Source of the DNA: Gracilimonas sp.
GTDB lineage: Bacteria > Bacteroidota > Rhodothermia > Balneolales > Balneolaceae
NCBI RefSeq assembly: GCF_017641085.1
Contig: NZ_JAEPPI010000003.1
Span: forward strand, 572,894 to 636,893
Direction of reading: 5' to 3'
DNA: 64,000 nucleotides
The notes below the pieces were generated by a model. It had not been told where the DNA came from, did no database searches, and was given only the letters and a program-made list of their open reading frames with translations. Position 1 is the stretch's first letter; every line of letters starts with the position of its first letter. The translations under genes were made by a program, and so were the position numbers. Positions 1 through 64,000 of the stretch are shown here, one piece after another.

Positions 1-1259
1 AGCTGACTATTTATAAGCACTTTGGTAAAGCCATTCCGCTGTATATGAAAAAGCGGAAGCTGAAAACGTTGGAGAAAAAGCGCTGTAAACTGCTTATCCA
101 TAACCTGGATGCTAACCTTGTGGCTTCCTATACCGCCAAAGAATGGGCGCAGGTCCTTGAGCTTTTGTTTACCCTATTTGGAGGAGAAGTAGATGCCAAG
201 CTCATTCAGCTATTTTTTGAAGACAAGGGACTGTACCTCACGGCAAAAGCTTTTAACGAACTGGATGAGCAGATAACTAAAGAGCGGTTTATTGAAATTC
301 TGTCCTATCCAGACTTGCTGGATGTGAAGCTTCAGGAGAAATTCAGGGATCAGTTCCGCGAGGAGTTAATTGCCCAGAAAAATCGATTTGACCATCCGGA
401 TGAAGAGGAGATGGAAGAAATTGATGAAAAGGAACAGCGATTGTTGGATAGTTTTTTTGGCGATTACAGCGAAGAAGGTCCGCAAATGACGGACGAAGAG
501 TCATTCAATGCTTTGTTTAAAACCGAGCAGAAAGATAAGTCCATTTTTGAGGAGTTTGAAGAAGTGCCCGATGCTGAAAAGATCTCGGAATCACTCAAAA
601 CCGGAGATCAAACCGATGAAATCAAGAAGTTTCGGGAGAACCTCGTAACGGTACTTGATCAGGCAGCACATTCGTTCAAAAACCTGACTGAAGAAGAAGA
701 GGAAGAGGAAAAGAAAAAATCAAAAAAGAAGAAAAAGAAGTCCTCTAAAAAAGGAGAGAAGCCTGCAGAACCGGCGCCTGAAAAAGAAGAAGAGGATGTG
801 CTGGATGAATTAGCTGCGGAAGATGATACGGATGAATCTGTTATTGAGGAAGAAGCCGAAGATAATGAAGAGCAGCCCATGTGGCAGCAGTTTATACGTC
901 CCGACCAAATGGATATGTTGATGAGCAGCAAGGGTTCGGATAGTGACGATATGCTGATTGATGAAGAAACGCTGGTCGATGAACTCGTTGATGAAGAGGA
1001 CGAAGACGACCAGACCATGCCCACACTGAAGGACTTTATGATCAACAATGAAGGCTTTTTTGTAGAAGAAATTTTCAAAGGATCAGATAAGAAATACGAA
1101 AAAGCCCTGAGTAAAATTCAGGAGCTGGACAATTGGGATGAGGCTACTGAATTCATTGAAAAAAAAGTATTTTCGACTAATAAAGTTGATATGACATCTG
1201 AAGTAGCCATCGATTTTACCGACCGGCTGCAAGCTTACTTTGACGAATATAAATCTTAA
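1..1259 (+). CDS. acidic protein of unknown function, 5'-partial
   Basis: Family not recognised. The reading frame is open to the left edge: codons from base 3 read [14 protein letters not shown] before the first visible Met at base 45. That Met is therefore probably internal and the gene starts outside the window. The N-terminal 100 visible residues look like a helical domain. Then follow long Glu/Asp-rich stretches, a Lys-rich linker near residues 222-240 ([12 protein letters not shown]), another acidic part, and a C-terminal helical domain of about 70 residues. No signal peptide or membrane segment is visible. It ends 14 nt before the pccB start, so the two are probably co-transcribed. The charged middle is likely disordered. 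Coding status is firm, function unknown. Confidence 0.75.
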
Positions 1260-1273
1260 ACAATACCTTAATT

Positions 1274-2824
1274 ATGGCATCCAATCCAAAAGTAGAACGA
1301 CTACAGAAACTGCGGGAAGAAGCACTTAAAGGCGGAGGTGAAGCCCGAATCGAGAAGCAACATGATAAAGGCAAACTAACCGCCCGAGAGCGAATCGATC
1401 TGTTGGTGGATAAAGGCTCGTTCGAGGAAATTGACAAGTTTGTGACCCACCGGAGTACAGCTTTCGGATTGGATAAGAAAAAGATATTAGGGGATGGGGT
1501 CGTAACCGGCCACGCTAAAATTCACGGCCGTCCGGTTTATATTTTCAGTCAGGATTTTACCGTATTTGGCGGTTCTCTGTCAGAAACTCACGCAGAGAAA
1601 ATTTGCAAGATTATGGACCTCGCTATGAAAAACGGAGTGCCTATCATCGGTCTTAATGATTCAGGAGGTGCTCGTATTCAGGAAGGGGTTTCCTCACTAG
1701 GTGGATATGCCGAGGTCTTCTGGAGAAACAGTATGGCCTCTGGTGTTGTGCCTCAGATTTCAGCCGTAATGGGTCCTTGTGCCGGTGGAGCTGTGTACAG
1801 TCCGGCGCTTACCGATTTCATTTTTATGGTGGAAAATTCCAGCTATATGTTTGTAACCGGACCGAATGTGGTAAAAACAGTAACGCATGAAGAAGTTACA
1901 TCCGAAGAATTAGGCGGTGCTTCTACGCATAGCACCAAATCGGGGGTTTCCCATTTTTCCAGCCCTAACGATGCTGTGTGCCTGAATGACATCCGGCAGC
2001 TGATGAAATACGTGCCTCAGAATTGTGAGGAAAAAGTACCGATGGTAGAATCCAAAGAACCGGATTCGGCCAAAGCCAAAGCACTGGAAGACCTGGTGCC
2101 GCTTAACCCCAACAAGCCGTATGATATTCATGATGTGATTGAGGGAATTATGGATAAAGATTCCTTCTTCGAGGTTCACAAAGATTATGCGGATAACATC
2201 GTGGTCGGTTTTGCCCGACTTGGAGGCCGAAGTGTAGGCGTTGTTGCTAATCAACCGCTTTCACTGGCCGGCGTTTTGGATATCGATGCTTCTCTGAAAG
2301 GAGCTCGTTTTGTTCGTTTCTGTGATGCGTTCAATATTCCGCTGGTTGTATTTGAAGATGTCCCCGGCTTCCTGCCCGGTACCGATCAGGAGTGGAATGG
2401 AATCATCAAACACGGAGCTAAGCTGCTTTATGCATTCTGCGAGGCTACGGTTCCAAAAATGACGGTAATTACCCGTAAGGCCTATGGCGGAGCTTACGAT
2501 GTGATGAACTCCAAGCATATAAGGGCTGATTACAACGTGGCCTGGCCAACAGCCGAGATTGCCGTAATGGGAACCAAGGGTGCGGTAGAGATTATCTTCC
2601 GCAAAGAAATTGCCAAAGCCAATGATCCGGAAGCCAAGCAGAAGGAACTGGAAGACCAGTATAGCGAGAACTTTGCGCATCCTTATAAAGCGGCCGAGCG
2701 CGGCTATGTGGATGATGTAATACTGCCTTCCGAAACCCGTGAGAAACTGATTAAAGCACTGGAAGTGTCCCATAACAAAGTGGAATCCGTGCCTAAGAAG
2801 AAGCACGACAATCTGCCGTTGTAA
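1274..2824 (+). CDS. pccB: propionyl-CoA carboxylase, beta (carboxyltransferase) subunit
   Basis: Biotin-dependent carboxyltransferase subunit that moves CO2 from biotin to propionyl-CoA, giving (S)-methylmalonyl-CoA. The 516 residues match the usual PccB/AccD5 length. The N-terminal half carries [24 protein letters not shown] and [13 protein letters not shown], which form the acyl-CoA pocket, and [13 protein letters not shown]. The C-terminal half carries [12 protein letters not shown] and [11 protein letters not shown], which form the biotin side. The alpha (biotin carboxylase) subunit is not in the window. Propionyl-CoA could come from the methionine gamma-lyase route encoded near 44 kb (inference). 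Related acyl-CoA carboxylases share this fold, so substrate is inferred from overall resemblance. The gene ends facing the caspase-like gene. Confidence 0.93.
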
Positions 2825-2853
2825 AATTTAAGTTTCGCCTTGCAATCGATCTT

Positions 2854-2877
2854 GTTCCCAACCACCCGGTTGGGGAC
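2854..2877. repeat. GC-rich stem-loop between convergent genes
   Basis: GTTCCCAACC (2854-2863) pairs with GGTTGGGGAC (2868-2877) across an ACCC loop: a 10-bp stem with one G-T pair. No T-run follows on either strand, so it is not a textbook intrinsic terminator. It sits between the 3' ends of pccB and the caspase-like gene and may act as an mRNA 3'-end or be a REP-like repeat. Confidence 0.55.
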
Positions 2878-2928
2878 ACCAGGTTCTATTTGGTAAAAGC
2901 TATGATACACACTGAGCAAGCACTAAAA

Positions 2929-4182
2929 TTAGTTCTTATACTTTATCAGTGTTTCTTCGTATTCATTGGAAATAATTTCGGGCGTTTGGATACGGTTGTG
3001 TAGTCGCCTTGCGAAGTAGGGTATTCCATCATCCTGATCGGTCAAATAATTTTGAAGCTCTGATTTAGTTAAGATTCCATCATTATCAAGATCCGCTTCG
3101 CCTTTAAATCCCTTCAATAAAAAATAGGTAAAGAGTCCGTGTCTCATTTGAGGATACCAGCTGGCAATTTGCTCTCCACTGCTGGCAGTGATGATAAGGC
3201 TGTTATCGATGGTTAAAGCTTTGTTCTTTACTTTAATGCCTATGGGAGAGGCATTCTTAATCAGCATTTCCCCGGAACCGGATGCTCCGGAAAAGCAGGC
3301 ATCAAGAAAGACGGCTACTGATTTGGCATTCAGCTTAGAAAGGTTGCCGTACAAAAGGTCGGTGCTGTAGCCTGAGAAGGATACAAAGGCGGGGTCAGAG
3401 TCAATAGGCATCATGTAAGCCGAGTTAGAATTCACGTCGGGGGAACCATGCCCAGAGTAGAAAATATAAACATCACTTTTTCCCGGTTTCACGAAGTTGT
3501 GAAGCTTTCCCATGTGGTTGTTTTCATTTCCAAAAATAGCATCAAAAGTAGCTTTACCGGCATTCTCTTCATAAATAATATTTCCGGGTTTGATCCCCAG
3601 GGTGTTTATAAAGTATTCCTTTACAAGAGTCGCATCATTCACGGCATAGTCAACATCAGGAATGTCTTTTGAGTAATCCTTATTACCGATAATAACACCA
3701 ACCGCATCAGTATTAATTTTATCGGCGTTTGGGATATCGAATTCAATATCTACCGGGGTTTGTTTTTCAACTGCCGCTTGATCTGGCTTCCTTTGTCGAT
3801 CGGCCAGTATTGGATCTGAAGTATCATCATCAGTATTCAATTTGTCGCCAATCATAAAAGTAAACCGCAGATAATTGGTCTTATCGTAAGGAGGTTGTAA
3901 GTACTCTTCTTTTGATCTATATCCCTCAGGAGATGCGGTAATGGTATGAGCTTTACCATTAACTAAGATTTTTGCTCTTTCTGCCGTTACAACTTCTTTT
4001 CCATCTACATAGAAGGTTGTTCTAGGCACATTGGAATTCAGTTGAAAAACAATACTGGCATCATCTGAAGCTTTTGGCAGATACTCGTTTTCAGAGCTTA
4101 ATACTCCTACCGAACTACATGCAGAAAATACCAGTACTGTAAAAAGTAATAGTGAAATATTTAGTGGTTTATTCGTGTTCAC
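2929..4182 (-). CDS. caspase-like (peptidase C14 fold) lipoprotein
   Basis: Cysteine peptidase-like protein anchored outside the cytoplasm. The signal peptide ends in a lipobox (FSAC, Cys22). Residues about 45-105 resemble a PEGA-type beta domain. The caspase domain follows from about residue 155, starting VGVIIGNKDY. The catalytic pair is intact: His in FYSGHGS near residue 243 and Cys in FLDACFSG near residue 295. Near residue 362, DLDNDGILTKSEL looks like an EF-hand calcium loop. The start is GTG at 4180-4182 and overlaps the stop of the upstream lipoprotein gene (GTGA), indicating translational coupling. The substrate is unknown. Bacterial metacaspase-like proteins usually cleave after basic residues (family knowledge, not shown here). 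Confidence 0.85.
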   Translation of the reverse strand: MNTNKPLNISLLLFTVLVFSACSSVGVLSSENEYLPKASDDASIVFQLNSNVPRTTFYVDGKEVVTAERAKILVNGKAHTITASPEGYRSKEEYLQPPYDKTNYLRFTFMIGDKLNTDDDTSDPILADRQRKPDQAAVEKQTPVDIEFDIPNADKINTDAVGVIIGNKDYSKDIPDVDYAVNDATLVKEYFINTLGIKPGNIIYEENAGKATFDAIFGNENNHMGKLHNFVKPGKSDVYIFYSGHGSPDVNSNSAYMMPIDSDPAFVSFSGYSTDLLYGNLSKLNAKSVAVFLDACFSGASGSGEMLIKNASPIGIKVKNKALTIDNSLIITASSGEQIASWYPQMRHGLFTYFLLKGFKGEADLDNDGILTKSELQNYLTDQDDGIPYFARRLHNRIQTPEIISNEYEETLIKYKN

Positions 4183-4622
4183 CTTATTTTCGTAATGTCT
4201 AAGGAGTGAAATTTATCAACCACTTCTTCGAAGTTTTGGTTTCTTATTTGAGATAACTCTTGCTCACCAACTTCAACCGACGCTGCAGTTCCGGTAAGGT
4301 TCATTTTTGTAATCCAGATAGTAAGAATAGGAATGGGAATTTGTGTATAAGTTACGTCAAGGCCCATATCCACAATGATATCTGCACCTTGGTGCTTGGA
4401 TAAAGCTTGATTAAAGAGTTCTTCATAAACTTCTTTATTAGCTTGTTTGGGAAAAAGTATACCTACTCTGGATACTTCAGCTGTTGTATACCCTAGTGGT
4501 ACAACATTACTATTAGGATAAACATAATGGCTGCTTACAACTCTCTGCCCATATTTAGTGCTACAACCAACTAATAGAAGTGCACATGCAAAAACTGTAA
4601 TTAGTGATTTAAACTTATTCAT
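4179..4622 (-). CDS. small lipoprotein, paralogue of the next gene
   Basis: Lipoprotein of unknown function, 147 residues, signal peptide and lipobox LVGC (Cys20). The mature part contains YPNSNVVPLG, a GADIIVDM segment and a C-terminal VEVGEQEL. The protein encoded just upstream has YPNSNVTPIG, GADMLINI and MEVGEQEL in the same order, so the two are tandem paralogues. The pattern recalls DUF6567-type lipoproteins. Its stop overlaps the GTG of the caspase-like gene, and the upstream paralogue ends 12 nt away, so all three minus-strand genes are likely one transcript. A role as partner of the caspase-like protein is inference from coupling only. Confidence 0.8.
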   Translation of the reverse strand: MNKFKSLITVFACALLLVGCSTKYGQRVVSSHYVYPNSNVVPLGYTTAEVSRVGILFPKQANKEVYEELFNQALSKHQGADIIVDMGLDVTYTQIPIPILTIWITKMNLTGTAASVEVGEQELSQIRNQNFEEVVDKFHSLDITKIR

Positions 4623-4634
4623 GATGTACCTCGA

Positions 4635-5009
4635 TTAATTTAATTCTTGTTCGCCTACTTCCATGGTTACCGGGTATCCTTCGACAGTCAGTTTTCCGGT
4701 ATATAATGTCAATACGTAAACTGGTATTATCGTGACTTTCCAGTTGTAATCAATATTTATTAACATATCAGCTCCGTTAACTTTGTTTAGAGCATCCTGA
4801 TAAGCTTGTGCTTCGATGGAAGATGTGATGGTTGGCGGTTTCATTGAAAGACCTGTTTTAGAAGTCCCCAATACTTTTGAGCTTCCTATGGGTGTAACAT
4901 TGCTATTAGGATAGTCAAAGTGAGATTGGTTCTTTCTTACATAAGATGTCTGAGAACAGGCAGCCAATAAAAAAGAGAAAAGCATGATGAAAATTATATT
5001 TCTTTTCAT
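4635..5009 (-). CDS. small lipoprotein, tandem paralogue
   Basis: First gene of the three-gene minus-strand unit. It encodes 124 residues with signal peptide and lipobox LLAAC (Cys18). It shares YPNSNV-P-G, a GAD-hydrophobic segment and the terminal EVGEQEL with its downstream neighbour, and is somewhat shorter. It starts 122 nt from the divergent DUF4384-type gene, so both promoters must lie within 5010-5131. Function unknown. I am confident that it is coding because of the conserved pattern shared with its paralogue. Confidence 0.8.
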   Translation of the reverse strand: MKRNIIFIMLFSFLLAACSQTSYVRKNQSHFDYPNSNVTPIGSSKVLGTSKTGLSMKPPTITSSIEAQAYQDALNKVNGADMLINIDYNWKVTIIPVYVLTLYTGKLTVEGYPVTMEVGEQELN

Positions 5010-5131
5010 AAGTACCCCCGAAAATTGTGTTTAGATTTAGCTGAATTAATATAATTAGGGGATTATATGCAAAAAAAAATAATAAACTTATGTTCAGTTG
5101 ATTTATATTTTCGGCAAAAAAAGACGACAGT
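5010..5131. promoter_or_regulatory. divergent intergenic promoter region
   Basis: AT-rich 122-nt gap between the divergent lipoprotein operon and the DUF4384-type gene, including an A-run near 5070. It must carry both promoters. I cannot place a convincing -33/-7 pair on either strand. Confidence 0.4.
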
Positions 5132-5983
5132 ATGAAAATATTCGGTGCAAAAGGGTTGATAAAAACGGGGCATTTGGTCATTACCATTCTTCTGATGGTT
5201 TATACCGGCGAGTGTTTGGGGCAGGAGAAACCACAATCGGTAACCGTAAACCTGGAACTAATGCAGGAATCGGATCGGTCTTTAGATCAGGTGAAAGAAG
5301 AATTATTAAGAGATGCACGGGTAGAAGCGGTTCAAAGAGTTACAGGGTTGAATATTAAATCGTTTGATGCCCAGGCGGAAACGGAAAGCATTGAAGAAAA
5401 TGATGCTGCCTATTTTCAAACCTTTCGGCGACTGATGCGAATTAACGTAGAAGGGAGAATTGTGGGGGAGGATACGCCGGAATATTATGTAGAAGGGAAT
5501 ATGGTTGGTATAACCTACACCTGTAAGGTTCAGAAACTGGATAAAGACTACGATCAGTATTTCAAGGTAGATATATCGAGCAACAAAAAGGCCTATACCG
5601 TTGGAGAACCCATTGAATTTGAAGTTACCACTACCAAGGATGCATATATCACACTATTTTCTATCAAAGAAGACAACAGTGTGGCTATGTTTTTTCCCAA
5701 TACTTACCTGCAGGAGAATTATGTTAAAAGTGATGAGCTTCGCCTCATCCCCAACGAAAAAGAACGTCGGATTATAGACTTTATGGCTCAAACAGAGGGA
5801 AATCAGGAGGTCTATTCGGAGCTCATTTTTGCCGTTGCTACCAAAGAGAAATATGAGTTTGAAAAATTGGCCGAAGAGCTTAGCTACAAAAACAACTGGA
5901 TCACCTTAAACAAGTGGTTAATGGATTTGGAAAGAGATCAATGGACGGAAGATTTTGCTCAGATTGTAATCTATGATAATTAG
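5132..5983 (+). CDS. secreted DUF4384-type protein
   Basis: Exported protein of 283 residues with a signal peptide ending near the GECLGQ segment. The N-terminal part (about residues 35-150) is a mixed alpha/beta region of unknown type. From about residue 150 the sequence SSNKKAYTVGEPIEFEV, then YITLFSIKEDNSVAMFFPN, is typical of DUF4384, a beta-sandwich domain often linked to caspase-like or kinase modules in bacteria. It is divergent from the caspase-like lipoprotein operon, which fits that association. No enzymatic residues are apparent. Function unknown. The ATG at 5132 gives the complete signal peptide. Confidence 0.8.
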   Translation: MKIFGAKGLIKTGHLVITILLMVYTGECLGQEKPQSVTVNLELMQESDRSLDQVKEELLRDARVEAVQRVTGLNIKSFDAQAETESIEENDAAYFQTFRRLMRINVEGRIVGEDTPEYYVEGNMVGITYTCKVQKLDKDYDQYFKVDISSNKKAYTVGEPIEFEVTTTKDAYITLFSIKEDNSVAMFFPNTYLQENYVKSDELRLIPNEKERRIIDFMAQTEGNQEVYSELIFAVATKEKYEFEKLAEELSYKNNWITLNKWLMDLERDQWTEDFAQIVIYDN

Positions 5984-6148
5984 TTGTTGGTTATTTGAGT
6001 TGTCTCTTTTTCTGAACCGTTGGTTGGACCGCAATCAGCCAAATACTTTCCCTTTTCCAAATAAAAAGATTTTGAGCTACATTAGCATGGATAGCTTATA
6101 ACGGATGTCCGCTTACCTGCGGGAAATAATCATTGTGGGTGCATTGCC

Positions 6149-7018
6149 ATGAAAAATCCATCTCTGTTGATCGTTATTCTGGTCCCCATTCTGCTGGGTT
6201 CCTGCGCGAAATGGAAAAACAAAGAAAGAATAACTGCGCCTGTTTGGAGTGATGACAGCTCTGAAATAGCTTATATACTGAATAAGTATGACTACAGGAG
6301 AAATTATCCTGACGGTGGTGATGTGAAGAATGAGGAATACTCTATTTACCTGACGGATACAGAATTAAATGGCGACTTCGAAGTTTCGGAGGTTTTAAAA
6401 GGGAATGCAGAAGATTTGTTTTACATGAAAGAGTCCGGGTACCTGGTCTCAGGTAGTTTTTCCGAAGAATACCACCTGACAAATGCCGAAACCGGTGAAT
6501 TGCTACACACGTTTTCGCCCAATGATTCCGGGATTTGCGGAGATAAAATTGGAAATTTTCAGTCAATCAATGTAATCCCGTCTTTTGATGGAAGTATGCT
6601 GGCCGTCCTCGAAACTCGTTCCGATTGTACCATCGACATTGTATTCTGGGAAGAAGAAAACGGACAGTGGTTGCCGCAAAATACTTTTGATGTACCCGGT
6701 AATGATTTTGACGGGGTAGCCTGGATTGATGCTGACCGGTTATTGGTGAGTGCTTGTGAGGAGTTCTGTTCGGAGAAGTTTTATTTAATTCATGCAACAG
6801 ATGGTGTGAGTGAAATCAACAGAACAGATAATTTTTCTGACCCGTGTCTTTTTGTCCAAACCTCAAGTAGTTGGGTTGACAGCACCGGGCAGGCCCTATA
6901 CGTTGATGAGAACCGGGAATTGGCAAAAGCCTCGATCTGGGACGATGAAGAACTAACCGCTTCCTATCCCGATTTCAATGAAGAATACTACCAGCCCGGC
7001 TGCAATGAGTTTGAGTGA
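6149..7018 (+). CDS. lipoprotein of unknown function, beta-propeller-like
   Basis: A 289-residue lipoprotein with lipobox LLGSC (Cys19). The mature protein has repeated beta-rich segments such as APVWSDDSSEIAYI and PSFDGSMLAVLE, reminiscent of TolB/WD40-like blades, but too few to call a complete propeller. Six or more Cys residues occur in the C-terminal half (for example SACEEFC), suggesting disulfides after export. It stands alone: 165 nt follow the previous gene, and it converges on the nucleoside phosphorylase gene across a hairpin-containing gap. I do not recognise the family. Confidence 0.7.
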   Translation: MKNPSLLIVILVPILLGSCAKWKNKERITAPVWSDDSSEIAYILNKYDYRRNYPDGGDVKNEEYSIYLTDTELNGDFEVSEVLKGNAEDLFYMKESGYLVSGSFSEEYHLTNAETGELLHTFSPNDSGICGDKIGNFQSINVIPSFDGSMLAVLETRSDCTIDIVFWEEENGQWLPQNTFDVPGNDFDGVAWIDADRLLVSACEEFCSEKFYLIHATDGVSEINRTDNFSDPCLFVQTSSSWVDSTGQALYVDENRELAKASIWDDEELTASYPDFNEEYYQPGCNEFE

Positions 7019-7043
7019 TCTACCCGGAATTAAATAAGTGAGA

Positions 7044-7090
7044 GAAACTGACAGCTGAAACCTGAATGCTGACAGCTTAAGTAGTCAGCT
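7044..7090. repeat. intergenic hairpin/repeat built from CTGACAGCT-like words
   Basis: GCTGAC (7068-7073) pairs with GTCAGC (7084-7089), and the word CTGACAGCT recurs at 7049 and 7069. The same words occur at 8751-8820 beside phoH. It lies between the convergent lipoprotein and phosphorylase genes and may serve as a bidirectional 3'-end structure. Confidence 0.5.
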
Positions 7091-7101
7091 GATAGCAACA
7101 C

Positions 7102-7893
7102 CTAAAATTTCTTAATCAACCCCTTCACCAGCTTCGCAAACACTCCTTTTTTCTGATCTGCCGCTTCCTTTACTTCTGCATGATCCAGTTTCTGGTCGGT
7201 GACTCCGGCAGCCGCATTGGTGATCAGCGAAACGGCGGCCGTCTTAACTCCCAGTTTGGCAGCTTCAATTAATTCCGGGGCCGTACTCATCCCAACTGCA
7301 TCACCGCCCATTTTGCGGAAGGCCCTTATTTCGGCTTTGCTCTCGTAATTTGGCCCTTTCACGTAAAGATAAGTTCCTGTTTGGGTTTCAATATTCAGGT
7401 CGCGGGCAATAGCTTTTACTTCGCGGGCATACTCTTCAAACTTTGAGCTCCAGGTATTTACAGCCGGTTCGGAAACCATCATATACTGTTTGATAATACT
7501 GTCAATGATCATCAAATCTCCCACCCGATAACGCAGATTGATACCCCCGGCCGCATTTGAGATAATGAGTTTGTCCACACCAAAAGCTTTAGCCAATTGC
7601 ACCGGAAGTACGGTTTTGGCAAAAGCATGCCCTTCATAATGATGAAAACGGCCGGAAAAGGCCAGTACGGTTTTGCCTTCCACTTCCCCACAAATCAGCG
7701 ACCCGGAATGACCGACTACGGTAGATTGGGGGAAATCAGGAATCTCAGAATATTCAATAGAAAGTGCATCCTCAATGTGATCCCCAAATGTACCCAGTCC
7801 GGAGCCGAGAATGACGGCTGAGTCTATTTGTTCAGGGAAGTCATTATCGGTGAGGAAGTTTTTGATGTCAGTGATGTAATCAGGCAGGGACAT
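7102..7893 (-). CDS. purine nucleoside phosphorylase
   Basis: Phosphorolysis of purine nucleosides to free base and ribose-1-phosphate. It is a trimeric PNP/MTAP-family enzyme. Motifs in order: GSGLGTFG and HSGS (phosphate), RFHHYEGH, NAAGGIN, GPNYESKAE with the catalytic Glu, GMSTAPE, and SLITNAAAG with the base-binding Asn. The frame opens at 7932, but the Met at 7893 precedes SLPDYITDI, where family members begin, and leaves only a 14-nt overlap with the upstream gene's stop, so I chose it. The start is within the end of the MBL-hydrolase gene, so the two are translationally coupled. Length 263 residues, normal for the family. Confidence 0.9.
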   Translation of the reverse strand: MSLPDYITDIKNFLTDNDFPEQIDSAVILGSGLGTFGDHIEDALSIEYSEIPDFPQSTVVGHSGSLICGEVEGKTVLAFSGRFHHYEGHAFAKTVLPVQLAKAFGVDKLIISNAAGGINLRYRVGDLMIIDSIIKQYMMVSEPAVNTWSSKFEEYAREVKAIARDLNIETQTGTYLYVKGPNYESKAEIRAFRKMGGDAVGMSTAPELIEAAKLGVKTAAVSLITNAAAGVTDQKLDHAEVKEAADQKKGVFAKLVKGLIKKF

Positions 7894-8680
7894 AAGACTC
7901 GATGTTTTCGGTGCTGTACCCGGTTTTCTCATTGTAATCAGTCAGTTTAAACAAAGGGTTCTGATCTTCATGGTAGGCTAAAATAGTATATCCTTCATCA
8001 AATGCCAGTTTGGCCAATTCTTCGCGCTTCTGCTGGCTTACTTTGGGTTCAAAGTCATACTTGGCTGCATACTTTCGGTTGATGGCTCCTTTGGTTCCAA
8101 TAACATCACCGGCCTGCAGGTATTTATGTTCGCCATCTTCAAAAAGCAAAACCTGGTGAAACTCAGTATGTCCGCCAATCTTCCGGACTTTCAATTCAGG
8201 ATAGGGCTGGTCTTCCTCATCCAGAAAATGGAGGTCGGCTTTGGCATCGATAAAAGAGACAAACTCCGTTTTCTCTTCATCATAGTACTCATCTTTAGCC
8301 ATCACCTTTTCCCAGCCTTTTTTGGAAACCCAAAGTTTGGCATCCGGGAAGGTAAGTTCCCAATACCCACTCTCGCGATGGGCTAATCCACCAATATGGT
8401 CGTAGTGCAGGTGACTCAAAAAGATATCGGTGATATCAAATTCGGTAAGTCCGTGGTCGTTCAAATTCTGCCGAATGGTTTCCGGTCCGGTATCTTCACC
8501 GAACTCCCCAATTCCGCAATCAAACAGATAATTCCGCTCCGGGGTGTGAATGAGCGCCGGATTCAAAGATAGTTTCAATGCGCCTTTAGCAGGAGGGTCA
8601 TCCCGGTTTATTCGGACAAATTTCTTATCTAATCCAACGGAAAATGTGCCCTCATACAAAGTGGCAGCGTAGGTTTGCAT
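7880..8680 (-). CDS. metallo-beta-lactamase-fold hydrolase
   Basis: Zinc-dependent hydrolase with no export signal, so cytoplasmic. The metal site is complete: SHLHYDHIGG (HxHxDH), His in GGHTEFHQ, Asp in QAGDVIG and His in LAYHEDQ. The layout resembles lactonase-type (AHL-lactonase-like) members, but substrate cannot be assigned from sequence. It is 266 residues, usual length. The stop overlaps the phosphorylase start by 14 nt. Upstream lies a 141-nt gap with a nested inverted repeat, after phoH. Confidence 0.85.
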   Translation of the reverse strand: MQTYAATLYEGTFSVGLDKKFVRINRDDPPAKGALKLSLNPALIHTPERNYLFDCGIGEFGEDTGPETIRQNLNDHGLTEFDITDIFLSHLHYDHIGGLAHRESGYWELTFPDAKLWVSKKGWEKVMAKDEYYDEEKTEFVSFIDAKADLHFLDEEDQPYPELKVRKIGGHTEFHQVLLFEDGEHKYLQAGDVIGTKGAINRKYAAKYDFEPKVSQQKREELAKLAFDEGYTILAYHEDQNPLFKLTDYNEKTGYSTENIESYVPA

Positions 8681-8750
8681 AGTTTAGTTATGGTCGGTGG
8701 TTAATAATATGTGCAACAAGAAATCCAGTTTCATAAATAAAGCAGATTTA

Positions 8751-8820
8751 GCTGTCAGCAATCAGCAATCAGTTTATTAAGAGTGAAAAACTGATAGCTT
8801 ACACCTGACAGCTGAGAGCT
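8751..8820. repeat. nested inverted repeat downstream of phoH
   Basis: GCTGTCAG (8751-8758) pairs with CTGACAGC (8805-8812), and inside it ATCAGTTT (8768-8775) pairs with AAACTGAT (8788-8795), giving one long imperfect hairpin. It shares words with 7044-7090. Likely a 3'-end structure of the phoH transcript. Confidence 0.55.
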
Positions 8821-8821
8821 T

Positions 8822-9829
8822 CTATTTCTTCTTATCCTCAAACTTGTCGTAAGCTTTAATAATATCGCGGACCAACTTGTGGCGTACTACGTCCTCTTCG
8901 CCAAGATAAACGAAATCAATTCCATCAATATCCTGCAGGATCTTTTGAATAGAAATGAGTCCCGATTGCTGACGATGGGGGAGGTCAGTCTGGGTAATAT
9001 CACCGGTGATAATGGCCCGGCTGTTGAACCCTATTCGGGTCAGGAACATCTTCATCTGCGTGTTTGTGGCATTCTGTGCTTCATCCAGAATCACGAATGC
9101 ATTGTTGAGGGTACGTCCACGCATGTAGGCGAGCGGAGCAATTTCAATCACGTTCTTGGTCAGGTGTAGCTCCAGTCGATCCCGGTCGATCATATCTTCC
9201 AGGGCATCATATAACGGACGGAGATACGGGTCAATTTTCTCTTTAAGGTCGCCCGGAAGAAAACCAAGGTTTTCACCAGCTTCAACAGCAGGGCGGGCTA
9301 AAATAATTTTTCTTACCTGCCGGTTCTTCAGAGCCTGAACGGCTAAGGCAACAGAGGTATAAGTCTTTCCGGTACCGGCGGGACCAATAGCGAACACGAT
9401 ATCATGCTCAGCTGAAGAACTTACAATTCTTCGCTGCCCGGGAGTTTTAGCTGTGATAGCTTCCCCGTTATGGGTATGAATGATGGTATCACCTGTAGTC
9501 TCATCGAGCGTACGGATTTGAGGCCGGCCCGCTGTGGTTTCCCCACTTTTAAGAGCAACCAGGGTTTTAACATCGTCCTCGGCTACTTTGTTCTTACGAT
9601 CCAGCAGCTCGATCATCCCTTCAATTACTTTAGTAGCGGTATCAACTTCCTCCTGCGGCCCGGTGAGTTTAACACGGTCGCCGCGGGTGTTGAATTTGGT
9701 TTCGGGAAAAGCCTTATCTAGAGCAATGATGTTGTGATCATGCAGTCCAAACAGGGCAACAGGATCCGCACCTTTGATTTCAATGACTTGTTCTGAAAGT
9801 GTTTTCTCGTCTTCTATAGCGGTATAAAT
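8822..9829 (-). CDS. phoH: PhoH-family ATPase
   Basis: Cytoplasmic P-loop ATPase of the PhoH family, linked elsewhere to RNA metabolism. Walker A is GPAGTGKT, Walker B VILDEAQNA, sensor GDITQTDLP. The first ATG (9616) would remove the conserved N-terminal domain. Upstream codons in the same frame read KGADPVALFGLHDHNI, then TRGDRVKLTGP, the typical PhoH N-terminus, back to a stop at 9863-9865. No ATG, GTG or TTG occurs in that stretch. I place the start at the ATT at 9827-9829 (protein M-YTAIEDEK), giving 335 residues, close to the usual length. ATA or ATC codons nearby are alternatives. It follows rpe after about 115 nt. Confidence 0.85.
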   Translation of the reverse strand: MYTAIEDEKTLSEQVIEIKGADPVALFGLHDHNIIALDKAFPETKFNTRGDRVKLTGPQEEVDTATKVIEGMIELLDRKNKVAEDDVKTLVALKSGETTAGRPQIRTLDETTGDTIIHTHNGEAITAKTPGQRRIVSSSAEHDIVFAIGPAGTGKTYTSVALAVQALKNRQVRKIILARPAVEAGENLGFLPGDLKEKIDPYLRPLYDALEDMIDRDRLELHLTKNVIEIAPLAYMRGRTLNNAFVILDEAQNATNTQMKMFLTRIGFNSRAIITGDITQTDLPHRQQSGLISIQKILQDIDGIDFVYLGEEDVVRHKLVRDIIKAYDKFEDKKK

Positions 9830-9944
9830 TTTTGAATGAAAGAATTGCCCAAAGATAAGGATTTAGCAGAAGAAATGATGCAGGCTGCCGTGGAAGCTAT
9901 CTTTCAGGAAATGGATTTACAGGGGTGAAGCCGGATGGATTGGA

Positions 9945-10613
9945 TTACCCCAGTTTCTCCGTAAGCTCCTCAAACCGGACGGTAATATCTTCAGCGCTGA
10001 ATACGCTGCTTCCCGCTACCAGGATATCTGCTCCGGACTCGACCACCTTTTTGGCGTTTTTGAGGTTCACGCCACCATCAACCTGAATCAGAAACCCGAG
10101 CTCTTGTTCTTCTCTGATTTCAGCCAATCGCTTCAGTTTGTCATAACTGCTCTCGATAAAACTCTGCCCGCCAAAGCCGGGGTTTACGCTCATAATCAGT
10201 ACCAGGTCCACATCATTTAACACTGGTTCGATATTATGAAGTGAAGTAGCCGGGTTAACAACGACACCTGTCATAATCCCATACTTTTTAATGTTCTGCA
10301 GGGTTCGGTGGAGGTGAGGGCAGGTTTCGAAGTGGACGGAGATTAAATCGGCTCCGGCCTGTACGAATGCTTCCACATAGTCATCCGGGTTTTCAATCAT
10401 CAGGTGTACATCGATGAATGCCTGGGGAGCAGCTGATTTTGCAGCTTTTACAACTCCTGGCCCATAACTAATGTTGGGCACAAAATGCCCGTCCATGATA
10501 TCACAATGAATCCAGCTTGCTCCGCCTTTAACCGCATCATCTATATCTTGCCCAAGGCGTGTAAAGTTGGCCGCTAAAATGGATGGTGCAACGATAGGAA
10601 GTTCAAAATTCAT
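9945..10613 (-). CDS. rpe: ribulose-phosphate 3-epimerase
   Basis: Interconverts D-ribulose 5-phosphate and D-xylulose 5-phosphate in the pentose phosphate pathway. It is a 222-residue TIM barrel. Motifs: PSILAANF, CDIMDGHFVPN with metal-binding His/Asp, DVHLMIENP, MSVNPGFGGQSF, and QVDGGVN with the second catalytic Asp. All expected residues are present. The start overlaps the stop of the PASTA-protein gene by 4 nt (ATGA). It appears to be the last gene of the long minus-strand run that begins with porU. Confidence 0.95.
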   Translation of the reverse strand: MNFELPIVAPSILAANFTRLGQDIDDAVKGGASWIHCDIMDGHFVPNISYGPGVVKAAKSAAPQAFIDVHLMIENPDDYVEAFVQAGADLISVHFETCPHLHRTLQNIKKYGIMTGVVVNPATSLHNIEPVLNDVDLVLIMSVNPGFGGQSFIESSYDKLKRLAEIREEQELGFLIQVDGGVNLKNAKKVVESGADILVAGSSVFSAEDITVRFEELTEKLG

Positions 10614-11470
10614 TGATCAGGGTTGTTATTGGGTTGGTTCTGTTGATTGTTGAGGGAATCAGGGTTAGCACCTGAATTATTATCTGTAGAATCTATGATC
10701 ACAGCTCCGCCTTCGCTTTGTTCGATAACTTCAAAACGTTCGGATATGACCAGTGTCAGGCTTTCTCCTTCGCGAAGTTCTTCTGCTTTGGGAGAAAAGT
10801 CGAGCACGGTATTGGGCACAACATCTTTGGTTGGCCGGAACTGGACTTCACCGACTCTGAATCCGGCTTCACGTAGTTTGAGCTGAGCTTCAGGAAGTCT
10901 GAGCCCAATTATTTCCGGGACTGTGATAATACGACTGCCAAATCCGTCACCTACCACAAGGTCTATAACCGTACCTTTCTGAACGGTGGTTCCGCCTGAA
11001 ATAGATTGACGTATGATGGTCTTAAACCGGGACGATTCATAGCTGCGGCTGCCCACTTCCAGTCCATAATTCTGAAGCTGTATTTCTGCATTCCGAAGGG
11101 AGAGATCTACAACATTGGGGACCACTACCTGTGGTTTAACTTCGTTGTTTACCGTGAGATAGATTTTCCGATTCGGCTTCACGATGTTATCGGCGCTCGG
11201 GCTTTGGTCAATTACGTAATTCGCCGGATAGGCTGAATTGGCACGACGGTCTGCCACTTCAAAACGAAGCCCATAGTCGGTTAGCAAAGCTTCGGCTTCT
11301 TCTAAAGAAATCCGGGTTACATCAGGTACCGTTACCCCTTCATTATAGTTGGTGTAGTAGGGCATGATGAAGTTATCAGCCACATATAGAAAAGCGGCAC
11401 CGAATAGCATCAGCGAGAAGGTGCCGATATAAAAATACTTGTTAGTCAGAATCTGCTTGAGCATGCGCAT
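10610..11470 (-). CDS. membrane-anchored PASTA-domain protein
   Basis: A single N-terminal membrane segment (about residues 12-32) is followed by three PASTA repeats: VTVPDVTRISLEEAE (about 47-112), VVVPNVVDLSLRNAE (about 115-180) and ITVPEIIGLRLPEAQ (about 183-248). A Ser/Asn/Gln-rich tail follows. PASTA domains bind peptidoglycan fragments in kinases and PBPs. Here there is neither a kinase nor a transpeptidase domain, so it is a stand-alone sensor or structural protein in the periplasm. Overlaps rpe by 4 nt and lies 23 nt after the DUF5683-like gene. Confidence 0.88.
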   Translation of the reverse strand: MRMLKQILTNKYFYIGTFSLMLFGAAFLYVADNFIMPYYTNYNEGVTVPDVTRISLEEAEALLTDYGLRFEVADRRANSAYPANYVIDQSPSADNIVKPNRKIYLTVNNEVKPQVVVPNVVDLSLRNAEIQLQNYGLEVGSRSYESSRFKTIIRQSISGGTTVQKGTVIDLVVGDGFGSRIITVPEIIGLRLPEAQLKLREAGFRVGEVQFRPTKDVVPNTVLDFSPKAEELREGESLTLVISERFEVIEQSEGGAVIIDSTDNNSGANPDSLNNQQNQPNNNPDQ

Positions 11471-11493
11471 AAAATACAGGAACTATCAACGTG

Positions 11494-12462
11494 TTAAAAG
11501 TGCCAGGTTACAGAAAATTGCTCCATCTTCATCAGGTTGGTATTGGTCTCAATACGACTGTTTTTTAGCTGAACCGTGAATAATGCATCGAAGGCGGAAA
11601 CAACATGGTTTACTACCAACAGCTTCAGGATGTTCCCGGCTGCCCGGTAGTTGTCATTGAATTTCTGCGCCCGATCCCGACCTTGGTAGAATAGGGTGAA
11701 CGGTTCATCCCTGCCATTCCACATGTATCGGTACATATCGGGGGTTTGATTGTTGGCGGTGGTAACCTGTCCGTACCAATCCCGCCAACCCGGCTGGTAT
11801 TGGTAGTATTTACTGATCAGCTCATAATACTGTTGCGAGCCATAATCAGGCAGCAAATGTGAAAACTCACTGCCATACCGATTTTCAAATACAAAAGGTG
11901 TTTCCTGTTCAACCTGATGCAGCAGGTTGATGTTTACCTTCGACCAGTCGTTAGTAGTGTTGGTGAAATCCGGATTCTTTCCTGCAATATGAGACTGAAG
12001 ATCCTGCCAACCGTTATTCAGGTTATTTTGCATAGAATAATTCACCAGCCATTCCGCATAAGCTAATACGCTCCAGTTTTGATGAGTGAATTCTTCATAA
12101 GCTTTTTCCTGTCGGCGAGCCGTTGCATTTCGGTCGAGATGATAGATAATACCGACGGCCTCAACCGCAAAGTAGATTCCGGCCCGTACCCATTTCCCGT
12201 TTGCGGCCTGACCTGAACCCGGTATAATTGCCGATGCCGTAAAAGCAACAAACGGCTTGGTTCGTGGAAGTTCTAAAAAAGTGGATTGTTGATTCGTGTA
12301 TGCAGACCGGTAAGAGAAATCTGAAAGGGTAATTTCGCCGGGATCATAAACCTCAGAATTAGCTTCCTTAAAAATCTCATTACTGAAGCTGCTCAGCGTC
12401 TGGGCTTTGCTTCCGGCTGAAGTCAGCAGTAGTAGAATTAAGATGCTGGAAAGCTTTCTCAT
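11494..12462 (-). CDS. DUF5683-like exported or membrane protein
   Basis: A 322-residue protein with a cleavable signal peptide (ending SKAQ). The segment SAIIPGSGQAANGKWVRAGIYF, followed by a hydrophobic stretch, is characteristic of DUF5683 proteins common in Bacteroidota. The remainder contains many aromatic residues and no recognisable catalytic motif. The start overlaps the stop of the 1121-residue TolB-like protein by 4 nt, so translation is probably coupled. Function unknown; the position in a porU/porV run suggests a role in the envelope. Confidence 0.75.
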   Translation of the reverse strand: MRKLSSILILLLLTSAGSKAQTLSSFSNEIFKEANSEVYDPGEITLSDFSYRSAYTNQQSTFLELPRTKPFVAFTASAIIPGSGQAANGKWVRAGIYFAVEAVGIIYHLDRNATARRQEKAYEEFTHQNWSVLAYAEWLVNYSMQNNLNNGWQDLQSHIAGKNPDFTNTTNDWSKVNINLLHQVEQETPFVFENRYGSEFSHLLPDYGSQQYYELISKYYQYQPGWRDWYGQVTTANNQTPDMYRYMWNGRDEPFTLFYQGRDRAQKFNDNYRAAGNILKLLVVNHVVSAFDALFTVQLKNSRIETNTNLMKMEQFSVTWHF

Positions 12463-15400
12463 AACAGTTCAAAATCAAAGGTTATACCGAAGTGAATGAG
12501 TAATTCGCGCCCATAAGTAACTTTGTTACTCTGTGAGTTTGTGATGAAGTCTTCGGGAAGGGTTAAGGTAAACTCATTGAACCCATAGGCTCCACTCACA
12601 AAGAATTTCAGCGGGAATAAGTAATATCCGTTTAAAGCCAGTCGCAGTTCGGCCCCAATGCCGGATTTCAGGTTGTTGCCCGTATCGTAAGGACTTCGCC
12701 AGCCGTTGCCGGTTTCAAAGAAGAAACGGGCAAAAACTTTATCCAGTGTGTACGGTCCCACTTGTTTGTTGATGTTCCTGAAAATGGGAGCAAACCAGGA
12801 CAGGCTTGCAAAACCGGTAGTGCTGCCGCCTAATGCGAAATAGGGATAACTTCTCAGCCCTAAAAATCCGCCAACATAATCAGCATAAAAAGAATCGCCG
12901 GGGTTATTAAAGTAGTGAAAGCCTCTTATACGAGCCTGAAACGCCTGATCACCGAAGGTTTTAAATCCATATCGCATATGAATTTCTGAAGAGTGATTAT
13001 TGGAGTTCTTGAAAACGGGGGAGAGGGATCCATCATCAATTTCATATTCTTCCAGTAATTTGGAGGGTTGATATTGATAGCGTGCATATCCTTTTAAACC
13101 CAGCGGGGCAATGTCGGCATCATTTGAATATGTGTAATAATCGAAGGTGTAGGATGCGGACAGAGTAGTGCCTCGAAAGTACTGTGAAGAAGATCCGCTT
13201 ACTTGTGCTTTCAGTTCCCGGGAATAGAAGTCGTCGGTGGAAACCCGGTAAGGGCTGTAAGCAACTCCCAGCTCTAGCATACTCCTTCGGCTCAATTTGC
13301 TTCTGAAATATAAACCGGCTTCCCAGATATCATAAGCAATATCCACAGAGATGGTATCGGGCTGGCCGCAGGAAGTGCAGCGAAATTCTTCAATCGACAA
13401 TCCGTCTGATACATTACGGCGAAGGTTATAAATTTCGAGTGCCACCGTTGGTGACCAGCTGCGCTCTATAAAAGGGAGCCCGCGGTGTTCGGCAATCAGA
13501 AATGCATCACGGTCCAGGCCAAAAAGTCGGTCAGGGCGGAAGAAACCGCCAATGCTTTCAGCCGGTTGTGATGCCACTCCTACCATCAATCCACCAAATA
13601 AACTCAGTTTGTCTATCACATCCCGAGAAGAGAAATAAACGCCGGGTTTGGCATCCCGAAGCAGGTTCTCGCCGAACTGTCCGATTTTCCCATTTCTGAT
13701 CAGTGAGCCGTTATTTCCATTGACCTGGGAGTAGTTATCAAACCGAAGCACCGGGAAAAAGCTAAAGCCGGAATAGGTATCTTCGTATTCGCGATAGGTT
13801 CTTTCACTGTCATCATCTATGGTGGACAATTCAAAACGATAACTGCCGGTGTCGGCAATGGCTTCTGCCTGTTCACCAAAGGGGCGGATGTCGGTATCAT
13901 CAAAATCATTAAGCTTGTTGATGTACTCAAAGTCAGCTCCCGGCTCCATGATTTCATCCGGAAACGGAGGCTCATAATAACCAAAACGTGGTTGTGCCAG
14001 CAGCCTGTTCTCCGGTGATGACTTAATCTTATATCCGTCTGCGTGGTATTCTGAGAAATAAATAATTCCGTCTTGCCCGATGAAAGGCATAAACGCTCCA
14101 CCGACTACACTGCTAAGCTGTTGCGATTCTCCACTGCTCAGCGGAACACGAAAGATATTGAAGATACCTTCAGGATTGGCCGAGTAGTACAAGTAATTTC
14201 CATCAGGACCAATATGAGGATCCCGATAATCGATGTACTTATCTGATAAGTAGGGAAGAACCACGCCCGATTCTACATCGAGAAGGTAGATGTTACGGTT
14301 TCCATTTACAGCTTTGGCAAAATAAATTTTTGAATCGGTTGGTCCCCATTCAGGAGTATAAACTGTTTCTCCACTTTGGTAGTTGGTTAGCCGGGTTACC
14401 GAGTCAGGATGTTCGGGGTGAAGCAGCACCAGATTCTGAGTACCGCGCGAATACTGAACGGCTACTATCTTGTTGTTATCCTTATTCCAGGCAGGGGATT
14501 CGATACGGGCACTGTTTGTAAGGCGTTTATTCTCTTCCGATTTGATGTCGTAAATAAAAATATCCCGGTAATGTTCTCCATATTTATTCTTCTTGTTGAT
14601 GGCATAGGCAATCCGGTTGCCGTCCGGAGAAAAGGAAAATGAAGATTCCAGAAAAGTAAGTATCGGCTCCAAAGAACTCACATGGTTTTTGGACTGGTGG
14701 AAGTCAAGATCATCTATCACAGCTACTTCCTTTTCGTTACCGTCAAGATCCTTCAGGTATAAGGAGAGTAAACCATAATCAACGCCTTTGTTTGAGAGAT
14801 AAGCCAGCCTGGAACCATCCGGGGATTGTTGCGGATAAAAGTTGAAAAAACCGGCTTGCTCAACGGTATCACTTAGAGTAGGGTTGATGCCTTCCGTAGC
14901 TGTTGCATAAAAGTCTTTTCGTTCATCAATCCAGTTGTCAAAAACTTCATTGCCGGGCAGTCCGGTTGCCATTTCAATGGCCTCTTCAACGGTATAAACA
15001 CCTTTTTCACCAAGGGCAGAAGTTATTTCTCTCAGTACTTCATCCCCAAAACGATTAGCCAGGTAAATAACAAAAGCATAGCCCTGATTATATACCGTTT
15101 CACGCTCAAGGCTGGTTTTGGAAGAAAAAGTTCCCATTTGCTGAAGCGAAAAGTAGGTGTCAGTAAGGATGCGCGTTCGTAAAATCATATCGCGGTGGCT
15201 GTCCCACGTTTCATATAAAAGCCCGGCCGTTTGATATTGAGCCGTACCCTCGGCAAGCCAGGCCGGGATATTCACCGTTGCAAAAGGCATGGTTATGATG
15301 CCATTGGGGAATCCGTAAAGCACATCAGGGCGACGTACATCTTCGTACGACAACCACTGTAAATAAAAAGCCGGAATTTTGCGACTCCGCTTCATCCCCT

Positions 15401-15824
15401 TCTGAATTTGGATGATGTGAGTGTATTCGTGGGTGATTACATTTCGCAGCCAGTTGTGGGTGCCACGCAGGGGAGTGTTTAAAGCAGGAAGCCAGATATC
15501 AATTTTATTATCGAAGAAGTAAGCAGCGCCGTTGGAATAATCTTCCCTGTCTTTGAGCACAATACTTACTTTCTCATCCGGGGTGTATTGGTACAGGTCG
15601 GTGATCGGAGGGTGGATTTCTTCTGCAATGCGGGAGACCACCTGTGCTGAACGGCTGTTACCTTCCTGAAAGTGCACCAGAAAGTGCTCGCTTTCAATGG
15701 TGTACCAATCCAGGTGATTCATGGGGTAATCGTAGAACCGCACATCTGTCTGTGCCTGAGATAAAAATGGAGCCAGCCCCAGAAGCAGAAATAAAACCGA
15801 AATTAGCTTAAATCTTCTCATCAA
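12459..15824 (-). CDS. gluzincin peptidase / TolB-type propeller / beta-barrel protein
   Basis: Large exported protein of 1121 residues. A signal peptide ends at LSQAQ (about residue 25). Residues about 30-300 form a peptidase-MA-like domain with HEYTH and a downstream WLAEGTAQY supplying the third zinc ligand, so the active site looks complete. Residues about 315-620 contain several WD40-like beta-propeller (PD40) blades, such as SPDGSRLAYLSN and SPDGNRIAYAIN. The C-terminal 400 residues are rich in aromatic beta strands, end in DFELL, and look like an outer-membrane barrel. The 4-nt overlaps at both ends couple it to its neighbours. Peptidase substrate unknown. Confidence 0.82.
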   Translation of the reverse strand: MMRRFKLISVLFLLLGLAPFLSQAQTDVRFYDYPMNHLDWYTIESEHFLVHFQEGNSRSAQVVSRIAEEIHPPITDLYQYTPDEKVSIVLKDREDYSNGAAYFFDNKIDIWLPALNTPLRGTHNWLRNVITHEYTHIIQIQKGMKRSRKIPAFYLQWLSYEDVRRPDVLYGFPNGIITMPFATVNIPAWLAEGTAQYQTAGLLYETWDSHRDMILRTRILTDTYFSLQQMGTFSSKTSLERETVYNQGYAFVIYLANRFGDEVLREITSALGEKGVYTVEEAIEMATGLPGNEVFDNWIDERKDFYATATEGINPTLSDTVEQAGFFNFYPQQSPDGSRLAYLSNKGVDYGLLSLYLKDLDGNEKEVAVIDDLDFHQSKNHVSSLEPILTFLESSFSFSPDGNRIAYAINKKNKYGEHYRDIFIYDIKSEENKRLTNSARIESPAWNKDNNKIVAVQYSRGTQNLVLLHPEHPDSVTRLTNYQSGETVYTPEWGPTDSKIYFAKAVNGNRNIYLLDVESGVVLPYLSDKYIDYRDPHIGPDGNYLYYSANPEGIFNIFRVPLSSGESQQLSSVVGGAFMPFIGQDGIIYFSEYHADGYKIKSSPENRLLAQPRFGYYEPPFPDEIMEPGADFEYINKLNDFDDTDIRPFGEQAEAIADTGSYRFELSTIDDDSERTYREYEDTYSGFSFFPVLRFDNYSQVNGNNGSLIRNGKIGQFGENLLRDAKPGVYFSSRDVIDKLSLFGGLMVGVASQPAESIGGFFRPDRLFGLDRDAFLIAEHRGLPFIERSWSPTVALEIYNLRRNVSDGLSIEEFRCTSCGQPDTISVDIAYDIWEAGLYFRSKLSRRSMLELGVAYSPYRVSTDDFYSRELKAQVSGSSSQYFRGTTLSASYTFDYYTYSNDADIAPLGLKGYARYQYQPSKLLEEYEIDDGSLSPVFKNSNNHSSEIHMRYGFKTFGDQAFQARIRGFHYFNNPGDSFYADYVGGFLGLRSYPYFALGGSTTGFASLSWFAPIFRNINKQVGPYTLDKVFARFFFETGNGWRSPYDTGNNLKSGIGAELRLALNGYYLFPLKFFVSGAYGFNEFTLTLPEDFITNSQSNKVTYGRELLIHFGITFDFELL

Positions 15825-18800
15825 TGCACAACTCCGATTTTAATGAGTTTGGTTTCAGTTTTGCCGTCAACGGTGGCTTTAACCCGTGCAACGTATCCAC
15901 CGCTTCCCCAGTCACCGGTTTGAACCTGAACTTCCTGAGGAAAACCTCCGGGAGAGCTAAGGGATTGTTCAAAAATGATACGCCCGCTCATGGTTATCAC
16001 AGTAATCTGTACGTTCCCGCCGGGTTCCGCAAGCTCAAAACGTATGTTGGTATAATCTGTTGCCGGATTTGGCCAGTTGTAGGTTTCTGTTTCATTCAGA
16101 ACACCAAAACCGGAAGGAGATTCATTTTCCGAAGGTTGAACACGGGCTGATACCTTATTGAATGGGGCCTCCCCATATCGGGTTGCCCATTTGGTATCGG
16201 TAACCTGAGTCAGATTCCATGATTTCACCGTACCATCGTGACTGACGGCATATAAGTTTCTATTGTAGATAATCGGGTGAACAGGTTGAGTCGTTGACGT
16301 AACCGCTTTACCAACATAAATCGGGAAGCCATCAATCAGCTGTCCTTGATTGTTGTAAGCAAAAATGTTTTGGGACAGACTATCCTGACCGACGACCAAC
16401 GTTGCATATTCAGAACCGGATGCTATCAGGTCGGTGTATAGAGGAGTGCCGATAAACTGAACACCGGCTGGTGCATCTACGGGATAATAATCCTCGGTAG
16501 ATCCAAGTCGGTTATTTGCAATGAGCTGATTATTGGTTTTATCAACCCGAAGGATGGTGGCATCGTCAAGGATTGCCGGCCACTCAGCAGCTGTTTCTTC
16601 AAAAACAAGGAGTTCTCTTTGGTCAGATTCAGGATCAACCAATACAAACCGATTATCTTCAAAAACATAGAACATTACCCGGTTACCAAGCATGATTGAG
16701 CCTGTATAGAGCCGGTTTTGATCAGATACAGGTGTATAAGCATACCCGCTTACGGATGAGAATGAAACGCCGGAATCATACGCTTCGGAGAATTCACCGC
16801 TGATAACTTCAGAGCGTTGAAAAGGAGGAATCCCTTCTGAGGTAGGGTTACCGTTATCGGCCGTCAATCCCGCATCAGTAAAATCAGCTAAAATAGTTTC
16901 GCCGGCTTGAGAGCTCAGAAAGCCACGGTTGGCCGGGAGCGTAGCTGTCCAGCTGGTGTCAATTTGTTGGGTATTTGAGTTCCATGAAATGGAAGCGACC
17001 GCTATATCAGGAGTACCTGCTTTGGGTTTTTCCCCCAATACCAACTCAGTTCCAATAAATGGCTGCTGAACAGTGGCATCAGAAAGCTGAAACTGCATGT
17101 TCTCAGGATCAGAAATAGAAAGAGCAGTCACCGATTGCTGAGAAGGAACAATCAAAAAAGTGTCGGTTGCGGTTTCATAAACAGACAGGGAAAGCGGAAA
17201 GTAATTGAAGTAAGGATCATCGCCGGTGAAATAGCTTTGGGAGGAATCCAGCTGTACCGTAAAGTCCGAGGTATATAAATCGGAATTGGGTTCGTCAGGA
17301 CGGATTTTAAATGAAGCTGTTGGGAGATTATCGGAGAAATCGTACAGCTCAAAAAAGGAGGGAGCCCCCGAATTGCTTTTGTTATCCGGGCGGGTGTTGG
17401 AGCTGAACCTGTTTTGATAGAAGCTGAGCACCTGCCCGGATTGTAAAATTACGCGATAGTCATTACCACTCCACCAATAGTCAAAAGCGGATCCAAAAGC
17501 GGCGCTGTTATCCAGTGCTCCGGGTACTCCGGGGCCGATATCCTGGGCACCATCTGCCTCTTCCAAATCCACGCCACGTCGCGCAGGGTCTGCATTTACG
17601 CGCTCATTCTGAAGCTGCAGGTTGATCATGGCCTCATCAATATGCCAAATCAGAATCCCGCCATTAAGATCTCTGTCATCAGACGGGTCGTTTTCATTTT
17701 CTCCGACATCCAGTCCACCCGGAAGGCTGAAATCAAAATTTGAGGCATTCACAAAAGTTCCGGCCTGCAGAAGAGTGTCGAACTCTGACTGCTGAAATAC
17801 AAAGGCTTCATCCTGATTGGTAAAGGTTTGCTGAACCTCATTGCCATCGGGTTGTCGGATAGTCAGCGTAATTCCGGTTCCATCGGGATCTCTGTGCCTG
17901 TTTTCAATCAGGAAATACTCGGAATCGGAGAGCTTGTATTTTGCAATGGCATTAGGTTGATCGAGGGAATTTGCCGGAAGCTGAATATCACCCGCTTGGT
18001 TCACATCAATTTCAAAAGGGGTTTCCCATCCTAAATACATTTTTTCCCAGGCAGAAGGTTCGGGAGGAAGCAGTCCATTGTAGGAAAAGAATCCGGCTCC
18101 GTCCATCAAACCGAAACGACCAATTGCAGGGTCTCCGGTTTCAGTATTAAATAAATCCGGTAAGCCCAGGTGACTTCCAATAGATGCACACAGAAGCCCA
18201 TTTATGGAAAGGGGAAAAGCGAATTCATTATCCTGAATATCAAGCCCACGGCGTGTTTCTGTTCTTGGGAGAATCATGGAGTTTGTGACACGAAACGAGC
18301 CATCATTTACAGTAAATCCGTTAAAAGAAGGATCATTTAGAAGCTGCCCGAGATTTTCTTTTCGAAGGTAAAGGGAAGGGATGTCAAAAGGGGTGATGTC
18401 CAGATTAGTGCCCGTTAGCTCAATATCACGCCCAACACCGGCATGGAATATGACAAAAGCAGTGGTTTCAGGATCCAGTCCGGAAGCATCAAAATTTGGA
18501 CCGTTTTCAACTTCTTGCCAGGCATCGCGGGCAAGCTCGGCTACTTTTTCGTTCGTGAAGGTTTCTCCAGTGGGGGAGTATTCCTCCATTTTTTTCGGGA
18601 GTTGATAAATTGTGGGAAGTACCTGGTAATCGATGGTCAGTTGACCATCGGAGGATTGCTCATAATAGTTCTTAGCAAACTCAAGGTGAGCTTCAAAATA
18701 ACTTCGGTTGTGCGGAAGGGGTTCAACCCGGAAGTCTTCAGCATTAGCCAAATAAGGAAGTCCGTCCATGCCATCGGGGCCAAAAATCCCGGTTCCGGAA

Positions 18801-19015
18801 GTCAGACGGTTACTATCCGGTTGAAATTCAACCATAATGGCAACCACATTAAGCGTTCCGGTCGCGTTCAGGTTCTCACTCAATACCGGATGGGGCTTGG
18901 AAATAGCATGAGAACGCTTAACGGGGATATGTTGAGCGTGGGTGTGGCGGTTCCAAAATAGAAAGAGCATGCTAAAAACTAACATGCTCCTCATGAAAAA
19001 CTTCAAATGCTGCAT
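15821..19015 (-). CDS. M6-like secreted protein with type IX sorting domain, catalytic site degenerate
   Basis: Secreted protein of 1064 residues with signal peptide. The first 400 residues resemble M6 (immune inhibitor A-like) metalloproteases: EFAKNYYEQSSDGQLTIDY, then the zinc-site region, then GLMDGAG and PSAWEKMYLGW. The expected HExxHxxGLPD is replaced by ASIGSHLGLPD near residue 277: both zinc histidines and the catalytic Glu are gone, while the surrounding residues are kept. The middle is beta-rich. The last 85 residues form a type A type-IX sorting domain (NWPNPATDYTNI to KLIKIGVVH). Starts 3 nt after porV and overlaps the next gene by 4 nt. Probably a non-enzymatic cell-surface protein. 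Confidence 0.85.
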   Translation of the reverse strand: MQHLKFFMRSMLVFSMLFLFWNRHTHAQHIPVKRSHAISKPHPVLSENLNATGTLNVVAIMVEFQPDSNRLTSGTGIFGPDGMDGLPYLANAEDFRVEPLPHNRSYFEAHLEFAKNYYEQSSDGQLTIDYQVLPTIYQLPKKMEEYSPTGETFTNEKVAELARDAWQEVENGPNFDASGLDPETTAFVIFHAGVGRDIELTGTNLDITPFDIPSLYLRKENLGQLLNDPSFNGFTVNDGSFRVTNSMILPRTETRRGLDIQDNEFAFPLSINGLLCASIGSHLGLPDLFNTETGDPAIGRFGLMDGAGFFSYNGLLPPEPSAWEKMYLGWETPFEIDVNQAGDIQLPANSLDQPNAIAKYKLSDSEYFLIENRHRDPDGTGITLTIRQPDGNEVQQTFTNQDEAFVFQQSEFDTLLQAGTFVNASNFDFSLPGGLDVGENENDPSDDRDLNGGILIWHIDEAMINLQLQNERVNADPARRGVDLEEADGAQDIGPGVPGALDNSAAFGSAFDYWWSGNDYRVILQSGQVLSFYQNRFSSNTRPDNKSNSGAPSFFELYDFSDNLPTASFKIRPDEPNSDLYTSDFTVQLDSSQSYFTGDDPYFNYFPLSLSVYETATDTFLIVPSQQSVTALSISDPENMQFQLSDATVQQPFIGTELVLGEKPKAGTPDIAVASISWNSNTQQIDTSWTATLPANRGFLSSQAGETILADFTDAGLTADNGNPTSEGIPPFQRSEVISGEFSEAYDSGVSFSSVSGYAYTPVSDQNRLYTGSIMLGNRVMFYVFEDNRFVLVDPESDQRELLVFEETAAEWPAILDDATILRVDKTNNQLIANNRLGSTEDYYPVDAPAGVQFIGTPLYTDLIASGSEYATLVVGQDSLSQNIFAYNNQGQLIDGFPIYVGKAVTSTTQPVHPIIYNRNLYAVSHDGTVKSWNLTQVTDTKWATRYGEAPFNKVSARVQPSENESPSGFGVLNETETYNWPNPATDYTNIRFELAEPGGNVQITVITMSGRIIFEQSLSSPGGFPQEVQVQTGDWGSGGYVARVKATVDGKTETKLIKIGVVH

Positions 19016-19018
19016 GTA

Positions 19019-20164
19019 TTAAAAGTCAATAAGCAAACTGAATCGCAAGGTGTTGGCAAGTGGGTGATCTTCTTCAAGCGTTTTTATATAACTGAAGTCA
19101 ACACCCAGAAAACTATAGCGGATACCGGCGCCAAAAGTAATGTATTCACGATCACCGTTTTGGGGGTCTTCGAAATAATAACCGCCACGCAGAGCAAACT
19201 GATCAGCATACCAATACTCAATACCGGCTCCAATCATAAACTGCTGCATCAGCCCAACCTCTACAGTATTCTGACCGTCAAAACGCTCGAAGCTGCTCCA
19301 TGACTTGTAAAGGGCTTCAATGGGGCCCACTGCTTTGGTTTCGATAACGGTTGAGTCACCGCTTTGCACTTCAAATTTATCGGTACGGGCCATGATTTTG
19401 GAAATATCGTTGGCAACGGTGATGCGGTTAATGCCTTCATCATCCAGGTCAAGATCGAATGACCACCCGAAGCGCAGTACCGTAGGCAGCGGGTCTTTCT
19501 GGGCGTTATCGGTGTACTGGATGCCGGGCCCGAGATTTGATAGGTTTGATCCAAAGCTAAACCGTGCATCTCTTCCGCCAAGCGAGAACGTGTCCGTCTT
19601 ATACAAGAAGGAAAGGTCTACAGCTACACTGCTTCCCGGATTCACTTTTTGGGCTGCGATGGAAGTACCACTGGCCAAACTGGAGTAAATAAGGCGGAGA
19701 CTGGTTCCAACCCCAAAGTTTTTACTCACCTGGTATCCATAAGATCCACCGAGTGCCACTTCGTAACTTTGGAATCGGGAGATTGGCTCCGGACTTGTTT
19801 CATCCGTTTCCACTTGTTCCCCCAGGTTCAGGTATGTTAAGTGAGCACCGAAGGTGCCAATGCCTTCAACGTAATATTTTCCTACCACGTAATCGTAGAA
19901 AAGGTCACTCACGTTAAAGTTAGCCAACCAGTTCGAGTGGGTGATACTAGCCTGGTTCGCTCCCTTTTGGAAAGCTAAGCCTGCGGGATTCCAAAATAGC
20001 GCAGATGCGTTGTCTGCAATAGCTACCCCGGTGTTACCCATACCGGCACCGCGTGAATCCGGTTCAATTTGAAGAAAGGGCACCGCTGTAATGGCAACCT
20101 GTGCATATGTGATGGCGGGCATTAAAAATAATGCCGCTGCTATGATGGATACTGTCCTTTTCAT
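19019..20164 (-). CDS. porV: PorV/PorQ-family outer-membrane protein, PorV-like
   Basis: Outer-membrane beta-barrel protein of 381 residues with signal peptide (ending TYAQ). The start of the mature protein, FLQIEPDSRGAGMGNTGVA, and ASALFWNPAGLA are the hallmark of the PorV/PorQ family (FadL-like fold). PorV shuttles type IX cargo from the translocon to the PorU sortase. The C-terminus alternates as strands and ends in LLIDF. It lies 54 nt downstream of porU and 3 nt upstream of a type IX cargo gene. The adjacency with PorU favours PorV over PorQ. Well supported by family; role inferred. Confidence 0.88.
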   Translation of the reverse strand: MKRTVSIIAAALFLMPAITYAQVAITAVPFLQIEPDSRGAGMGNTGVAIADNASALFWNPAGLAFQKGANQASITHSNWLANFNVSDLFYDYVVGKYYVEGIGTFGAHLTYLNLGEQVETDETSPEPISRFQSYEVALGGSYGYQVSKNFGVGTSLRLIYSSLASGTSIAAQKVNPGSSVAVDLSFLYKTDTFSLGGRDARFSFGSNLSNLGPGIQYTDNAQKDPLPTVLRFGWSFDLDLDDEGINRITVANDISKIMARTDKFEVQSGDSTVIETKAVGPIEALYKSWSSFERFDGQNTVEVGLMQQFMIGAGIEYWYADQFALRGGYYFEDPQNGDREYITFGAGIRYSFLGVDFSYIKTLEEDHPLANTLRFSLLIDF

Positions 20165-20218
20165 AAAAAACGAATTTAAGATAGTTGAATATAAGAGATT
20201 CAGGGTTAAGTTACGATG

Positions 20219-23200
20219 CTATCGTATGATTACGAGCTTTTCGACTTGCTCTGCTGTTTGTCTTCCTTTCGGGGTATTTGTTGCAACCCGAAGCACATAA
20301 ATATAAGTACCGTTACCCAGGCGATCATAATCCCGGTCACGGCCATCCCATGAAATACTGGCATAAGAACTTGTAGTTATGAGTGACTGTTCAATGTGTT
20401 GGACCGGCTTGCCACTCAGTGTATAAATACGAACTGATACGTCGAGTGGATTACCGGGCTGGTTATGTTCGAAGCTGAATCGGGTGGCATTATTCATCGG
20501 GTTGGGGAAGTTAAACACGTTTCTGACGGTTAACTCCTCACTCGATGCTACTTCAAAGAAAACTTCTTCTTCTGAAGGATTATTGTGCACATCCCACGCT
20601 CGAACTTTAAGGGTATAGCTACCTTCCGGAAGTTGATCCAGAGGGTACTCGATACGCCCCCGCGTGAAATCATTTAAACTGCCCTCATAAAAATCGTTGA
20701 GGACGAACGATTGTTGTGGTTCTGTATCGATTGTAGCAATTATTTCATGTCCTACTCCTGTTCCTGTAGTGTTTATGCCAGATTGATCTTCAAGTTCAAT
20801 TATCAGTGTTGGTGAACTGTTCACCAAATTTCCGTTCACAAAGCGTTCATCGTTCAGAAATACATCCATTTGCGGTCCCGACCCGTCGTCAACCGCGTTT
20901 TCGTTAACTCCGTTAAAGCGCACTTTTGTGTATGAGCCGCCGGCTGTTTGGCCATTACTGTTAGCAAAGAAAATGATACGGCCGGTGTTATCTGAAAAAC
21001 TGATGTCTTTAGGTACTATAAAGGAAGAGGTAAACTGCCCATTGGTGATGGCGGCCTTGCCTTTAAAAAGAATATCGTTCTCCGATTCATAATCACAGCC
21101 AGAAAGCCGGCAGTTGTCCTGGGCAACCCATTCTCGATCGGATGGCAGAGGCACGTTACGAGGGGCGTCCATAACCGTAATAACCGCCTCTCCGCTATAA
21201 TTGGGTAATGGATTTCCCTGCAGGTCTTTTATCTGTCCGGCCAGGTTAACCTGTTCAAGAGCCTTTATGGTGAGTGTGGTATCTTCACCGGTTTCTGTGT
21301 AGCCGTTAATGGACGTCAGGTCGGCTTGTTGCTCAGGCAGGCGGAATTTTGTAGCGGGATCACCAATAAGAATGAATTTTTTACTGTTCCGGGAAGCAAC
21401 AACGGTAGAACTGCCGATACTGGAGTTTTTTGTACGCAAGTAAATATCACCCAATCGAAGAGGGCTTCCATCGGGATTACGTTCAACCATGCGTTGGGAG
21501 AGGGCCACGTTCAATCCGAAGTTATTTCCGGCACTTATCGTAAAACTTGTGAAGACGACCCGGGTAGTCGTAAATGCTCCTATAATCCCACCGTTTTCTG
21601 CAAAAAGCAGTTTTTCAGCACCAGACTGGGCATCAATGTCGTCGTATCGGCCGAACTGACAAGTAGCTGTTACAAGCACAGCTAATTGGTCGCGGTTGGT
21701 CAGGTTGGGAATGTAATTGGAGAGAAATAACTCCTCATCAGACAGCGTCTGCTCGTTTCCGTGGCCCGAATAATTCATAACCAGCGTACCCTCGTTAAAT
21801 GAGCTTATGAAAGCATCGGTGGCACCGGGTATTTTTCGTCCCGATCCGGTAATCTCAACCGGGTAGGCAAATTCATACACTTTTTTGATTCGTAGTCCTG
21901 GCTCCATAAAGTTCATGCGCTGGGCAGTTTCATCGGCATTAACCACGTGTATGTCTCGGTCGCCGGAATCAGGGAAGTCATCATCGGCAGCAAAGGTTAA
22001 CAGATTTTGCCAGTTGCCGGTGTTGGCCGGGTCTTCGTAGGTTTTAATTTTTTGGACGGCTATAGCTGCTTCTGATCGTGTTTGTGCAGAAATTCGGCCC
22101 AGTCCAATATCCAGGTAATGCGAGTTGCTGGTCTGCCCACCGGTTAAATCTCCCTCATTGTCATCCAGGAAACCGAAGAAATCATCGGTAGCGAAAGACT
22201 GTATTCTATTCAGCGATTCATCACTTTGATAGGTGACGATATAATTTTGGAAGCCATTGCTGATGATGTTCTTGTAGTCGAAGGTGGCGTCCCCAAAAAG
22301 GAGCAAATATTGCGGAGGTTCCTGCCCGTCATTCAAAGCGCGGTCGTACAAAAATTTTGTGTAATCACGAATGGCGGATGGATCGACAACGCCGCCCGAA
22401 AATTCATTCAATATTTGTTCCTGGGTTACAATAACGGGATTTAATCCATCCTTCTGAGACCTGTAATTGCCAAGGTCTTCGGCATATTCCCTGAACTCAT
22501 CGGCGGTGACAATGATATAATCAGGGTAATCGGTAATTCCTTTCAGGTTTTGAGGGGCTACTAAAGTGCCCATAGCCGGTTGGAAAAAGCTGGATTGAGC
22601 CACAAACCGTAAGTCATCCCCTGAATAATAATTGAAGCTATAATTTCCGTTAGATCCGGTTGAACTCAATAGCTTCGGCTGGGTTACATCACTTACATCT
22701 AGAATGACGGGCTGGCTGTCAAACCCGGAGAGCCGGTATTGAGCAAGTTCACTGGAAGAACCATCGGCTGGGGAATAGAAATACAGATGATTATTCTGTG
22801 CCTGAAGTTCTCTGCGAACTACCACGCGGAACCAGTCCAAAAAGCCCCTTGAGCTTGATTCGCTGTGATTATAGGTAGCTTCTGCCTCAATAATTCCATC
22901 TTGAATGGATGGGGTGAAACTGGTCCTGAAGGAGCCCTCCACACCGGAATCCCCGGAACTACAGTTATAACAGCTTCCACAGCTGCTTAAGCAGGAAATA
23001 GCCCGGATATTCACCGTTTCAATTTGTTGATTGTTTATCGAGACTTCGAAATTGGCAGAATTCGTGGACCTGTTAATAAATTGACCTTCTACGGTAATAG
23101 GCTCATTGGTGATGATACCGGCAAGGGTATCTGCAAAAACAGGGATGGAAGTACCGTTGCTTGAGGCATCAAATCGCCGCCCAAACCAGTGCCGGCCTGA

Positions 23201-24133
23201 CTTTATGCTTTCTTCAGTCTTGTAGAGCTCTTCATCTTTCCAGCTAAAATCATGAAAGGAGGTAATGGTTCGGGAAGGGGAGAAATTGTTGTTTACGGCT
23301 GCAAGACGGTCTCCGGGAGCATCCGAAACGGTCAGAAATACAAAGGATTGGTTACTGTAAGGATGAAGGCGGTGCTCAAATTCTATGCTGTCTCTGAGTA
23401 CCCGGTGTGGTGAATTTCCGTAAAAAATTACGCGGTCATTGGCATTAAAAGTGCCATCATTTTGTCCTTCAACAATAACAGGAATCTGGGTTAGCTCCGG
23501 GCGGGGCTGGTCGTTTGCTTCAGGCAGCTGATAGCCTCCAGTTCCCCAAAGCTGGATATTGCGTGGATCAATAGCGCTGACTTCAATCCCCAGATCTTCA
23601 AGATAGGTGGCATCCAGTTCGTAAATTCCGTTTTTAGTGATGGGGATTTTGTACCAGGCTCCTTCGTCAAACAGAGAGCTGTTGTTTTGCTTGGCTGTTC
23701 TCAATTGTGGAAGGCGGGTATCTCCCTCTTTATAAACCCGAATTCTGAATTTTCGCAGAACTTTCGTGCCACTTTCTCCATAGCGGGCAATATTTATACT
23801 GAGCGCGCTTACTTTTTGGCCGCGTTGAATACCGGGCTCAGAGATCTCAATCAGTGGCTTAGAGTTATCAGAAAGAGCTAAAACGGTCGCTTGTTCCGGG
23901 GAAATTTCACGATTAATAGTAGAGACAGCTTGCTCAAGGACCTGGTAACGAGGGGTGTTACCGGAAACGGGAACCATCAACCCATAAGGAGACAGGATTT
24001 CGAGCTTCTCATTGGAGAACTCGTAATCTGTAAATGAGTCTGTTTCTGCTACTACTTTCAGTTGCTGGGCATTTGCTACTTCAGCAATCAATAAGCAAAG
24101 CAAACCACTAATATAAAGCAGCTTGTTAAGCAT
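20219..24133 (-). CDS. porU: type IX secretion system sortase PorU
   Basis: Gingipain-type C25 cysteine peptidase that cleaves the C-terminal signal of type IX cargo on the outer surface and attaches the protein to the cell. It has 1304 residues, signal peptide (ending ANAQ), a long beta-rich pro-region, and a C25 domain at roughly 545-930. The catalytic His is in NYSGHGNE near residue 790 and Cys in TATCQFGRYDD near 825. A beta domain and a C-terminal sorting-type domain (NFPNPMNNATRFSF to KLVIIR) follow. The length fits PorU rather than a gingipain. First gene of a run with porV 54 nt downstream. Confidence 0.92.
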   Translation of the reverse strand: MLNKLLYISGLLCLLIAEVANAQQLKVVAETDSFTDYEFSNEKLEILSPYGLMVPVSGNTPRYQVLEQAVSTINREISPEQATVLALSDNSKPLIEISEPGIQRGQKVSALSINIARYGESGTKVLRKFRIRVYKEGDTRLPQLRTAKQNNSSLFDEGAWYKIPITKNGIYELDATYLEDLGIEVSAIDPRNIQLWGTGGYQLPEANDQPRPELTQIPVIVEGQNDGTFNANDRVIFYGNSPHRVLRDSIEFEHRLHPYSNQSFVFLTVSDAPGDRLAAVNNNFSPSRTITSFHDFSWKDEELYKTEESIKSGRHWFGRRFDASSNGTSIPVFADTLAGIITNEPITVEGQFINRSTNSANFEVSINNQQIETVNIRAISCLSSCGSCYNCSSGDSGVEGSFRTSFTPSIQDGIIEAEATYNHSESSSRGFLDWFRVVVRRELQAQNNHLYFYSPADGSSSELAQYRLSGFDSQPVILDVSDVTQPKLLSSTGSNGNYSFNYYSGDDLRFVAQSSFFQPAMGTLVAPQNLKGITDYPDYIIVTADEFREYAEDLGNYRSQKDGLNPVIVTQEQILNEFSGGVVDPSAIRDYTKFLYDRALNDGQEPPQYLLLFGDATFDYKNIISNGFQNYIVTYQSDESLNRIQSFATDDFFGFLDDNEGDLTGGQTSNSHYLDIGLGRISAQTRSEAAIAVQKIKTYEDPANTGNWQNLLTFAADDDFPDSGDRDIHVVNADETAQRMNFMEPGLRIKKVYEFAYPVEITGSGRKIPGATDAFISSFNEGTLVMNYSGHGNEQTLSDEELFLSNYIPNLTNRDQLAVLVTATCQFGRYDDIDAQSGAEKLLFAENGGIIGAFTTTRVVFTSFTISAGNNFGLNVALSQRMVERNPDGSPLRLGDIYLRTKNSSIGSSTVVASRNSKKFILIGDPATKFRLPEQQADLTSINGYTETGEDTTLTIKALEQVNLAGQIKDLQGNPLPNYSGEAVITVMDAPRNVPLPSDREWVAQDNCRLSGCDYESENDILFKGKAAITNGQFTSSFIVPKDISFSDNTGRIIFFANSNGQTAGGSYTKVRFNGVNENAVDDGSGPQMDVFLNDERFVNGNLVNSSPTLIIELEDQSGINTTGTGVGHEIIATIDTEPQQSFVLNDFYEGSLNDFTRGRIEYPLDQLPEGSYTLKVRAWDVHNNPSEEEVFFEVASSEELTVRNVFNFPNPMNNATRFSFEHNQPGNPLDVSVRIYTLSGKPVQHIEQSLITTSSYASISWDGRDRDYDRLGNGTYIYVLRVATNTPKGRQTAEQVEKLVIIR

Positions 24134-24365
24134 AAAGGAACTAATCGTTTACTGGTTTCGCGTATTAACGCTTAAGGTTTTGTAGCAGTTTTTCTATATA
24201 AGGATATAGTACTTCGAGTTAAGATTGACCTGTAAGATGAGAATGTTCTCTGCGCTGATGTTTAGTTAACGATAAATGAATAGTAGCTTTGGTCTATACA
24301 GTAGAGTCGTTTGTTTCAGGTCTGCTTTATAATAGGTCGGTGAAATAATAATGTCAATAAAAAAA

Positions 24366-24393
24366 TAGCCCGCTTAAAAACATAAGCGGGCTA
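24366..24393 (-). terminator. intrinsic terminator of the thiolase gene
   Basis: Perfect 11-bp stem: TAGCCCGCTTA (24366-24376) with TAAGCGGGCTA (24383-24393), loop AAAACA. On the minus strand it is followed by a run of seven T. It lies 8 nt after the thiolase stop codon. The remaining 24134-24365 gap contains nothing else I can identify and should hold the porU promoter. Confidence 0.85.
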
Positions 24394-24400
24394 TGTGCTT

Positions 24401-25579
24401 TTAAAGCATTTCCAGCACGAGGGAGGAAGCTCCGCCTCCGCCGTTGCAGATACCCGCACATCCGTATTTACCTTTCGTTCTGCGAAGGGCATGGATGAGG
24501 GTAACAATAATCCGTGCTCCTGAACAACCGAGCGGGTGACCGATACTTACGGCCCCTCCGTGGATGTTTACCTTCTCAGGGTCGAGTTCCAGAATCTGGT
24601 TGTTAGCCAAAGCCACAACCGAAAAAGCTTCGTTTATCTCAAAAAGATCGATGTCATTCTTGGTCAGCCCGGCTCTCTTAAGCGCAATGGGGATGGCATC
24701 GGCCGGTGCGGTTGTAAACCATTCAGGCGCTTTGGCAGCACTGCTATGGCTCAATATTTTTGCTAATGGCTTTAGTCCGAGTTCTTTGGCTTTGTCAGCG
24801 CTCATCACTAAAACAGCGGCTGCACCATCATTAATACTGGAAGCATTGGCAGCAGTTACGGTTCCTTCTTTGTCAAATACCGGTCGCAATTCAGGAATCT
24901 TTTCAAAACGAACTTTACCCAATTCTTCGTCTTTTTCTACTTCGGTAACATTTCCTTTGCGGTCTTTAACTTTGATCTTAATCAGCTCATCTTTGAAGTA
25001 GCCTTTCTCGGTGGCCTCAATGGCTCTTTTGTAAGAGTTGATGGCGTATTCGTCTTGCTCTTCGCGGCTGATGTTGCATTCCCGGGCGCAAAGGTCTCCC
25101 GCATTACCCATCAGGTACTTATTATATACATCCCAAAGCCCGTCTTTTACGATACCGTCTTCGGCTTCAACATGGCCGTATTTCGCGCCAAAACGTTGCT
25201 TAGGCAGATAGTAGGGAACATTACTCATGCTCTCCATTCCTCCGGCTACAATGATCTCTGCTTCGCCTAAACGAATCTGGTCGGCTGCGATCATAATCGA
25301 CTTCATACCTGAAGCACATACTTTATTGACCGTGGTTGCAGGTGTTCGCTCGTGAAGTCCTGCTTTCATAGCTGCCTGCCGGGCCGGTGCCTGCCCGATA
25401 CCTGCTGAAAGTACATTACCCATAACCACCTCCTGAACATCATCGGGTTTGATACCTCCTGATTTTACCGCTTCAAGGATGGCGGATGCGCCCAACTCGG
25501 GTGCAGAAAAGGAAGAAAGGCTGCCTCCAAAGGAGCCCATTGGGGTTCGTTTTGCAGATACAATTACAACGTCTCGCAT
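24401..25579 (-). CDS. acetyl-CoA C-acetyltransferase (thiolase)
   Basis: Thiolase of 392 residues: condensation of two acetyl-CoA or thiolytic cleavage of 3-ketoacyl-CoA. The nucleophilic Cys is in KVCASGMKS (near residue 88), followed by GGMESMS, NEAFSVV, GGAVSIGHPLGCSGAR with the catalytic His, and CNGGGGASS with the second Cys. All active residues are present. The GMESMSN and GHPLGCSGAR pattern is that of biosynthetic or degradative acetoacetyl-CoA thiolases. An 84-nt gap separates it from the upstream cystathionine synthase-type gene. It is followed by a strong terminator. Confidence 0.93.
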   Translation of the reverse strand: MRDVVIVSAKRTPMGSFGGSLSSFSAPELGASAILEAVKSGGIKPDDVQEVVMGNVLSAGIGQAPARQAAMKAGLHERTPATTVNKVCASGMKSIMIAADQIRLGEAEIIVAGGMESMSNVPYYLPKQRFGAKYGHVEAEDGIVKDGLWDVYNKYLMGNAGDLCARECNISREEQDEYAINSYKRAIEATEKGYFKDELIKIKVKDRKGNVTEVEKDEELGKVRFEKIPELRPVFDKEGTVTAANASSINDGAAAVLVMSADKAKELGLKPLAKILSHSSAAKAPEWFTTAPADAIPIALKRAGLTKNDIDLFEINEAFSVVALANNQILELDPEKVNIHGGAVSIGHPLGCSGARIIVTLIHALRRTKGKYGCAGICNGGGGASSLVLEML

Positions 25580-25662
25580 GATCGGAATAAGTTTTAAATT
25601 AGATTTCTGTAAGCGCTTTTCTAGCGCCTGAAAGATACTAAAGGCTCAGGAATGATGATATA

Positions 25663-26799
25663 CTAAAATGCCTGTTTCAGGTCATCGATGAGGTCGTCAG
25701 CGTCTTCAATTCCCACTGAAATACGAATTAAAGAATCCTTCAGACCAGCTTTTTCCCGAGCGTCTTTAGGGATGGAGCCGTGAGTCATAGAAGCGGGGTG
25801 ACTTATTAATGATTCCACACCGCCCAGACTTTCAGCTAAGGTAAAGATGGATGTGTTACTCATAAATTTGGTAGCGGCTTCAATTGAGTCATCTTTCAGG
25901 GTGAAGGAAAGCATAGCTCCGAAGTCATCCATTTGTTTAGCGGCTAATTCATGCTGTGGATGTGATGACAAGCCGGGATATAATACAGACTCAACTTTAT
26001 CATGACTTTCCAGGAATGAAGCTATTTGCTTAGCATTATCAACAGAACGCTGAACGCGCACGCTCAAAGTTTTGATACCACGTAAGGTGAGATAGCAATC
26101 CATAGGCCCGGGTACCGCTCCTGATGTTTTGGTTTGGAACCGGAGATTTTCCATAATCTCCTGGTTGGAACTGGCAACCGCACCGTGAATAACGTCAGAG
26201 TGTCCGGCCAAATACTTGGTCGCGGAATGGAGCACCGCATCAGCTCCAAATTCGAGCGGCCTCTGCAGGTATGGAGATGCAAAAGTATTATCAACTACGG
26301 TGAGTATATTGTTGGGCTTAGCTAATCCTACCAACGCCTCGATATCTACAATACGGAGCAAAGGATTAGTTGGGGTTTCAATCCACATCAGCTTTGTTTG
26401 TGGGGTAATGGCATCCTTGACCTTCTCCAGATCCGTCATATCAACGAAAGTGAAATCAATCCCATAGGGTTCGAATACCTTGGTAAATAACCGGTAGGAG
26501 CCTCCATATAAATCATTAGTCGTCACAACGTGATCGCCCGGACGCAACATTTTCATCAGGGAATCCATAGCTGCAACTCCGCTGGAAAAACAAGCGGCTT
26601 CGTCAGCTCCTTCTAAACCGGCGATCATTTGCTCAAGAGCTGTGCGCGTGGGGTTCCCAACGCGGGCATAATCGTACCCTTTATGTTTGTTGGGAGCTTC
26701 CTGAGCGTATGTTGAAGTTTGAAAAATGGGAGGCATTACCGCGCCTGAAGTTTCTTCTGGCTTCTGGCCGGCATGAATCGTCTTGGTATTAAATTTCAT
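25663..26799 (-). CDS. cystathionine gamma-synthase/lyase-family PLP enzyme
   Basis: Cys/Met metabolism PLP-dependent enzyme of 378 residues. Motifs: PPIFQTSTYAQ, YDYARVGNPTR, CFSSGVAAM, VVDNTFASPY (PLP-binding Asp) and SATKYLAGHSD with the Schiff-base Lys. The loop reads LYGGSYR where methionine gamma-lyases have LYGCT, so this is not a methionine gamma-lyase. It is a MetB or cystathionine gamma-lyase type; sequence alone does not separate these. It starts 2 nt after the TPR lipoprotein gene, so it is probably expressed with the two TPR genes. Confidence 0.9.
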   Translation of the reverse strand: MKFNTKTIHAGQKPEETSGAVMPPIFQTSTYAQEAPNKHKGYDYARVGNPTRTALEQMIAGLEGADEAACFSSGVAAMDSLMKMLRPGDHVVTTNDLYGGSYRLFTKVFEPYGIDFTFVDMTDLEKVKDAITPQTKLMWIETPTNPLLRIVDIEALVGLAKPNNILTVVDNTFASPYLQRPLEFGADAVLHSATKYLAGHSDVIHGAVASSNQEIMENLRFQTKTSGAVPGPMDCYLTLRGIKTLSVRVQRSVDNAKQIASFLESHDKVESVLYPGLSSHPQHELAAKQMDDFGAMLSFTLKDDSIEAATKFMSNTSIFTLAESLGGVESLISHPASMTHGSIPKDAREKAGLKDSLIRISVGIEDADDLIDDLKQAF

Positions 26800-26801
26800 A
26801 A

Positions 26802-27992
26802 TTAATTATCTGCTGAGGCAGTTTTGCGAGTTTTTAAAGTTTTGAGAACGCTGAGTTTACTGGTGTACTCTTCGTTGTTCGGATCTATTACAACTAATTT
26901 TTCGTAGTAATCAATCGCAAAGTTGATAAGTGTGTAAGCTTTGGATTCGAGGCTGGCTCTGTCGTTCTCAAATGCGACGGGTAGAAGTGATAAGTACTGA
27001 GCTGAGAGGTTGTTATAAAAAACAGCCAGGCTTTCAAGGTATTCCGTATTAGAGGTGTCTCTTTTGAAGGCTTCGATCAGCTGTGTTTCGGCTTCATCGC
27101 CCATTCCTTCTGCTTCAAATTTAATCTGCTCAACAAGCATAGTATCATTACTCGAATAGGCTTGCTTCAGGTCTTGTAAAATTCCGGAAGTAATCTGGTA
27201 TAGCTGGGTGCCATATACATTTCTCAGGTTGGCATTATTCGGATATTCTGCTACCAGATTCTCAAGCATATCGGCAGCCTGTTCGCTGTTTCCTTCCGAG
27301 ATGTAGGCATTGATCAATCCAAAAGCCAGGTTCATGTCTTCCTGCATATTTGTATTGGCCTGCTCGTAGTAAGATGCAGCTTGTTCAGGATCTCCTTTCT
27401 CGAGATATAAATACCCAAGGTTTTCATAGATTTCGACCGGGTCTTCATCCGCGTAATTCAGGGCCGTTTCGAGTGTTTGGATGGCATCGTCCAAATCTCC
27501 CACATTAAACTGTGCAATCGAAAGGTTTTTATAAGAGCTGACGGCATCTTCCCGCAAAATAAGTGCGTTTTGAAAATGAATGGCAGCGCGCTGGTATCGT
27601 TCAGAAATATCTTCATTCTCTGAAATCCGAAGACCGGCATTGTGCTCTTTTTTCCAATACTGCTGCCGCAGGCTATCTATCACGGAAACCTGGGATGCAT
27701 CAGCCCCATATTCTACGGCTAACTCAAAATTATCGGCCGTATTTTCGTAAAATTCGGCTCTTAATTCCGGGTCTGCCTGGTTGGCTAAATCGGCATTAAT
27801 GGTAGCTTTTTGAATGTAAAGGGAAGGTTGTTCGGGGTTTTCAGCAAGCCGGTTATCAATTTCGGTGATAGCTTCCTGATACTTGTTATTTGCAAGCAGT
27901 TCATCAATGTTAACTTGTGATGTGCTGCAAGAAATAAAAAACCCGGCCACCAGAAGTAAGCCTGTCAGCCGGGTAAAATTTGAAATAGTCAT
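26802..27992 (-). CDS. TPR-repeat lipoprotein
   Basis: Lipoprotein of 396 residues with lipobox FFISC (Cys22). The mature part is a helical solenoid with TPR units such as KYQEAITEIDNRLAENPEQPS near residue 38, AIQTLETALNYADEDPVE in the middle, and AADMLENLVAEYPNNANLRN. It probably sits on the periplasmic face of the inner or outer membrane and binds a protein partner. It lies 23 nt downstream of another TPR lipoprotein gene of similar design and 2 nt upstream of the PLP enzyme. Specific function unknown. Confidence 0.85.
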   Translation of the reverse strand: MTISNFTRLTGLLLVAGFFISCSTSQVNIDELLANNKYQEAITEIDNRLAENPEQPSLYIQKATINADLANQADPELRAEFYENTADNFELAVEYGADASQVSVIDSLRQQYWKKEHNAGLRISENEDISERYQRAAIHFQNALILREDAVSSYKNLSIAQFNVGDLDDAIQTLETALNYADEDPVEIYENLGYLYLEKGDPEQAASYYEQANTNMQEDMNLAFGLINAYISEGNSEQAADMLENLVAEYPNNANLRNVYGTQLYQITSGILQDLKQAYSSNDTMLVEQIKFEAEGMGDEAETQLIEAFKRDTSNTEYLESLAVFYNNLSAQYLSLLPVAFENDRASLESKAYTLINFAIDYYEKLVVIDPNNEEYTSKLSVLKTLKTRKTASADN

Positions 27993-28015
27993 ATTAAATT
28001 TTTTGATAGGTGAGA

Positions 28016-29329
28016 TTACATGCCCGCTTTATCCATAGCTTCGGCAGCTTTTTCCTGCATGTCGAGCTGTACATAAATGCGAGACAGTGATTGCCAGTTG
28101 GCCGTATTGTCAGGCTCAAGCTCTACTGCTTTTTCGTAATATTTCATGGCTTCGCGAAGCTCTTCTTTAGCTTGTTTGTCAAGCTCACTGGCAAGTTCGT
28201 TATCCTGGGTAAAGTTTCTTTTCTCGTATAAAGCGGCTGCTTTATTGGTGAAAGAAATACCAAGATATTGGTAAGCCTTAGGATCTTCAGGGCGCAATTC
28301 CGTAACTCTGATCAGTTCAGATTCTGCGCGGTCGCTTAACTTATTCATTTCTGATGTAAGTTCTTCATTCACAGATACCAAAGAGTCGATAGAGGCATTG
28401 ATGGCGTCCGCTCTGTTGCGGTTGTTTCGAAGCTCAGTGCCTAAGTCGTAAATATCGTCATAGTTACTGGTGATTCTTTCAGAAATCTCGGTGGTAGCCT
28501 GTAATAACTGAGTACCAAGCGCCAGGTGATATTGAGCGTTTTCCGGATCTCTTTCGATCAGTGCTTCAATCGTCTGAATGGATTTTTCTCTTTGTCCGGC
28601 CTGCATGTACACATCAGCTAAAACCTGTACCAGCTGTACACTGTCCGGGTAAGACTCGACGCCGTTTTCCAGTACGTTAATTGCTTCTTCAGGCTGCTCA
28701 CTTTCTCTGTAGTAAGTTCCTAGTCGCAAGAAGTCTTCAGAAGGAGGGTTGCCCTTCATTTCCATAGAAGTGTTCAGAGCTTCAATGGCTCCGGCATAGT
28801 TGCCGTTAATGCTTTGAACCTGAGCAAGAATATCCCAGGAAAGGGTACTGTCAGGATTGATGATTACAGCATTTTCAAGGTGAGCAACAGCAACTTTGAT
28901 AGGTTCTTCTACCGTAGCTTTCAGGCTGTCATCATTTACATACTCAATAGCTTTGTTATGCTCAAAGCCCCAGGTACTGAGGATAAGATTATCCACGTCT
29001 CCGGCTTCAGAAGGAACTTCTTCCTGAGCGGAAAATTTCTCACGAGCTGTTACAGCAGACTCTCTGAAATTCTCATAGGTTCCTTTTCTCTCACCTGCCT
29101 GAGGTATTGTTCTTGCTTTTTCTTTATACGTCATGGCCTTGTAGTAATAGGGAAGGCCGCTTTCAGGGTTGTTTTGGATGGAACGGTCTAAAACGGCAAG
29201 GGCAGAGTCATAATTCTGAGTGAAAATATTCTTCTGCGCCTCTTCAATCAAAGGATCTGTCGTTTCACAACTAGCAAGGATCCCTACAAAAAGAACCGCT
29301 GAAAGTAAGTTTCTAAGTAGCTTTTTCAT
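28016..29329 (-). CDS. TPR-repeat lipoprotein
   Basis: Lipoprotein of 437 residues, lipobox ILASC (Cys21). The TPR solenoid begins at NYDSALAVLDRSIQNNPES; further units are GAIEALNTSMEMKGNPP, EAINVLENGVESYPDS and KYYEKAVELEPDN near the C-terminus. A coiled-coil-like stretch lies near residues 285-325. It resembles the downstream lipoprotein in size and organisation, so the pair may be an old duplication. First gene of the unit TPR-TPR-PLP enzyme, divergent from ridA across 139 nt. On the minus strand TACATTTG (29364-29371) fits the Bacteroidota -7 element TAnnTTTG, but I see no matching -33 element. Confidence 0.85.
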   Translation of the reverse strand: MKKLLRNLLSAVLFVGILASCETTDPLIEEAQKNIFTQNYDSALAVLDRSIQNNPESGLPYYYKAMTYKEKARTIPQAGERKGTYENFRESAVTAREKFSAQEEVPSEAGDVDNLILSTWGFEHNKAIEYVNDDSLKATVEEPIKVAVAHLENAVIINPDSTLSWDILAQVQSINGNYAGAIEALNTSMEMKGNPPSEDFLRLGTYYRESEQPEEAINVLENGVESYPDSVQLVQVLADVYMQAGQREKSIQTIEALIERDPENAQYHLALGTQLLQATTEISERITSNYDDIYDLGTELRNNRNRADAINASIDSLVSVNEELTSEMNKLSDRAESELIRVTELRPEDPKAYQYLGISFTNKAAALYEKRNFTQDNELASELDKQAKEELREAMKYYEKAVELEPDNTANWQSLSRIYVQLDMQEKAAEAMDKAGM

Positions 29330-29468
29330 TTTATTATAAAATTGAATTTGGTTGAAATCGGGTCAAATGTATATGTTGTCAAAAATAGTCATATGTGCTG
29401 CTTTCTGCAATTTATTAGCGCACATGCTTTAGATTTTTATATCACCATAATCATTAAGGAATATATTC

Positions 29469-29846
29469 ATGAAAAAAATACATGCTACAGACAATGCACC
29501 GGCTGCTATAGGCCCTTACAGTCAGGCAACCTCTTATAACGGAACGCTTTACTGCTCCGGACAGATCCCATTAAATCCTGAAACTATGGAACTGGTAGGT
29601 GAAACCGCCGCTGAACAAGCTGCTCAGGTTATGGACAATCTTAAAGCTGTTCTTGCCGAGGCCGGCATCGATTTCTCACACGTACTTAAATGCACCATAT
29701 TTTTGGCAAGTATGGATGATTTTGGCGCCGTGAATGAAGTGTATGGAGCACGATTTAAATCAGATCCTCCCGCACGAGAAACGGTAGCTGTTAAAACATT
29801 ACCGAAAAATGTGCTGGTTGAAATTAGCTGTATTGCGCATCTCTAA
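29469..29846 (+). CDS. ridA: RidA-family enamine/imine deaminase
   Basis: Hydrolyses reactive 2-aminoacrylate-type enamines made by PLP enzymes, releasing ammonia. It has 125 residues, normal length. The signature is complete: APAAIGPYSQA at the N-terminus, YCSGQIPLNPET, and PPARETVAV with the substrate-binding Arg, ending VEISCIA. These mark the active RidA subfamily. Its position beside a PLP enzyme operon makes biochemical sense, since such enzymes generate the toxic enamines (inference). An earlier in-frame start is not needed: the ATG at 29469 matches family N-termini. Confidence 0.95.
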   Translation: MKKIHATDNAPAAIGPYSQATSYNGTLYCSGQIPLNPETMELVGETAAEQAAQVMDNLKAVLAEAGIDFSHVLKCTIFLASMDDFGAVNEVYGARFKSDPPARETVAVKTLPKNVLVEISCIAHL

Positions 29847-29867
29847 CCACCGTTTAGAAGCCGGAAA

Positions 29868-31676
29868 TTAGTTTTGAAACTCTTTTGAAGCTATGTTTCC
29901 GGCTTTATCTTTAATCTCAACAACCGCTGAATTTGCCGCTTGAGGGGTAAATTCAGGCAGGTAATAAATCAGTAGCTCTTCTTCGTAATCGTATTCAGCG
30001 ATTCCTCGCTGTCCATTCATGATGAATTTGGCAGAAGATGATTCGATACCGGTAAGATCATCGGTAACCCTTACCGAAGCCCGCCATTTTCCATAGTCCG
30101 TTTTGTAGATGTTAAGACCGGAGATTTCCGGGGCTTCATTATCAGCTAAAACCGTAAACTCACCAAGTGATGATGGACGGGCGTGGAGTGTTCTTCCTGT
30201 CAATTCAGATTCCACATAGCTTGTATCTCCATCTGAAGCATCAATTCGGAAAAGCCGGTAGTTGTTGCCGGCTTCAAAGTAATCTCCCAAAAAGAATTCC
30301 AGCCCAAAGTTGGATTTTGCAGGAAGCATTTCAGGCTGCACGGAGATGCTGATTGCTTCATTATCCATTTCATAGGAAGAAGCAACGGTCAGCGTGTCAA
30401 AGAAAGCCTTTTCACCAAATCTAAGCTTTAATCGATGATCAGGAGTTACAATTTTTTGAGCGCTTCCGGGAGTGATGCGGGCAAATTGTAACTGCTTTGA
30501 AGAGTCAACACGAACAATGTGCTGAGATTCTTCCCACTTAATTCCAAGGGTGAGTTGTGTCAGGTCAAGGGTGTTCTGAAGGTCAGGTGAAGCCCAGTTT
30601 TCAGCCCAGTACCATTCATCCGTATTGGGGGTCAGAGAAACCGATGAAGAATTTGAAAGTGTGTCCGGGACAAATGTTACAGTTGCTCTGGATGTGTTGC
30701 CAAAGTAGTCTGAAGCCACAATGGTATAAGTTTCCGAAGAGTCGGATATACCTACCCGTGCTGTTTCTTTAGTGATCAGATAGAAAGGATTTTTACTTCC
30801 ATCTTTACGATACAGCCGCTGATGCCCACGCCGGGTTGATCCGAAAGGAGCTATCCGATCCAGAAACATTTCGTTACTCTCATTGTAGTCAAACCGGTTC
30901 AGTTCTTGATAAAACAACGTATCCGAATCCTGAACCAATGCCAGCGAGTAAACCGCGTAGGCATTATAAACCTCATCGGCCCGATCGTACACATTCACGG
31001 CCAACCCTGCTTTTTCGGTTAGTTTTACTTCACCAAAATCGAACACTTCCTTGCTTTTACCTGCCCTGATATAATTGGAAGCGGGCTGCCCATTTACCCG
31101 TGAGTTTTTTGTCAAGGGCTCAACAATAAGCGAAGAGAATACCGGGGGGAGGTCATCTTTTATGGATAAATTGGTTCTTAAAGCATTGACCGGTGTTTCC
31201 AGTGAGTCCCGGATTTCAAAATGAAGATGGGGCGGGCCAATGCCGGTCGATCCGGTATATCCAATTACATCCCCTTGGTTTACTTGTATGGCCAGAGTGT
31301 CGAGGAAGGCATCCATTTCAAAAGAAAAATCCTGTAGCCTTATCGAGTCTGCAATGGACTGAAATTGCTCCTTAAAACGCTGAAGGTGAGCGTAAACGGT
31401 GAATGTTCCGTCATCATGTTGAAGATATATAGCGTTTCCGTACCCGCGTTCTGTAACCAGTAATCTAAACAGGGTGCCGTCCCGGGAAGCAAAAACTTTG
31501 TAGCCTTCCCGTCCCCAGGTTTTAATATCCAGTCCGGCATGAAAGTGAGCGGATCGCGTTTCCCCAAAGGTAGAGCTCAGGTAATTGCCGGATGCGGATG
31601 GCCACAGGTATTCCTGTGCCTGAACATTTGCAGCAGTTATGAAAAGTGAAAAGATGGCTATACTGAATAATCGCAA
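29868..31676 (-). CDS. M23 (LytM) family metallopeptidase
   Basis: Exported protein of 602 residues with signal peptide (ending NVQA). The LytM zinc site is complete: HFHAGLDIK near residue 44 and HLHFEIRD near residue 152, with VYAHLQRF between them, so a peptidoglycan endopeptidase activity is plausible. The domain sits at the N-terminus, directly after the signal peptide, instead of the usual C-terminal position. The remaining 430 residues are beta-rich (several Ig-like segments) without a known signature. Its gene begins 3 nt after the FAH-family gene. Confidence 0.9.
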   Translation of the reverse strand: MRLFSIAIFSLFITAANVQAQEYLWPSASGNYLSSTFGETRSAHFHAGLDIKTWGREGYKVFASRDGTLFRLLVTERGYGNAIYLQHDDGTFTVYAHLQRFKEQFQSIADSIRLQDFSFEMDAFLDTLAIQVNQGDVIGYTGSTGIGPPHLHFEIRDSLETPVNALRTNLSIKDDLPPVFSSLIVEPLTKNSRVNGQPASNYIRAGKSKEVFDFGEVKLTEKAGLAVNVYDRADEVYNAYAVYSLALVQDSDTLFYQELNRFDYNESNEMFLDRIAPFGSTRRGHQRLYRKDGSKNPFYLITKETARVGISDSSETYTIVASDYFGNTSRATVTFVPDTLSNSSSVSLTPNTDEWYWAENWASPDLQNTLDLTQLTLGIKWEESQHIVRVDSSKQLQFARITPGSAQKIVTPDHRLKLRFGEKAFFDTLTVASSYEMDNEAISISVQPEMLPAKSNFGLEFFLGDYFEAGNNYRLFRIDASDGDTSYVESELTGRTLHARPSSLGEFTVLADNEAPEISGLNIYKTDYGKWRASVRVTDDLTGIESSSAKFIMNGQRGIAEYDYEEELLIYYLPEFTPQAANSAVVEIKDKAGNIASKEFQN

Positions 31677-31679
31677 AGC

Positions 31680-32333
31680 TTACCCGATGTTCACCGTTAA
31701 GGATGAGGTTCCATTATTCAGCAGCACTTCCAGCTTATCTCCTGACTCAACAGGCCCCACTCCTTCAGGTGTTCCGGTAAAGATGAGGTCTCCGGGGTGA
31801 AGGGTGAAAATTCCCGAAAGAAAAGATATCAGGTTGGCCACAGAAAAAATCATTTCCGAAGAGTTTCCGTGCTGTTTAACAAAGCCATTATGAAAGAGCT
31901 TGATATCTATGTCGGTCGGATCTGCAATTTCTTCAGCGGGCACGAATTTGCTGATGGGAGCAAAATTGTCGAACCCTTTAGCAATAGTCCAGGGTTGTCC
32001 CTGCTTTTTGGAAATGGATTGAATATCCCGGGCCGTAAAATCGATACCGGCTCCGTATCCGGCTACATAATCGAGGGCAGATTCCTGAGCGATGCTTTTA
32101 CCTTCTTTGGAAATAGCCACAACAATCTCTGCTTCGTAATGCACGTCATTGGTCTGTACGGGAAGTTGAATGGTTGCCTCATTATAGCAGATGGTACCTA
32201 AAGGTTTTATAAAAACAAGCGGGATTTTTGGAACTTTATTTCCTAATTCCTTTGCGTGCTGGGCATAATTTCTGCCAATGCAATAGATGTTATTGACGGG
32301 GAGATCGAGGCCGGGTATATCAGGATTTTTCAT
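31680..32333 (-). CDS. fumarylacetoacetate hydrolase-family protein
   Basis: Cytoplasmic metal-dependent C-C hydrolase or decarboxylase of the FAH family, 217 residues. Motifs: YCIGRNYAQHAKE at the N-terminus, HYEAEIVVAI with metal-binding Glu residues, GIDFTARDIQ, KGFDNFAPIS, and TLHPGDLIFTGTPEGVGP. The compact single-domain layout resembles YcgM/acylpyruvase-type members; substrate cannot be fixed. Overlaps nothing but lies only 3 nt before the M23 gene. Upstream stands the rpmA terminator. Confidence 0.88.
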   Translation of the reverse strand: MKNPDIPGLDLPVNNIYCIGRNYAQHAKELGNKVPKIPLVFIKPLGTICYNEATIQLPVQTNDVHYEAEIVVAISKEGKSIAQESALDYVAGYGAGIDFTARDIQSISKKQGQPWTIAKGFDNFAPISKFVPAEEIADPTDIDIKLFHNGFVKQHGNSSEMIFSVANLISFLSGIFTLHPGDLIFTGTPEGVGPVESGDKLEVLLNNGTSSLTVNIG

Positions 32334-32351
32334 AGCATCAAGATATAAAAA

Positions 32352-32385
32352 AAGCCCCGCACTTAAATCATCAAGAGCGGGGCTT
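32352..32385 (-). terminator. intrinsic terminator of rplU-rpmA
   Basis: AAGCCCCGC (32352-32360) pairs with GCGGGGCTT (32377-32385), a perfect 9-bp stem extended by CTT/AAG in the loop, followed on the minus strand by a run of seven T. Located 20 nt after the rpmA stop. Confidence 0.88.
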
Positions 32386-32405
32386 AGAAATTTTTAAAAT
32401 GTAAA

Positions 32406-32663
32406 TCAGTTAATAGGATCTACATTCACGTGCTTACGTCCGCCAGAGCGAACAGCAAAGTTCACGGTTCCGTCAGAAGTTGCGAACAAAGTGTCATCGC
32501 CGCCTCTTTTAACGTTTTCACCGGGGTGAAATTTGGTTCCGCGTTGTCTTACGATAATTCCTCCGGCTCGCACAAACTCGCCACCGAATTTTTTAACACC
32601 CAACATCTTTGGGTTTGAATCACGACCGTTTTTTGTTGAACCTTGACCTTTCTTATGTGCCAT
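32406..32663 (-). CDS. rpmA: 50S ribosomal protein L27
   Basis: Ribosomal protein of the large subunit near the peptidyl-transferase centre. It has 85 residues. The N-terminus [19 protein letters not shown] is the standard form, with no cleavable leader as found in Firmicutes. Further motifs are GVKKFGGE and [15 protein letters not shown]. It is 26 nt downstream of rplU, the usual partner. Confidence 0.98.
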
Positions 32664-32689
32664 AACAGTAAGGGTTTAGTAATGAAAAT

Positions 32690-33205
32690 TTATGATAATG
32701 CTTCAATCAATTCGGCCTTTCTCATACTTGAGTATCCGGTAAGGCCTTTTTCTTTCGCCAAGTCTTTGAGTTCAGCTACCGTCATAGAATCTAAATCAGC
32801 AGATTCTTCTTTTTTGGAAGCTGATGCTTTGGCTTCTGCTTTAGGGGCAGGAGCGTCATCTTTCTTAGCGGCTTTCTTTTTTGAAGTAGAACCCGAGGTG
32901 GAAATGCTCTCGATTTGAATCTGAGACATTACCTGACGGTGTCCATTAAGTTTCTGGTATCCTTTACGGCGTTTTTTCTTGAATACTAATACTTTGTCAG
33001 CTTTAACCGTATCCAGGATCGTAGCGGAAATCTCAGCTCCTTCAACTACAGGAGTTCCAATATTAACATTTCCGTTGTCATCTTTAATCAGCAACACTTT
33101 ATCAAATGTAAGCTTCTTACCGTCGGCGTTTTGCTTGTCCACAAACAGCACGTCGTTTTCTGCTACTTTGTATTGGTGTCCGCCGATTTCAACAATAGCG
33201 TACAT
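32690..33205 (-). CDS. rplU: 50S ribosomal protein L21 with C-terminal Rho_N/SAP-like extension
   Basis: Residues 1 to about 105 are ordinary L21: MYAIVEIGGHQYKV, VLLIKDDGN-like segment, KKRRKGYQKLNGHRQ. The protein has 171 residues rather than about 103. After a Lys/Ala-rich linker (about 106-132) a final segment of about 38 residues reads TVAELKDLAKEKGLTGYS then MRKAELIEAL. This is the two-helix pattern of Rho N-terminal/SAP/HeH domains, which bind nucleic acid. The same frame continues without interruption, so it is a real fusion at the DNA level. Upstream, TAGATTTG on the minus strand may be a -7 promoter element. Confidence 0.95.
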   Translation of the reverse strand: MYAIVEIGGHQYKVAENDVLFVDKQNADGKKLTFDKVLLIKDDNGNVNIGTPVVEGAEISATILDTVKADKVLVFKKKRRKGYQKLNGHRQVMSQIQIESISTSGSTSKKKAAKKDDAPAPKAEAKASASKKEESADLDSMTVAELKDLAKEKGLTGYSSMRKAELIEALS

Positions 33206-33277
33206 AATCGATTAATTTCTTTCTTTGCGTTTAATTCAGAGCTTGAAAAGATAACGTTTAGATCAGACAAAACAAAG

Positions 33278-33285
33278 CAAATCTA
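33278..33285 (-). promoter_or_regulatory. candidate -7 promoter element of rplU
   Basis: On the minus strand the bases read TAGATTTG, an exact match to the Bacteroidota -7 consensus TAnnTTTG. It lies about 73 nt before the rplU start. I do not see a clear -33 TTG at the right spacing, so the assignment is tentative. Confidence 0.35.
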
Positions 33286-33343
33286 TACTGATAAATTCAG
33301 AAACTTCACTTAAATTTAGAGAAATGTAAATCAGGCAATTATT

Positions 33344-33580
33344 ATGAAAAAGCTACCTTCGCTTCACGAACAAGCATTTAAGTATAAAAATACCAAAAGA
33401 CTTCAAAGAGACGGCGGCCGGGCATGGATTAAAGACTCTCAGCTGCATGAGGCGCGTAAGGATGCGAATGGCCGTTTCCTAACCATAGCCGATGAGCTGA
33501 AAGTGCCAAATAAGAAGACCACTATTTCAGATAACAAAGATCTTCCCACTCATCTGAATGAAGATTCTCCTTTGCCTTAA
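33344..33580 (+). CDS. small protein of unknown function
   Basis: Predicted basic, soluble protein of 78 residues without signal peptide or membrane segment. It is rich in Lys/Arg in the first half (KYKNTKRLQRDGGRAW) and Asp/Pro in the tail. The frame has a clean ATG and ends 1 nt before the lexA stop codon, facing it. No family recognised. Coding status is probable because the gap upstream is normal promoter length and no larger ORF competes on the other strand. Confidence 0.55.
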   Translation: MKKLPSLHEQAFKYKNTKRLQRDGGRAWIKDSQLHEARKDANGRFLTIADELKVPNKKTTISDNKDLPTHLNEDSPLP

Positions 33581-33581
33581 T

Positions 33582-34238
33582 TTAAGCCACTAAAGGGATA
33601 GCCCGCTGAAATCCTTGTCGGTTTACGTGACCGATGTATTTACCAATGATTCGGACTTCTTCGAACACGTCCGGTTCTATGATGATGTCATCATATTCTT
33701 CATTGGCGGGTTCCAGCCTGAGGCCATTATCATCCCAGTAGATTTTCTTCAGGCTGGTTTCTCCATCATACAGTACGGCCCCGATATCTCCATTTTTGAC
33801 ATCCGTATCCATGAGGAGCACAAAATCACCATCGTAAATTCCCACATCTTTCATGCTAAAGCCGGTAACCCTCAATGCAAACAGGTCATCAAGATCAGGG
33901 AACAGGGTATCTAGTGTGATGCTGCCCAGATTTGCCTCAACGGCTTCCTGCAGGGAACCGGCTGCTATCAACCCGCGAACCGGAATGCCTTCCTGTTCTT
34001 CGGTTTCGCCCAAAAGACTCTTTTTATCGGAGGGCAAGTCATACTCCTCATCATTTCTTTTAACCAAATAGCCTTTCTTCAGCAGTGCCTGTATATTTTG
34101 GGTCACGCTATTTGGAGATGCATACCCGAAATGGTCGGCTATCTCTCGGTAAGTTGGCCACACTTCATTCTCTTTTTTATAGTCGACAATGAAAGTGAAA
34201 AATTCGTGCTGTTTACGAGTCAAATGTGCATTATCCAT
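33582..34238 (-). CDS. lexA: LexA repressor
   Basis: SOS repressor of 218 residues. An N-terminal winged helix (LTRKQHEFFTFIVDY, then WPTYREIADHFGYASPNSV) is joined to an S24 self-cleavage domain. The Ala-Gly cleavage site is in LIAAGSLQ near residue 92. The catalytic Ser is in GFSMKDVGI near residue 128 and the Lys in TSLKKIYW near residue 163. Cleavage would follow RecA activation. The 50-nt divergent space to the next gene contains GTTTAATGTAAGAAAC (an imperfect dyad with GTTT/AAAC ends), which may be the autoregulatory site; this is speculative since the group's LexA box is unknown to me. Confidence 0.93.
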   Translation of the reverse strand: MDNAHLTRKQHEFFTFIVDYKKENEVWPTYREIADHFGYASPNSVTQNIQALLKKGYLVKRNDEEYDLPSDKKSLLGETEEQEGIPVRGLIAAGSLQEAVEANLGSITLDTLFPDLDDLFALRVTGFSMKDVGIYDGDFVLLMDTDVKNGDIGAVLYDGETSLKKIYWDDNGLRLEPANEEYDDIIIEPDVFEEVRIIGKYIGHVNRQGFQRAIPLVA

Positions 34239-34288
34239 GGCGAAAGAAGTTTAATGTAAGAAACATGTGTAATAAACGGAGTTTGTGT

Positions 34289-36325
34289 ATGAAGTTCAAT
34301 ACTAAATGTGTAAAAAGTATGTGTGTTTTGATGATGGTCACTTTTGTGGCTTTTCTCACCACATCATGTATGCAGGAAAGTGCATATTCAGAACTTTTAA
34401 AGGATGAGTACCCGGAGCTGTACCGGCACGTTTTTGATCGTAATGCGGATTCTCTGTTAGCTTACACCGAACACCCGGATTCTTTTGTACAGGCTCAAGC
34501 GTGGCGGGCGCTCATCAGTACGCCGGTTGATGATATGGATGCGTTTGTGACCAAAGCCCAGTATGCAAATACCGAATTGGGGTGGATGGCTTTGAGCGCA
34601 CACGAACTCACAGATGAACAATTAACCCGTCTGCACGACCTGTGGAACCGACGAGCTTCGATGAGAAAAGGGATCAGCCTGGTACTGGGGCAACAGGGTA
34701 ATCAGGAGTCTTTAGGTCTTTTGCTTAGAAATTTTGATGAAATTATAGGCCCCGATTCTGACTACGAGTATAATTCAGCCTTAGCCATGGGGCAGCTGAT
34801 GATGGAGCATGATATCCCCGAATCTTCCCGCAGAAGCATTCTCCGTTATGCAGCTGTGTTGGAGGATGAGGATTTATACCGAGCCTACTTTTATGGACTC
34901 TACCGGGGCGATGAGGTCATAGAAGATGAACAAATCAGAACTAATATTTGGGAAGCATATGAATGGGTGGAAAGTCCGTACATCCGTCAGTATGCACTTC
35001 GAATAGCTTTTAAAAGCGATGCAGAATGGACCCTTGAGCGCCTGCCGGTAGAGGATATATCAGAAATGAATGTGCAGCTTGCGGTAGAACTGGCAAATCA
35101 GGCTTCGAATGCCGGATGGAGTCCAAAACTCGAAGAGGTGTACACAAGGCTGCTTGATCATCCCAACCCCGTTGTGAATGAAGTGGCTTTGAACAGGATC
35201 GCTAATCACCCCGAAAAAGAAAGCAGTTTTGATGCGGTTATCAGTGAAAAAATAGTTGAGAACGAACAGAAAGAAGCATCAGTTCGTCTTTCCGGTATTA
35301 TCGCAATGAGTGAAGGGGATGAATACCTGAGTCTGTCAGCGTCACTTTCTGAGGGGCAGGAGTATTTGCTGATTAAAAAGTTACATATCTACCGTCAGGC
35401 TTTGAATGCTGATGAATTCCTGCAGAAGCTGGAAGAATATGCCGGCAGTTCAAACAGGATGGAAGCTTTGTTTGCCGCCCAGGCAATGTCGGGTTGGTGG
35501 GCTGATCTGGAGGAGAGCCAGAAATCATCACTGAAAGAGAGCGTAAGAGACCTGGTTTTTGATTTACTTGAAAGGGGAGATCGCTCCATCACCTATATAA
35601 CAGCTTCGTTTATAGAATCAGCCGGGGTGATTTTAGACGAAGACTTCAGCCGAATTGAACAACTATTGACCAACTATCAGCTTCCGGAAGATATTGAAGT
35701 GTACCAATCGATGGCCGGATTTTTATACGAGCGGTTTCGGGATGAAGCTCAGGATCTGATTGATTCTCTGGCTGCAAAAGGTAACCCCGCACTTAACTCC
35801 ACATTGGCAAATCAGGGTTGGGATGTGCCGGATTCCGAAGCCGAACCTCCAACATTCAGAACTCCCGATTGGCAACGTCTGGCAGAGCTGGACTTTGAGC
35901 CTGTCTGGGTGCTGGAAACAGAAGAGGGAACCATTAAAATTGCCATGGACGTACTTTCTGCTCCTGCAACCATCTCGGGAATTGACAGCCTGACCCGTGC
36001 CGGAGTGTATGATTCCGTAGCCTTCCATCGTGTAGTACCAAACTTTGTGATACAGGGAGGAGATGTGGAAACAGGTGATGGATTTGGCGGACCGGATTAC
36101 GTGGTGCCAACCGAAGCTTCCGGAAAAGAATACCGAAGGGGAATGGCAGGCATTGCCAGTGCGGGTACGGACACAGAAGGCAGCCAGTATTTTGTGATGC
36201 ACGACTGGGCACCCCATCTGAATGGACGTTATACCATTATCGGTGAAGTGATTGAAGGAATGGACGTGGTAGACCGGATTATGGTGGGAGATAAAGTGTT
36301 GAAGGCGAGCTGGCAGAATAAATAA
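34289..36325 (+). CDS. HEAT-like repeat lipoprotein with C-terminal cyclophilin-type prolyl isomerase
   Basis: Lipoprotein of 678 residues from the Met at 34289, chosen because it yields a compact signal peptide with lipobox TTSC (Cys27); the frame is open from 34226. Residues about 40-500 are helical repeats resembling HEAT units. From about residue 530 to the end lies a cyclophilin domain: FHRVVPNFVIQGGD with the catalytic Arg/Phe/Gln, GMAGIASAG, GSQYFVMH, and NGRYTIIGEV. The active residues are retained. Probable periplasmic or surface-facing folding helper. Divergent from lexA by 50 nt. Confidence 0.88.
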   Translation: MKFNTKCVKSMCVLMMVTFVAFLTTSCMQESAYSELLKDEYPELYRHVFDRNADSLLAYTEHPDSFVQAQAWRALISTPVDDMDAFVTKAQYANTELGWMALSAHELTDEQLTRLHDLWNRRASMRKGISLVLGQQGNQESLGLLLRNFDEIIGPDSDYEYNSALAMGQLMMEHDIPESSRRSILRYAAVLEDEDLYRAYFYGLYRGDEVIEDEQIRTNIWEAYEWVESPYIRQYALRIAFKSDAEWTLERLPVEDISEMNVQLAVELANQASNAGWSPKLEEVYTRLLDHPNPVVNEVALNRIANHPEKESSFDAVISEKIVENEQKEASVRLSGIIAMSEGDEYLSLSASLSEGQEYLLIKKLHIYRQALNADEFLQKLEEYAGSSNRMEALFAAQAMSGWWADLEESQKSSLKESVRDLVFDLLERGDRSITYITASFIESAGVILDEDFSRIEQLLTNYQLPEDIEVYQSMAGFLYERFRDEAQDLIDSLAAKGNPALNSTLANQGWDVPDSEAEPPTFRTPDWQRLAELDFEPVWVLETEEGTIKIAMDVLSAPATISGIDSLTRAGVYDSVAFHRVVPNFVIQGGDVETGDGFGGPDYVVPTEASGKEYRRGMAGIASAGTDTEGSQYFVMHDWAPHLNGRYTIIGEVIEGMDVVDRIMVGDKVLKASWQNK

Positions 36326-36331
36326 ACCCGG

Positions 36332-37354
36332 CTAGAGGTTCTCAAAAATCCAGTCCTGGAAAACTTCTTTGAACCGAAAGGAGAAGTTTTTTTGAACACT
36401 CTGGCTTTCCTCGAGGTAGTCGTAGCACTTGGGCACTACATGGAAGAAATGGTTGGCACCGGCAATGGTATGAACGGTAAAGTTTGAAGGGAGTGAGTCG
36501 GGATATATTTCCTGAAGACTTTCCATAGCCCAATCCGGATAAACCTGTCCGTCATTTTCAGCAAAAAGAAATAAGGACGGGATGTTGATGTCACTGATAT
36601 AGGTTTCAGGTTCAAACCCAACCTTCATGTTCATATGCCGCCATCTTTTGGTAAGAGGCAGTACCGAGACCCAGTTTTGGTGAGATTGTGCCTTTTGTAC
36701 CGCCTTCCTGTATGCAGTGGTACTGTCTTGTCCGTTACAAACGTACCCGCTGTGATATTCATTAACCAGCTGCCGGGTAGGGTCGAAAGTAGGGCCGGCA
36801 AGGGAGGCCATAAGTTTAACTTGCCCGGGTGCAGTTGCTGCTACAATTTGAGTCATCCAGCCGTCTTCACCAAGTCCAACAATTCCAATACGGTTTGGGT
36901 CCACTTCTTTTCTTTGTTTCAGGTACTGAATGGCTGCTTTGGCATCATCAGCGAAATCGGTTAAGGAAGCACGGCCCCATCGCCCGCCTGACTCTCCGAC
37001 TCCGCGTGGATCATAATAGAGTACACCGACTCCGGCCTGTGGGAAAACCGCTTCCAGGTTTTCCCGGATAAAAATTTCACGCTGTGGATGATGATCTCCC
37101 CATTCATACATTCCACCGGAAAACACAAGTACAGGTACATTTTCTGCATTCTCAGGCAAAACCAGGGTTCCGTTCAAAACAATATTACCGCTTTTAAAAA
37201 CAACTTCTTCTTCGGGTGCAGGGGAAGTTTCCTGAGCATGGCTATTTAAGGGAAAAAATGCACCAACCAATACAAGGGTGATGGTGGCAACGGTCACTCG
37301 CATCATGTTGAATAGTCTTTCTGGATGAAAATAGATATCGGTCCTTGGTTTCAT
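36332..37354 (-). CDS. exported alpha/beta hydrolase-fold protein lacking the nucleophilic Ser
   Basis: Alpha/beta hydrolase-like protein with signal peptide (ALVGAFFPLNSHAQ region). I chose the Met at 37354 because it forms an ATGA overlap with the upstream DinB gene; the Met at 37306 is an alternative. The fold is clear: VLVFSGGMYEWG, YYDPRGVGESGG, LFAENDGQV with the acid, and IAGANHFFH with the His. The nucleophile elbow, normally GHSEGG, reads GLGEDG (codons GGA CTT GGT GAA GAC GGC), so Ser is replaced by Gly. Likely inactive as a classical hydrolase. Confidence 0.85.
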   Translation of the reverse strand: MKPRTDIYFHPERLFNMMRVTVATITLVLVGAFFPLNSHAQETSPAPEEEVVFKSGNIVLNGTLVLPENAENVPVLVFSGGMYEWGDHHPQREIFIRENLEAVFPQAGVGVLYYDPRGVGESGGRWGRASLTDFADDAKAAIQYLKQRKEVDPNRIGIVGLGEDGWMTQIVAATAPGQVKLMASLAGPTFDPTRQLVNEYHSGYVCNGQDSTTAYRKAVQKAQSHQNWVSVLPLTKRWRHMNMKVGFEPETYISDINIPSLFLFAENDGQVYPDWAMESLQEIYPDSLPSNFTVHTIAGANHFFHVVPKCYDYLEESQSVQKNFSFRFKEVFQDWIFENL

Positions 37355-37851
37355 TGAAGTTGCGATTGAATACGATCGAGTTGTTTCTGGTGACGCTGAC
37401 TGTGAATGATACTGAAGTGAACCCACTCCATGCGGGTTAAAAAGCCAAACAGCGGGTGTTCAAATTTAAGGCATAGTTCCTCTGCCGGGAGGTCTTCGAT
37501 AAGCCCGGCAATTTTAATCCTGTTACTGCGAAATTTTTCGACCAGGTTTTCTCTGGATTTTTCTCCTTCTGTGGGAAGAATCACACCGGTAGCTTCCATT
37601 TTTGTATCCGATTCGAGGAATCGTTGCTTCATCCGGGAAACATGCGCATCGGGTTTGCGGTCGATAAGTTTCTTCGTTTCACCGGTGAACAGCCGGGGGA
37701 CTCCAAATTCAGAACGGTAAACGTGTTCCAACACATCCGCTGCCGACCATGAATCCGAATCGGGCTTTAGATTAAATTGCGCATTGGTGAACTCGTTGAT
37801 CTTGCCAACAAAGATATTGGTGTTTTCTAAAAGCTGATTTTTAAGCGTCAT
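37351..37851 (-). CDS. DinB-family protein
   Basis: A 166-residue four-helix protein of the DinB/YfiT-like group, whose members often bind a divalent metal with three His. Here His residues appear in LEHVYRSEF near the middle of the first half, and VHFSIIHSQRHQKQ near the C-terminus, in the expected positions. Reaction unknown; some relatives are thiol transferases. The stop overlaps the ATG of the downstream hydrolase-like gene, so the two are probably co-translated. Confidence 0.85.
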   Translation of the reverse strand: MTLKNQLLENTNIFVGKINEFTNAQFNLKPDSDSWSAADVLEHVYRSEFGVPRLFTGETKKLIDRKPDAHVSRMKQRFLESDTKMEATGVILPTEGEKSRENLVEKFRSNRIKIAGLIEDLPAEELCLKFEHPLFGFLTRMEWVHFSIIHSQRHQKQLDRIQSQLQ

Positions 37852-37934
37852 AGTACAGGTTAAATTGCCCGCCTAAAGTAAATGAATGTTCTGAAAGTTT
37901 CAGTAAAAGATCGTATTGGGAGAGAGATAAAATT

Positions 37935-38309
37935 TTATTCTGGCACTATATCTCTCCCAAAGGGTAATAATGCAACCGATGCCAGTTTGAAATGCTGCTT
38001 AGCGAACGGAATGCCGATGATGGTTATAAACAGAATGGCTCCAAAAACAATGTGGGTAATACTGATCCAGATGCCACCTACAAGAATCCAGAGGATGTTC
38101 ATGGCAAGGGAAAGGCAACCGTCGGATTTCTCATTTACCACCGTTTTCTTTCCAAAAGGGAACAGGGATAGTTTGGCCAGCTTGAAGGTCTGAACTCCGA
38201 ATGGAATACCGATAATGGTAAGACATAAAATCAGGCTTGAAATGGCATACTCAATAGCCACAAAAATTCCACCAAAAATAAACCAGATGATGTTGCCGAG
38301 GGTGTTCAT
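37935..38309 (-). CDS. YccF-family membrane protein
   Basis: A 124-residue membrane protein with two YccF (DUF307) units: NIIWFIFGGIFVAIEY, LTIIGIPFGVQTFKLAKLSL and a second TIIGIPFAKQHFKLA. Duplicated hydrophobic units point to four membrane segments. Function unknown. It begins 2 nt after the glutaryl-CoA dehydrogenase-like gene and is followed by an 83-nt gap before dinB. Confidence 0.9.
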   Translation of the reverse strand: MNTLGNIIWFIFGGIFVAIEYAISSLILCLTIIGIPFGVQTFKLAKLSLFPFGKKTVVNEKSDGCLSLAMNILWILVGGIWISITHIVFGAILFITIIGIPFAKQHFKLASVALLPFGRDIVPE

Positions 38310-38311
38310 GA

Positions 38312-39520
38312 TTAATCATTCCCTTTTGGGGTGAAGGCCTGAATGCCGGTAATTTCTCTTCCAAGAATGAGCCCGTGAATATCATAAGTACCTTCGTAGG
38401 TGTTTACCGATTCCAGGTTCACCATGTGGTGGATAACCCGGTAGTCGCCGGTAATACCGTTGCCGCCGTGCATATCACGGGAGATGCGGGCGATTTCAAG
38501 AGCTTTACCACAGTTGTTTCGCTTGGCGAGGGAAGTCATAGAAGGATGATCACGCCCCTCGTCTTTTAGTTTCCCCAAACGGTAAGCCAGCATTTGCATG
38601 CCGGTAATGTCTGTCATCATGTTGGCCAGCTTGGTTTGAATAAGCTGATTGGCAGCCAGGGGTTTGCCAAACTGCTTGCGGTCAAGCACGTAATCACGGG
38701 CACGCTGGTAACAAAACTCAGCAGCACCTACAGTTCCCCATGCGATTCCATATCGTGCAGAGTTGAGGCACATGAAAGGGCCCTTTAATCCTTTGATATC
38801 CGGGAATACATTTTCATCCGGAACGAAAACATCATCAAAAACCAGCTCACCGGTTTCCGAAGCACGCAGACTCATTTTGTATTTGGTAGCCGGTGCTGAA
38901 AATCCATCCATCCCTTTTTCAACCAGAAAGCCGCGGATTACGCCCTTGTCATCTTTATGCTCTTTGGCTTTGGCCCAAACTACCGCAACATCAGCAATGG
39001 GAGAATTGGTGATCCACATTTTGGCCCCGTTCAACACCCAGCCACCATCGGTTTTAACGGCTGTCGTTACCATGGAGCCTGGGTCAGAACCATGATCAGG
39101 TTCGGTTAAACCAAAACAGCCGATCATTTCACCGGCAGCCAGTTTGGGAAGGAATTTTTGTTTCTGTACTTCAGTCCCGAATTCTGAGATCGGGTACATT
39201 ACCAGCGAAGATTGTACACTCATGAAAGACCGGTATCCGGAATCCACCCGTTCCACTTCCCGTGCAATTAAACCATAGGCGGTATAACTGGCTTCGGAGC
39301 CTCCGTATTCTTCGGGAACGGTTACTCCAAGCAGTCCCATTTCACCCATTTCTTTGGCAATATCCTGATCAAAATACTCTTCGGTATTTCCCTTTAAGGC
39401 ACGGGGTTCGAGTTTACTTTGGGCATAATCCCGGGCCGTTTCCATGATGAGCCGGTCTTCTTCATTCAGTTCAGATTCAAAAAGAAAAGCATCATCGATG
39501 TTGAATAGATTCTTGGACAT
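38312..39520 (-). CDS. acyl-CoA dehydrogenase, glutaryl-CoA dehydrogenase type
   Basis: FAD-dependent acyl-CoA dehydrogenase of 402 residues. Motifs: [54 protein letters not shown], and the C-terminal [20 protein letters not shown] with the catalytic Glu. That last motif and the overall pattern fit glutaryl-CoA dehydrogenase (decarboxylating) more than short-chain enzymes; sequence alone does not prove the decarboxylase step. Together with the lysine 6-transaminase at the right edge it could serve lysine or glutarate degradation (inference). yccF follows after 2 nt. Confidence 0.88.
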
Positions 39521-39610
39521 TACGTTGAGTTTTTATCTTGATGTTCGTTTGATGGATAGTAAGAAAAATATGCTTCAGGCCGAAAGAGATTATCAGCAGA
39601 TATAACAAAA

Positions 39611-39643
39611 AAAGCCTGCAGCTCTCAGAGAACTACAGGCTTT
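39611..39643 (-). terminator. intrinsic terminator, minus strand
   Basis: AAAGCCTG (39611-39618) pairs with CAGGCTTT (39636-39643). On the minus strand a run of seven T follows. It lies 32 nt after the stop of the acyl-CoA dehydrogenase gene at 39675-40847. A short T-run on the plus side makes it partly bidirectional. Confidence 0.85.
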
Positions 39644-39674
39644 TGATTCCAACAACAATAGGATGTTCAGCTGA

Positions 39675-40847
39675 TCAGGCTAACCCTTTTTTAAGTTCTC
39701 TGGCGATGATCAGTCGCTGTACTTCCGAAGTTCCTTCCCCAATGGTCATGAGTTTGGCATCCCGGATAAATCGCTCTACATGATATTCTTTGGTGTAACC
39801 ATATCCGCCGTGAATTTGAACGGCTTCATCGGCTGCGCGAACCGATAACTCTGAAGCAAACAGCTTAGCCATGGAGGCTTCTTTTGTGTACGGTTTACCC
39901 TGGTCTTTCAGCCAGGCTGCACGGTGAACCAACAGGCGGGCGGCATCAATTTCAGTAGCCATGTCCACCATTTTCCCTTCCATATACTGGAAATTCCCGA
40001 TGGCCTGCCCAAATTGTTTTCTTTCCATGGAGTATTTGAGTGATTCTTCCAGCGCTCCGCGAGCGATACCTACCGAAAGGGCAGCGATCCCTACACGGCC
40101 TCCGTCAAGAACCTTCATCGTGTCAATGAAACCCTGGCCTTCTTTACCGAGGAGGTTTTCAGCCGGAACTTCCACATTTTCAAATACCACTTCGGTTGTG
40201 TCGGATGAATTCATGCCCAGCTTGTGCATGCCTTCGCCGGGTTTTACGCCGTCCCATTCGCGCTCTACAATAAAAGCAGAAATTCCTTTCACTCCTTTCG
40301 ATGGATCCGTTTTCGCAAGTACAACATATACATCACCTACAGACCCCTGTGTTATAAAAATCTTGGAGCCATTCAGAATGTACTTATCGCCTTCTTTTAT
40401 GGCTGTGGACTTCATCCCGGAAGCATCACTTCCTGAACCCGGTTCAGTTAAGCACCAAGCTGCCAGCTTTTCACCTTTTGTGAGAGCGGGCATGTACTTC
40501 ATCTTTTGGTCGTGGTTTCCGGCAATAGCAATATGTCCGGTACCCAGGGAAGTATGGGAGGCAACGGTGAGTGCAAGGGAGGCATCCCAACGGGCAATTT
40601 CTTCAAGGGCCAGGCAAAAGCTGACTACATCAAAACCGCCACCGCCATATTGTTCTTCATGGTAGATGCCAAGCATTCCCAACTCTCCCAATTGCTTAAC
40701 AATATCGTGCGGAAATTCCTTACTGTTATCTCTTTCCATTACCGAAGGAGCTACAGTTCGTTCTACAAATTCTTTTACACTGTCGCGGATCATTTTCTGA
40801 TCCTCTGTAAGCTCAAATGATAACTCTCGGTCTAAAACGGCATCCAT
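39675..40847 (-). CDS. acyl-CoA dehydrogenase (short/branched-chain type)
   Basis: FAD enzyme of 390 residues that oxidises an acyl-CoA at the alpha-beta bond, feeding electrons to ETF. Motifs: [52 protein letters not shown], and [18 protein letters not shown] with the catalytic Glu. It resembles butyryl-CoA or isovaleryl-CoA dehydrogenases; the exact chain cannot be fixed. It has its own terminator, so it is likely monocistronic, and lies 213 nt from the divergent exosortase-like gene. The gap to that gene shows nothing else I can identify. Confidence 0.92.
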
Positions 40848-41060
40848 AATTTCTATACTACTATCTGTTTAAATTTGTTTGTTGGAAACGCTTCCAAGAT
40901 AACGGTTTGTATGATTAATATCGTTCAGGATTGTGTAAAATTTGATTTTTACGGTGGTGCGTTCCGGGTAATCCTGTTTTCAAAATCTTTGAATAAATTG
41001 GAGTTCAAGGTTTTATATTGGCGCAGGATTTTTATGATGCTTTAATTAAATCAGATCTAC

Positions 41061-41579
41061 ATGAATTCTCCGATTTTCAAATTTATAGCCAAAGCGTTGG
41101 TCGTCTTTATTGGTTGGTACATTTTGTATGAGTTGTGGCTGCTTCCGGCCGGAGATCTCGATTATTGGTTGTCGCTTAATATCATCGGAACCAGTGCTGG
41201 AATTATAGAAATGTTTGGGTTCGATGTTTTTACGGTAAACCGGATTATTGGAATCGGAGAGTATCCCGGAATTGAAATTATAGATGGCTGTAATGGGATT
41301 GCCGCAATGGGGTTGTTCCTCGGGTTTATTTTGGCTTATCCGGGCGACTGGAAAAATAAATTAAGCTTTTGTTTTGTCGGGATCGGGATTATCTATCTGG
41401 TAAACATCGTTAGAGTTGTGATACTAACCATCACCCAGGCAAAGTGGCCTGAGTTTTTTGACTTCACCCACGACTACTCCACCACGGCCATTTTCTACAT
41501 GGTGATATTTATCCTATGGATGGTTTGGGTGAATTATGCAGACGCATTCCCCAATGAAAAGCCTGCAGAATATGCTTAA
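41061..41579 (+). CDS. exosortase/archaeosortase-family protein
   Basis: Integral membrane protein of 172 residues with four or five hydrophobic segments. It carries the family's catalytic trio: Cys77 in IIDGCNGIAAM, Arg118 in YLVNIVRVVIL, and His137 in FDFTHDYSTTA. Such enzymes cleave and transfer C-terminal sorting-tagged proteins (PEP-CTERM and related systems). It is short, the minimal core without the extra EpsI-type domain found in classic exosortases. No polysaccharide genes or tagged substrates are near; the next gene is a glycerate kinase 81 nt on. Assignment to a named Xrt subfamily is not possible from sequence alone. Confidence 0.85.
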   Translation: MNSPIFKFIAKALVVFIGWYILYELWLLPAGDLDYWLSLNIIGTSAGIIEMFGFDVFTVNRIIGIGEYPGIEIIDGCNGIAAMGLFLGFILAYPGDWKNKLSFCFVGIGIIYLVNIVRVVILTITQAKWPEFFDFTHDYSTTAIFYMVIFILWMVWVNYADAFPNEKPAEYA

Positions 41580-41660
41580 TATTTAGAATAGATATGTGCT
41601 GCCTCCAGATGAGGCTGAATTTCAGATATCGTTGGTTTTAATAGAAAAGGGAAGGATTTA

Positions 41661-42953
41661 ATGAGTGAAAAATCAGATCAGCATCGCTCACTATTAGAAA
41701 ACGTTGTTGACAACATTGTGGATGGGGAATTTTTTGACCCGGATTTGCCGGGCATCTTATCCTCCTTTCAGACAGAGGGTAGAATTTGGGTTTTGGGGGC
41801 AGGAAAGGCCTCCTTTGAGATGGCTAAGGAGGCGGAGGGTTATTTCGGTTCCCAAATAAAAGACGGAATGGTGATTGCCCCTCAAAGCTCACGGGAATTG
41901 AATCAGGTACAGGTTTTTAAGGGTGCCCATCCTTATCCGGATGATGATTCAGTGTCGGCCTCGTACGAACTTTGGGAGCTGGCGAAAAAAATACCTGAAG
42001 AAGATACGGTGGTGTTTCTATTATCGGGCGGAGCTTCATCATTATTCTGCATTCCGGCCGGCGGTATTGAAATCGAAGAATACCGTAAAACCTTTGAGTT
42101 GCTGCTGAACTCTGGTGCCTCCATCGAGCAAATTAATGTGGTCAGAAAACATCTCTCGGAGACAGCGGGTGGAAGGCTGGGGCAGCTTTTGAAAGAGCAT
42201 AAACTTATTTCCATTATTCTTTCTGATGTACCCGGAGATAAACCCGAAGTGATAGGCAGCGGCCCAAGCGTACCGGACCCTTCAACTTTTAAAGAAGCCT
42301 TTCAGATTCTTAAGCAATTTAAGCTGTGGGATGATGTTCCGCATTCGGTTCGTATTCATCTCTCCAAAGGGATGCATGGCGACAGCCCCGAAACCCCAAA
42401 GCCTGAAACTTCAAACTGGAAAAAACATGAGGTTAACGTGATTTCAGGAGCCGGAATGTTGGCGGAGAATGTTGGGTCATATTTAAGCAACCAAGGGTTT
42501 AATGTGCAGGTGAGTAAGGAAGCCTACCATGCAGATGTAAAAGAGGTTTCCAAGAGAATATGCAGTGATGCTGTCTCCATTCTAAGCAAAAAATCCGATA
42601 TGACCCCCCCGGCTGCTCTGGTTTATTATGGGGAGAGTACAGTGGATGTGAAAGGGGAAGGAAAGGGCGGCCGAAACCAGGAGCTGGCCCTTAATGCAGC
42701 TATTTCGATAGAAGGTCAGCACTCCATTTCGTTACTAAGTTTTGCAACCGATGGCATTGACGGCCCAACTGATGCAGCAGGGGCTATCATTAACTCCGGC
42801 ACGACTTTACAAGCCCGTAAAAACAAACTGGAGCCGGAAAATTTCCTCCAGAAAAACGACTCTTATCACTTCCACAAACAAATGGATACCATGCTCAAAA
42901 CCGGTGCCACCGGGAACAATCTGATGGATCTTCAGGTGATTTTGGTAGGATAA
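41661..42953 (+). CDS. glycerate 2-kinase (GckA/MOFRL type)
   Basis: ATP-dependent phosphorylation of D-glycerate to 2-phosphoglycerate. It has 430 residues with both domains: N-terminal DUF4147 region (VLGAGKASFEMAKEAEG, LLSGGASSLFC, SDVPGDKPEVIGSGPSVPD) and C-terminal MOFRL region (GGRNQELALNAA, FATDGIDGPTDAAGAI). Length and motifs match the class II glycerate kinases. No glyoxylate or hydroxypyruvate genes lie next to it, so the route it serves is not visible. Coding assignment is firm. Confidence 0.92.
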   Translation: MSEKSDQHRSLLENVVDNIVDGEFFDPDLPGILSSFQTEGRIWVLGAGKASFEMAKEAEGYFGSQIKDGMVIAPQSSRELNQVQVFKGAHPYPDDDSVSASYELWELAKKIPEEDTVVFLLSGGASSLFCIPAGGIEIEEYRKTFELLLNSGASIEQINVVRKHLSETAGGRLGQLLKEHKLISIILSDVPGDKPEVIGSGPSVPDPSTFKEAFQILKQFKLWDDVPHSVRIHLSKGMHGDSPETPKPETSNWKKHEVNVISGAGMLAENVGSYLSNQGFNVQVSKEAYHADVKEVSKRICSDAVSILSKKSDMTPPAALVYYGESTVDVKGEGKGGRNQELALNAAISIEGQHSISLLSFATDGIDGPTDAAGAIINSGTTLQARKNKLEPENFLQKNDSYHFHKQMDTMLKTGATGNNLMDLQVILVG

Positions 42954-43027
42954 TAGGGAGCGAAAGAGAGGCATATTGCAGAATATTATTTCAGAGAGTA
43001 CAGGAAAGTTGTTGTTCCTGAAGAATT

Positions 43028-43058
43028 AAATTCTATGAAATAATTATAAATAGAATTT
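43028..43058. repeat. inverted repeat upstream of the Lrp-family gene
   Basis: AAATTCTAT (43028-43036) and ATAGAATTT (43050-43058), separated by 13 nt, about 100 nt before the Lrp-type start. The gap (42954-43160) is very AT-rich. It could be an operator or a 3' structure of the glycerate kinase mRNA. Confidence 0.4.
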
Positions 43059-43160
43059 TATGCCTTATTAATCTTAAAGGTAGTTTTTATATCTGTAAAA
43101 ATGTCTTTTTGAAGGATAATTATTTATAATTAAAGAGTAATTTTAGTAAGTCCTTCTTCT

Positions 43161-43646
43161 ATGTCAACTCCCAAGCTTGATGCCACCGACAAAAAGATTA
43201 TCGCCATTCTTCAGCAAGAGGGAAGGATGGCCAATAACGAGCTGGCCAAAAGAATTGAGCTTACAACCACGCCGACTTTAGAGCGGGTTCGTCGATTAGA
43301 GCGGGAGGGGATTATAGAAGGGTATAGCGCCAAGGTTAATAAAGAGTCAGTCGGCCGGGGTTTTACGGCTTTTGTGAAAGTAACCTTAAGCGTTCACCAG
43401 CTAAACTTGCTGGAAGAATTTACATCTGCCATAAAAGAGATCCCCGAAATACTGGCCTGTTACCACACCACAGGCGATGGTGATTTCTTATTACACGTGG
43501 TTGCAAAAGACACCAAAGATTATGAGCAGCTTATGCGAAATAAGCTGACGACCCTGCCCGACGTTGAACGTCTGCATACCAGCATTGTGCTGAATACCAT
43601 TAAAGATCAATCTCCAATTCCAGTTTATGATGAAAACGAAGATTAA
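43161..43646 (+). CDS. Lrp/AsnC-family transcriptional regulator
   Basis: DNA-binding regulator of 161 residues with an N-terminal helix-turn-helix (NNELAKRIELTTTPTLERVRRLEREGII) and C-terminal RAM ligand-binding domain (CYHTTGDGDFLLHVVAKD). These sense amino acids. Its last 20 nt overlap the methionine gamma-lyase gene, so the two are expressed together. By analogy with MdeR/MdeA of pseudomonads (family knowledge), it may activate the lyase gene in response to methionine. Autoregulation through the AT-rich region upstream is likely but not shown. Confidence 0.92.
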   Translation: MSTPKLDATDKKIIAILQQEGRMANNELAKRIELTTTPTLERVRRLEREGIIEGYSAKVNKESVGRGFTAFVKVTLSVHQLNLLEEFTSAIKEIPEILACYHTTGDGDFLLHVVAKDTKDYEQLMRNKLTTLPDVERLHTSIVLNTIKDQSPIPVYDENED

Positions 43647-44856
43647 ACCCACATTAGAATCCGTTGCCGTACATGCCGGAAAAGGGAAAAAAGATCAATA
43701 TGGGTCACATGCAACGCCCATCTATCAAACATCCACCTATGTTTTTGACGATGTAGAAGCCGGAGCTAAGGCTTTTCGTCACGAAGAGGGCGGGGCAAGC
43801 CACGTTTATTCCCGACTGGGAAATCCAACTGTTGAAGCTCTTGAAAGAGCAGTTTGTGAGTTGGAAACCTATTCGCTGGACAATCCTGAAGATTACGTCG
43901 GAATGGCTTTTGGTAGCGGCATGGCCGCCATCACAACGGGAATTATTGCACTTGCCAAAGGAGGGCATATTGTAGCTCAGGATGCTCTTTATGGCTGCAC
44001 CAGTCAGTTTTTGAAAGAGGAAGTTCCGGTGATAGGCATGAGCTGCTCGTTTGCCGATATGTCCGATTTATTTCAGGTTGAAATGGAACTGAAAAAGCAT
44101 CCGGAAACCAAACTCATTTACCTTGAAAGCATCGCCAATCCTACGATGACGGTTGCGGACATAAAAGCACTTTCACAACTGGCTGAAGAGCACGATGCCA
44201 AGCTGATGGTTGATAATACATTCGCTACTCCGTATCACATTCGTCCGTTTGAATTGGGAGCCAATGTTGTCGTTCATTCAACAACAAAATACATAGGCGG
44301 ACATGGCTCAGTTATTGGCGGTGTGATGGTTGCCAAAAAAGAAATATATGAAGAATCTGAAGCGGCTCTCTTCAGAAAGAACCTGGGCGGTATTGCCGGA
44401 CCTATGGATGCCTGGCTTACCCTGAATGGAGTCAAAACGCTCCCGCTTCGAATGAAGAAACATGCCGAAAACGGTATGAAAGTAGCCCGGTTCCTTGAGG
44501 ACCATCCCAAAGTGGATCATGTTTTTTATCCGGGGCTTGAGTCACACCCGCAGCATGGTTTGGCATCTTCCATAATGAAAGAGGGATATGGAGGAATGAT
44601 CGCCTTTGAACTGGTTGGTGGTTACGAGGCTGGTGTATCGCTGATGAACAATGTAAAGCTGTGTACGCTGGCGGTAAGCCTGGGCGCGGTTGATACCCTG
44701 ATTCAGCATCCTGCTTCTATGACGCACTCTATCGTGGATGAGGACTTAAAAAAGCAGGCTGGTATCACTGACGGGCTGGTACGCATTTCGGTAGGTATCG
44801 AAGGTGCAGAAGATATCATCGCCGACCTCGAGCAAGCGCTGGAAATTCATAATTAG
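43627..44856 (+). CDS. methionine gamma-lyase
   Basis: PLP enzyme splitting L-methionine to methanethiol, 2-oxobutyrate and ammonia. It has 409 residues. The Cys that distinguishes methionine gamma-lyases from cystathionine enzymes is present: LYGCTSQF, Cys124. The PLP Lys is in STTKYIGGHGS near residue 221, and MVDNTFATPY binds PLP. Other motifs are YSRLGNPTVEALE and SHPASMTH-like QHPASMTHS. A second Met three bases on could be the start (ATGATG); both give the same protein apart from one residue. Overlaps its regulator gene. 2-oxobutyrate feeds propionyl-CoA, hence PccB. Substrate is inferred from the Cys and context. Confidence 0.88.
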   Translation: MMKTKIKPTLESVAVHAGKGKKDQYGSHATPIYQTSTYVFDDVEAGAKAFRHEEGGASHVYSRLGNPTVEALERAVCELETYSLDNPEDYVGMAFGSGMAAITTGIIALAKGGHIVAQDALYGCTSQFLKEEVPVIGMSCSFADMSDLFQVEMELKKHPETKLIYLESIANPTMTVADIKALSQLAEEHDAKLMVDNTFATPYHIRPFELGANVVVHSTTKYIGGHGSVIGGVMVAKKEIYEESEAALFRKNLGGIAGPMDAWLTLNGVKTLPLRMKKHAENGMKVARFLEDHPKVDHVFYPGLESHPQHGLASSIMKEGYGGMIAFELVGGYEAGVSLMNNVKLCTLAVSLGAVDTLIQHPASMTHSIVDEDLKKQAGITDGLVRISVGIEGAEDIIADLEQALEIHN

Positions 44857-44932
44857 GAATTCAAAATTAGGAATTCAAAATTTAAAATTGATCTGACTCA
44901 ATTTTAAATTTTTCATTTTGAATTCTTAATTC
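44851..44932. repeat. AT-rich inverted repeat between convergent genes
   Basis: TTTAAAATTGA (44881-44891) pairs perfectly with TCAATTTTAAA (44898-44908). Outside it AATTAGGAATTCAAAA (44865-44880) pairs with TTTTGAATTCTTAATT (44917-44932) with one mismatch. The left arm also contains a 14-bp direct repeat (AATTAGGAATTCAA twice). It starts at the mdeA-like stop codon and ends just before the TPM gene end. Probably a bidirectional terminator. Confidence 0.65.
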
Positions 44933-44945
44933 CGGATAGCAAAAG

Positions 44946-45707
44946 TTACCAGCCGCCGCTAGCACCGCCGCCGCCGGAGCTGAAGCCGCCACCGCCGCCA
45001 AATCCACCGAAGCCGCCACCACCGCCTCCGAAGGAACTGCCTCCGCGCCCACTTCCGAATCCTCCGCCAAAGAATATGATGCCGTTGGAGCCAAGAGAAT
45101 GCCGGCGACCGCCTTTTCCTCCTTTCCCTTTAGAAACCAAGAAGAATATGAGGATGATAAAAAGAATAATCAGGTCAATGGGTATGCCCTCATCGCCGGA
45201 AGAGGTTCTGCGTTCCGGAAATCCTTCAAACTCACCGGCAGCTAAATCAATAAGAATATCAGTAGCCTGGTTCAGTCCGCCATAGAAGTCTCCGGCGCGG
45301 AAGCTTGGGGTCATTACATCATTGATAATCCGGTTTGCCATGATATCGGGGATGGCACCTTCCAGCCCATATCCAACTTCGATGCGCATTTCCCGGTCCT
45401 GTTCAGAAATCAAAATTAAAACGCCATTATTGCGCTGCTCATATTGTATATCCCAGGAGTTGAATAGATTGGTAGCTACATCTTCAATAGGGTAATTCTG
45501 CAGGCTTTCAATGGTTGTAATCACAAAAGCATTGGTTGTGGTATCCCGGTAGCTGCGCAATTTATTCTCAAGCCGCCGTTCTTCAGAAGAGGAGAGCATA
45601 TCAGCGAAGTCATTCACCATTCCGGTAGGACGGTCCGGCAAAAAATCCTGACCGAATGCGCTTACGGTTAAACTTAAAAATAGGAACAGGCTTAATAATT
45701 TACGCAT
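44946..45707 (-). CDS. TPM-domain membrane protein with Gly-rich tail
   Basis: TPM-domain (YgcG-type) protein of 253 residues from the Met at 45707, which gives a proper signal peptide (LFLFLSLTVSAFG). The frame is open to 45761. The TPM domain (FADMLSSSEERRLENKL, TTIESLQNYPIEDVATNLF, GYGLEGAIPDIMANRII) is followed by a membrane helix (LIILFIILIFFLV) and a Gly/Ser-rich C-terminus. These proteins usually occur with LemA and a second TPM protein, as here. It overlaps the upstream gene by 8 nt. Role in envelope maintenance is suspected for the family, but unproven. Confidence 0.88.
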   Translation of the reverse strand: MRKLLSLFLFLSLTVSAFGQDFLPDRPTGMVNDFADMLSSSEERRLENKLRSYRDTTTNAFVITTIESLQNYPIEDVATNLFNSWDIQYEQRNNGVLILISEQDREMRIEVGYGLEGAIPDIMANRIINDVMTPSFRAGDFYGGLNQATDILIDLAAGEFEGFPERRTSSGDEGIPIDLIILFIILIFFLVSKGKGGKGGRRHSLGSNGIIFFGGGFGSGRGGSSFGGGGGGFGGFGGGGGFSSGGGGASGGW

Positions 45708-46161
45708 CGCTCTCGTCTTGTTTGTCTTCCTTAGTATAGCTGATCTGATTGGAAAGCTCATTCACATCGTCTTTCTGATGAGGGAAATATTCTTTTAGTT
45801 TCTGCCCAATTTGCAGGATCACTTCACTTAAACCGGTTTCATAGTCTTCTTTTTTAAAGAAGTCGAGAATCAGTTTGAGTTCCTCTTCCCAAAACTCCTG
45901 TCCCACTTTTTCGTGGATACCCTGATCTCCCCAAATGGCAACCTTGTGATCTTTCCAGGCCACATAAACGATTACCCCGTTTCGTAATTCGGTTTCGTGC
46001 ATCTTCAGCTCGCCAAAGACTTCCTGCGCCCTCTGTAAGGGAGATTCAGCACTGCACTTTTTTTCGATGTGAACCCTGATTTCTCCGGAGGTTTCTTTCT
46101 CCGCCTCCTTAATGGATTCAACAATTGATTTTTCCTGCTCTTCGGTAAGAAATTTGGCCAT
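45700..46161 (-). CDS. TPM-domain protein, soluble
   Basis: Second TPM-domain protein, 153 residues, no signal peptide. The pattern GEIRVHIEKKC, YVAWKDHKVAIWGDQGIHEKVG and ILQIGQKLKEYFP is that of the shorter YgcG/TPM form paired with LemA. It overlaps its downstream partner by 8 nt. Upstream is an 86-nt gap with an inverted repeat, then lemA. Function unknown, membership well supported. Confidence 0.88.
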   Translation of the reverse strand: MAKFLTEEQEKSIVESIKEAEKETSGEIRVHIEKKCSAESPLQRAQEVFGELKMHETELRNGVIVYVAWKDHKVAIWGDQGIHEKVGQEFWEEELKLILDFFKKEDYETGLSEVILQIGQKLKEYFPHQKDDVNELSNQISYTKEDKQDESDA

Positions 46162-46184
46162 TGGTTTTTTAGTATTGAGATTTT

Positions 46185-46229
46185 AGACATAAGATTTAAG
46201 ACTACTCCTTTGTCTTAAATCTCATGTCT
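46185..46229. repeat. inverted repeat between lemA and TPM gene
   Basis: AGACATAAGATTTAAGAC (46185-46202) pairs with GTCTTAAATCTCATGTCT (46212-46229) with one mismatch, spacer 9 nt. Related words (TTTTAGAC, TCTAAAGTCTAAA) flank both sides. It lies within an operon, so it may adjust the ratio of LemA to the TPM proteins or be a repeat insertion. Confidence 0.6.
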
Positions 46230-46247
46230 TTTATCTAAAGTCTAAAT

Positions 46248-46838
46248 TTAATTGCTGAAATCTACGGTTGGGGCTTCCTGGGCACCTTCATCGGCCTGGA
46301 AGTATTCCTTCTGCTCAAAGCCGGCGATGGAGGCAATCATACTGGCGGGGAACCGGCGTACTTTGGTGTTGTAAGCCTGCGCGGCCTGGTTAAAGCGCCG
46401 CCGTTCAGTGGCAATTCGGTTCTCGGTTCCTTCAAGTTGCGCCTGAAGATCCCTGAAGTTCTGATTGGCTTTTAATTCCGGATAACGTTCAACCGTAACC
46501 AATAACCGGGAGAGAGCGCCGCTTAACTGGCTCTGGGCTTCCTGAAATTGCTGGAAAGCCTGTGGATTGTTCAGGTCGCTGGCGTCAATATTTACAGAAG
46601 TGGCACGGCTGCGTGCTTCAATTACTTCAGTCAGGGTTTCAGACTCAAAATCTGCAGCACCGCGAACCGTATTTACGAGATTAGGAATGAGATCGGCACG
46701 GCGTTGATATTGATTTTCTACCTGAGCCCAGGCGCTGTTTACATTTTCTTCCTGAGAAACCAGGCTGTTGTTTACGCTGATTCCATAAAAAACGAAGAGT
46801 GCAATGACTCCGAGAATAATCCAAAATTTAGCTTTCAT
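46248..46838 (-). CDS. LemA-family membrane protein
   Basis: LemA protein of 196 residues. One N-terminal membrane segment (FWIILGVIALFVFYGI) is followed by the LemA helical domain: VSQEENVNSAWAQVENQYQRR, DLIPNLVNTVRG, RYPELKANQNFRDLQAQLEGTENRIATERRRFNQAAQ-type region, and FPASMIASIAGFEQKEYF. Length is typical. First gene of lemA-TPM-TPM. The molecular function of LemA is not established. Confidence 0.92.
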   Translation of the reverse strand: MKAKFWIILGVIALFVFYGISVNNSLVSQEENVNSAWAQVENQYQRRADLIPNLVNTVRGAADFESETLTEVIEARSRATSVNIDASDLNNPQAFQQFQEAQSQLSGALSRLLVTVERYPELKANQNFRDLQAQLEGTENRIATERRRFNQAAQAYNTKVRRFPASMIASIAGFEQKEYFQADEGAQEAPTVDFSN

Positions 46839-46951
46839 GAGTAGTGATTTAGTTGTTTATTTATCGCCCTGCTACGGACTGAATTATATTAAGGTTCAAA
46901 GACTTTCAAAGGTCTGAAATTTCATTCCAACAATAATCAAAAACTGTTCCA

Positions 46952-47653
46952 TTGTCACAACTGAATCCCAAATTCATTTATTTTGACTTAGATGACACGC
47001 TCCTTGATCACAAAAAGGCAGAACAAGCCGGACTCAGAGACGTGCATCAGCATTTTGATATGTTTAACGGCATTTCGGAAGACAACCTTCTGGAAACCTA
47101 TCACCATATAAACAAAGGATTATGGGAAGAATACGGGCGTGGAGAAATTGACCGGCATGAACTACACCGGCGCCGATTTTCTGAGACCTTTCAGGAACTT
47201 GGCCTGGATGAAAATATGCAGGAAGAAGCCGGTAAAGTTTATATGAATTACTACCGGAATCATTGGGAATGGATTGCTGGAGCTAAAGAAGCCTATGAAG
47301 CAGTAGCTGATAAATTTGAAGTTGGTATCATCACCAACGGATTTGCTGAAACCCAGCGCCTGAAAATTGATCAGTTCAATTTAAAAGAAACCGCCCGTCA
47401 AATTGTCATTTCTGAGGATGTAGGTGTGATGAAGCCGGATCCCAAAATTTTTGACCATTCCACAAAGTTAGCCGGGGTGAACCGGGAAGATATTCTGTAT
47501 GTGGGAGATTCCTTCACGTCGGATGTGGTGGGTGGTTCCAAAGCAAACTGGAAAGTAGCCTGGTACACCCAAACACCGATTGAACAGGGCTACAAGTTAG
47601 CTGACTTAATTTTCGATGATTTTGATGAGCTTCTGAATAAGCTTGGGATCTGA
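46952..47653 (+). CDS. HAD-family hydrolase, YjjG-like
   Basis: Haloacid-dehalogenase-superfamily phosphatase of 233 residues. The start is TTG at 46952, since no ATG occurs before the catalytic motif I. Motif I YFDLDDTLLDH has the nucleophile Asp; motif II is ITNGFAETQ; motif III MKPDPKIF; motif IV GDSFTSDV. The long helical cap and the sequence resemble YjjG, a 5'-nucleotidase for non-canonical pyrimidine nucleotides; the substrate is inferred. It converges with the safE-like gene, 8 nt apart. Confidence 0.87.
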   Translation: MSQLNPKFIYFDLDDTLLDHKKAEQAGLRDVHQHFDMFNGISEDNLLETYHHINKGLWEEYGRGEIDRHELHRRRFSETFQELGLDENMQEEAGKVYMNYYRNHWEWIAGAKEAYEAVADKFEVGIITNGFAETQRLKIDQFNLKETARQIVISEDVGVMKPDPKIFDHSTKLAGVNREDILYVGDSFTSDVVGGSKANWKVAWYTQTPIEQGYKLADLIFDDFDELLNKLGI

Positions 47654-47661
47654 CTCACTTA

Positions 47662-48327
47662 TTAATGCATCATTGTATGTCCGCCGTTCATCATGGAATA
47701 CCCGCGCCAGATCAATAACAAACCAATAATAATGGCAAAATAGGAAGAGAAGGGGCGTAATTTAGATCGAAGCTTTGGAGAGATAAATCCCGGAGCCATG
47801 TTCATCATCAACATCACAGGCAGGGTCCCCAAACCAAACAATGCCATGTAAAGAGCACTGTAAAAGGTAGTCGATGTAATTAAAGCTGCTGCCAGAGCGG
47901 TAACTACAAACCCACAGGGGAGGAAGCCATTCAGCAGTCCTATAAAGAACGATGAAAATCGGGAATTGCTTTTGTACAGGCCGGAAATATGCCGGGTTAT
48001 TCTTGTGGTGAAATCCGTATAAACCGAATTTACTTTAGCGGGAAGTTTTATGTGAGGAAATACCGCGAAGGCAATGACGAGCACCCCAAGTACTATAGAC
48101 AGCGCATTTTGGTATCCGGCAATAGTTGCGCCCAGACCTAAAATCCCAAACACAAAGCCTATAAATGCATAGGTAAGTATGCGTCCCAGATTATAGAGAA
48201 TCCCCCGAAACAGCATGGCTCCGGTTGACCGATTTTGGCCCGGTATAGCTAAGGCAATGGGACCACACATGCCAATGCAGTGAAAACTACCTAAAAGCCC
48301 CAAGGTAAAACCGGTCCAGAGTTCCAT
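47662..48327 (-). CDS. TauE/SafE-family (UreH-type) membrane transporter, cbb3-associated
   Basis: Integral membrane protein of 221 residues with six hydrophobic segments. Typical motifs are LGSFHCIGMCGPIALAI at the N-terminus and NGFLPCGFV in the centre, with conserved Cys in both and a His/Met-rich C-terminal tail (GGHTMMH). In cbb3 clusters of Bacteroidota such proteins follow ccoH and are thought to help copper or thiol delivery for the oxidase; the reaction is not established. 9 nt after ccoH, last gene of the operon. Confidence 0.85.
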   Translation of the reverse strand: MELWTGFTLGLLGSFHCIGMCGPIALAIPGQNRSTGAMLFRGILYNLGRILTYAFIGFVFGILGLGATIAGYQNALSIVLGVLVIAFAVFPHIKLPAKVNSVYTDFTTRITRHISGLYKSNSRFSSFFIGLLNGFLPCGFVVTALAAALITSTTFYSALYMALFGLGTLPVMLMMNMAPGFISPKLRSKLRPFSSYFAIIIGLLLIWRGYSMMNGGHTMMH

Positions 48328-48336
48328 GTATCACAG

Positions 48337-48786
48337 TTATATGAAAATATTCTTCTCTTCAATGTATAGCAGAGAATCGGATTGCCACTCTACGGTCAGT
48401 TTCCAGCGGCCTTGCTCAAACTCACCCACGGGTATTGATTGCCGGCCTTCCTGATCAAGGTCAAGCTTATATCTTTTATCCAGCTCGGGATTGTTAGGGC
48501 GATAGAAAGTAACGTTACCGGAGAGGGAATCCGTTAGAATTTCTTTCGGGAAAATCAGCTTGATGGAAACCGTGGGCTCATCGAAGAGTACCACAACCGG
48601 ATTTTTAAGGTTTTCTGCCCGCTGCTTTTTATCGATGGTTTGCTGGTACTCAACGCCTTCCTGATAATGATCATTGGAAACAAGGTAAAAGTCTAACGAG
48701 ATCATGTAGCTTACCACACTCAAAGTGGCAATCACAAATAAGGTAACCGCCAATACAATTCCGGTTCCCCAGTTAAATTTTTTCAT
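48337..48786 (-). CDS. ccoH: cbb3 oxidase assembly protein CcoH (FixH family)
   Basis: Protein of 149 residues with an N-terminal membrane helix (VLAVTLFVIATLSVVSYMI) and an extracytoplasmic beta domain typical of FixH: DFYLVSNDHYQEGVEYQ and ending VEWQSDSLLYIEEKNIFI. FixH/CcoH helps early assembly of the cbb3 oxidase. It starts 4 nt after ccoG and is followed after 9 nt by the safE-like gene. Supported mainly by gene order and topology. Confidence 0.87.
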   Translation of the reverse strand: MKKFNWGTGIVLAVTLFVIATLSVVSYMISLDFYLVSNDHYQEGVEYQQTIDKKQRAENLKNPVVVLFDEPTVSIKLIFPKEILTDSLSGNVTFYRPNNPELDKRYKLDLDQEGRQSIPVGEFEQGRWKLTVEWQSDSLLYIEEKNIFI

Positions 48787-48790
48787 AGGA

Positions 48791-50260
48791 TTAATTATTG
48801 CTGTTGGTGGCCGGACCTAAAAATCCGGAGGTTATAGTTTCAAGTTTTTCACCATTTGAATATACACCAAAGGTAAGTTGGGTTTGCAATCCGGTTAGTT
48901 CACTCTCCGGTAGTTTCACTAAAAAACGCCCTTCGGCAGAATTTTGGGAAGGGATGGTATCCACATTTCCAAGCGACACTATTTCTCCTTCCGGACTTTC
49001 CAGTCGTAGCTCGAAGTCAAGATCTTCAAAGGTTTTGTTCAGCACTTTAAGGTTGTAAATATTGCTGTAGATGTTGTTGGGAAGTTCCTGGTATAAAGTT
49101 CCGGGCTCACGCAAAATGGACGTCTCCGTATCCGGCCGTAAGGTAAGCAGCGTAATGAATGTGGCTAACAGAACAATCAGAATACCTGAATAACCGGCTA
49201 CCCGCGGGGTGAGTACTTTTTGTTCTCCTTCTTTGATTGCGTTCTCCGAAGAGTACCGGATAAGTCCCCGGGGCTTATCAATCTTGTCCATTACAGAATC
49301 ACAGGCATCAATACATGCTGTACAATGCACACACTCAAGTTGAGTCCCGTTACGGATGTCGATTCCCATCGGGCAAACCTTCACACATTGGTAACAGTCA
49401 ATACAGTCGCCAAAAGTTTCATTGGCGCTGAAGCCCAAATCTTCGAGTGTGGCTTTTCGGTTTTCCAGCTGATACCGGTCTTTGACGCTGGCCCGGGTTT
49501 CTCCACGTTTGTAATCGTACATTACATTGATGGAGTTATTGTCGAGCATCACGGACTGCATTCGTCCATACGGGCACACAAAATGACAAACCTGTTCTCT
49601 CATAAAGGCAAAAACGCCGTAAAAGACCCCGCTGAAAATAATCATAGAGCTTAAACCGGCAAGATGTTCAGAAGGTGGATCAGTGATGATTTCAAACAAC
49701 TGATCGGGGCCGATAATGTAAGCCAGGAACATATTCGAAATCAAAAAGGCAATGCCAAAGAAGACTCCGTGTTTGGTCGTCTTTTTCCAGATTTTCTCAA
49801 AATTCCAGGGCTTTTTGTTGAGCCGGATTTGGTCAGCGGCATCTCCCTCAATCCAGTATTCTATTCTCCGGAAAACCATTTCCATAAAAATGGTTTGGGG
49901 GCAAGCCCATCCGCACCAAAGTCGGCCGAAAATGGTGGTGAAAAGAACCACAAACAGGATGAAGGCCAGCATTCCAAAAACGAGCAGATGCAGATCCTGC
50001 GGCCAGAAAGCAACCCCGAAGATCACAAATTTCCGTTCGATTATATTGAGCAGTAATAAGGGATTCCCATTTATGGTGATAAACGGTCCGGAAAAGAAGA
50101 AAGCCAGTAAGAGTACAGCCACTACATTACGCGCCTTGTAATGCCTGCCGCTTGGTTTTTTGGGATAAATCCAGTTCCGTTTCCCTTCCTTGTTGACCGT
50201 AGCAAGGTGGTCACGAAACTGTTTTTTATCAATTCTTCTTTTTTCCTCTAACGATGCCAT
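48791..50260 (-). CDS. ccoG: cytochrome c oxidase accessory protein CcoG
   Basis: Polyferredoxin-type protein of 489 residues thought to reduce Cu(II) for the cbb3 copper centre. Four to five membrane segments in the N-terminal half. WCGWACPQTIFME is the family signature. Two ferredoxin clusters appear at CIDCYQCVKVCPMG and CVHCTACIDAC. The C-terminal 150 residues form an extracytoplasmic Ig-like domain (FixG C-terminal type). It lies 245 nt after ccoP, a gap holding a large hairpin, so it may be expressed less than the oxidase genes. Confidence 0.95.
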   Translation of the reverse strand: MASLEEKRRIDKKQFRDHLATVNKEGKRNWIYPKKPSGRHYKARNVVAVLLLAFFFSGPFITINGNPLLLLNIIERKFVIFGVAFWPQDLHLLVFGMLAFILFVVLFTTIFGRLWCGWACPQTIFMEMVFRRIEYWIEGDAADQIRLNKKPWNFEKIWKKTTKHGVFFGIAFLISNMFLAYIIGPDQLFEIITDPPSEHLAGLSSMIIFSGVFYGVFAFMREQVCHFVCPYGRMQSVMLDNNSINVMYDYKRGETRASVKDRYQLENRKATLEDLGFSANETFGDCIDCYQCVKVCPMGIDIRNGTQLECVHCTACIDACDSVMDKIDKPRGLIRYSSENAIKEGEQKVLTPRVAGYSGILIVLLATFITLLTLRPDTETSILREPGTLYQELPNNIYSNIYNLKVLNKTFEDLDFELRLESPEGEIVSLGNVDTIPSQNSAEGRFLVKLPESELTGLQTQLTFGVYSNGEKLETITSGFLGPATNSNN

Positions 50261-50315
50261 GTTCTTCGCTCTCGTTTATTCGACCTCAAATAATGCCCTA
50301 ATGTATTTTTCTTTT

Positions 50316-50508
50316 GTGATGATTTTATGAATGTGATAAAGTGATGAAGTGATGAAGTGATGAAGTGATGAGTAGGTTATTTATGTTCAATTTACCACTT
50401 ATCACACAATTCTGGTTTAAGAACTAAATTGGTTCAAGCGTCCGCTTGCGCTATTATCCGCATGCTTCACTTATCACTCATCACTTCATCACTTTATCAT
50501 TAAAATCA
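50316..50508. repeat. large inverted repeat with 8-bp tandem repeats between ccoP and ccoG
   Basis: GTGATGAA is repeated four times (50341-50372, last copy GTGATGAG). The right arm (about 50465-50508) is complementary: ACTCATCACTTCATCACTTTATCA pairs with TGATAAAGTGATGAAGTGATGAG on the left. The flanking TGATTTTA-like words pair as well. It runs into the ccoP stop codon. It could form a very stable mRNA hairpin separating the oxidase genes from the assembly genes. Confidence 0.7.
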
Positions 50509-51111
50509 CTCAATTGTGCAGGGTTGAGCGCGGCTCATGTCAGCGGCTTTTGCACCGGCAGGGTCGGTTCCCTGTATGGAGGCAATATAGCTGATCAGGC
50601 TTTGAACCTTTTCGTTCGACATGGGTGCGCCACTTCCGTAGGCAATCATTCCTTTATCCGGAAAGCCTTCGATGATACTGGCGGCCATTTCATCAGCAGA
50701 GCAACCATGAATCCAGAGGTCGTCGGTAAGGTTAGGGCCAACAAGTCCTTCGCCATTGCTTCCGTGGCAGGTATAGCAAAGGTTGTTATTACTCATAAAG
50801 ATTTCCTTCCCTTCCTCAATTCTGGCCTCGTCATCGAGGTACGCCCAGGTAAAATCAGATTCACCCTGAGGTTCTGTACCACCGCCACTGTCCAGGTTGT
50901 ACTTTTCCTCGGCGGCAGCCATTTCCATCTCGTAGAGTTCTTCCTGAGAAGGACCACCCAGCATATAATAATACACCATGTAGCCTACACCCCACGCAAT
51001 AGTGAAATAGAATAACCATAACCACCAAACAGGCATATGATTGTCCAGTTCACGGATTCCATCATACTCGTGGTCGAGTAACAGATCTTTTTCGTCGTCT
51101 AATATTTTCAT
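50506..51111 (-). CDS. ccoP: cbb3-type cytochrome oxidase subunit III (CcoP), single heme
   Basis: Membrane-anchored c-type cytochrome of 201 residues. An N-terminal membrane helix (VWWLWLFYFTIAWGVGYMV) follows HMPVWWLW, typical of CcoP. The only heme-c motif is CYTCHGSNGEG in the C-terminal half; classic CcoP has two. A Met in GMIAYGSGAPM is a likely axial ligand. Overlaps ccoQ by 4 nt. The number of hemes is read directly from the sequence. Confidence 0.92.
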   Translation of the reverse strand: MKILDDEKDLLLDHEYDGIRELDNHMPVWWLWLFYFTIAWGVGYMVYYYMLGGPSQEELYEMEMAAAEEKYNLDSGGGTEPQGESDFTWAYLDDEARIEEGKEIFMSNNNLCYTCHGSNGEGLVGPNLTDDLWIHGCSADEMAASIIEGFPDKGMIAYGSGAPMSNEKVQSLISYIASIQGTDPAGAKAADMSRAQPCTIE

Positions 51112-51296
51112 TGCTCTGATTGGTTATAGTTCATCTTGTCGTCTTCGAGGGGGAGGCGTGCGGCATCATCCCAATGATGTTTTCCTTTCTTGATCAGGTA
51201 AATCAACATGACCACAAAAAAGGTGAAAAACAGAATGAGGGAGATGCTCGGGTAAATCCCAATATCTTCGATCGCACGTAATACATTCTTGTACAT
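51108..51296 (-). CDS. ccoQ: CcoQ-like small membrane protein
   Basis: A 62-residue protein with one membrane helix (SISLILFFTFFVVMLIYLI) followed by a basic then acidic tail (KKGKHHWDDAARLPLEDD). Position, length and topology match CcoQ, which stabilises cbb3 oxidase. Sequence conservation in CcoQ is low, so the call rests on the gene order: 2 nt after ccoNO, 4-nt overlap with ccoP. Confidence 0.82.
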   Translation of the reverse strand: MYKNVLRAIEDIGIYPSISLILFFTFFVVMLIYLIKKGKHHWDDAARLPLEDDKMNYNQSEQ

Positions 51297-51298
51297 GA

Positions 51299-53497
51299 TT
51301 ACTCCTCCATTTGCGGTTTGAAGTTTGCCTGGATACGATCGCTGGATGGAAGTGACTCCCAGGGGTTTTCTTCCCCTTTAATGTCAACTCCCAGCCGCTG
51401 CATGTAGGCAATAATGGCGATGATTTTCTTGTCGGAAGTGATCTGAATTCCTTCAATCTGATCAAAGCCATTTTCTTTCAACCCTTGAGTTATTTCCTGA
51501 GCCTGTGCCTCCAGGTCGCGAATGGCGATTTCTTCATAGCCTTCCACATAAGGCACGCCTACACTTCTGAGCGCATTAATACGGGCCGGAATGGATTCTT
51601 TGTCCATATCCTGAGTGAAAAGCCATGGGTAAGCCGGCATGATAGAGCCCGGTGAAGTGGACGTCGGATCATACATGTGACGCACGTGCCAGGAATCCGG
51701 ATACTTGCCTCCTAAACGGTGCAGATCAGGGCCGGTACGTTTTGATCCCCATAAGTGTGGGTGATCGTAAACAAACTCACCGGCTTTGGAATATTCGCCG
51801 TAACGCTCGGTTTCGGAGCGGAAAGGACGAATCATCTGCGAGTGGCAGTTATTACAACCTTCGGCGATGTAAATATCGCGGCCTTCAATTTCCAGCGGAG
51901 TGTATGGCTTCACGCTTTCAATGGTAGGCACATTTGATTTCACAAGAGCCGTTGGTACGTATTCCACAATACCGCCAATTAAAATTACAACCAATACCAA
52001 TACAGTCATTTGGAGCGGTCGGGATTCAAGGCGTCGGTGCCAGCTTTCTTTATGTCCCTCTGCCGGGTTGATGATTGCCTGGGCTTCATCCACTTCAGAT
52101 TTCTCCAACGAACCCTGGCGGGCAGTTTTAAAGATATTATAGCTACCGATAGCTGCTCCTATAATGAAGAGCGTTCCACCTACCGCACGCAACGCATACA
52201 TGGGAATGATCTGAGTTACGGTTTCCAGGAAGTTTGGATATTGCAGAAGACCTTCAGCAGTGAATTGTTTCCACATCAAACTTTGAGTGATTCCACCCCA
52301 GTACATAGGGATCACATAGAAGATGGCACCAAGCGTAGCAAACCAGAAGTGGACGTTGGCCAGCTTCACAGAATAAAGCTTGGTCTTGTAGATCTTCGGT
52401 GTGATGTAATACAGCATCGCAAAGGTTAAACCACCATTCCAGAGCAGGGCACCGTTATGCACATGACCGATAATGTAATCGGAGTAGTGGGCAATGGCAT
52501 TTACGTTAGCGATGGAAAGCATGGGGCCTTCAAAAGTAACCATACCGTAAGCGGTAACACCCACTACGAGGAACTTGAGAACGGGATCTTCACGAACCCG
52601 GTCCCAGGCTCCGCGAAGGGTAAGCAAACCGTTAAGCATACCACCCCAGCTGGGTGCAATCAGCATTAAACTGAAAACCGTACCCAAGGCCTGCGCCCAT
52701 CCCGGCAGTGCAGTATAAAGCAGGTGATGAGGTCCGGCCCAGATATAAATGAAAATCAGTGACCAGAAATGAACGATCGATAACCGATAGGAAAAAATAG
52801 GTCGGTTCGCTGCCTTCGGGATGAAATAATACATGATCCCCAAAAAGGGCGTGGTAAGGAAGAAGGCTACGGCATTGTGACCATACCACCACTGAACCAG
52901 GGCATCCTGAACACCGGCATAGATCGGATAACTTTTCAGGAAAGTGGCGGGCATTTCAAAAGAGTTAACCACGTGCAGTACAGCCACGGTGATAAAAGTA
53001 GCGATATAGAACCAAATGGCTACGTAGAGGTGTTTTTCACGACGCTTGAGGATGGTCATGATCATGTTAATACCGAAAATCACCCAAATAAGAGTGATGG
53101 CGATATCAATAGGCCATTCCAGCTCAGCATATTCCTTACTGGTGTTAATCCCGAAAGGAAGGGTTAATACGGCCGAAACAATAATAGCCTGCCAGCCCCA
53201 AAAGTGAATATTACTGAGTTTCTCACTCCACATACTGGCTTTACAAAGCCGTGGAAGTGAATAATAGACCCCGTAGAATATGGCGTTTCCGGCAAAGGCG
53301 AAGATCACAGCATTGGTATGCAGAGGTCGCAGCCGGCCATAAGACAGCTCCGGTATAAAGCCGAGGAAGTCCGGATAAATTAGTTTCAGGGCGATGGTTA
53401 GCCCAACGATAAATCCGATTAAGCCCCAGATGATAGTGGCTATCCCGAATTTCCGGACGATTTCGTTATCGTAATGAAAGGTTTCTAATGATGACAT
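51299..53497 (-). CDS. ccoNO: fused cbb3-type cytochrome oxidase subunits I and II (CcoN-CcoO)
   Basis: Terminal oxidase core of 732 residues, high-affinity oxygen reduction. Residues about 1-480 are CcoN: twelve membrane helices, heme ligand in GRLRPLHTNAV (His60), CuB/heme region WYGHNAVAFF, AGPHHLLYTALPGW with the CuB His pair, and IIGHVHNGALLWN. After a linker the CcoO part follows with one membrane helix (VLVLVVILIGGIVEYV), the heme c site CNNCH at about 548-552, and SIMPAYPWL with the Met ligand. The fusion is known in Bacteroidota. The start overlaps ccoS by 1 nt (TAATG). Confidence 0.96.
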   Translation of the reverse strand: MSSLETFHYDNEIVRKFGIATIIWGLIGFIVGLTIALKLIYPDFLGFIPELSYGRLRPLHTNAVIFAFAGNAIFYGVYYSLPRLCKASMWSEKLSNIHFWGWQAIIVSAVLTLPFGINTSKEYAELEWPIDIAITLIWVIFGINMIMTILKRREKHLYVAIWFYIATFITVAVLHVVNSFEMPATFLKSYPIYAGVQDALVQWWYGHNAVAFFLTTPFLGIMYYFIPKAANRPIFSYRLSIVHFWSLIFIYIWAGPHHLLYTALPGWAQALGTVFSLMLIAPSWGGMLNGLLTLRGAWDRVREDPVLKFLVVGVTAYGMVTFEGPMLSIANVNAIAHYSDYIIGHVHNGALLWNGGLTFAMLYYITPKIYKTKLYSVKLANVHFWFATLGAIFYVIPMYWGGITQSLMWKQFTAEGLLQYPNFLETVTQIIPMYALRAVGGTLFIIGAAIGSYNIFKTARQGSLEKSEVDEAQAIINPAEGHKESWHRRLESRPLQMTVLVLVVILIGGIVEYVPTALVKSNVPTIESVKPYTPLEIEGRDIYIAEGCNNCHSQMIRPFRSETERYGEYSKAGEFVYDHPHLWGSKRTGPDLHRLGGKYPDSWHVRHMYDPTSTSPGSIMPAYPWLFTQDMDKESIPARINALRSVGVPYVEGYEEIAIRDLEAQAQEITQGLKENGFDQIEGIQITSDKKIIAIIAYMQRLGVDIKGEENPWESLPSSDRIQANFKPQMEE

Positions 53498-53679
53498 TAC
53501 TCATCCCGATTTTTGTGGTTAGTTGTTTTTTTGTTTGAATTCGTATCGTCAAAAAGTACCCGCATCGATGGAGTGTACTGATCGTCGAACTGTCCGCTTT
53601 TCACTGCCCAGAAAAACAGTCCCAGGAAGATTAAAGCGACCATTAAACTGAAGGCAATAAGCAGGTAAATTACTTCCAT
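53497..53679 (-). CDS. ccoS: cbb3 oxidase maturation protein CcoS
   Basis: Small membrane protein of 60 residues: one helix (VIYLLIAFSLMVALIFLGLF) then the signature WAVKSGQFDDQYTPS, which is diagnostic for CcoS. It acts in heme and copper insertion into cbb3 oxidase. It overlaps ccoI by 10 nt and ccoNO by 1 nt. Confidence 0.93.
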   Translation of the reverse strand: MEVIYLLIAFSLMVALIFLGLFFWAVKSGQFDDQYTPSMRVLFDDTNSNKKTTNHKNRDE

Positions 53680-56132
53680 ATAGCCAGCTCCAGTTTTTGC
53701 GCTTTATAGCGCGTGGTTAAAAAGGTAAATACCATCACACTGATAGAACTGAGCGGCATCAAAATAGCTGCCACTAATGGGGAGAGATGTCCCGTAATGG
53801 CAAAGCCCAGTCCTACCGTGTTATATAAAAGTGAAAGCACAAAACTCATGATGATGATATTCATACTTCCCTGTGAAAATTCGATGAAGCTGTTCAGTTT
53901 TTTAAGAGATTTTCCTTCCAGGATGGCATCGCAGGCCGGGGAGAAGGAGCTGATGTCGTCAGAAAGGGCGATACCAAAATCACTTTGCTTTAAGGCCCCG
54001 GCATCATTCAATCCATCCCCGATCATTACCACCTTTTGATGCCCTTTCTGAAGCTGTTTTATAAATTCCAGTTTTTCTTCCGGTGATTGGTTGAACAGTA
54101 GGGATTGTTGCTCTGTAAAATATTCTTCAAGTTCTTCTTTCTGGGTTTCGTTATCCCCGGAAATGAGATAGGTGAGAAATCTCGCCTTCAGAGATTGGAG
54201 GAGCTCAGATACTCCCTCCCTGAGCCCGGCTTTAATTCCAAAGTATCCAAGATATTCACCGTCAATGGATGCGTGTGTAACCGAACCGGTGAAATCTGAT
54301 GTGGGAATTTCGGCCAGGGGTGTTTTAGTCTGTTCCGCCAGAAATGCACGAGAACCAATGCAAATAAATCGCCCTTCAACAGAAGCAAAAATTCCCTTCC
54401 CGGATACTTCATAAAAGCTCTCAGGTTTCAGTGAGTTCTCAGCGTTCTTCCCGATAAAATCAGTAATTTTTCGGCTTATGGGGTGAACCGATTGTTTGCA
54501 GGTAGAATATATCAGCGCCTTTTCAGTTTCAGTTAAGTTCATCCCTCTGAATACTACATTGGCTTCTTCTTTATTCGTAAGCGTGCCGGTCTTGTCAAAT
54601 ACCACAGCACCGGCTTTGGATAGATTTTCAAGCAAAAGGTGGTTTTTGACGAAAAAGCCGTTCAGAGACAATACATTTAAAGCCGATCCTAATGTGAACG
54701 GAGTGGATAGCGCGAGGGCACAGGGGCAGGCAATAATCAATACGGCTGTAAAAACCGATAAGGCCATTTCCATGCCTGCAGCCTGCAGCCAATACATTCC
54801 TGCAAAGGCAGAAATCCCCAAAACAGATACTGTAAAATAGGGACTGATTCGGTCGGCAAAGCTCGTAAGCTTGAGCTCTTTTTCGTTATTGGTGAAGGCA
54901 TCATGGTTCCAGAGCTTGGTGAGATAACTGTTTTCAACTTCTTCTTCGGTATTGAACGAAGCAGAAGTGCCAATCAATTTAGCACCGGCATAGATCAGCT
55001 CACCTTTTGAAACCTCAACCGGGTCGGATTCTCCGGTAATAAAACTGTAATCCACATAAGCTTTTTCGGATAGCAAGGTGGAGTCGCAGGGCACCAGCTC
55101 CTGATTGCGTAGTCTGATTTCCATTCCGGGAACCAGCTTATCCAATGAGACAGATTTCTCAGCACCGAAACCGTCTGTTACATTTACGGCGATGGGAAGG
55201 TAGGATTTATAGTCGCGGTTGAAAGACAGGCGGTTAAAGGTTTTCTGCTGAACCAGTTTCCCGATCAATAAAAAGAAAATGAGTCCGGTAAAAGAATCCA
55301 TGTAGCCGGTTCCGGTTCCGGTTACAATCTCATAGACACTTCGTCCAAAAAGGGCAACGATACCGATGGAAATGGGAACGTCGAGGTTCACCCCTCGCTG
55401 ACTCAAAGCGGCAAATGCGGATTTCAGGTAATCGCTGCTGCTATAAATAAGTACCGGAATGGCGAGGATAATATTCAAAACCCCAAAAAAAACATGAAAT
55501 TGGCCACCGAGTCCGCTGTTGCCTACGTCCAGGTAATCCGGGAAGCTGAATAGCATAATGTTTCCGAAGGCAAAGCCGGCCACTCCCAGTTTCAGCCACA
55601 ACGATCGGTTTTGGTGCGATTTGGACGTTGTGGCATCCAGCTTGTTGAGCCGGATTTCCGGCTCGTATCCAATAGTGGTTAATTGCTCAACAACTTTGCG
55701 CAGGGAGGTAGCTTCAGTATCAATAAGTACATCCAGCTCACGCTTTAGAAAATTGACTTTGGTTTGCAGAATGCCGGAATCCAGTTTCTGTAGATTTTCA
55801 AGCAGCCAAACACAAGAGGTGCAATGAATATTCGGAATGTATAAAGAAACAGAGAGCTGCTGCTGGTTTCGAAAATCGGCTATCCGTGAAATTACTTCTT
55901 CATCTTCAAGGTAATCAAACCGCGTGCGGGACCGGGTATTGCGGAGGTTGATACCGGGATTGCTTTCAAGGTCGTAGTAGGAGCAGAGCCCGCTTTCGTC
56001 CAGAATTTGGAAGGCTGTACTGCAGCCGGTACAGCAAAAGGGCTTGTCCTGAAAGCGTACCGTTGCTTCATGACATACTTCGCCGCAGTGGTAGCATACA
56101 TCAGTTGATATGGTTGCAGCCCCTTTGGTCAT
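53670..56132 (-). CDS. ccoI: copper-transporting P-type ATPase of the CcoI/CtpA type
   Basis: P1B-type ATPase supplying copper to the cbb3 oxidase. The chosen Met at 56132 overlaps the Rrf2 stop (ATGA); the frame opens at 56183. That gives 820 residues. Features in order: an N-terminal Cys-rich metal-binding region (CYHCGEVC, FCCTGCSTAFQ) typical of CcoI; an HMA domain with HCTSCVWLLENL; membrane helices; actuator TGESDPVE; CPC motif IACPCALALSTPF; phosphorylation DKTGTLT; nucleotide site HPISRK; hinge GDGLNDAGAL. All core residues are present. It overlaps ccoS by 10 nt. Confidence 0.94.
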   Translation of the reverse strand: MTKGAATISTDVCYHCGEVCHEATVRFQDKPFCCTGCSTAFQILDESGLCSYYDLESNPGINLRNTRSRTRFDYLEDEEVISRIADFRNQQQLSVSLYIPNIHCTSCVWLLENLQKLDSGILQTKVNFLKRELDVLIDTEATSLRKVVEQLTTIGYEPEIRLNKLDATTSKSHQNRSLWLKLGVAGFAFGNIMLFSFPDYLDVGNSGLGGQFHVFFGVLNIILAIPVLIYSSSDYLKSAFAALSQRGVNLDVPISIGIVALFGRSVYEIVTGTGTGYMDSFTGLIFFLLIGKLVQQKTFNRLSFNRDYKSYLPIAVNVTDGFGAEKSVSLDKLVPGMEIRLRNQELVPCDSTLLSEKAYVDYSFITGESDPVEVSKGELIYAGAKLIGTSASFNTEEEVENSYLTKLWNHDAFTNNEKELKLTSFADRISPYFTVSVLGISAFAGMYWLQAAGMEMALSVFTAVLIIACPCALALSTPFTLGSALNVLSLNGFFVKNHLLLENLSKAGAVVFDKTGTLTNKEEANVVFRGMNLTETEKALIYSTCKQSVHPISRKITDFIGKNAENSLKPESFYEVSGKGIFASVEGRFICIGSRAFLAEQTKTPLAEIPTSDFTGSVTHASIDGEYLGYFGIKAGLREGVSELLQSLKARFLTYLISGDNETQKEELEEYFTEQQSLLFNQSPEEKLEFIKQLQKGHQKVVMIGDGLNDAGALKQSDFGIALSDDISSFSPACDAILEGKSLKKLNSFIEFSQGSMNIIIMSFVLSLLYNTVGLGFAITGHLSPLVAAILMPLSSISVMVFTFLTTRYKAQKLELAIWK

Positions 56133-56596
56133 TGTTTGAATGAAGGAACACCGTTCGAAAATTGCAAACGTAAGTCGAACCATTTCTGTGACATTTGCTT
56201 ATCAACCTGATCGAAGGTGGTGTCTTTAAGCCACTGTTCTATTTTCTTTCGTTCTTTAGACCAGAATGCATGGAAAGGGCAGGGTTCAATGTGGCCGCAC
56301 CCTTCAATTCCCATAAAGCATTTATTGAAAAATTCTACTCCATCAATGGCAGCAATAACATCCATCAGTGTTACTTGATCAACCGGCTTGGCAAGATAAA
56401 CCCCACCGTTTAGTCCTCTTCGGGATTTAAGAATGCCCGGTTCTTTCAGTTTGGCCAGTATCTGAGAAAGGTAGGCCGTTGGGCAGTTCAGAGATTTTGA
56501 TAACTGTGAGGCTGAAACAGCTCCATCATCCGAACTCTTAGAGATCGCTATAATGGCAGAAATGGCGTATTGAGCCCCTTGTGATATGAACCGCAT
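56129..56596 (-). CDS. Rrf2-family transcriptional regulator with Fe-S-type Cys triad
   Basis: DNA-binding regulator of 155 residues. The helix-turn-helix (GAVSASQLSKSLNCPTAYLSQILAKL, then LNGGVYLAKP wing) is standard Rrf2. Three Cys in NKCFMGIEGCGHIEPCPFH match the Fe-S ligands of IscR/NsrR-type members, so it probably senses oxygen, NO or iron-sulfur status. It is the first gene of the cbb3 operon and overlaps ccoI by 4 nt. A perfect palindrome at 56624-56641 just upstream is a likely operator. Confidence 0.92.
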   Translation of the reverse strand: MRFISQGAQYAISAIIAISKSSDDGAVSASQLSKSLNCPTAYLSQILAKLKEPGILKSRRGLNGGVYLAKPVDQVTLMDVIAAIDGVEFFNKCFMGIEGCGHIEPCPFHAFWSKERKKIEQWLKDTTFDQVDKQMSQKWFDLRLQFSNGVPSFKQ

Positions 56597-56623
56597 AAGA
56601 GATTATTAAATAAATATTCATAT

Positions 56624-56641
56624 TCTAATATCAATATTAGA
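56624..56641. promoter_or_regulatory. palindrome, candidate operator of the Rrf2-cbb3 operon
   Basis: TCTAATAT-CA-ATATTAGA, a perfect 8-2-8 inverted repeat, 27 nt before the Rrf2 start. Its size fits a dimeric Rrf2 protein. It is too near the start to be other than a promoter-proximal site for the minus-strand operon. Confidence 0.55.
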
Positions 56642-56739
56642 TTTTAAGAAGTTTTCAAATACCGATCAACCGGTGAGGGAGTAATTTTTGTATTTAGAGT
56701 TTTTCTAAACACGGATCTCTCTTAAAAGAATATTCACAT

Positions 56740-56753
56740 TTGATGATTATCAT
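56740..56753. promoter_or_regulatory. FNR-like (or Fur-like) box
   Basis: TTGATGATTATCAT matches the FNR/Anr consensus TTGAT-N4-ATCAA in 9 of 10 positions. The core ATGATTATCAT, a 5-1-5 palindrome, also resembles half of a Fur box. It lies 29 nt before the CoA-transferase start and 144 nt before the Rrf2 start. Confidence 0.4.
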
Positions 56754-56782
56754 AAGCGAAATTAAAATTTAAGGCATTACCT

Positions 56783-58057
56783 ATGATCGAATATCAGACA
56801 GCAGACGAAGCAGTAAAGGCTATTAATTCAGGAGACCGTGTATTTGTACATGGAGTTTCAGCCACACCGGTACCCCTGGTAAAAGCAATGACTAACCGCC
56901 ACAGCGAGCTCAAAGATGTGGAAGTTATTCATTTACACACCGAAGGACCGGCCCCGTACTCTGATCCTGAATACAAAGACAGCTTTTTTGTGAATGCACT
57001 GTTCGTTGGGGCCAATGTAAGGAAGGCTGTTAATGAAGGACGCGGGGATTACGTTCCGGTTTTTCTGAGTGAGGTTCCAAACCTGTTCCGAAATAACATA
57101 CTACCACTGGATGTAGCTTTGGTTCACGTTTCCCCACCGGATAACCATGGTTACTGTTCGCTTGGGGTTTCGGTGGATGCAGCGGTGGCGGCGGTTCAGT
57201 CGGCTAGGTATGTAATTGCACAGGTGAACCCCAATATGCCGCGAACGCATGGTGATGGCCTGATTCACGTAAACGAAATTGACGCTTTGGTACAAACCAA
57301 TGATCCACTACCCGAGCAAGTGGCACCGGAACCCAACGAGGCTGAACTCAAAATCGGGAAGTATTGTGCAGAACTGATTGACGATGGCGCAACGATGCAA
57401 ATGGGGATTGGAGCCATCCCTAATGCGGTATTAAAGAGCCTGACGAATCATAAGGACCTCGGCGTACACACAGAAATGTTTTCGGACGGAGTGATAGAGC
57501 TGGTTGAAAAAGGAATCATTAACGGTAGAAAGAAGAAAATTCACCCCGGAAAAATTGTAAGCGGCTTTGTAATGGGATCTAAAAAAACCTACGATTTTAT
57601 AGATGATAATCCGGCCGTGGCCATGCTCGATATCGCCTATATCAATGATACCGCTGTGATTCGCCGAAATCCAAAAGTGACGGCCATCAACAGCGCGGTA
57701 GAGGTGGATTTAACGGGACAAGTATGTGCAGATTCTATCGGAACTTATCATTACTCAGGGGTTGGCGGACAAATGGATTTCATACGGGGAGCTTCACTTT
57801 CGCCGGGAGGAAAACCCATCATTGCGCTGCCTTCAACAACCAATAAAGGGATCAGCCGAATTGTACCTTTTTTAAAGCAGGGAGCCGGCGTAGTAACAAC
57901 CCGGGCACACGTTCACTATGTGGTGACAGAATATGGAGTGGCCAACTTGTATGGAAAGAATCTATGCCAGCGTGCAAAAGCTTTGACCGGAATTGCGCAT
58001 CCCGATCACCGTGAAGAACTGGAGAAAGCGATCCACGAACGGTTCAATAAAAAATAG
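56783..58057 (+). CDS. acetyl-CoA hydrolase/CoA-transferase family protein
   Basis: Family I-type CoA-transferase of 424 residues related to 4-hydroxybutyrate CoA-transferase and acetyl-CoA hydrolase. Motifs: VHVSPPDNHGYCSLGVSVDA, MQMGIGAIPNAV, VHTEMFSDG with the catalytic Glu, VGGQMDFIRGA and VVTEYGVANLYG. It transfers CoA between acyl groups, with acetate or a similar acid as acceptor; the exact pair is unknown. Divergent from the cbb3 operon; an FNR/Fur-like box lies upstream. 87 nt before purL. Confidence 0.9.
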   Translation: MIEYQTADEAVKAINSGDRVFVHGVSATPVPLVKAMTNRHSELKDVEVIHLHTEGPAPYSDPEYKDSFFVNALFVGANVRKAVNEGRGDYVPVFLSEVPNLFRNNILPLDVALVHVSPPDNHGYCSLGVSVDAAVAAVQSARYVIAQVNPNMPRTHGDGLIHVNEIDALVQTNDPLPEQVAPEPNEAELKIGKYCAELIDDGATMQMGIGAIPNAVLKSLTNHKDLGVHTEMFSDGVIELVEKGIINGRKKKIHPGKIVSGFVMGSKKTYDFIDDNPAVAMLDIAYINDTAVIRRNPKVTAINSAVEVDLTGQVCADSIGTYHYSGVGGQMDFIRGASLSPGGKPIIALPSTTNKGISRIVPFLKQGAGVVTTRAHVHYVVTEYGVANLYGKNLCQRAKALTGIAHPDHREELEKAIHERFNKK

Positions 58058-58144
58058 AAAGGCGGCAAGTGAGTTAGAGCCTTTTCACAAATAATCGTAC
58101 CTTTGGACTTTCTGAAACCATAACGCTTCAATCACTCCATCGGA

Positions 58145-60382
58145 ATGTCGCAAACAACGATTCAAGAACCGGAAGTAACACTCGAACTGGCCGAAGAACA
58201 TGGTCTGAATGCAGAAGAATTTGAAATGATAAAATCCCGGTTAGGTCGGGTGCCAACGTTTACGGAACTGGGCGTTTATTCGGTGATGTGGAGTGAACAT
58301 TGTTCATATAAAAATTCCATCGTTGAGCTAAAAAAACTGCCGAGCGAAGGTGAAAACCTGTTGGTGGGAGCCGGTGAAGAAAATGCCGGATTGGTGGATT
58401 TAGGTGATGGACTCGGTTGCGCCTTCAAGATTGAGAGTCATAATCACCCGTCGGCTATTGAACCCTACCAGGGAGCGGCAACGGGAGTGGGTGGTATTCA
58501 TCGCGATATCTTCACGATGGGAGCCCGCCCGGTGGCAAGCCTGAATTCTCTGCGGTTTGGTTCGATGGAAAACCCTCGCGTTCGTTATCTGCTGGACGGT
58601 GTGGTTCGGGGTATCGGAGATTATGGAAATTCATTCGGAGTACCGGTCATTGCCGGAGAAGTTTGCTTTGATGAAAGCTACGAAGGTAACCCGCTGGTTA
58701 ACGCCATGAGTATCGGGCTGGTGAAAGAAGGGGAGACCGCATCCGCCATTTCAAAAGGACTTGGAAACCCGGTTATTATTGTAGGGGCAAGTACCGGCCG
58801 GGATGGTATTCACGGTGCCACTTTTGCTTCCGAAGAAATCAGCGAAGAAAGCGAAGCCAAAAGACCGAGCGTTCAGGTAGGCGATCCTTTTACTGAAAAG
58901 CTATTACTTGAAGCCAGCCTGGAAGTACTGAAAACCGGGGCTGTAATTGGGATGCAGGATATGGGGGCGGCCGGAATCGCGTGCTCAACGTCCGAGATGA
59001 CGGCCAAAGGCGGACAGGGAATGAAAATTGACCTGGACAAAGTTCCTGCCCGGGAAGACGGTATGACCGCTTACGAACTATTGCTCTCCGAAAGTCAGGA
59101 GCGTATGCTCATTGTTGCCGAGAAAGGACGTGAGCAGGAGGTAATTGATGTATACGAAAAATGGGACCTGCACGGAGTAGTGATTGGGGAAGTTGTGGAT
59201 ACCGAGAATGTAACCTACTGGAAAGACGGTGAGATTAAAGCCGACATCCCGGCGGAACACCTGGTGCTTGGTGGAGGAGCTCCTCAGTATATCCGGGAAA
59301 CGAAGAAGCCGGCTTACCTCGATGAAGTTCAGAATTTCGATATTGATTCCCTGGAGCATCATGATAATTATTCGGAAACGGTAACCCGGTTGCTTGGCGC
59401 GCCGAATATTGCCTCCAAGCGGTGGGTGCACGAGCAGTACGACACCATGGTTCGCACCAATACCGTAACCGGTCCGGGGGCTTCTGATTCCGGGGTGATT
59501 CGTATCAAAGGAAGTAAAAAAGGATTGGTTGCCAAAACCGATTGTAATGGCCGGTATGTATATCTGAATCCCCGAAAAGGAGGGCAAATTGCGGTGGCTG
59601 AATCGGCACGAAATGTAGTTTGTTCCGGTGCCAAACCTATGGCCATCACCAACTGCCTGAATTTTGGAAACCCGTACAAGCCGGAAGTCTACTGGACTTT
59701 CAAAGAAGCATTAGGAGGAATGGCCGATGCCTGCCGTACACTCAACACTCCGGTAACCGGTGGAAACGTGAGCTTCTATAATGAAAATCCGAACGGAGCT
59801 ATTTTCCCGTCGCCTATCATCGGGATGTTAGGGGTGATTGAAGATGTGGAGAAACACCTGATGACGCCCGGCTTCAAGAAAGAAGGCGATATCGTTCTTT
59901 ATATAGGAGCTGACCGAAAAGGGCTGGGTGGAAGTGAGTACCTGAAGACCATCCATGAACTCACTACCGGTGACGCACCTGAAATAGATCTCAACTTCGA
60001 AGCAAACCTGCAGCAGGCATTACTGACAGCCATTCAAACCGGATTGATTACCGCCGCCCATGATGTATCTGATGGAGGTTTGGCCATTGCCCTGGCGGAA
60101 ATGGCTATCTTCGGGAAGAAAGGAGCAGAAGTTTCTGTGGAAACGATGAAAGGATCAACCCATGAAATTCTGTTTAGTGAAGCTCAGTCAGGAGTGGTCA
60201 TTACTATTCCGGCAGCAGAATTGCAGACAGCCAAACACCACTTTGAAAAAGCCAACGTGCCCATGTTTGAATTAGGCGTGGTTAAAGGGGATTCCCTCGA
60301 AATCAAAGATTTGGTCTCACTAAGCGTAGATGCAGCCGAGAAGACCTATGAAAGCGTGATCCCTAAAGCAATGGAAGCCTGA
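58145..60382 (+). CDS. purL: phosphoribosylformylglycinamidine synthase, small PurL
   Basis: Fourth step of purine synthesis: FGAR + ATP + ammonia to FGAM. The 745 residues mark the short PurL that needs PurQ and PurS, not the long fused form. Motifs: [59 protein letters not shown], and [16 protein letters not shown]. All expected regions are present. It ends directly against the stop of the AraC gene: TGA at 60380-60382, the opposing TAA at 60383-60385. Confidence 0.97.
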
Positions 60383-61234
60383 TTAGATTTGAACCGATTC
60401 GAAATGAGCCCGTTTATTTGAAATATACAGAGCCGCCAGCTTGGGTACGGTGAAATTCTTGTCCAAAAACTCTTTAGGGGTGATTCCAATCACCTTTTTG
60501 AAGTCTTTAATCATATGGCTTTGATCAAAATAGCCTAAATCATATCCCGTTTCTGTGAGGCTGGACCCGTCAAAAATTAACCGATTAAGCAGGTAATTGA
60601 AGCGGATGAGGTTGGCATATTGTTTCGGAGAAAGACCGGTGGCGTGCTTAAAATTCTTTTCAAGGGTAGATTTATGCATCCTGAAAGACTCACAGAATGT
60701 AGAGATGGTAATACCGCCCTGTTTTTTTATCACTTCGGCAATAAAAGCTGAAATTATGTGATCCTCCTTCGGTTCTTTAACCTGAGTGACCAACCATGAG
60801 TTAATCTTTTCAATAATTTTTGGAGCAGGGGTGTTTTTTATCGCTTCATCCATAGCGAGGTCGGCCAATTCAGGCATCAGCTGCTGAAGGGGATATCCAA
60901 CTTCACCTAATTCTTGCAGGCTAATTCCGGTTAGTTGTTGAATGGCCCCGGGTTTGAATCGCATTCCCAGGCATTTTGTAAACGGTTTTTGATAGACCTT
61001 CACGGCTTTTCTGAATGCAGGGACCAAGCTGCAATACTCGACTAAATGCTTTTCACTGTTCTCCTCATCGTCTCTCAAATAATTCCCATTCAGCATAATG
61101 ATAACATCCGTGCTGCCGTCAGGAATTATGAAGTCAAAATCCTGTTCAAAATCATCAGGATGGAGCGTGCTTACCCAATAAGATTCTACAAGATGGCTGA
61201 CAGAAACCGGCGCCGAATATTCAACATAATCCAT
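60383..61234 (-). CDS. AraC-family transcriptional regulator
   Basis: Regulator of 283 residues. The C-terminal 100 residues carry two helix-turn-helix units of the AraC type: TISTFCESFRMHKSTLEKNF, then LSPKQYANLIRFNYLL and LTETGYDLGYFDQSHMIKDFKKVIGITPKEF. The N-terminal region with DFIIPDGSTDVIIMLNG resembles DUF6597, a ligand domain found in such regulators. Signal unknown. Divergent from a secreted protein gene (140 nt), which it may control (inference). Confidence 0.9.
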   Translation of the reverse strand: MDYVEYSAPVSVSHLVESYWVSTLHPDDFEQDFDFIIPDGSTDVIIMLNGNYLRDDEENSEKHLVEYCSLVPAFRKAVKVYQKPFTKCLGMRFKPGAIQQLTGISLQELGEVGYPLQQLMPELADLAMDEAIKNTPAPKIIEKINSWLVTQVKEPKEDHIISAFIAEVIKKQGGITISTFCESFRMHKSTLEKNFKHATGLSPKQYANLIRFNYLLNRLIFDGSSLTETGYDLGYFDQSHMIKDFKKVIGITPKEFLDKNFTVPKLAALYISNKRAHFESVQI

Positions 61235-61374
61235 AAAATGTGACTCCTCCTATGCTGTTCGTGTCTTTCAACGCAAAACAATAGTGAATGTTAGCCAGAA
61301 ATTCGTCTTTTTTACAAGGATACTATCGGCCAGATTCTGTATGATTTAGTCAACTTTCAACAAATGGTTCTGCT

Positions 61375-61899
61375 ATGAAATTAATTATGATTCTAACGGT
61401 GATGGCTTTGGCTGTTAACAATATATCTTATGCTCAAACAAGTATCTCTGATTTAGAACCGGAAGCATACTTCGATTTCTGGGTTGGAGAATGGGAATTG
61501 GCGTGGACTGACAATCAGGGGAATGCAGGGGCAGGAACAAACACCATTGAGAAAATTCTGGACGGTGTGGTTATTCAGGAAAATTTTGCTGCCACCCGTG
61601 GAGCCCTCGAAGGATATAAAGGTAGGAGCGTTTCGGTTTATAATCCGCAGCGTCAATTGTGGCATCAGGCCTGGGTAGATAATCAGGGCGGCTATATCGA
61701 CCTGAAAGGATCGGTAGATGGAGATAAAAGAATTTTTCAAACGGGAGAAAGACCGGGGCCACAGGGAGGTACCATCATCAGTCGTATGGTATTTTATGAT
61801 ATTGAAAAAGGCTCTTTTACCTGGGACTGGGAGTCTTCACAGGATGGTGGGGATACCTGGTCACTTAATTGGCGCATACAATATAAAAGAGTGAATTAG
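61375..61899 (+). CDS. secreted DUF1579-like protein
   Basis: Exported protein of 174 residues with signal peptide (ending SYAQ). The start FDFWVGEWELAW is the pattern of DUF1579-type lipocalin-like proteins; IEKILDGVVIQENF and the repeating YNPQRQLWHQAWVDNQGGY strands fit a calycin-like barrel. No catalytic residues evident. Divergent from the AraC gene and upstream of an SDR gene by 66 nt. Function unknown. Confidence 0.75.
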   Translation: MKLIMILTVMALAVNNISYAQTSISDLEPEAYFDFWVGEWELAWTDNQGNAGAGTNTIEKILDGVVIQENFAATRGALEGYKGRSVSVYNPQRQLWHQAWVDNQGGYIDLKGSVDGDKRIFQTGERPGPQGGTIISRMVFYDIEKGSFTWDWESSQDGGDTWSLNWRIQYKRVN

Positions 61900-61965
61900 T
61901 TGGAACGAAGAACCATGTTTTCCACTTTTCCATGTTGACTATTTATCAAGAAAGAAGATCACATC

Positions 61966-62685
61966 ATGGAAAATAAAATTGTACTCATTGTAGGCGGATC
62001 AGGTGGAATCGGAAGCGCAACGGCAAAGCGATTTGCTAAAGAGAACGCTAAAGTTATACTTGCCTCCCGCAATAAAGCCAACGTAGAAAAAGTAGCTAAA
62101 GAAATTAATGATAACGGGGGAGAGGCTTTTGCCATTGAAGTGGATGCTACCGATGAAGCTTCCGTTAAAAGAATGACGGATGAAATTGCCAATCAGCTTG
62201 GAAAAATCGATGTACTGATTAATGCATTTGGTCAGGGAATCATACAACCTTTCATGGATATCAATCCGGCCGATGCCAAAGAAATCATCAATACCAATGT
62301 GTATGGAACGTTTCTGGTTACCCAAACGGTGATGAAAAACATGAACGAGGATGAGCCAACATCTGTGGTCATGTTTCCCGGTACCATGGGTAAGTATGTG
62401 ATGAAGAACGCTTCCGTTTACGCAGCTTCCAAATTCGCCATTCAGGGCTTAACCAAAGCCTTAGTTGAAGAGCAACGAAGGGGTAATACAAAATTCTCAC
62501 TGTTGTATCTGGGTGGGGTGGATACTCCTTTCTGGGACGATGAGAGGGTAAACATGAAAGTCAAAAAAGACATGATGCTTACCCCCGATGAAGTAGCTGA
62601 AGCTGTGTTCTATGCCGTAAACCAACCTTCCGGTTCGGTTATGAATGAAGTTGTGATTCAGCCAGAAAGTCACCAGTTGGTGTAG
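61966..62685 (+). CDS. short-chain dehydrogenase/reductase
   Basis: NAD(P)-dependent oxidoreductase of 239 residues. The nucleotide motif is GGSGGIGSATAKRF, followed by NAFGQG, and the catalytic Tyr/Lys appear in VYAASKFAIQG. The Ser position lies in the FPGTMGKY segment, where Thr may substitute for Ser. Cofactor preference leans to NADP because of the ASRN segment after the second strand. Substrate unknown. The gene is 66 nt after the secreted DUF1579-like protein. Confidence 0.9.
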   Translation: MENKIVLIVGGSGGIGSATAKRFAKENAKVILASRNKANVEKVAKEINDNGGEAFAIEVDATDEASVKRMTDEIANQLGKIDVLINAFGQGIIQPFMDINPADAKEIINTNVYGTFLVTQTVMKNMNEDEPTSVVMFPGTMGKYVMKNASVYAASKFAIQGLTKALVEEQRRGNTKFSLLYLGGVDTPFWDDERVNMKVKKDMMLTPDEVAEAVFYAVNQPSGSVMNEVVIQPESHQLV

Positions 62686-62755
62686 ACTTTCCAAGAAATA
62701 TGAAAATTGTAGTGGTTTTATTAGATTATTATTTATCAGTTCTACTACAAATACT

Positions 62756-62986
62756 ATGAAAGATTTTGAACGTATTACATTTGATCCGAAAATAATGGGA
62801 GGAAAACCTTGCATTAGAGGAACACGTGTGACAGTTGGAACAATTGTTGGTTTAGTAGCCGAAGAGTATTCTTTTGAAAAGATACTTGAATTATACCCCT
62901 ATCTTGAAAAAGAGGACATTCATCAATCTCTGGAATATGCTGCCTGGAGGTCTAATGAGCTTAGGGAACCCTTCTCAGCTGTATGA
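62756..62986 (+). CDS. DUF433-family antitoxin-like protein
   Basis: A 76-residue DUF433 protein: ERITFDPKIMGGKPCIRGTRVTVGTI is the signature, with the tail EDIHQSLEYAAWRSNE. Members often precede PIN-like DUF5615 genes and act as antitoxins. The pair overlaps by 4 nt (ATGA), as here. The base composition is AT-richer than its neighbours, hinting at transfer. Confidence 0.92.
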   Translation: MKDFERITFDPKIMGGKPCIRGTRVTVGTIVGLVAEEYSFEKILELYPYLEKEDIHQSLEYAAWRSNELREPFSAV

Positions 62987-63351
62987 AAATTTTAATTGAT
63001 ATGAATTTAAGTCCAGCTTGGGTGGGCTTTTTTCAGGCAAAATCAATAGGAGCTGTACATTGGAGTGAAATTGGTAAAATGGATGCACCGGATAAGCAGA
63101 TTTTAGAATATGCGAAGGAACATAATTTTGTCATATTTACTCATGATCTGGACTTTGGAAATATATTAGCGGTAAGTGGAGGCCAGTTTCCGAGTGTTAT
63201 TCAGATTCGAACTTTGGATACCAATCCAAGTGTACTTTCCCCAATTGTTTTTAAAGCGTTAAGGCAATATAAAACGCATTTAGAAAGCGGAGCTTTAATA
63301 ACGGTTGATCTCACCAAAGCAAGGGCCACAATCCTGCCTATACCACGATAG
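62983..63351 (+). CDS. DUF5615-family PIN-like protein, toxin candidate
   Basis: A 122-residue PIN-like protein. MKILIDMNLSPAW gives the first acidic residue, and IFTHDLDFGNILA is the conserved DUF5615 signature with further acidic residues for metal binding. Such proteins are likely ribonucleases paired with DUF433 antitoxins. It overlaps the antitoxin-like gene and converges on the lysine-transaminase gene 12 nt away. Toxicity is inferred from family. Confidence 0.9.
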   Translation: MKILIDMNLSPAWVGFFQAKSIGAVHWSEIGKMDAPDKQILEYAKEHNFVIFTHDLDFGNILAVSGGQFPSVIQIRTLDTNPSVLSPIVFKALRQYKTHLESGALITVDLTKARATILPIPR

Positions 63352-63363
63352 AGTTTAACATGT

Positions 63364-64000
63364 TTATGCAACCGGGCATTTATCCAGCGAAGTTTTGTAT
63401 GCCTTCTCAAGTATATCCAGCCCCTCATCAATCTGGTCTTGCGTAATAGTTAGCGGCGGACGGAAACGCACGGTGTTCGGACCACAGGAAAGGATCATCA
63501 GCCCGTTATTCACGCATTCTTTGATCACGGCATCGCGGGAGTGGCCATCGGGCAGGTCGATGGCGCAGAATAATCCTTTACCTCGAGGATTGGTAAAATA
63601 CTCGTGCTGGTCGGCCAGGGCTTCCAGTCGGGTTTGAAGATAATTGCCGACTTTGGCCGCATTATCAACCAGGTTCTCTTCTTCGATTACATCCAGAATA
63701 CGGCCGAAGCGAACCATATCCACTAAGTTTCCACCCCAGGTAGAATTAATACGGGATGAAACATGAAAGCAATTGGTTTCAACTTCATCTACACGCTTGC
63801 CGGCCAGGATGCCACATACCTGTGCCTTCTTACCAAACGCGAGGATGTCGGGTTTAACATAATGCTCATGAGCCCAGAATTTACCTGTCATGCCAACTCC
63901 GGTTTGAACTTCATCGTAAATCAGTAAGGCTTCGTGTTTATCAGCTAAATCTCTTAGCGCCCGATGGAACTCCTGTCGGAAGTGACGGTCGCCACCTTCT
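63364..64000 (-). CDS. lat: L-lysine 6-transaminase, partial at the window edge
   Basis: Class III PLP aminotransferase converting L-lysine to 2-aminoadipate 6-semialdehyde. Only the C-terminal 212 residues are inside the window: the frame runs through the right edge with EGGDRHFRQEF, then LLIYDEVQTGVGMTGKFWAHEHY. The PLP Lys lies in AFGKKAQVCG, the lysine-6-transaminase version of the site. The Met at 63891 is internal, not the start. RFRPPLTIT near the C-terminus supplies the carboxylate-binding Arg. Substrate rests on similarity of these motifs to known Lat. Confidence 0.9.
   Translation of the reverse strand, partial: EGGDRHFRQEFHRALRDLADKHEALLIYDEVQTGVGMTGKFWAHEHYVKPDILAFGKKAQVCGILAGKRVDEVETNCFHVSSRINSTWGGNLVDMVRFGRILDVIEEENLVDNAAKVGNYLQTRLEALADQHEYFTNPRGKGLFCAIDLPDGHSRDAVIKECVNNGLMILSCGPNTVRFRPPLTITQDQIDEGLDILEKAYKTSLDKCPVA

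Follow-up and report, generated by a model that had tools for sequence, protein, structure and literature searches.

The locus analysed here, in a 64,000-nucleotide stretch of Gracilimonas sp. DNA (the window; Table 1), raises the question of what a protein with the fold of a peptidase does once its catalytic motif is gone, and what it has to do with the type IX secretion (T9SS) genes beside it. Its inactivation as such is already recognised by NCBI curation: the protein, M6i, is a full-length member of NF052323 T9SSA_dep_M6i, "T9SS-dependent M6-like inactivated metalloprotease" (1274.9 bits against a cut-off of 600; residues 10-1064 on model positions 2-1043). A literature search found no paper on this family and nothing directly relevant. 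The NF052323 entry is an annotation model, to which we add the operon position, the partner MAprop and the independence from the sortase; new here are the position next to porV, the co-occurrence with MAprop, and the retention of M6i without PorU, any C25 peptidase or a clear PorZ.

Table 1. Features of the M6i locus, with positions in the window.
Feature	Position	Strand	Description and basis
M6i	15821..19015	-	1064 aa, inactivated M6-like (NF052323); signal segment, predicted M6 fold, predicted 8-bladed propeller, type A CTD
M6i signal-peptide-like segment, residues 1-28	18932..19015	-	hydrophobic helix, then THA-Q; sequence inspection only
M6i M6-fold domain, residues 52-575	17291..18862	-	AF2 model, structural alignment, TIGR03296 below cut-off
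M6i degenerate active site ASIGSHLGLPD, residues 277-287 (expected HExxHxxGLPD)	18155..18187	-	codons and 117 homologues
M6i eight-bladed beta-propeller, residues 577-937	16205..17287	-	predicted; closest solved structures BamB
M6i type A T9SS C-terminal sorting domain (CTD), residues 976-1064	15824..16090	-	TIGR04183, PF18962
MAprop	12459..15824	-	predicted outer-membrane protein: intact gluzincin site, TolB-like propeller, BamA-like C-terminal barrel; PF13485, PD40
porV (T9SS type A shuttle/carrier)	19019..20164	-	3 bases upstream of M6i; NF033710 296 bits, cut-off 250
porU (T9SS C25 sortase)	20219..24133	-	NF033707 1097 bits, cut-off 420; PF01364 308.6 bits
DUF5683-like gene	11494..12462	-	25.8 bits, just under cut-off 26.7; conserved neighbour

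The relationship of M6i to M6 peptidases is evident from its predicted structure. In profile searches the M6 model TIGR03296 scores 63.3 bits, under its cut-off of 110.8, and a PDB sequence search gave no match. The AlphaFold2 model, built from 57 sequences, has a mean pLDDT of 84.7 and a pTM of 0.82. In this predicted, non-experimental model residues 52-575 form an M6 fold, which aligns with the M6 zymogen 4yu5_B (VIA-align Z 19.6, rmsd 3.5, 374 aligned residues, 18% identity). M6i resembles the M6 peptidases (immune inhibitor A type, MEROPS M6, TIGR03296) in fold and in its GLPD and LMDG motifs, but differs from them by lacking HExxH in all homologues and by adding a propeller and a T9SS tail. 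The propeller is nearest to BamB (Z 21.6, rmsd 3.8, 301-306 residues aligned, 13% identity). Many other propellers score close to it, and the match is a generic one; the T9SS tail of M6i, which would take it to the cell surface, sets it apart from BamB. At the C-terminus, TIGR04183 scores 25.2 bits, above its cut-off of 23, and PF18962 26.4 bits, marginally under its cut-off of 27; the ETYNWPNP motif of this sorting domain is nearly invariant among homologues.

A sequence-only reading of this gene had reported ASIGSHLGLPD at residue 277 in place of the expected HExxH motif, and both the peptide and its codons (GCA TCT ATT GGA AGT CAC CTG GGC TTA CCG GAT, window 18187-18155, minus strand) prove exact, with GLMDGAG and AWEKMYLGW following downstream. 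The register of the motif was set by an active M6 relative of the same order (L035, MHELGHNFGLPDLY), not by the sequence of the solved M6 zymogen: LGHNFGLPDLYTPEVSGRNPGHWDIM of the relative aligns with IGSHLGLPDLFNTETGDPAIGRFGLM of M6i, so that the first histidine, the glutamate and the second histidine correspond to A277, S278 and S281. This relative (G038:C2:440095-440748), an M6 peptidase with the active-site motif HELGHNFGLPDLY, is encoded outside the porV cluster. Residues 272-283 are predicted to form a helix, the element that bears HExxH in zincins, and His282 occupies a non-ligand position, where almost every homologue has H, F or Y. In the Asp-zincin motif HEXXHXXGXXD the aspartate is the third zinc ligand (PMC3890501); the residue of M6i at this position, D287 of GLPD, is kept in 115 of 117 homologues. 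The statement that all catalytic residues have been lost hence holds for the H, E and H and fails for the aspartate.

Homologues were drawn from 57 relatives, from a genome-contig scan (L043-L120) and from further families in the phylum, giving 117 aligned sequences, a few of which may be present in two of these collections. At position 277 there is A in 110 sequences, G in 4 and S in 3; position 278 holds S, Q, N or T in all but four sequences (I, L, M); and at position 281, 100 sequences have S, 16 have N and one has R. Close homologues that keep HExxH, which in the sequence-only reading would have marked M6i as a decayed copy, were looked for, and the motif is present at this site in 0 of the 117, which come from many families. 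Named homologues belong to Gracilimonas, Balneola, Rhodohalobacter and other Balneolaceae; further ones were found in a Rhodothermales MAG (L119) and an Ignavibacterium MAG (L120). One more family (f41, L156) is nearly identical to the latter around the site and is therefore probably also from the Ignavibacteria. In a few draft genomes (G052:C29, L065, G272:C94) M6i appears to be divided between two frames or to contain an internal stop, which may reflect assembly errors.

Against the closest relative of the window species, dN/dS for M6i is 0.08 overall; for residues 250-335, dN is 0 at a dS of 0.21 (two close species), and the best-conserved 23-residue window of the protein spans residues 284-306. 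On these comparisons the dead site is under strong purifying selection, and the alignment indicates that the loss of the catalytic site is ancestral and has persisted in all the relatives. As the same loss recurs in 117 homologues from separately sequenced organisms, it is due neither to chance nor to sequencing error. We give practically no credence to the view that M6i is a decayed copy or a sequence error with active orthologues nearby: nothing was found to support it, no homologue has the motif, the frames are open over their full length, and selection is strongly purifying, which led us to rule out decay. It is very improbable, too, that the M6 domain has kept enzymatic activity by means of a different metal site or mechanism. 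The residues H102, H191, H458, D287, D305, E371, D460, E486 and D512 are indeed 95-100% conserved (114-119 homologues), but conservation of this kind is also expected of the structural and calcium sites of the M6 fold. The proposal of a conserved, functional pseudo-peptidase, with a predicted M6 fold, a type A sorting domain and a place beside porU and porV, is borne out.

The place behind porV is constant. Wherever the contig was long enough, porV immediately precedes M6i on the same strand (110 of 110 loci, two of which are apparently one place reached by two routes), and all 115 genomes with M6i also have PorV matches. In family f37 (L151-L153) the porV-M6i pair is intact although porU lies elsewhere, on another contig where it could be located. 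On the other side of MAprop, the order DUF5683-PASTA-rpe (window 9945-12462) is constant in the Balneolales loci L043-L116, L171 and L172, and it persists even without M6i and MAprop. A place for DUF5683 alongside M6i and MAprop in one three-gene module was considered and ruled out, as it stays where M6i and MAprop have been lost (L171, L172).

Directly downstream, the ATG of MAprop (15821-15819) shares one base with the stop codon of M6i (TGATG). Its gluzincin residues H132, E133, H136 and E192 are invariant in sets of 24 and 45 sequences. In the AlphaFold2 model of MAprop (pLDDT 84.5), the propeller aligns with TolB (Z 26.7) and the barrel with a BamA (Z 21.3, 333 residues); MAprop would thus resemble BamA in its barrel and differ from it by a protease domain and a TolB-like propeller placed before the barrel. 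No NCBIfam equivalog covers window 12459-15824. Several distant paralogues of MAprop occur per genome.

The inheritance of the two genes was compared across 296 genomes of the phylum, taken in a single draw, with thresholds of E < 1e-100 for M6i and E <= 1e-100 for MAprop. M6i is present in 115 genomes (110 over the curated cut-off) and MAprop likewise in 115, and the two sets are identical with zero exceptions (Fisher p 3e-85, a value that ignores relatedness, related genomes not being independent observations). The co-occurrence is partly due to linkage, since the genes mostly lie side by side and one deletion can take both. At eight inspected loci, however, no MAprop gene lies in the roughly 8-10 kb downstream of M6i, and the gene sits at another place in the genome (L133, L146, L151, L152, L153, L161, L163 and L168, in families f7, f21, f37, f44 and f48); G314 and G039 were left out of this count because a contig ends near M6i or MAprop. 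Joint absence also speaks for the pairing: in genus g6, G305 has the order thiolase-porV-M6i-MAprop-DUF5683 and G285 and G032 have thiolase-porV-DUF5683. Five genomes (G032, G262, G285, G316 and G187) have PorV and CTD proteins but neither M6i nor MAprop, and the pair is therefore non-essential to type IX secretion.

Most descriptions of type IX secretion come from Porphyromonas and Flavobacterium, in which PorU and PorZ are required for attachment to the surface. Nine M6i-positive genomes that are 97-100% complete (sortase INDEPENDENCE: G007, G014, G027, G163, G209, G240, G270, G297 and G305) have no PorU over the cut-off and no C25 peptidase at all. None of them has PorZ over the cut-off, with weak sub-threshold matches in G027 and G305, and all retain PorV, SprA and 7-32 CTD matches. 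The retention of M6i thus follows PorV and MAprop, not the sortase. A T9SS without sortase also occurs in the five genomes named above that lack M6i; in both groups PorU and every C25 peptidase are missing and no PorZ match passes the cut-off, but SprA, PorV and several CTD proteins persist.

These genomes bear on the idea that M6i belongs to the PorU-PorV-PorQ-PorZ attachment complex as a subunit without catalytic activity, helping the sortase in the manner of PorZ. M6i is encoded with porU and porV, and like PorZ it combines a beta-propeller with a type A CTD in a secretion neighbourhood, PorZ (5m11) being Foldseek rank 2 for M6i (E 4e-10). PorZ, in contrast, has two propellers and no M6 fold, and its N-terminal propeller domain PF21544 has no match in M6i. 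A separate PorZ gene is present in the genome of the window (G000:C1:863-1333) and in most relatives, which rules out M6i as a PorZ replacement; many Bacteroidota have PorU and PorV without M6i; and the nine genomes, with neither a C25 sortase nor PorZ over the cut-off, show M6i to be retained independently of the sortase module and make a role as sortase cofactor unlikely. Membership of the attachment complex is accordingly a reading that we regard as improbable.

A stronger competitor holds that M6i is simply one T9SS cargo, a structural or ligand-binding surface pseudo-peptidase whose gene lies beside porV for co-expression only. Its lack of any HExxH site and the fact that its sorting domain is one of 52 CTD matches in the genome agree with this. 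However, its position behind porV is fixed across many families, its presence is identical with that of MAprop, and it is kept where the sortase and most cargo are gone, and we consider this explanation rather unlikely. The suggestion of a repurposed structural surface cargo and nothing more falls short for the same reasons, M6i being a fixed partner of porV and MAprop (identical sets, 115 of 296 genomes) and not one cargo among many; it is also retained in genomes without PorU or a clear PorZ.

We favour as probable, from sequence comparison and structural models, that M6i is a functional pseudo-peptidase which, together with MAprop, makes up a surface module served by PorV and is the non-catalytic part of it, and that it is neither decaying nor ordinary cargo. 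Since type A domains use PorV as a shuttle in Flavobacterium (PMC12618676, PMC10994853), M6i would be exported via SprA and PorV, in a hypothetical series of steps in which (i) at the SprA translocon, PorV would collect M6i by way of the type A CTD; (ii) PorV would hand it over to the outer surface; (iii) M6i and MAprop would together form a two-protein outer-membrane module with M6i as the non-catalytic partner; (iv) the dead M6 cleft would bind polypeptide without cutting it, any cutting by the module being that of MAprop; and (v) the module would serve a PorV-dependent step that has no need of the PorU sortase. The N-terminal part of MAprop may be periplasmic, by analogy with BamA-type proteins, in which case the membrane would separate it from the exported M6i, a point that counts against the pairing. 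More tentatively, and as a possibility to which we give less than even weight, M6i and MAprop could constitute an undescribed outer-membrane type IX machine, in which a PorV-delivered dead peptidase and a BamA-like barrel with a live HExxH protease would handle type A proteins without the PorU sortase.

In summary, the dead site itself is ordinary, having already been curated; the partnership with porV and MAprop and the independence from the sortase are the parts worth following. The position of M6i behind porV, its one-to-one occurrence with MAprop and its persistence after sortase loss point to a second, sortase-independent branch, which would span Rhodothermia, Ignavibacteria and relatives. 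The M6i-MAprop pair offers a defined two-gene target for studying it, together with a natural set of genomes that lack both genes.
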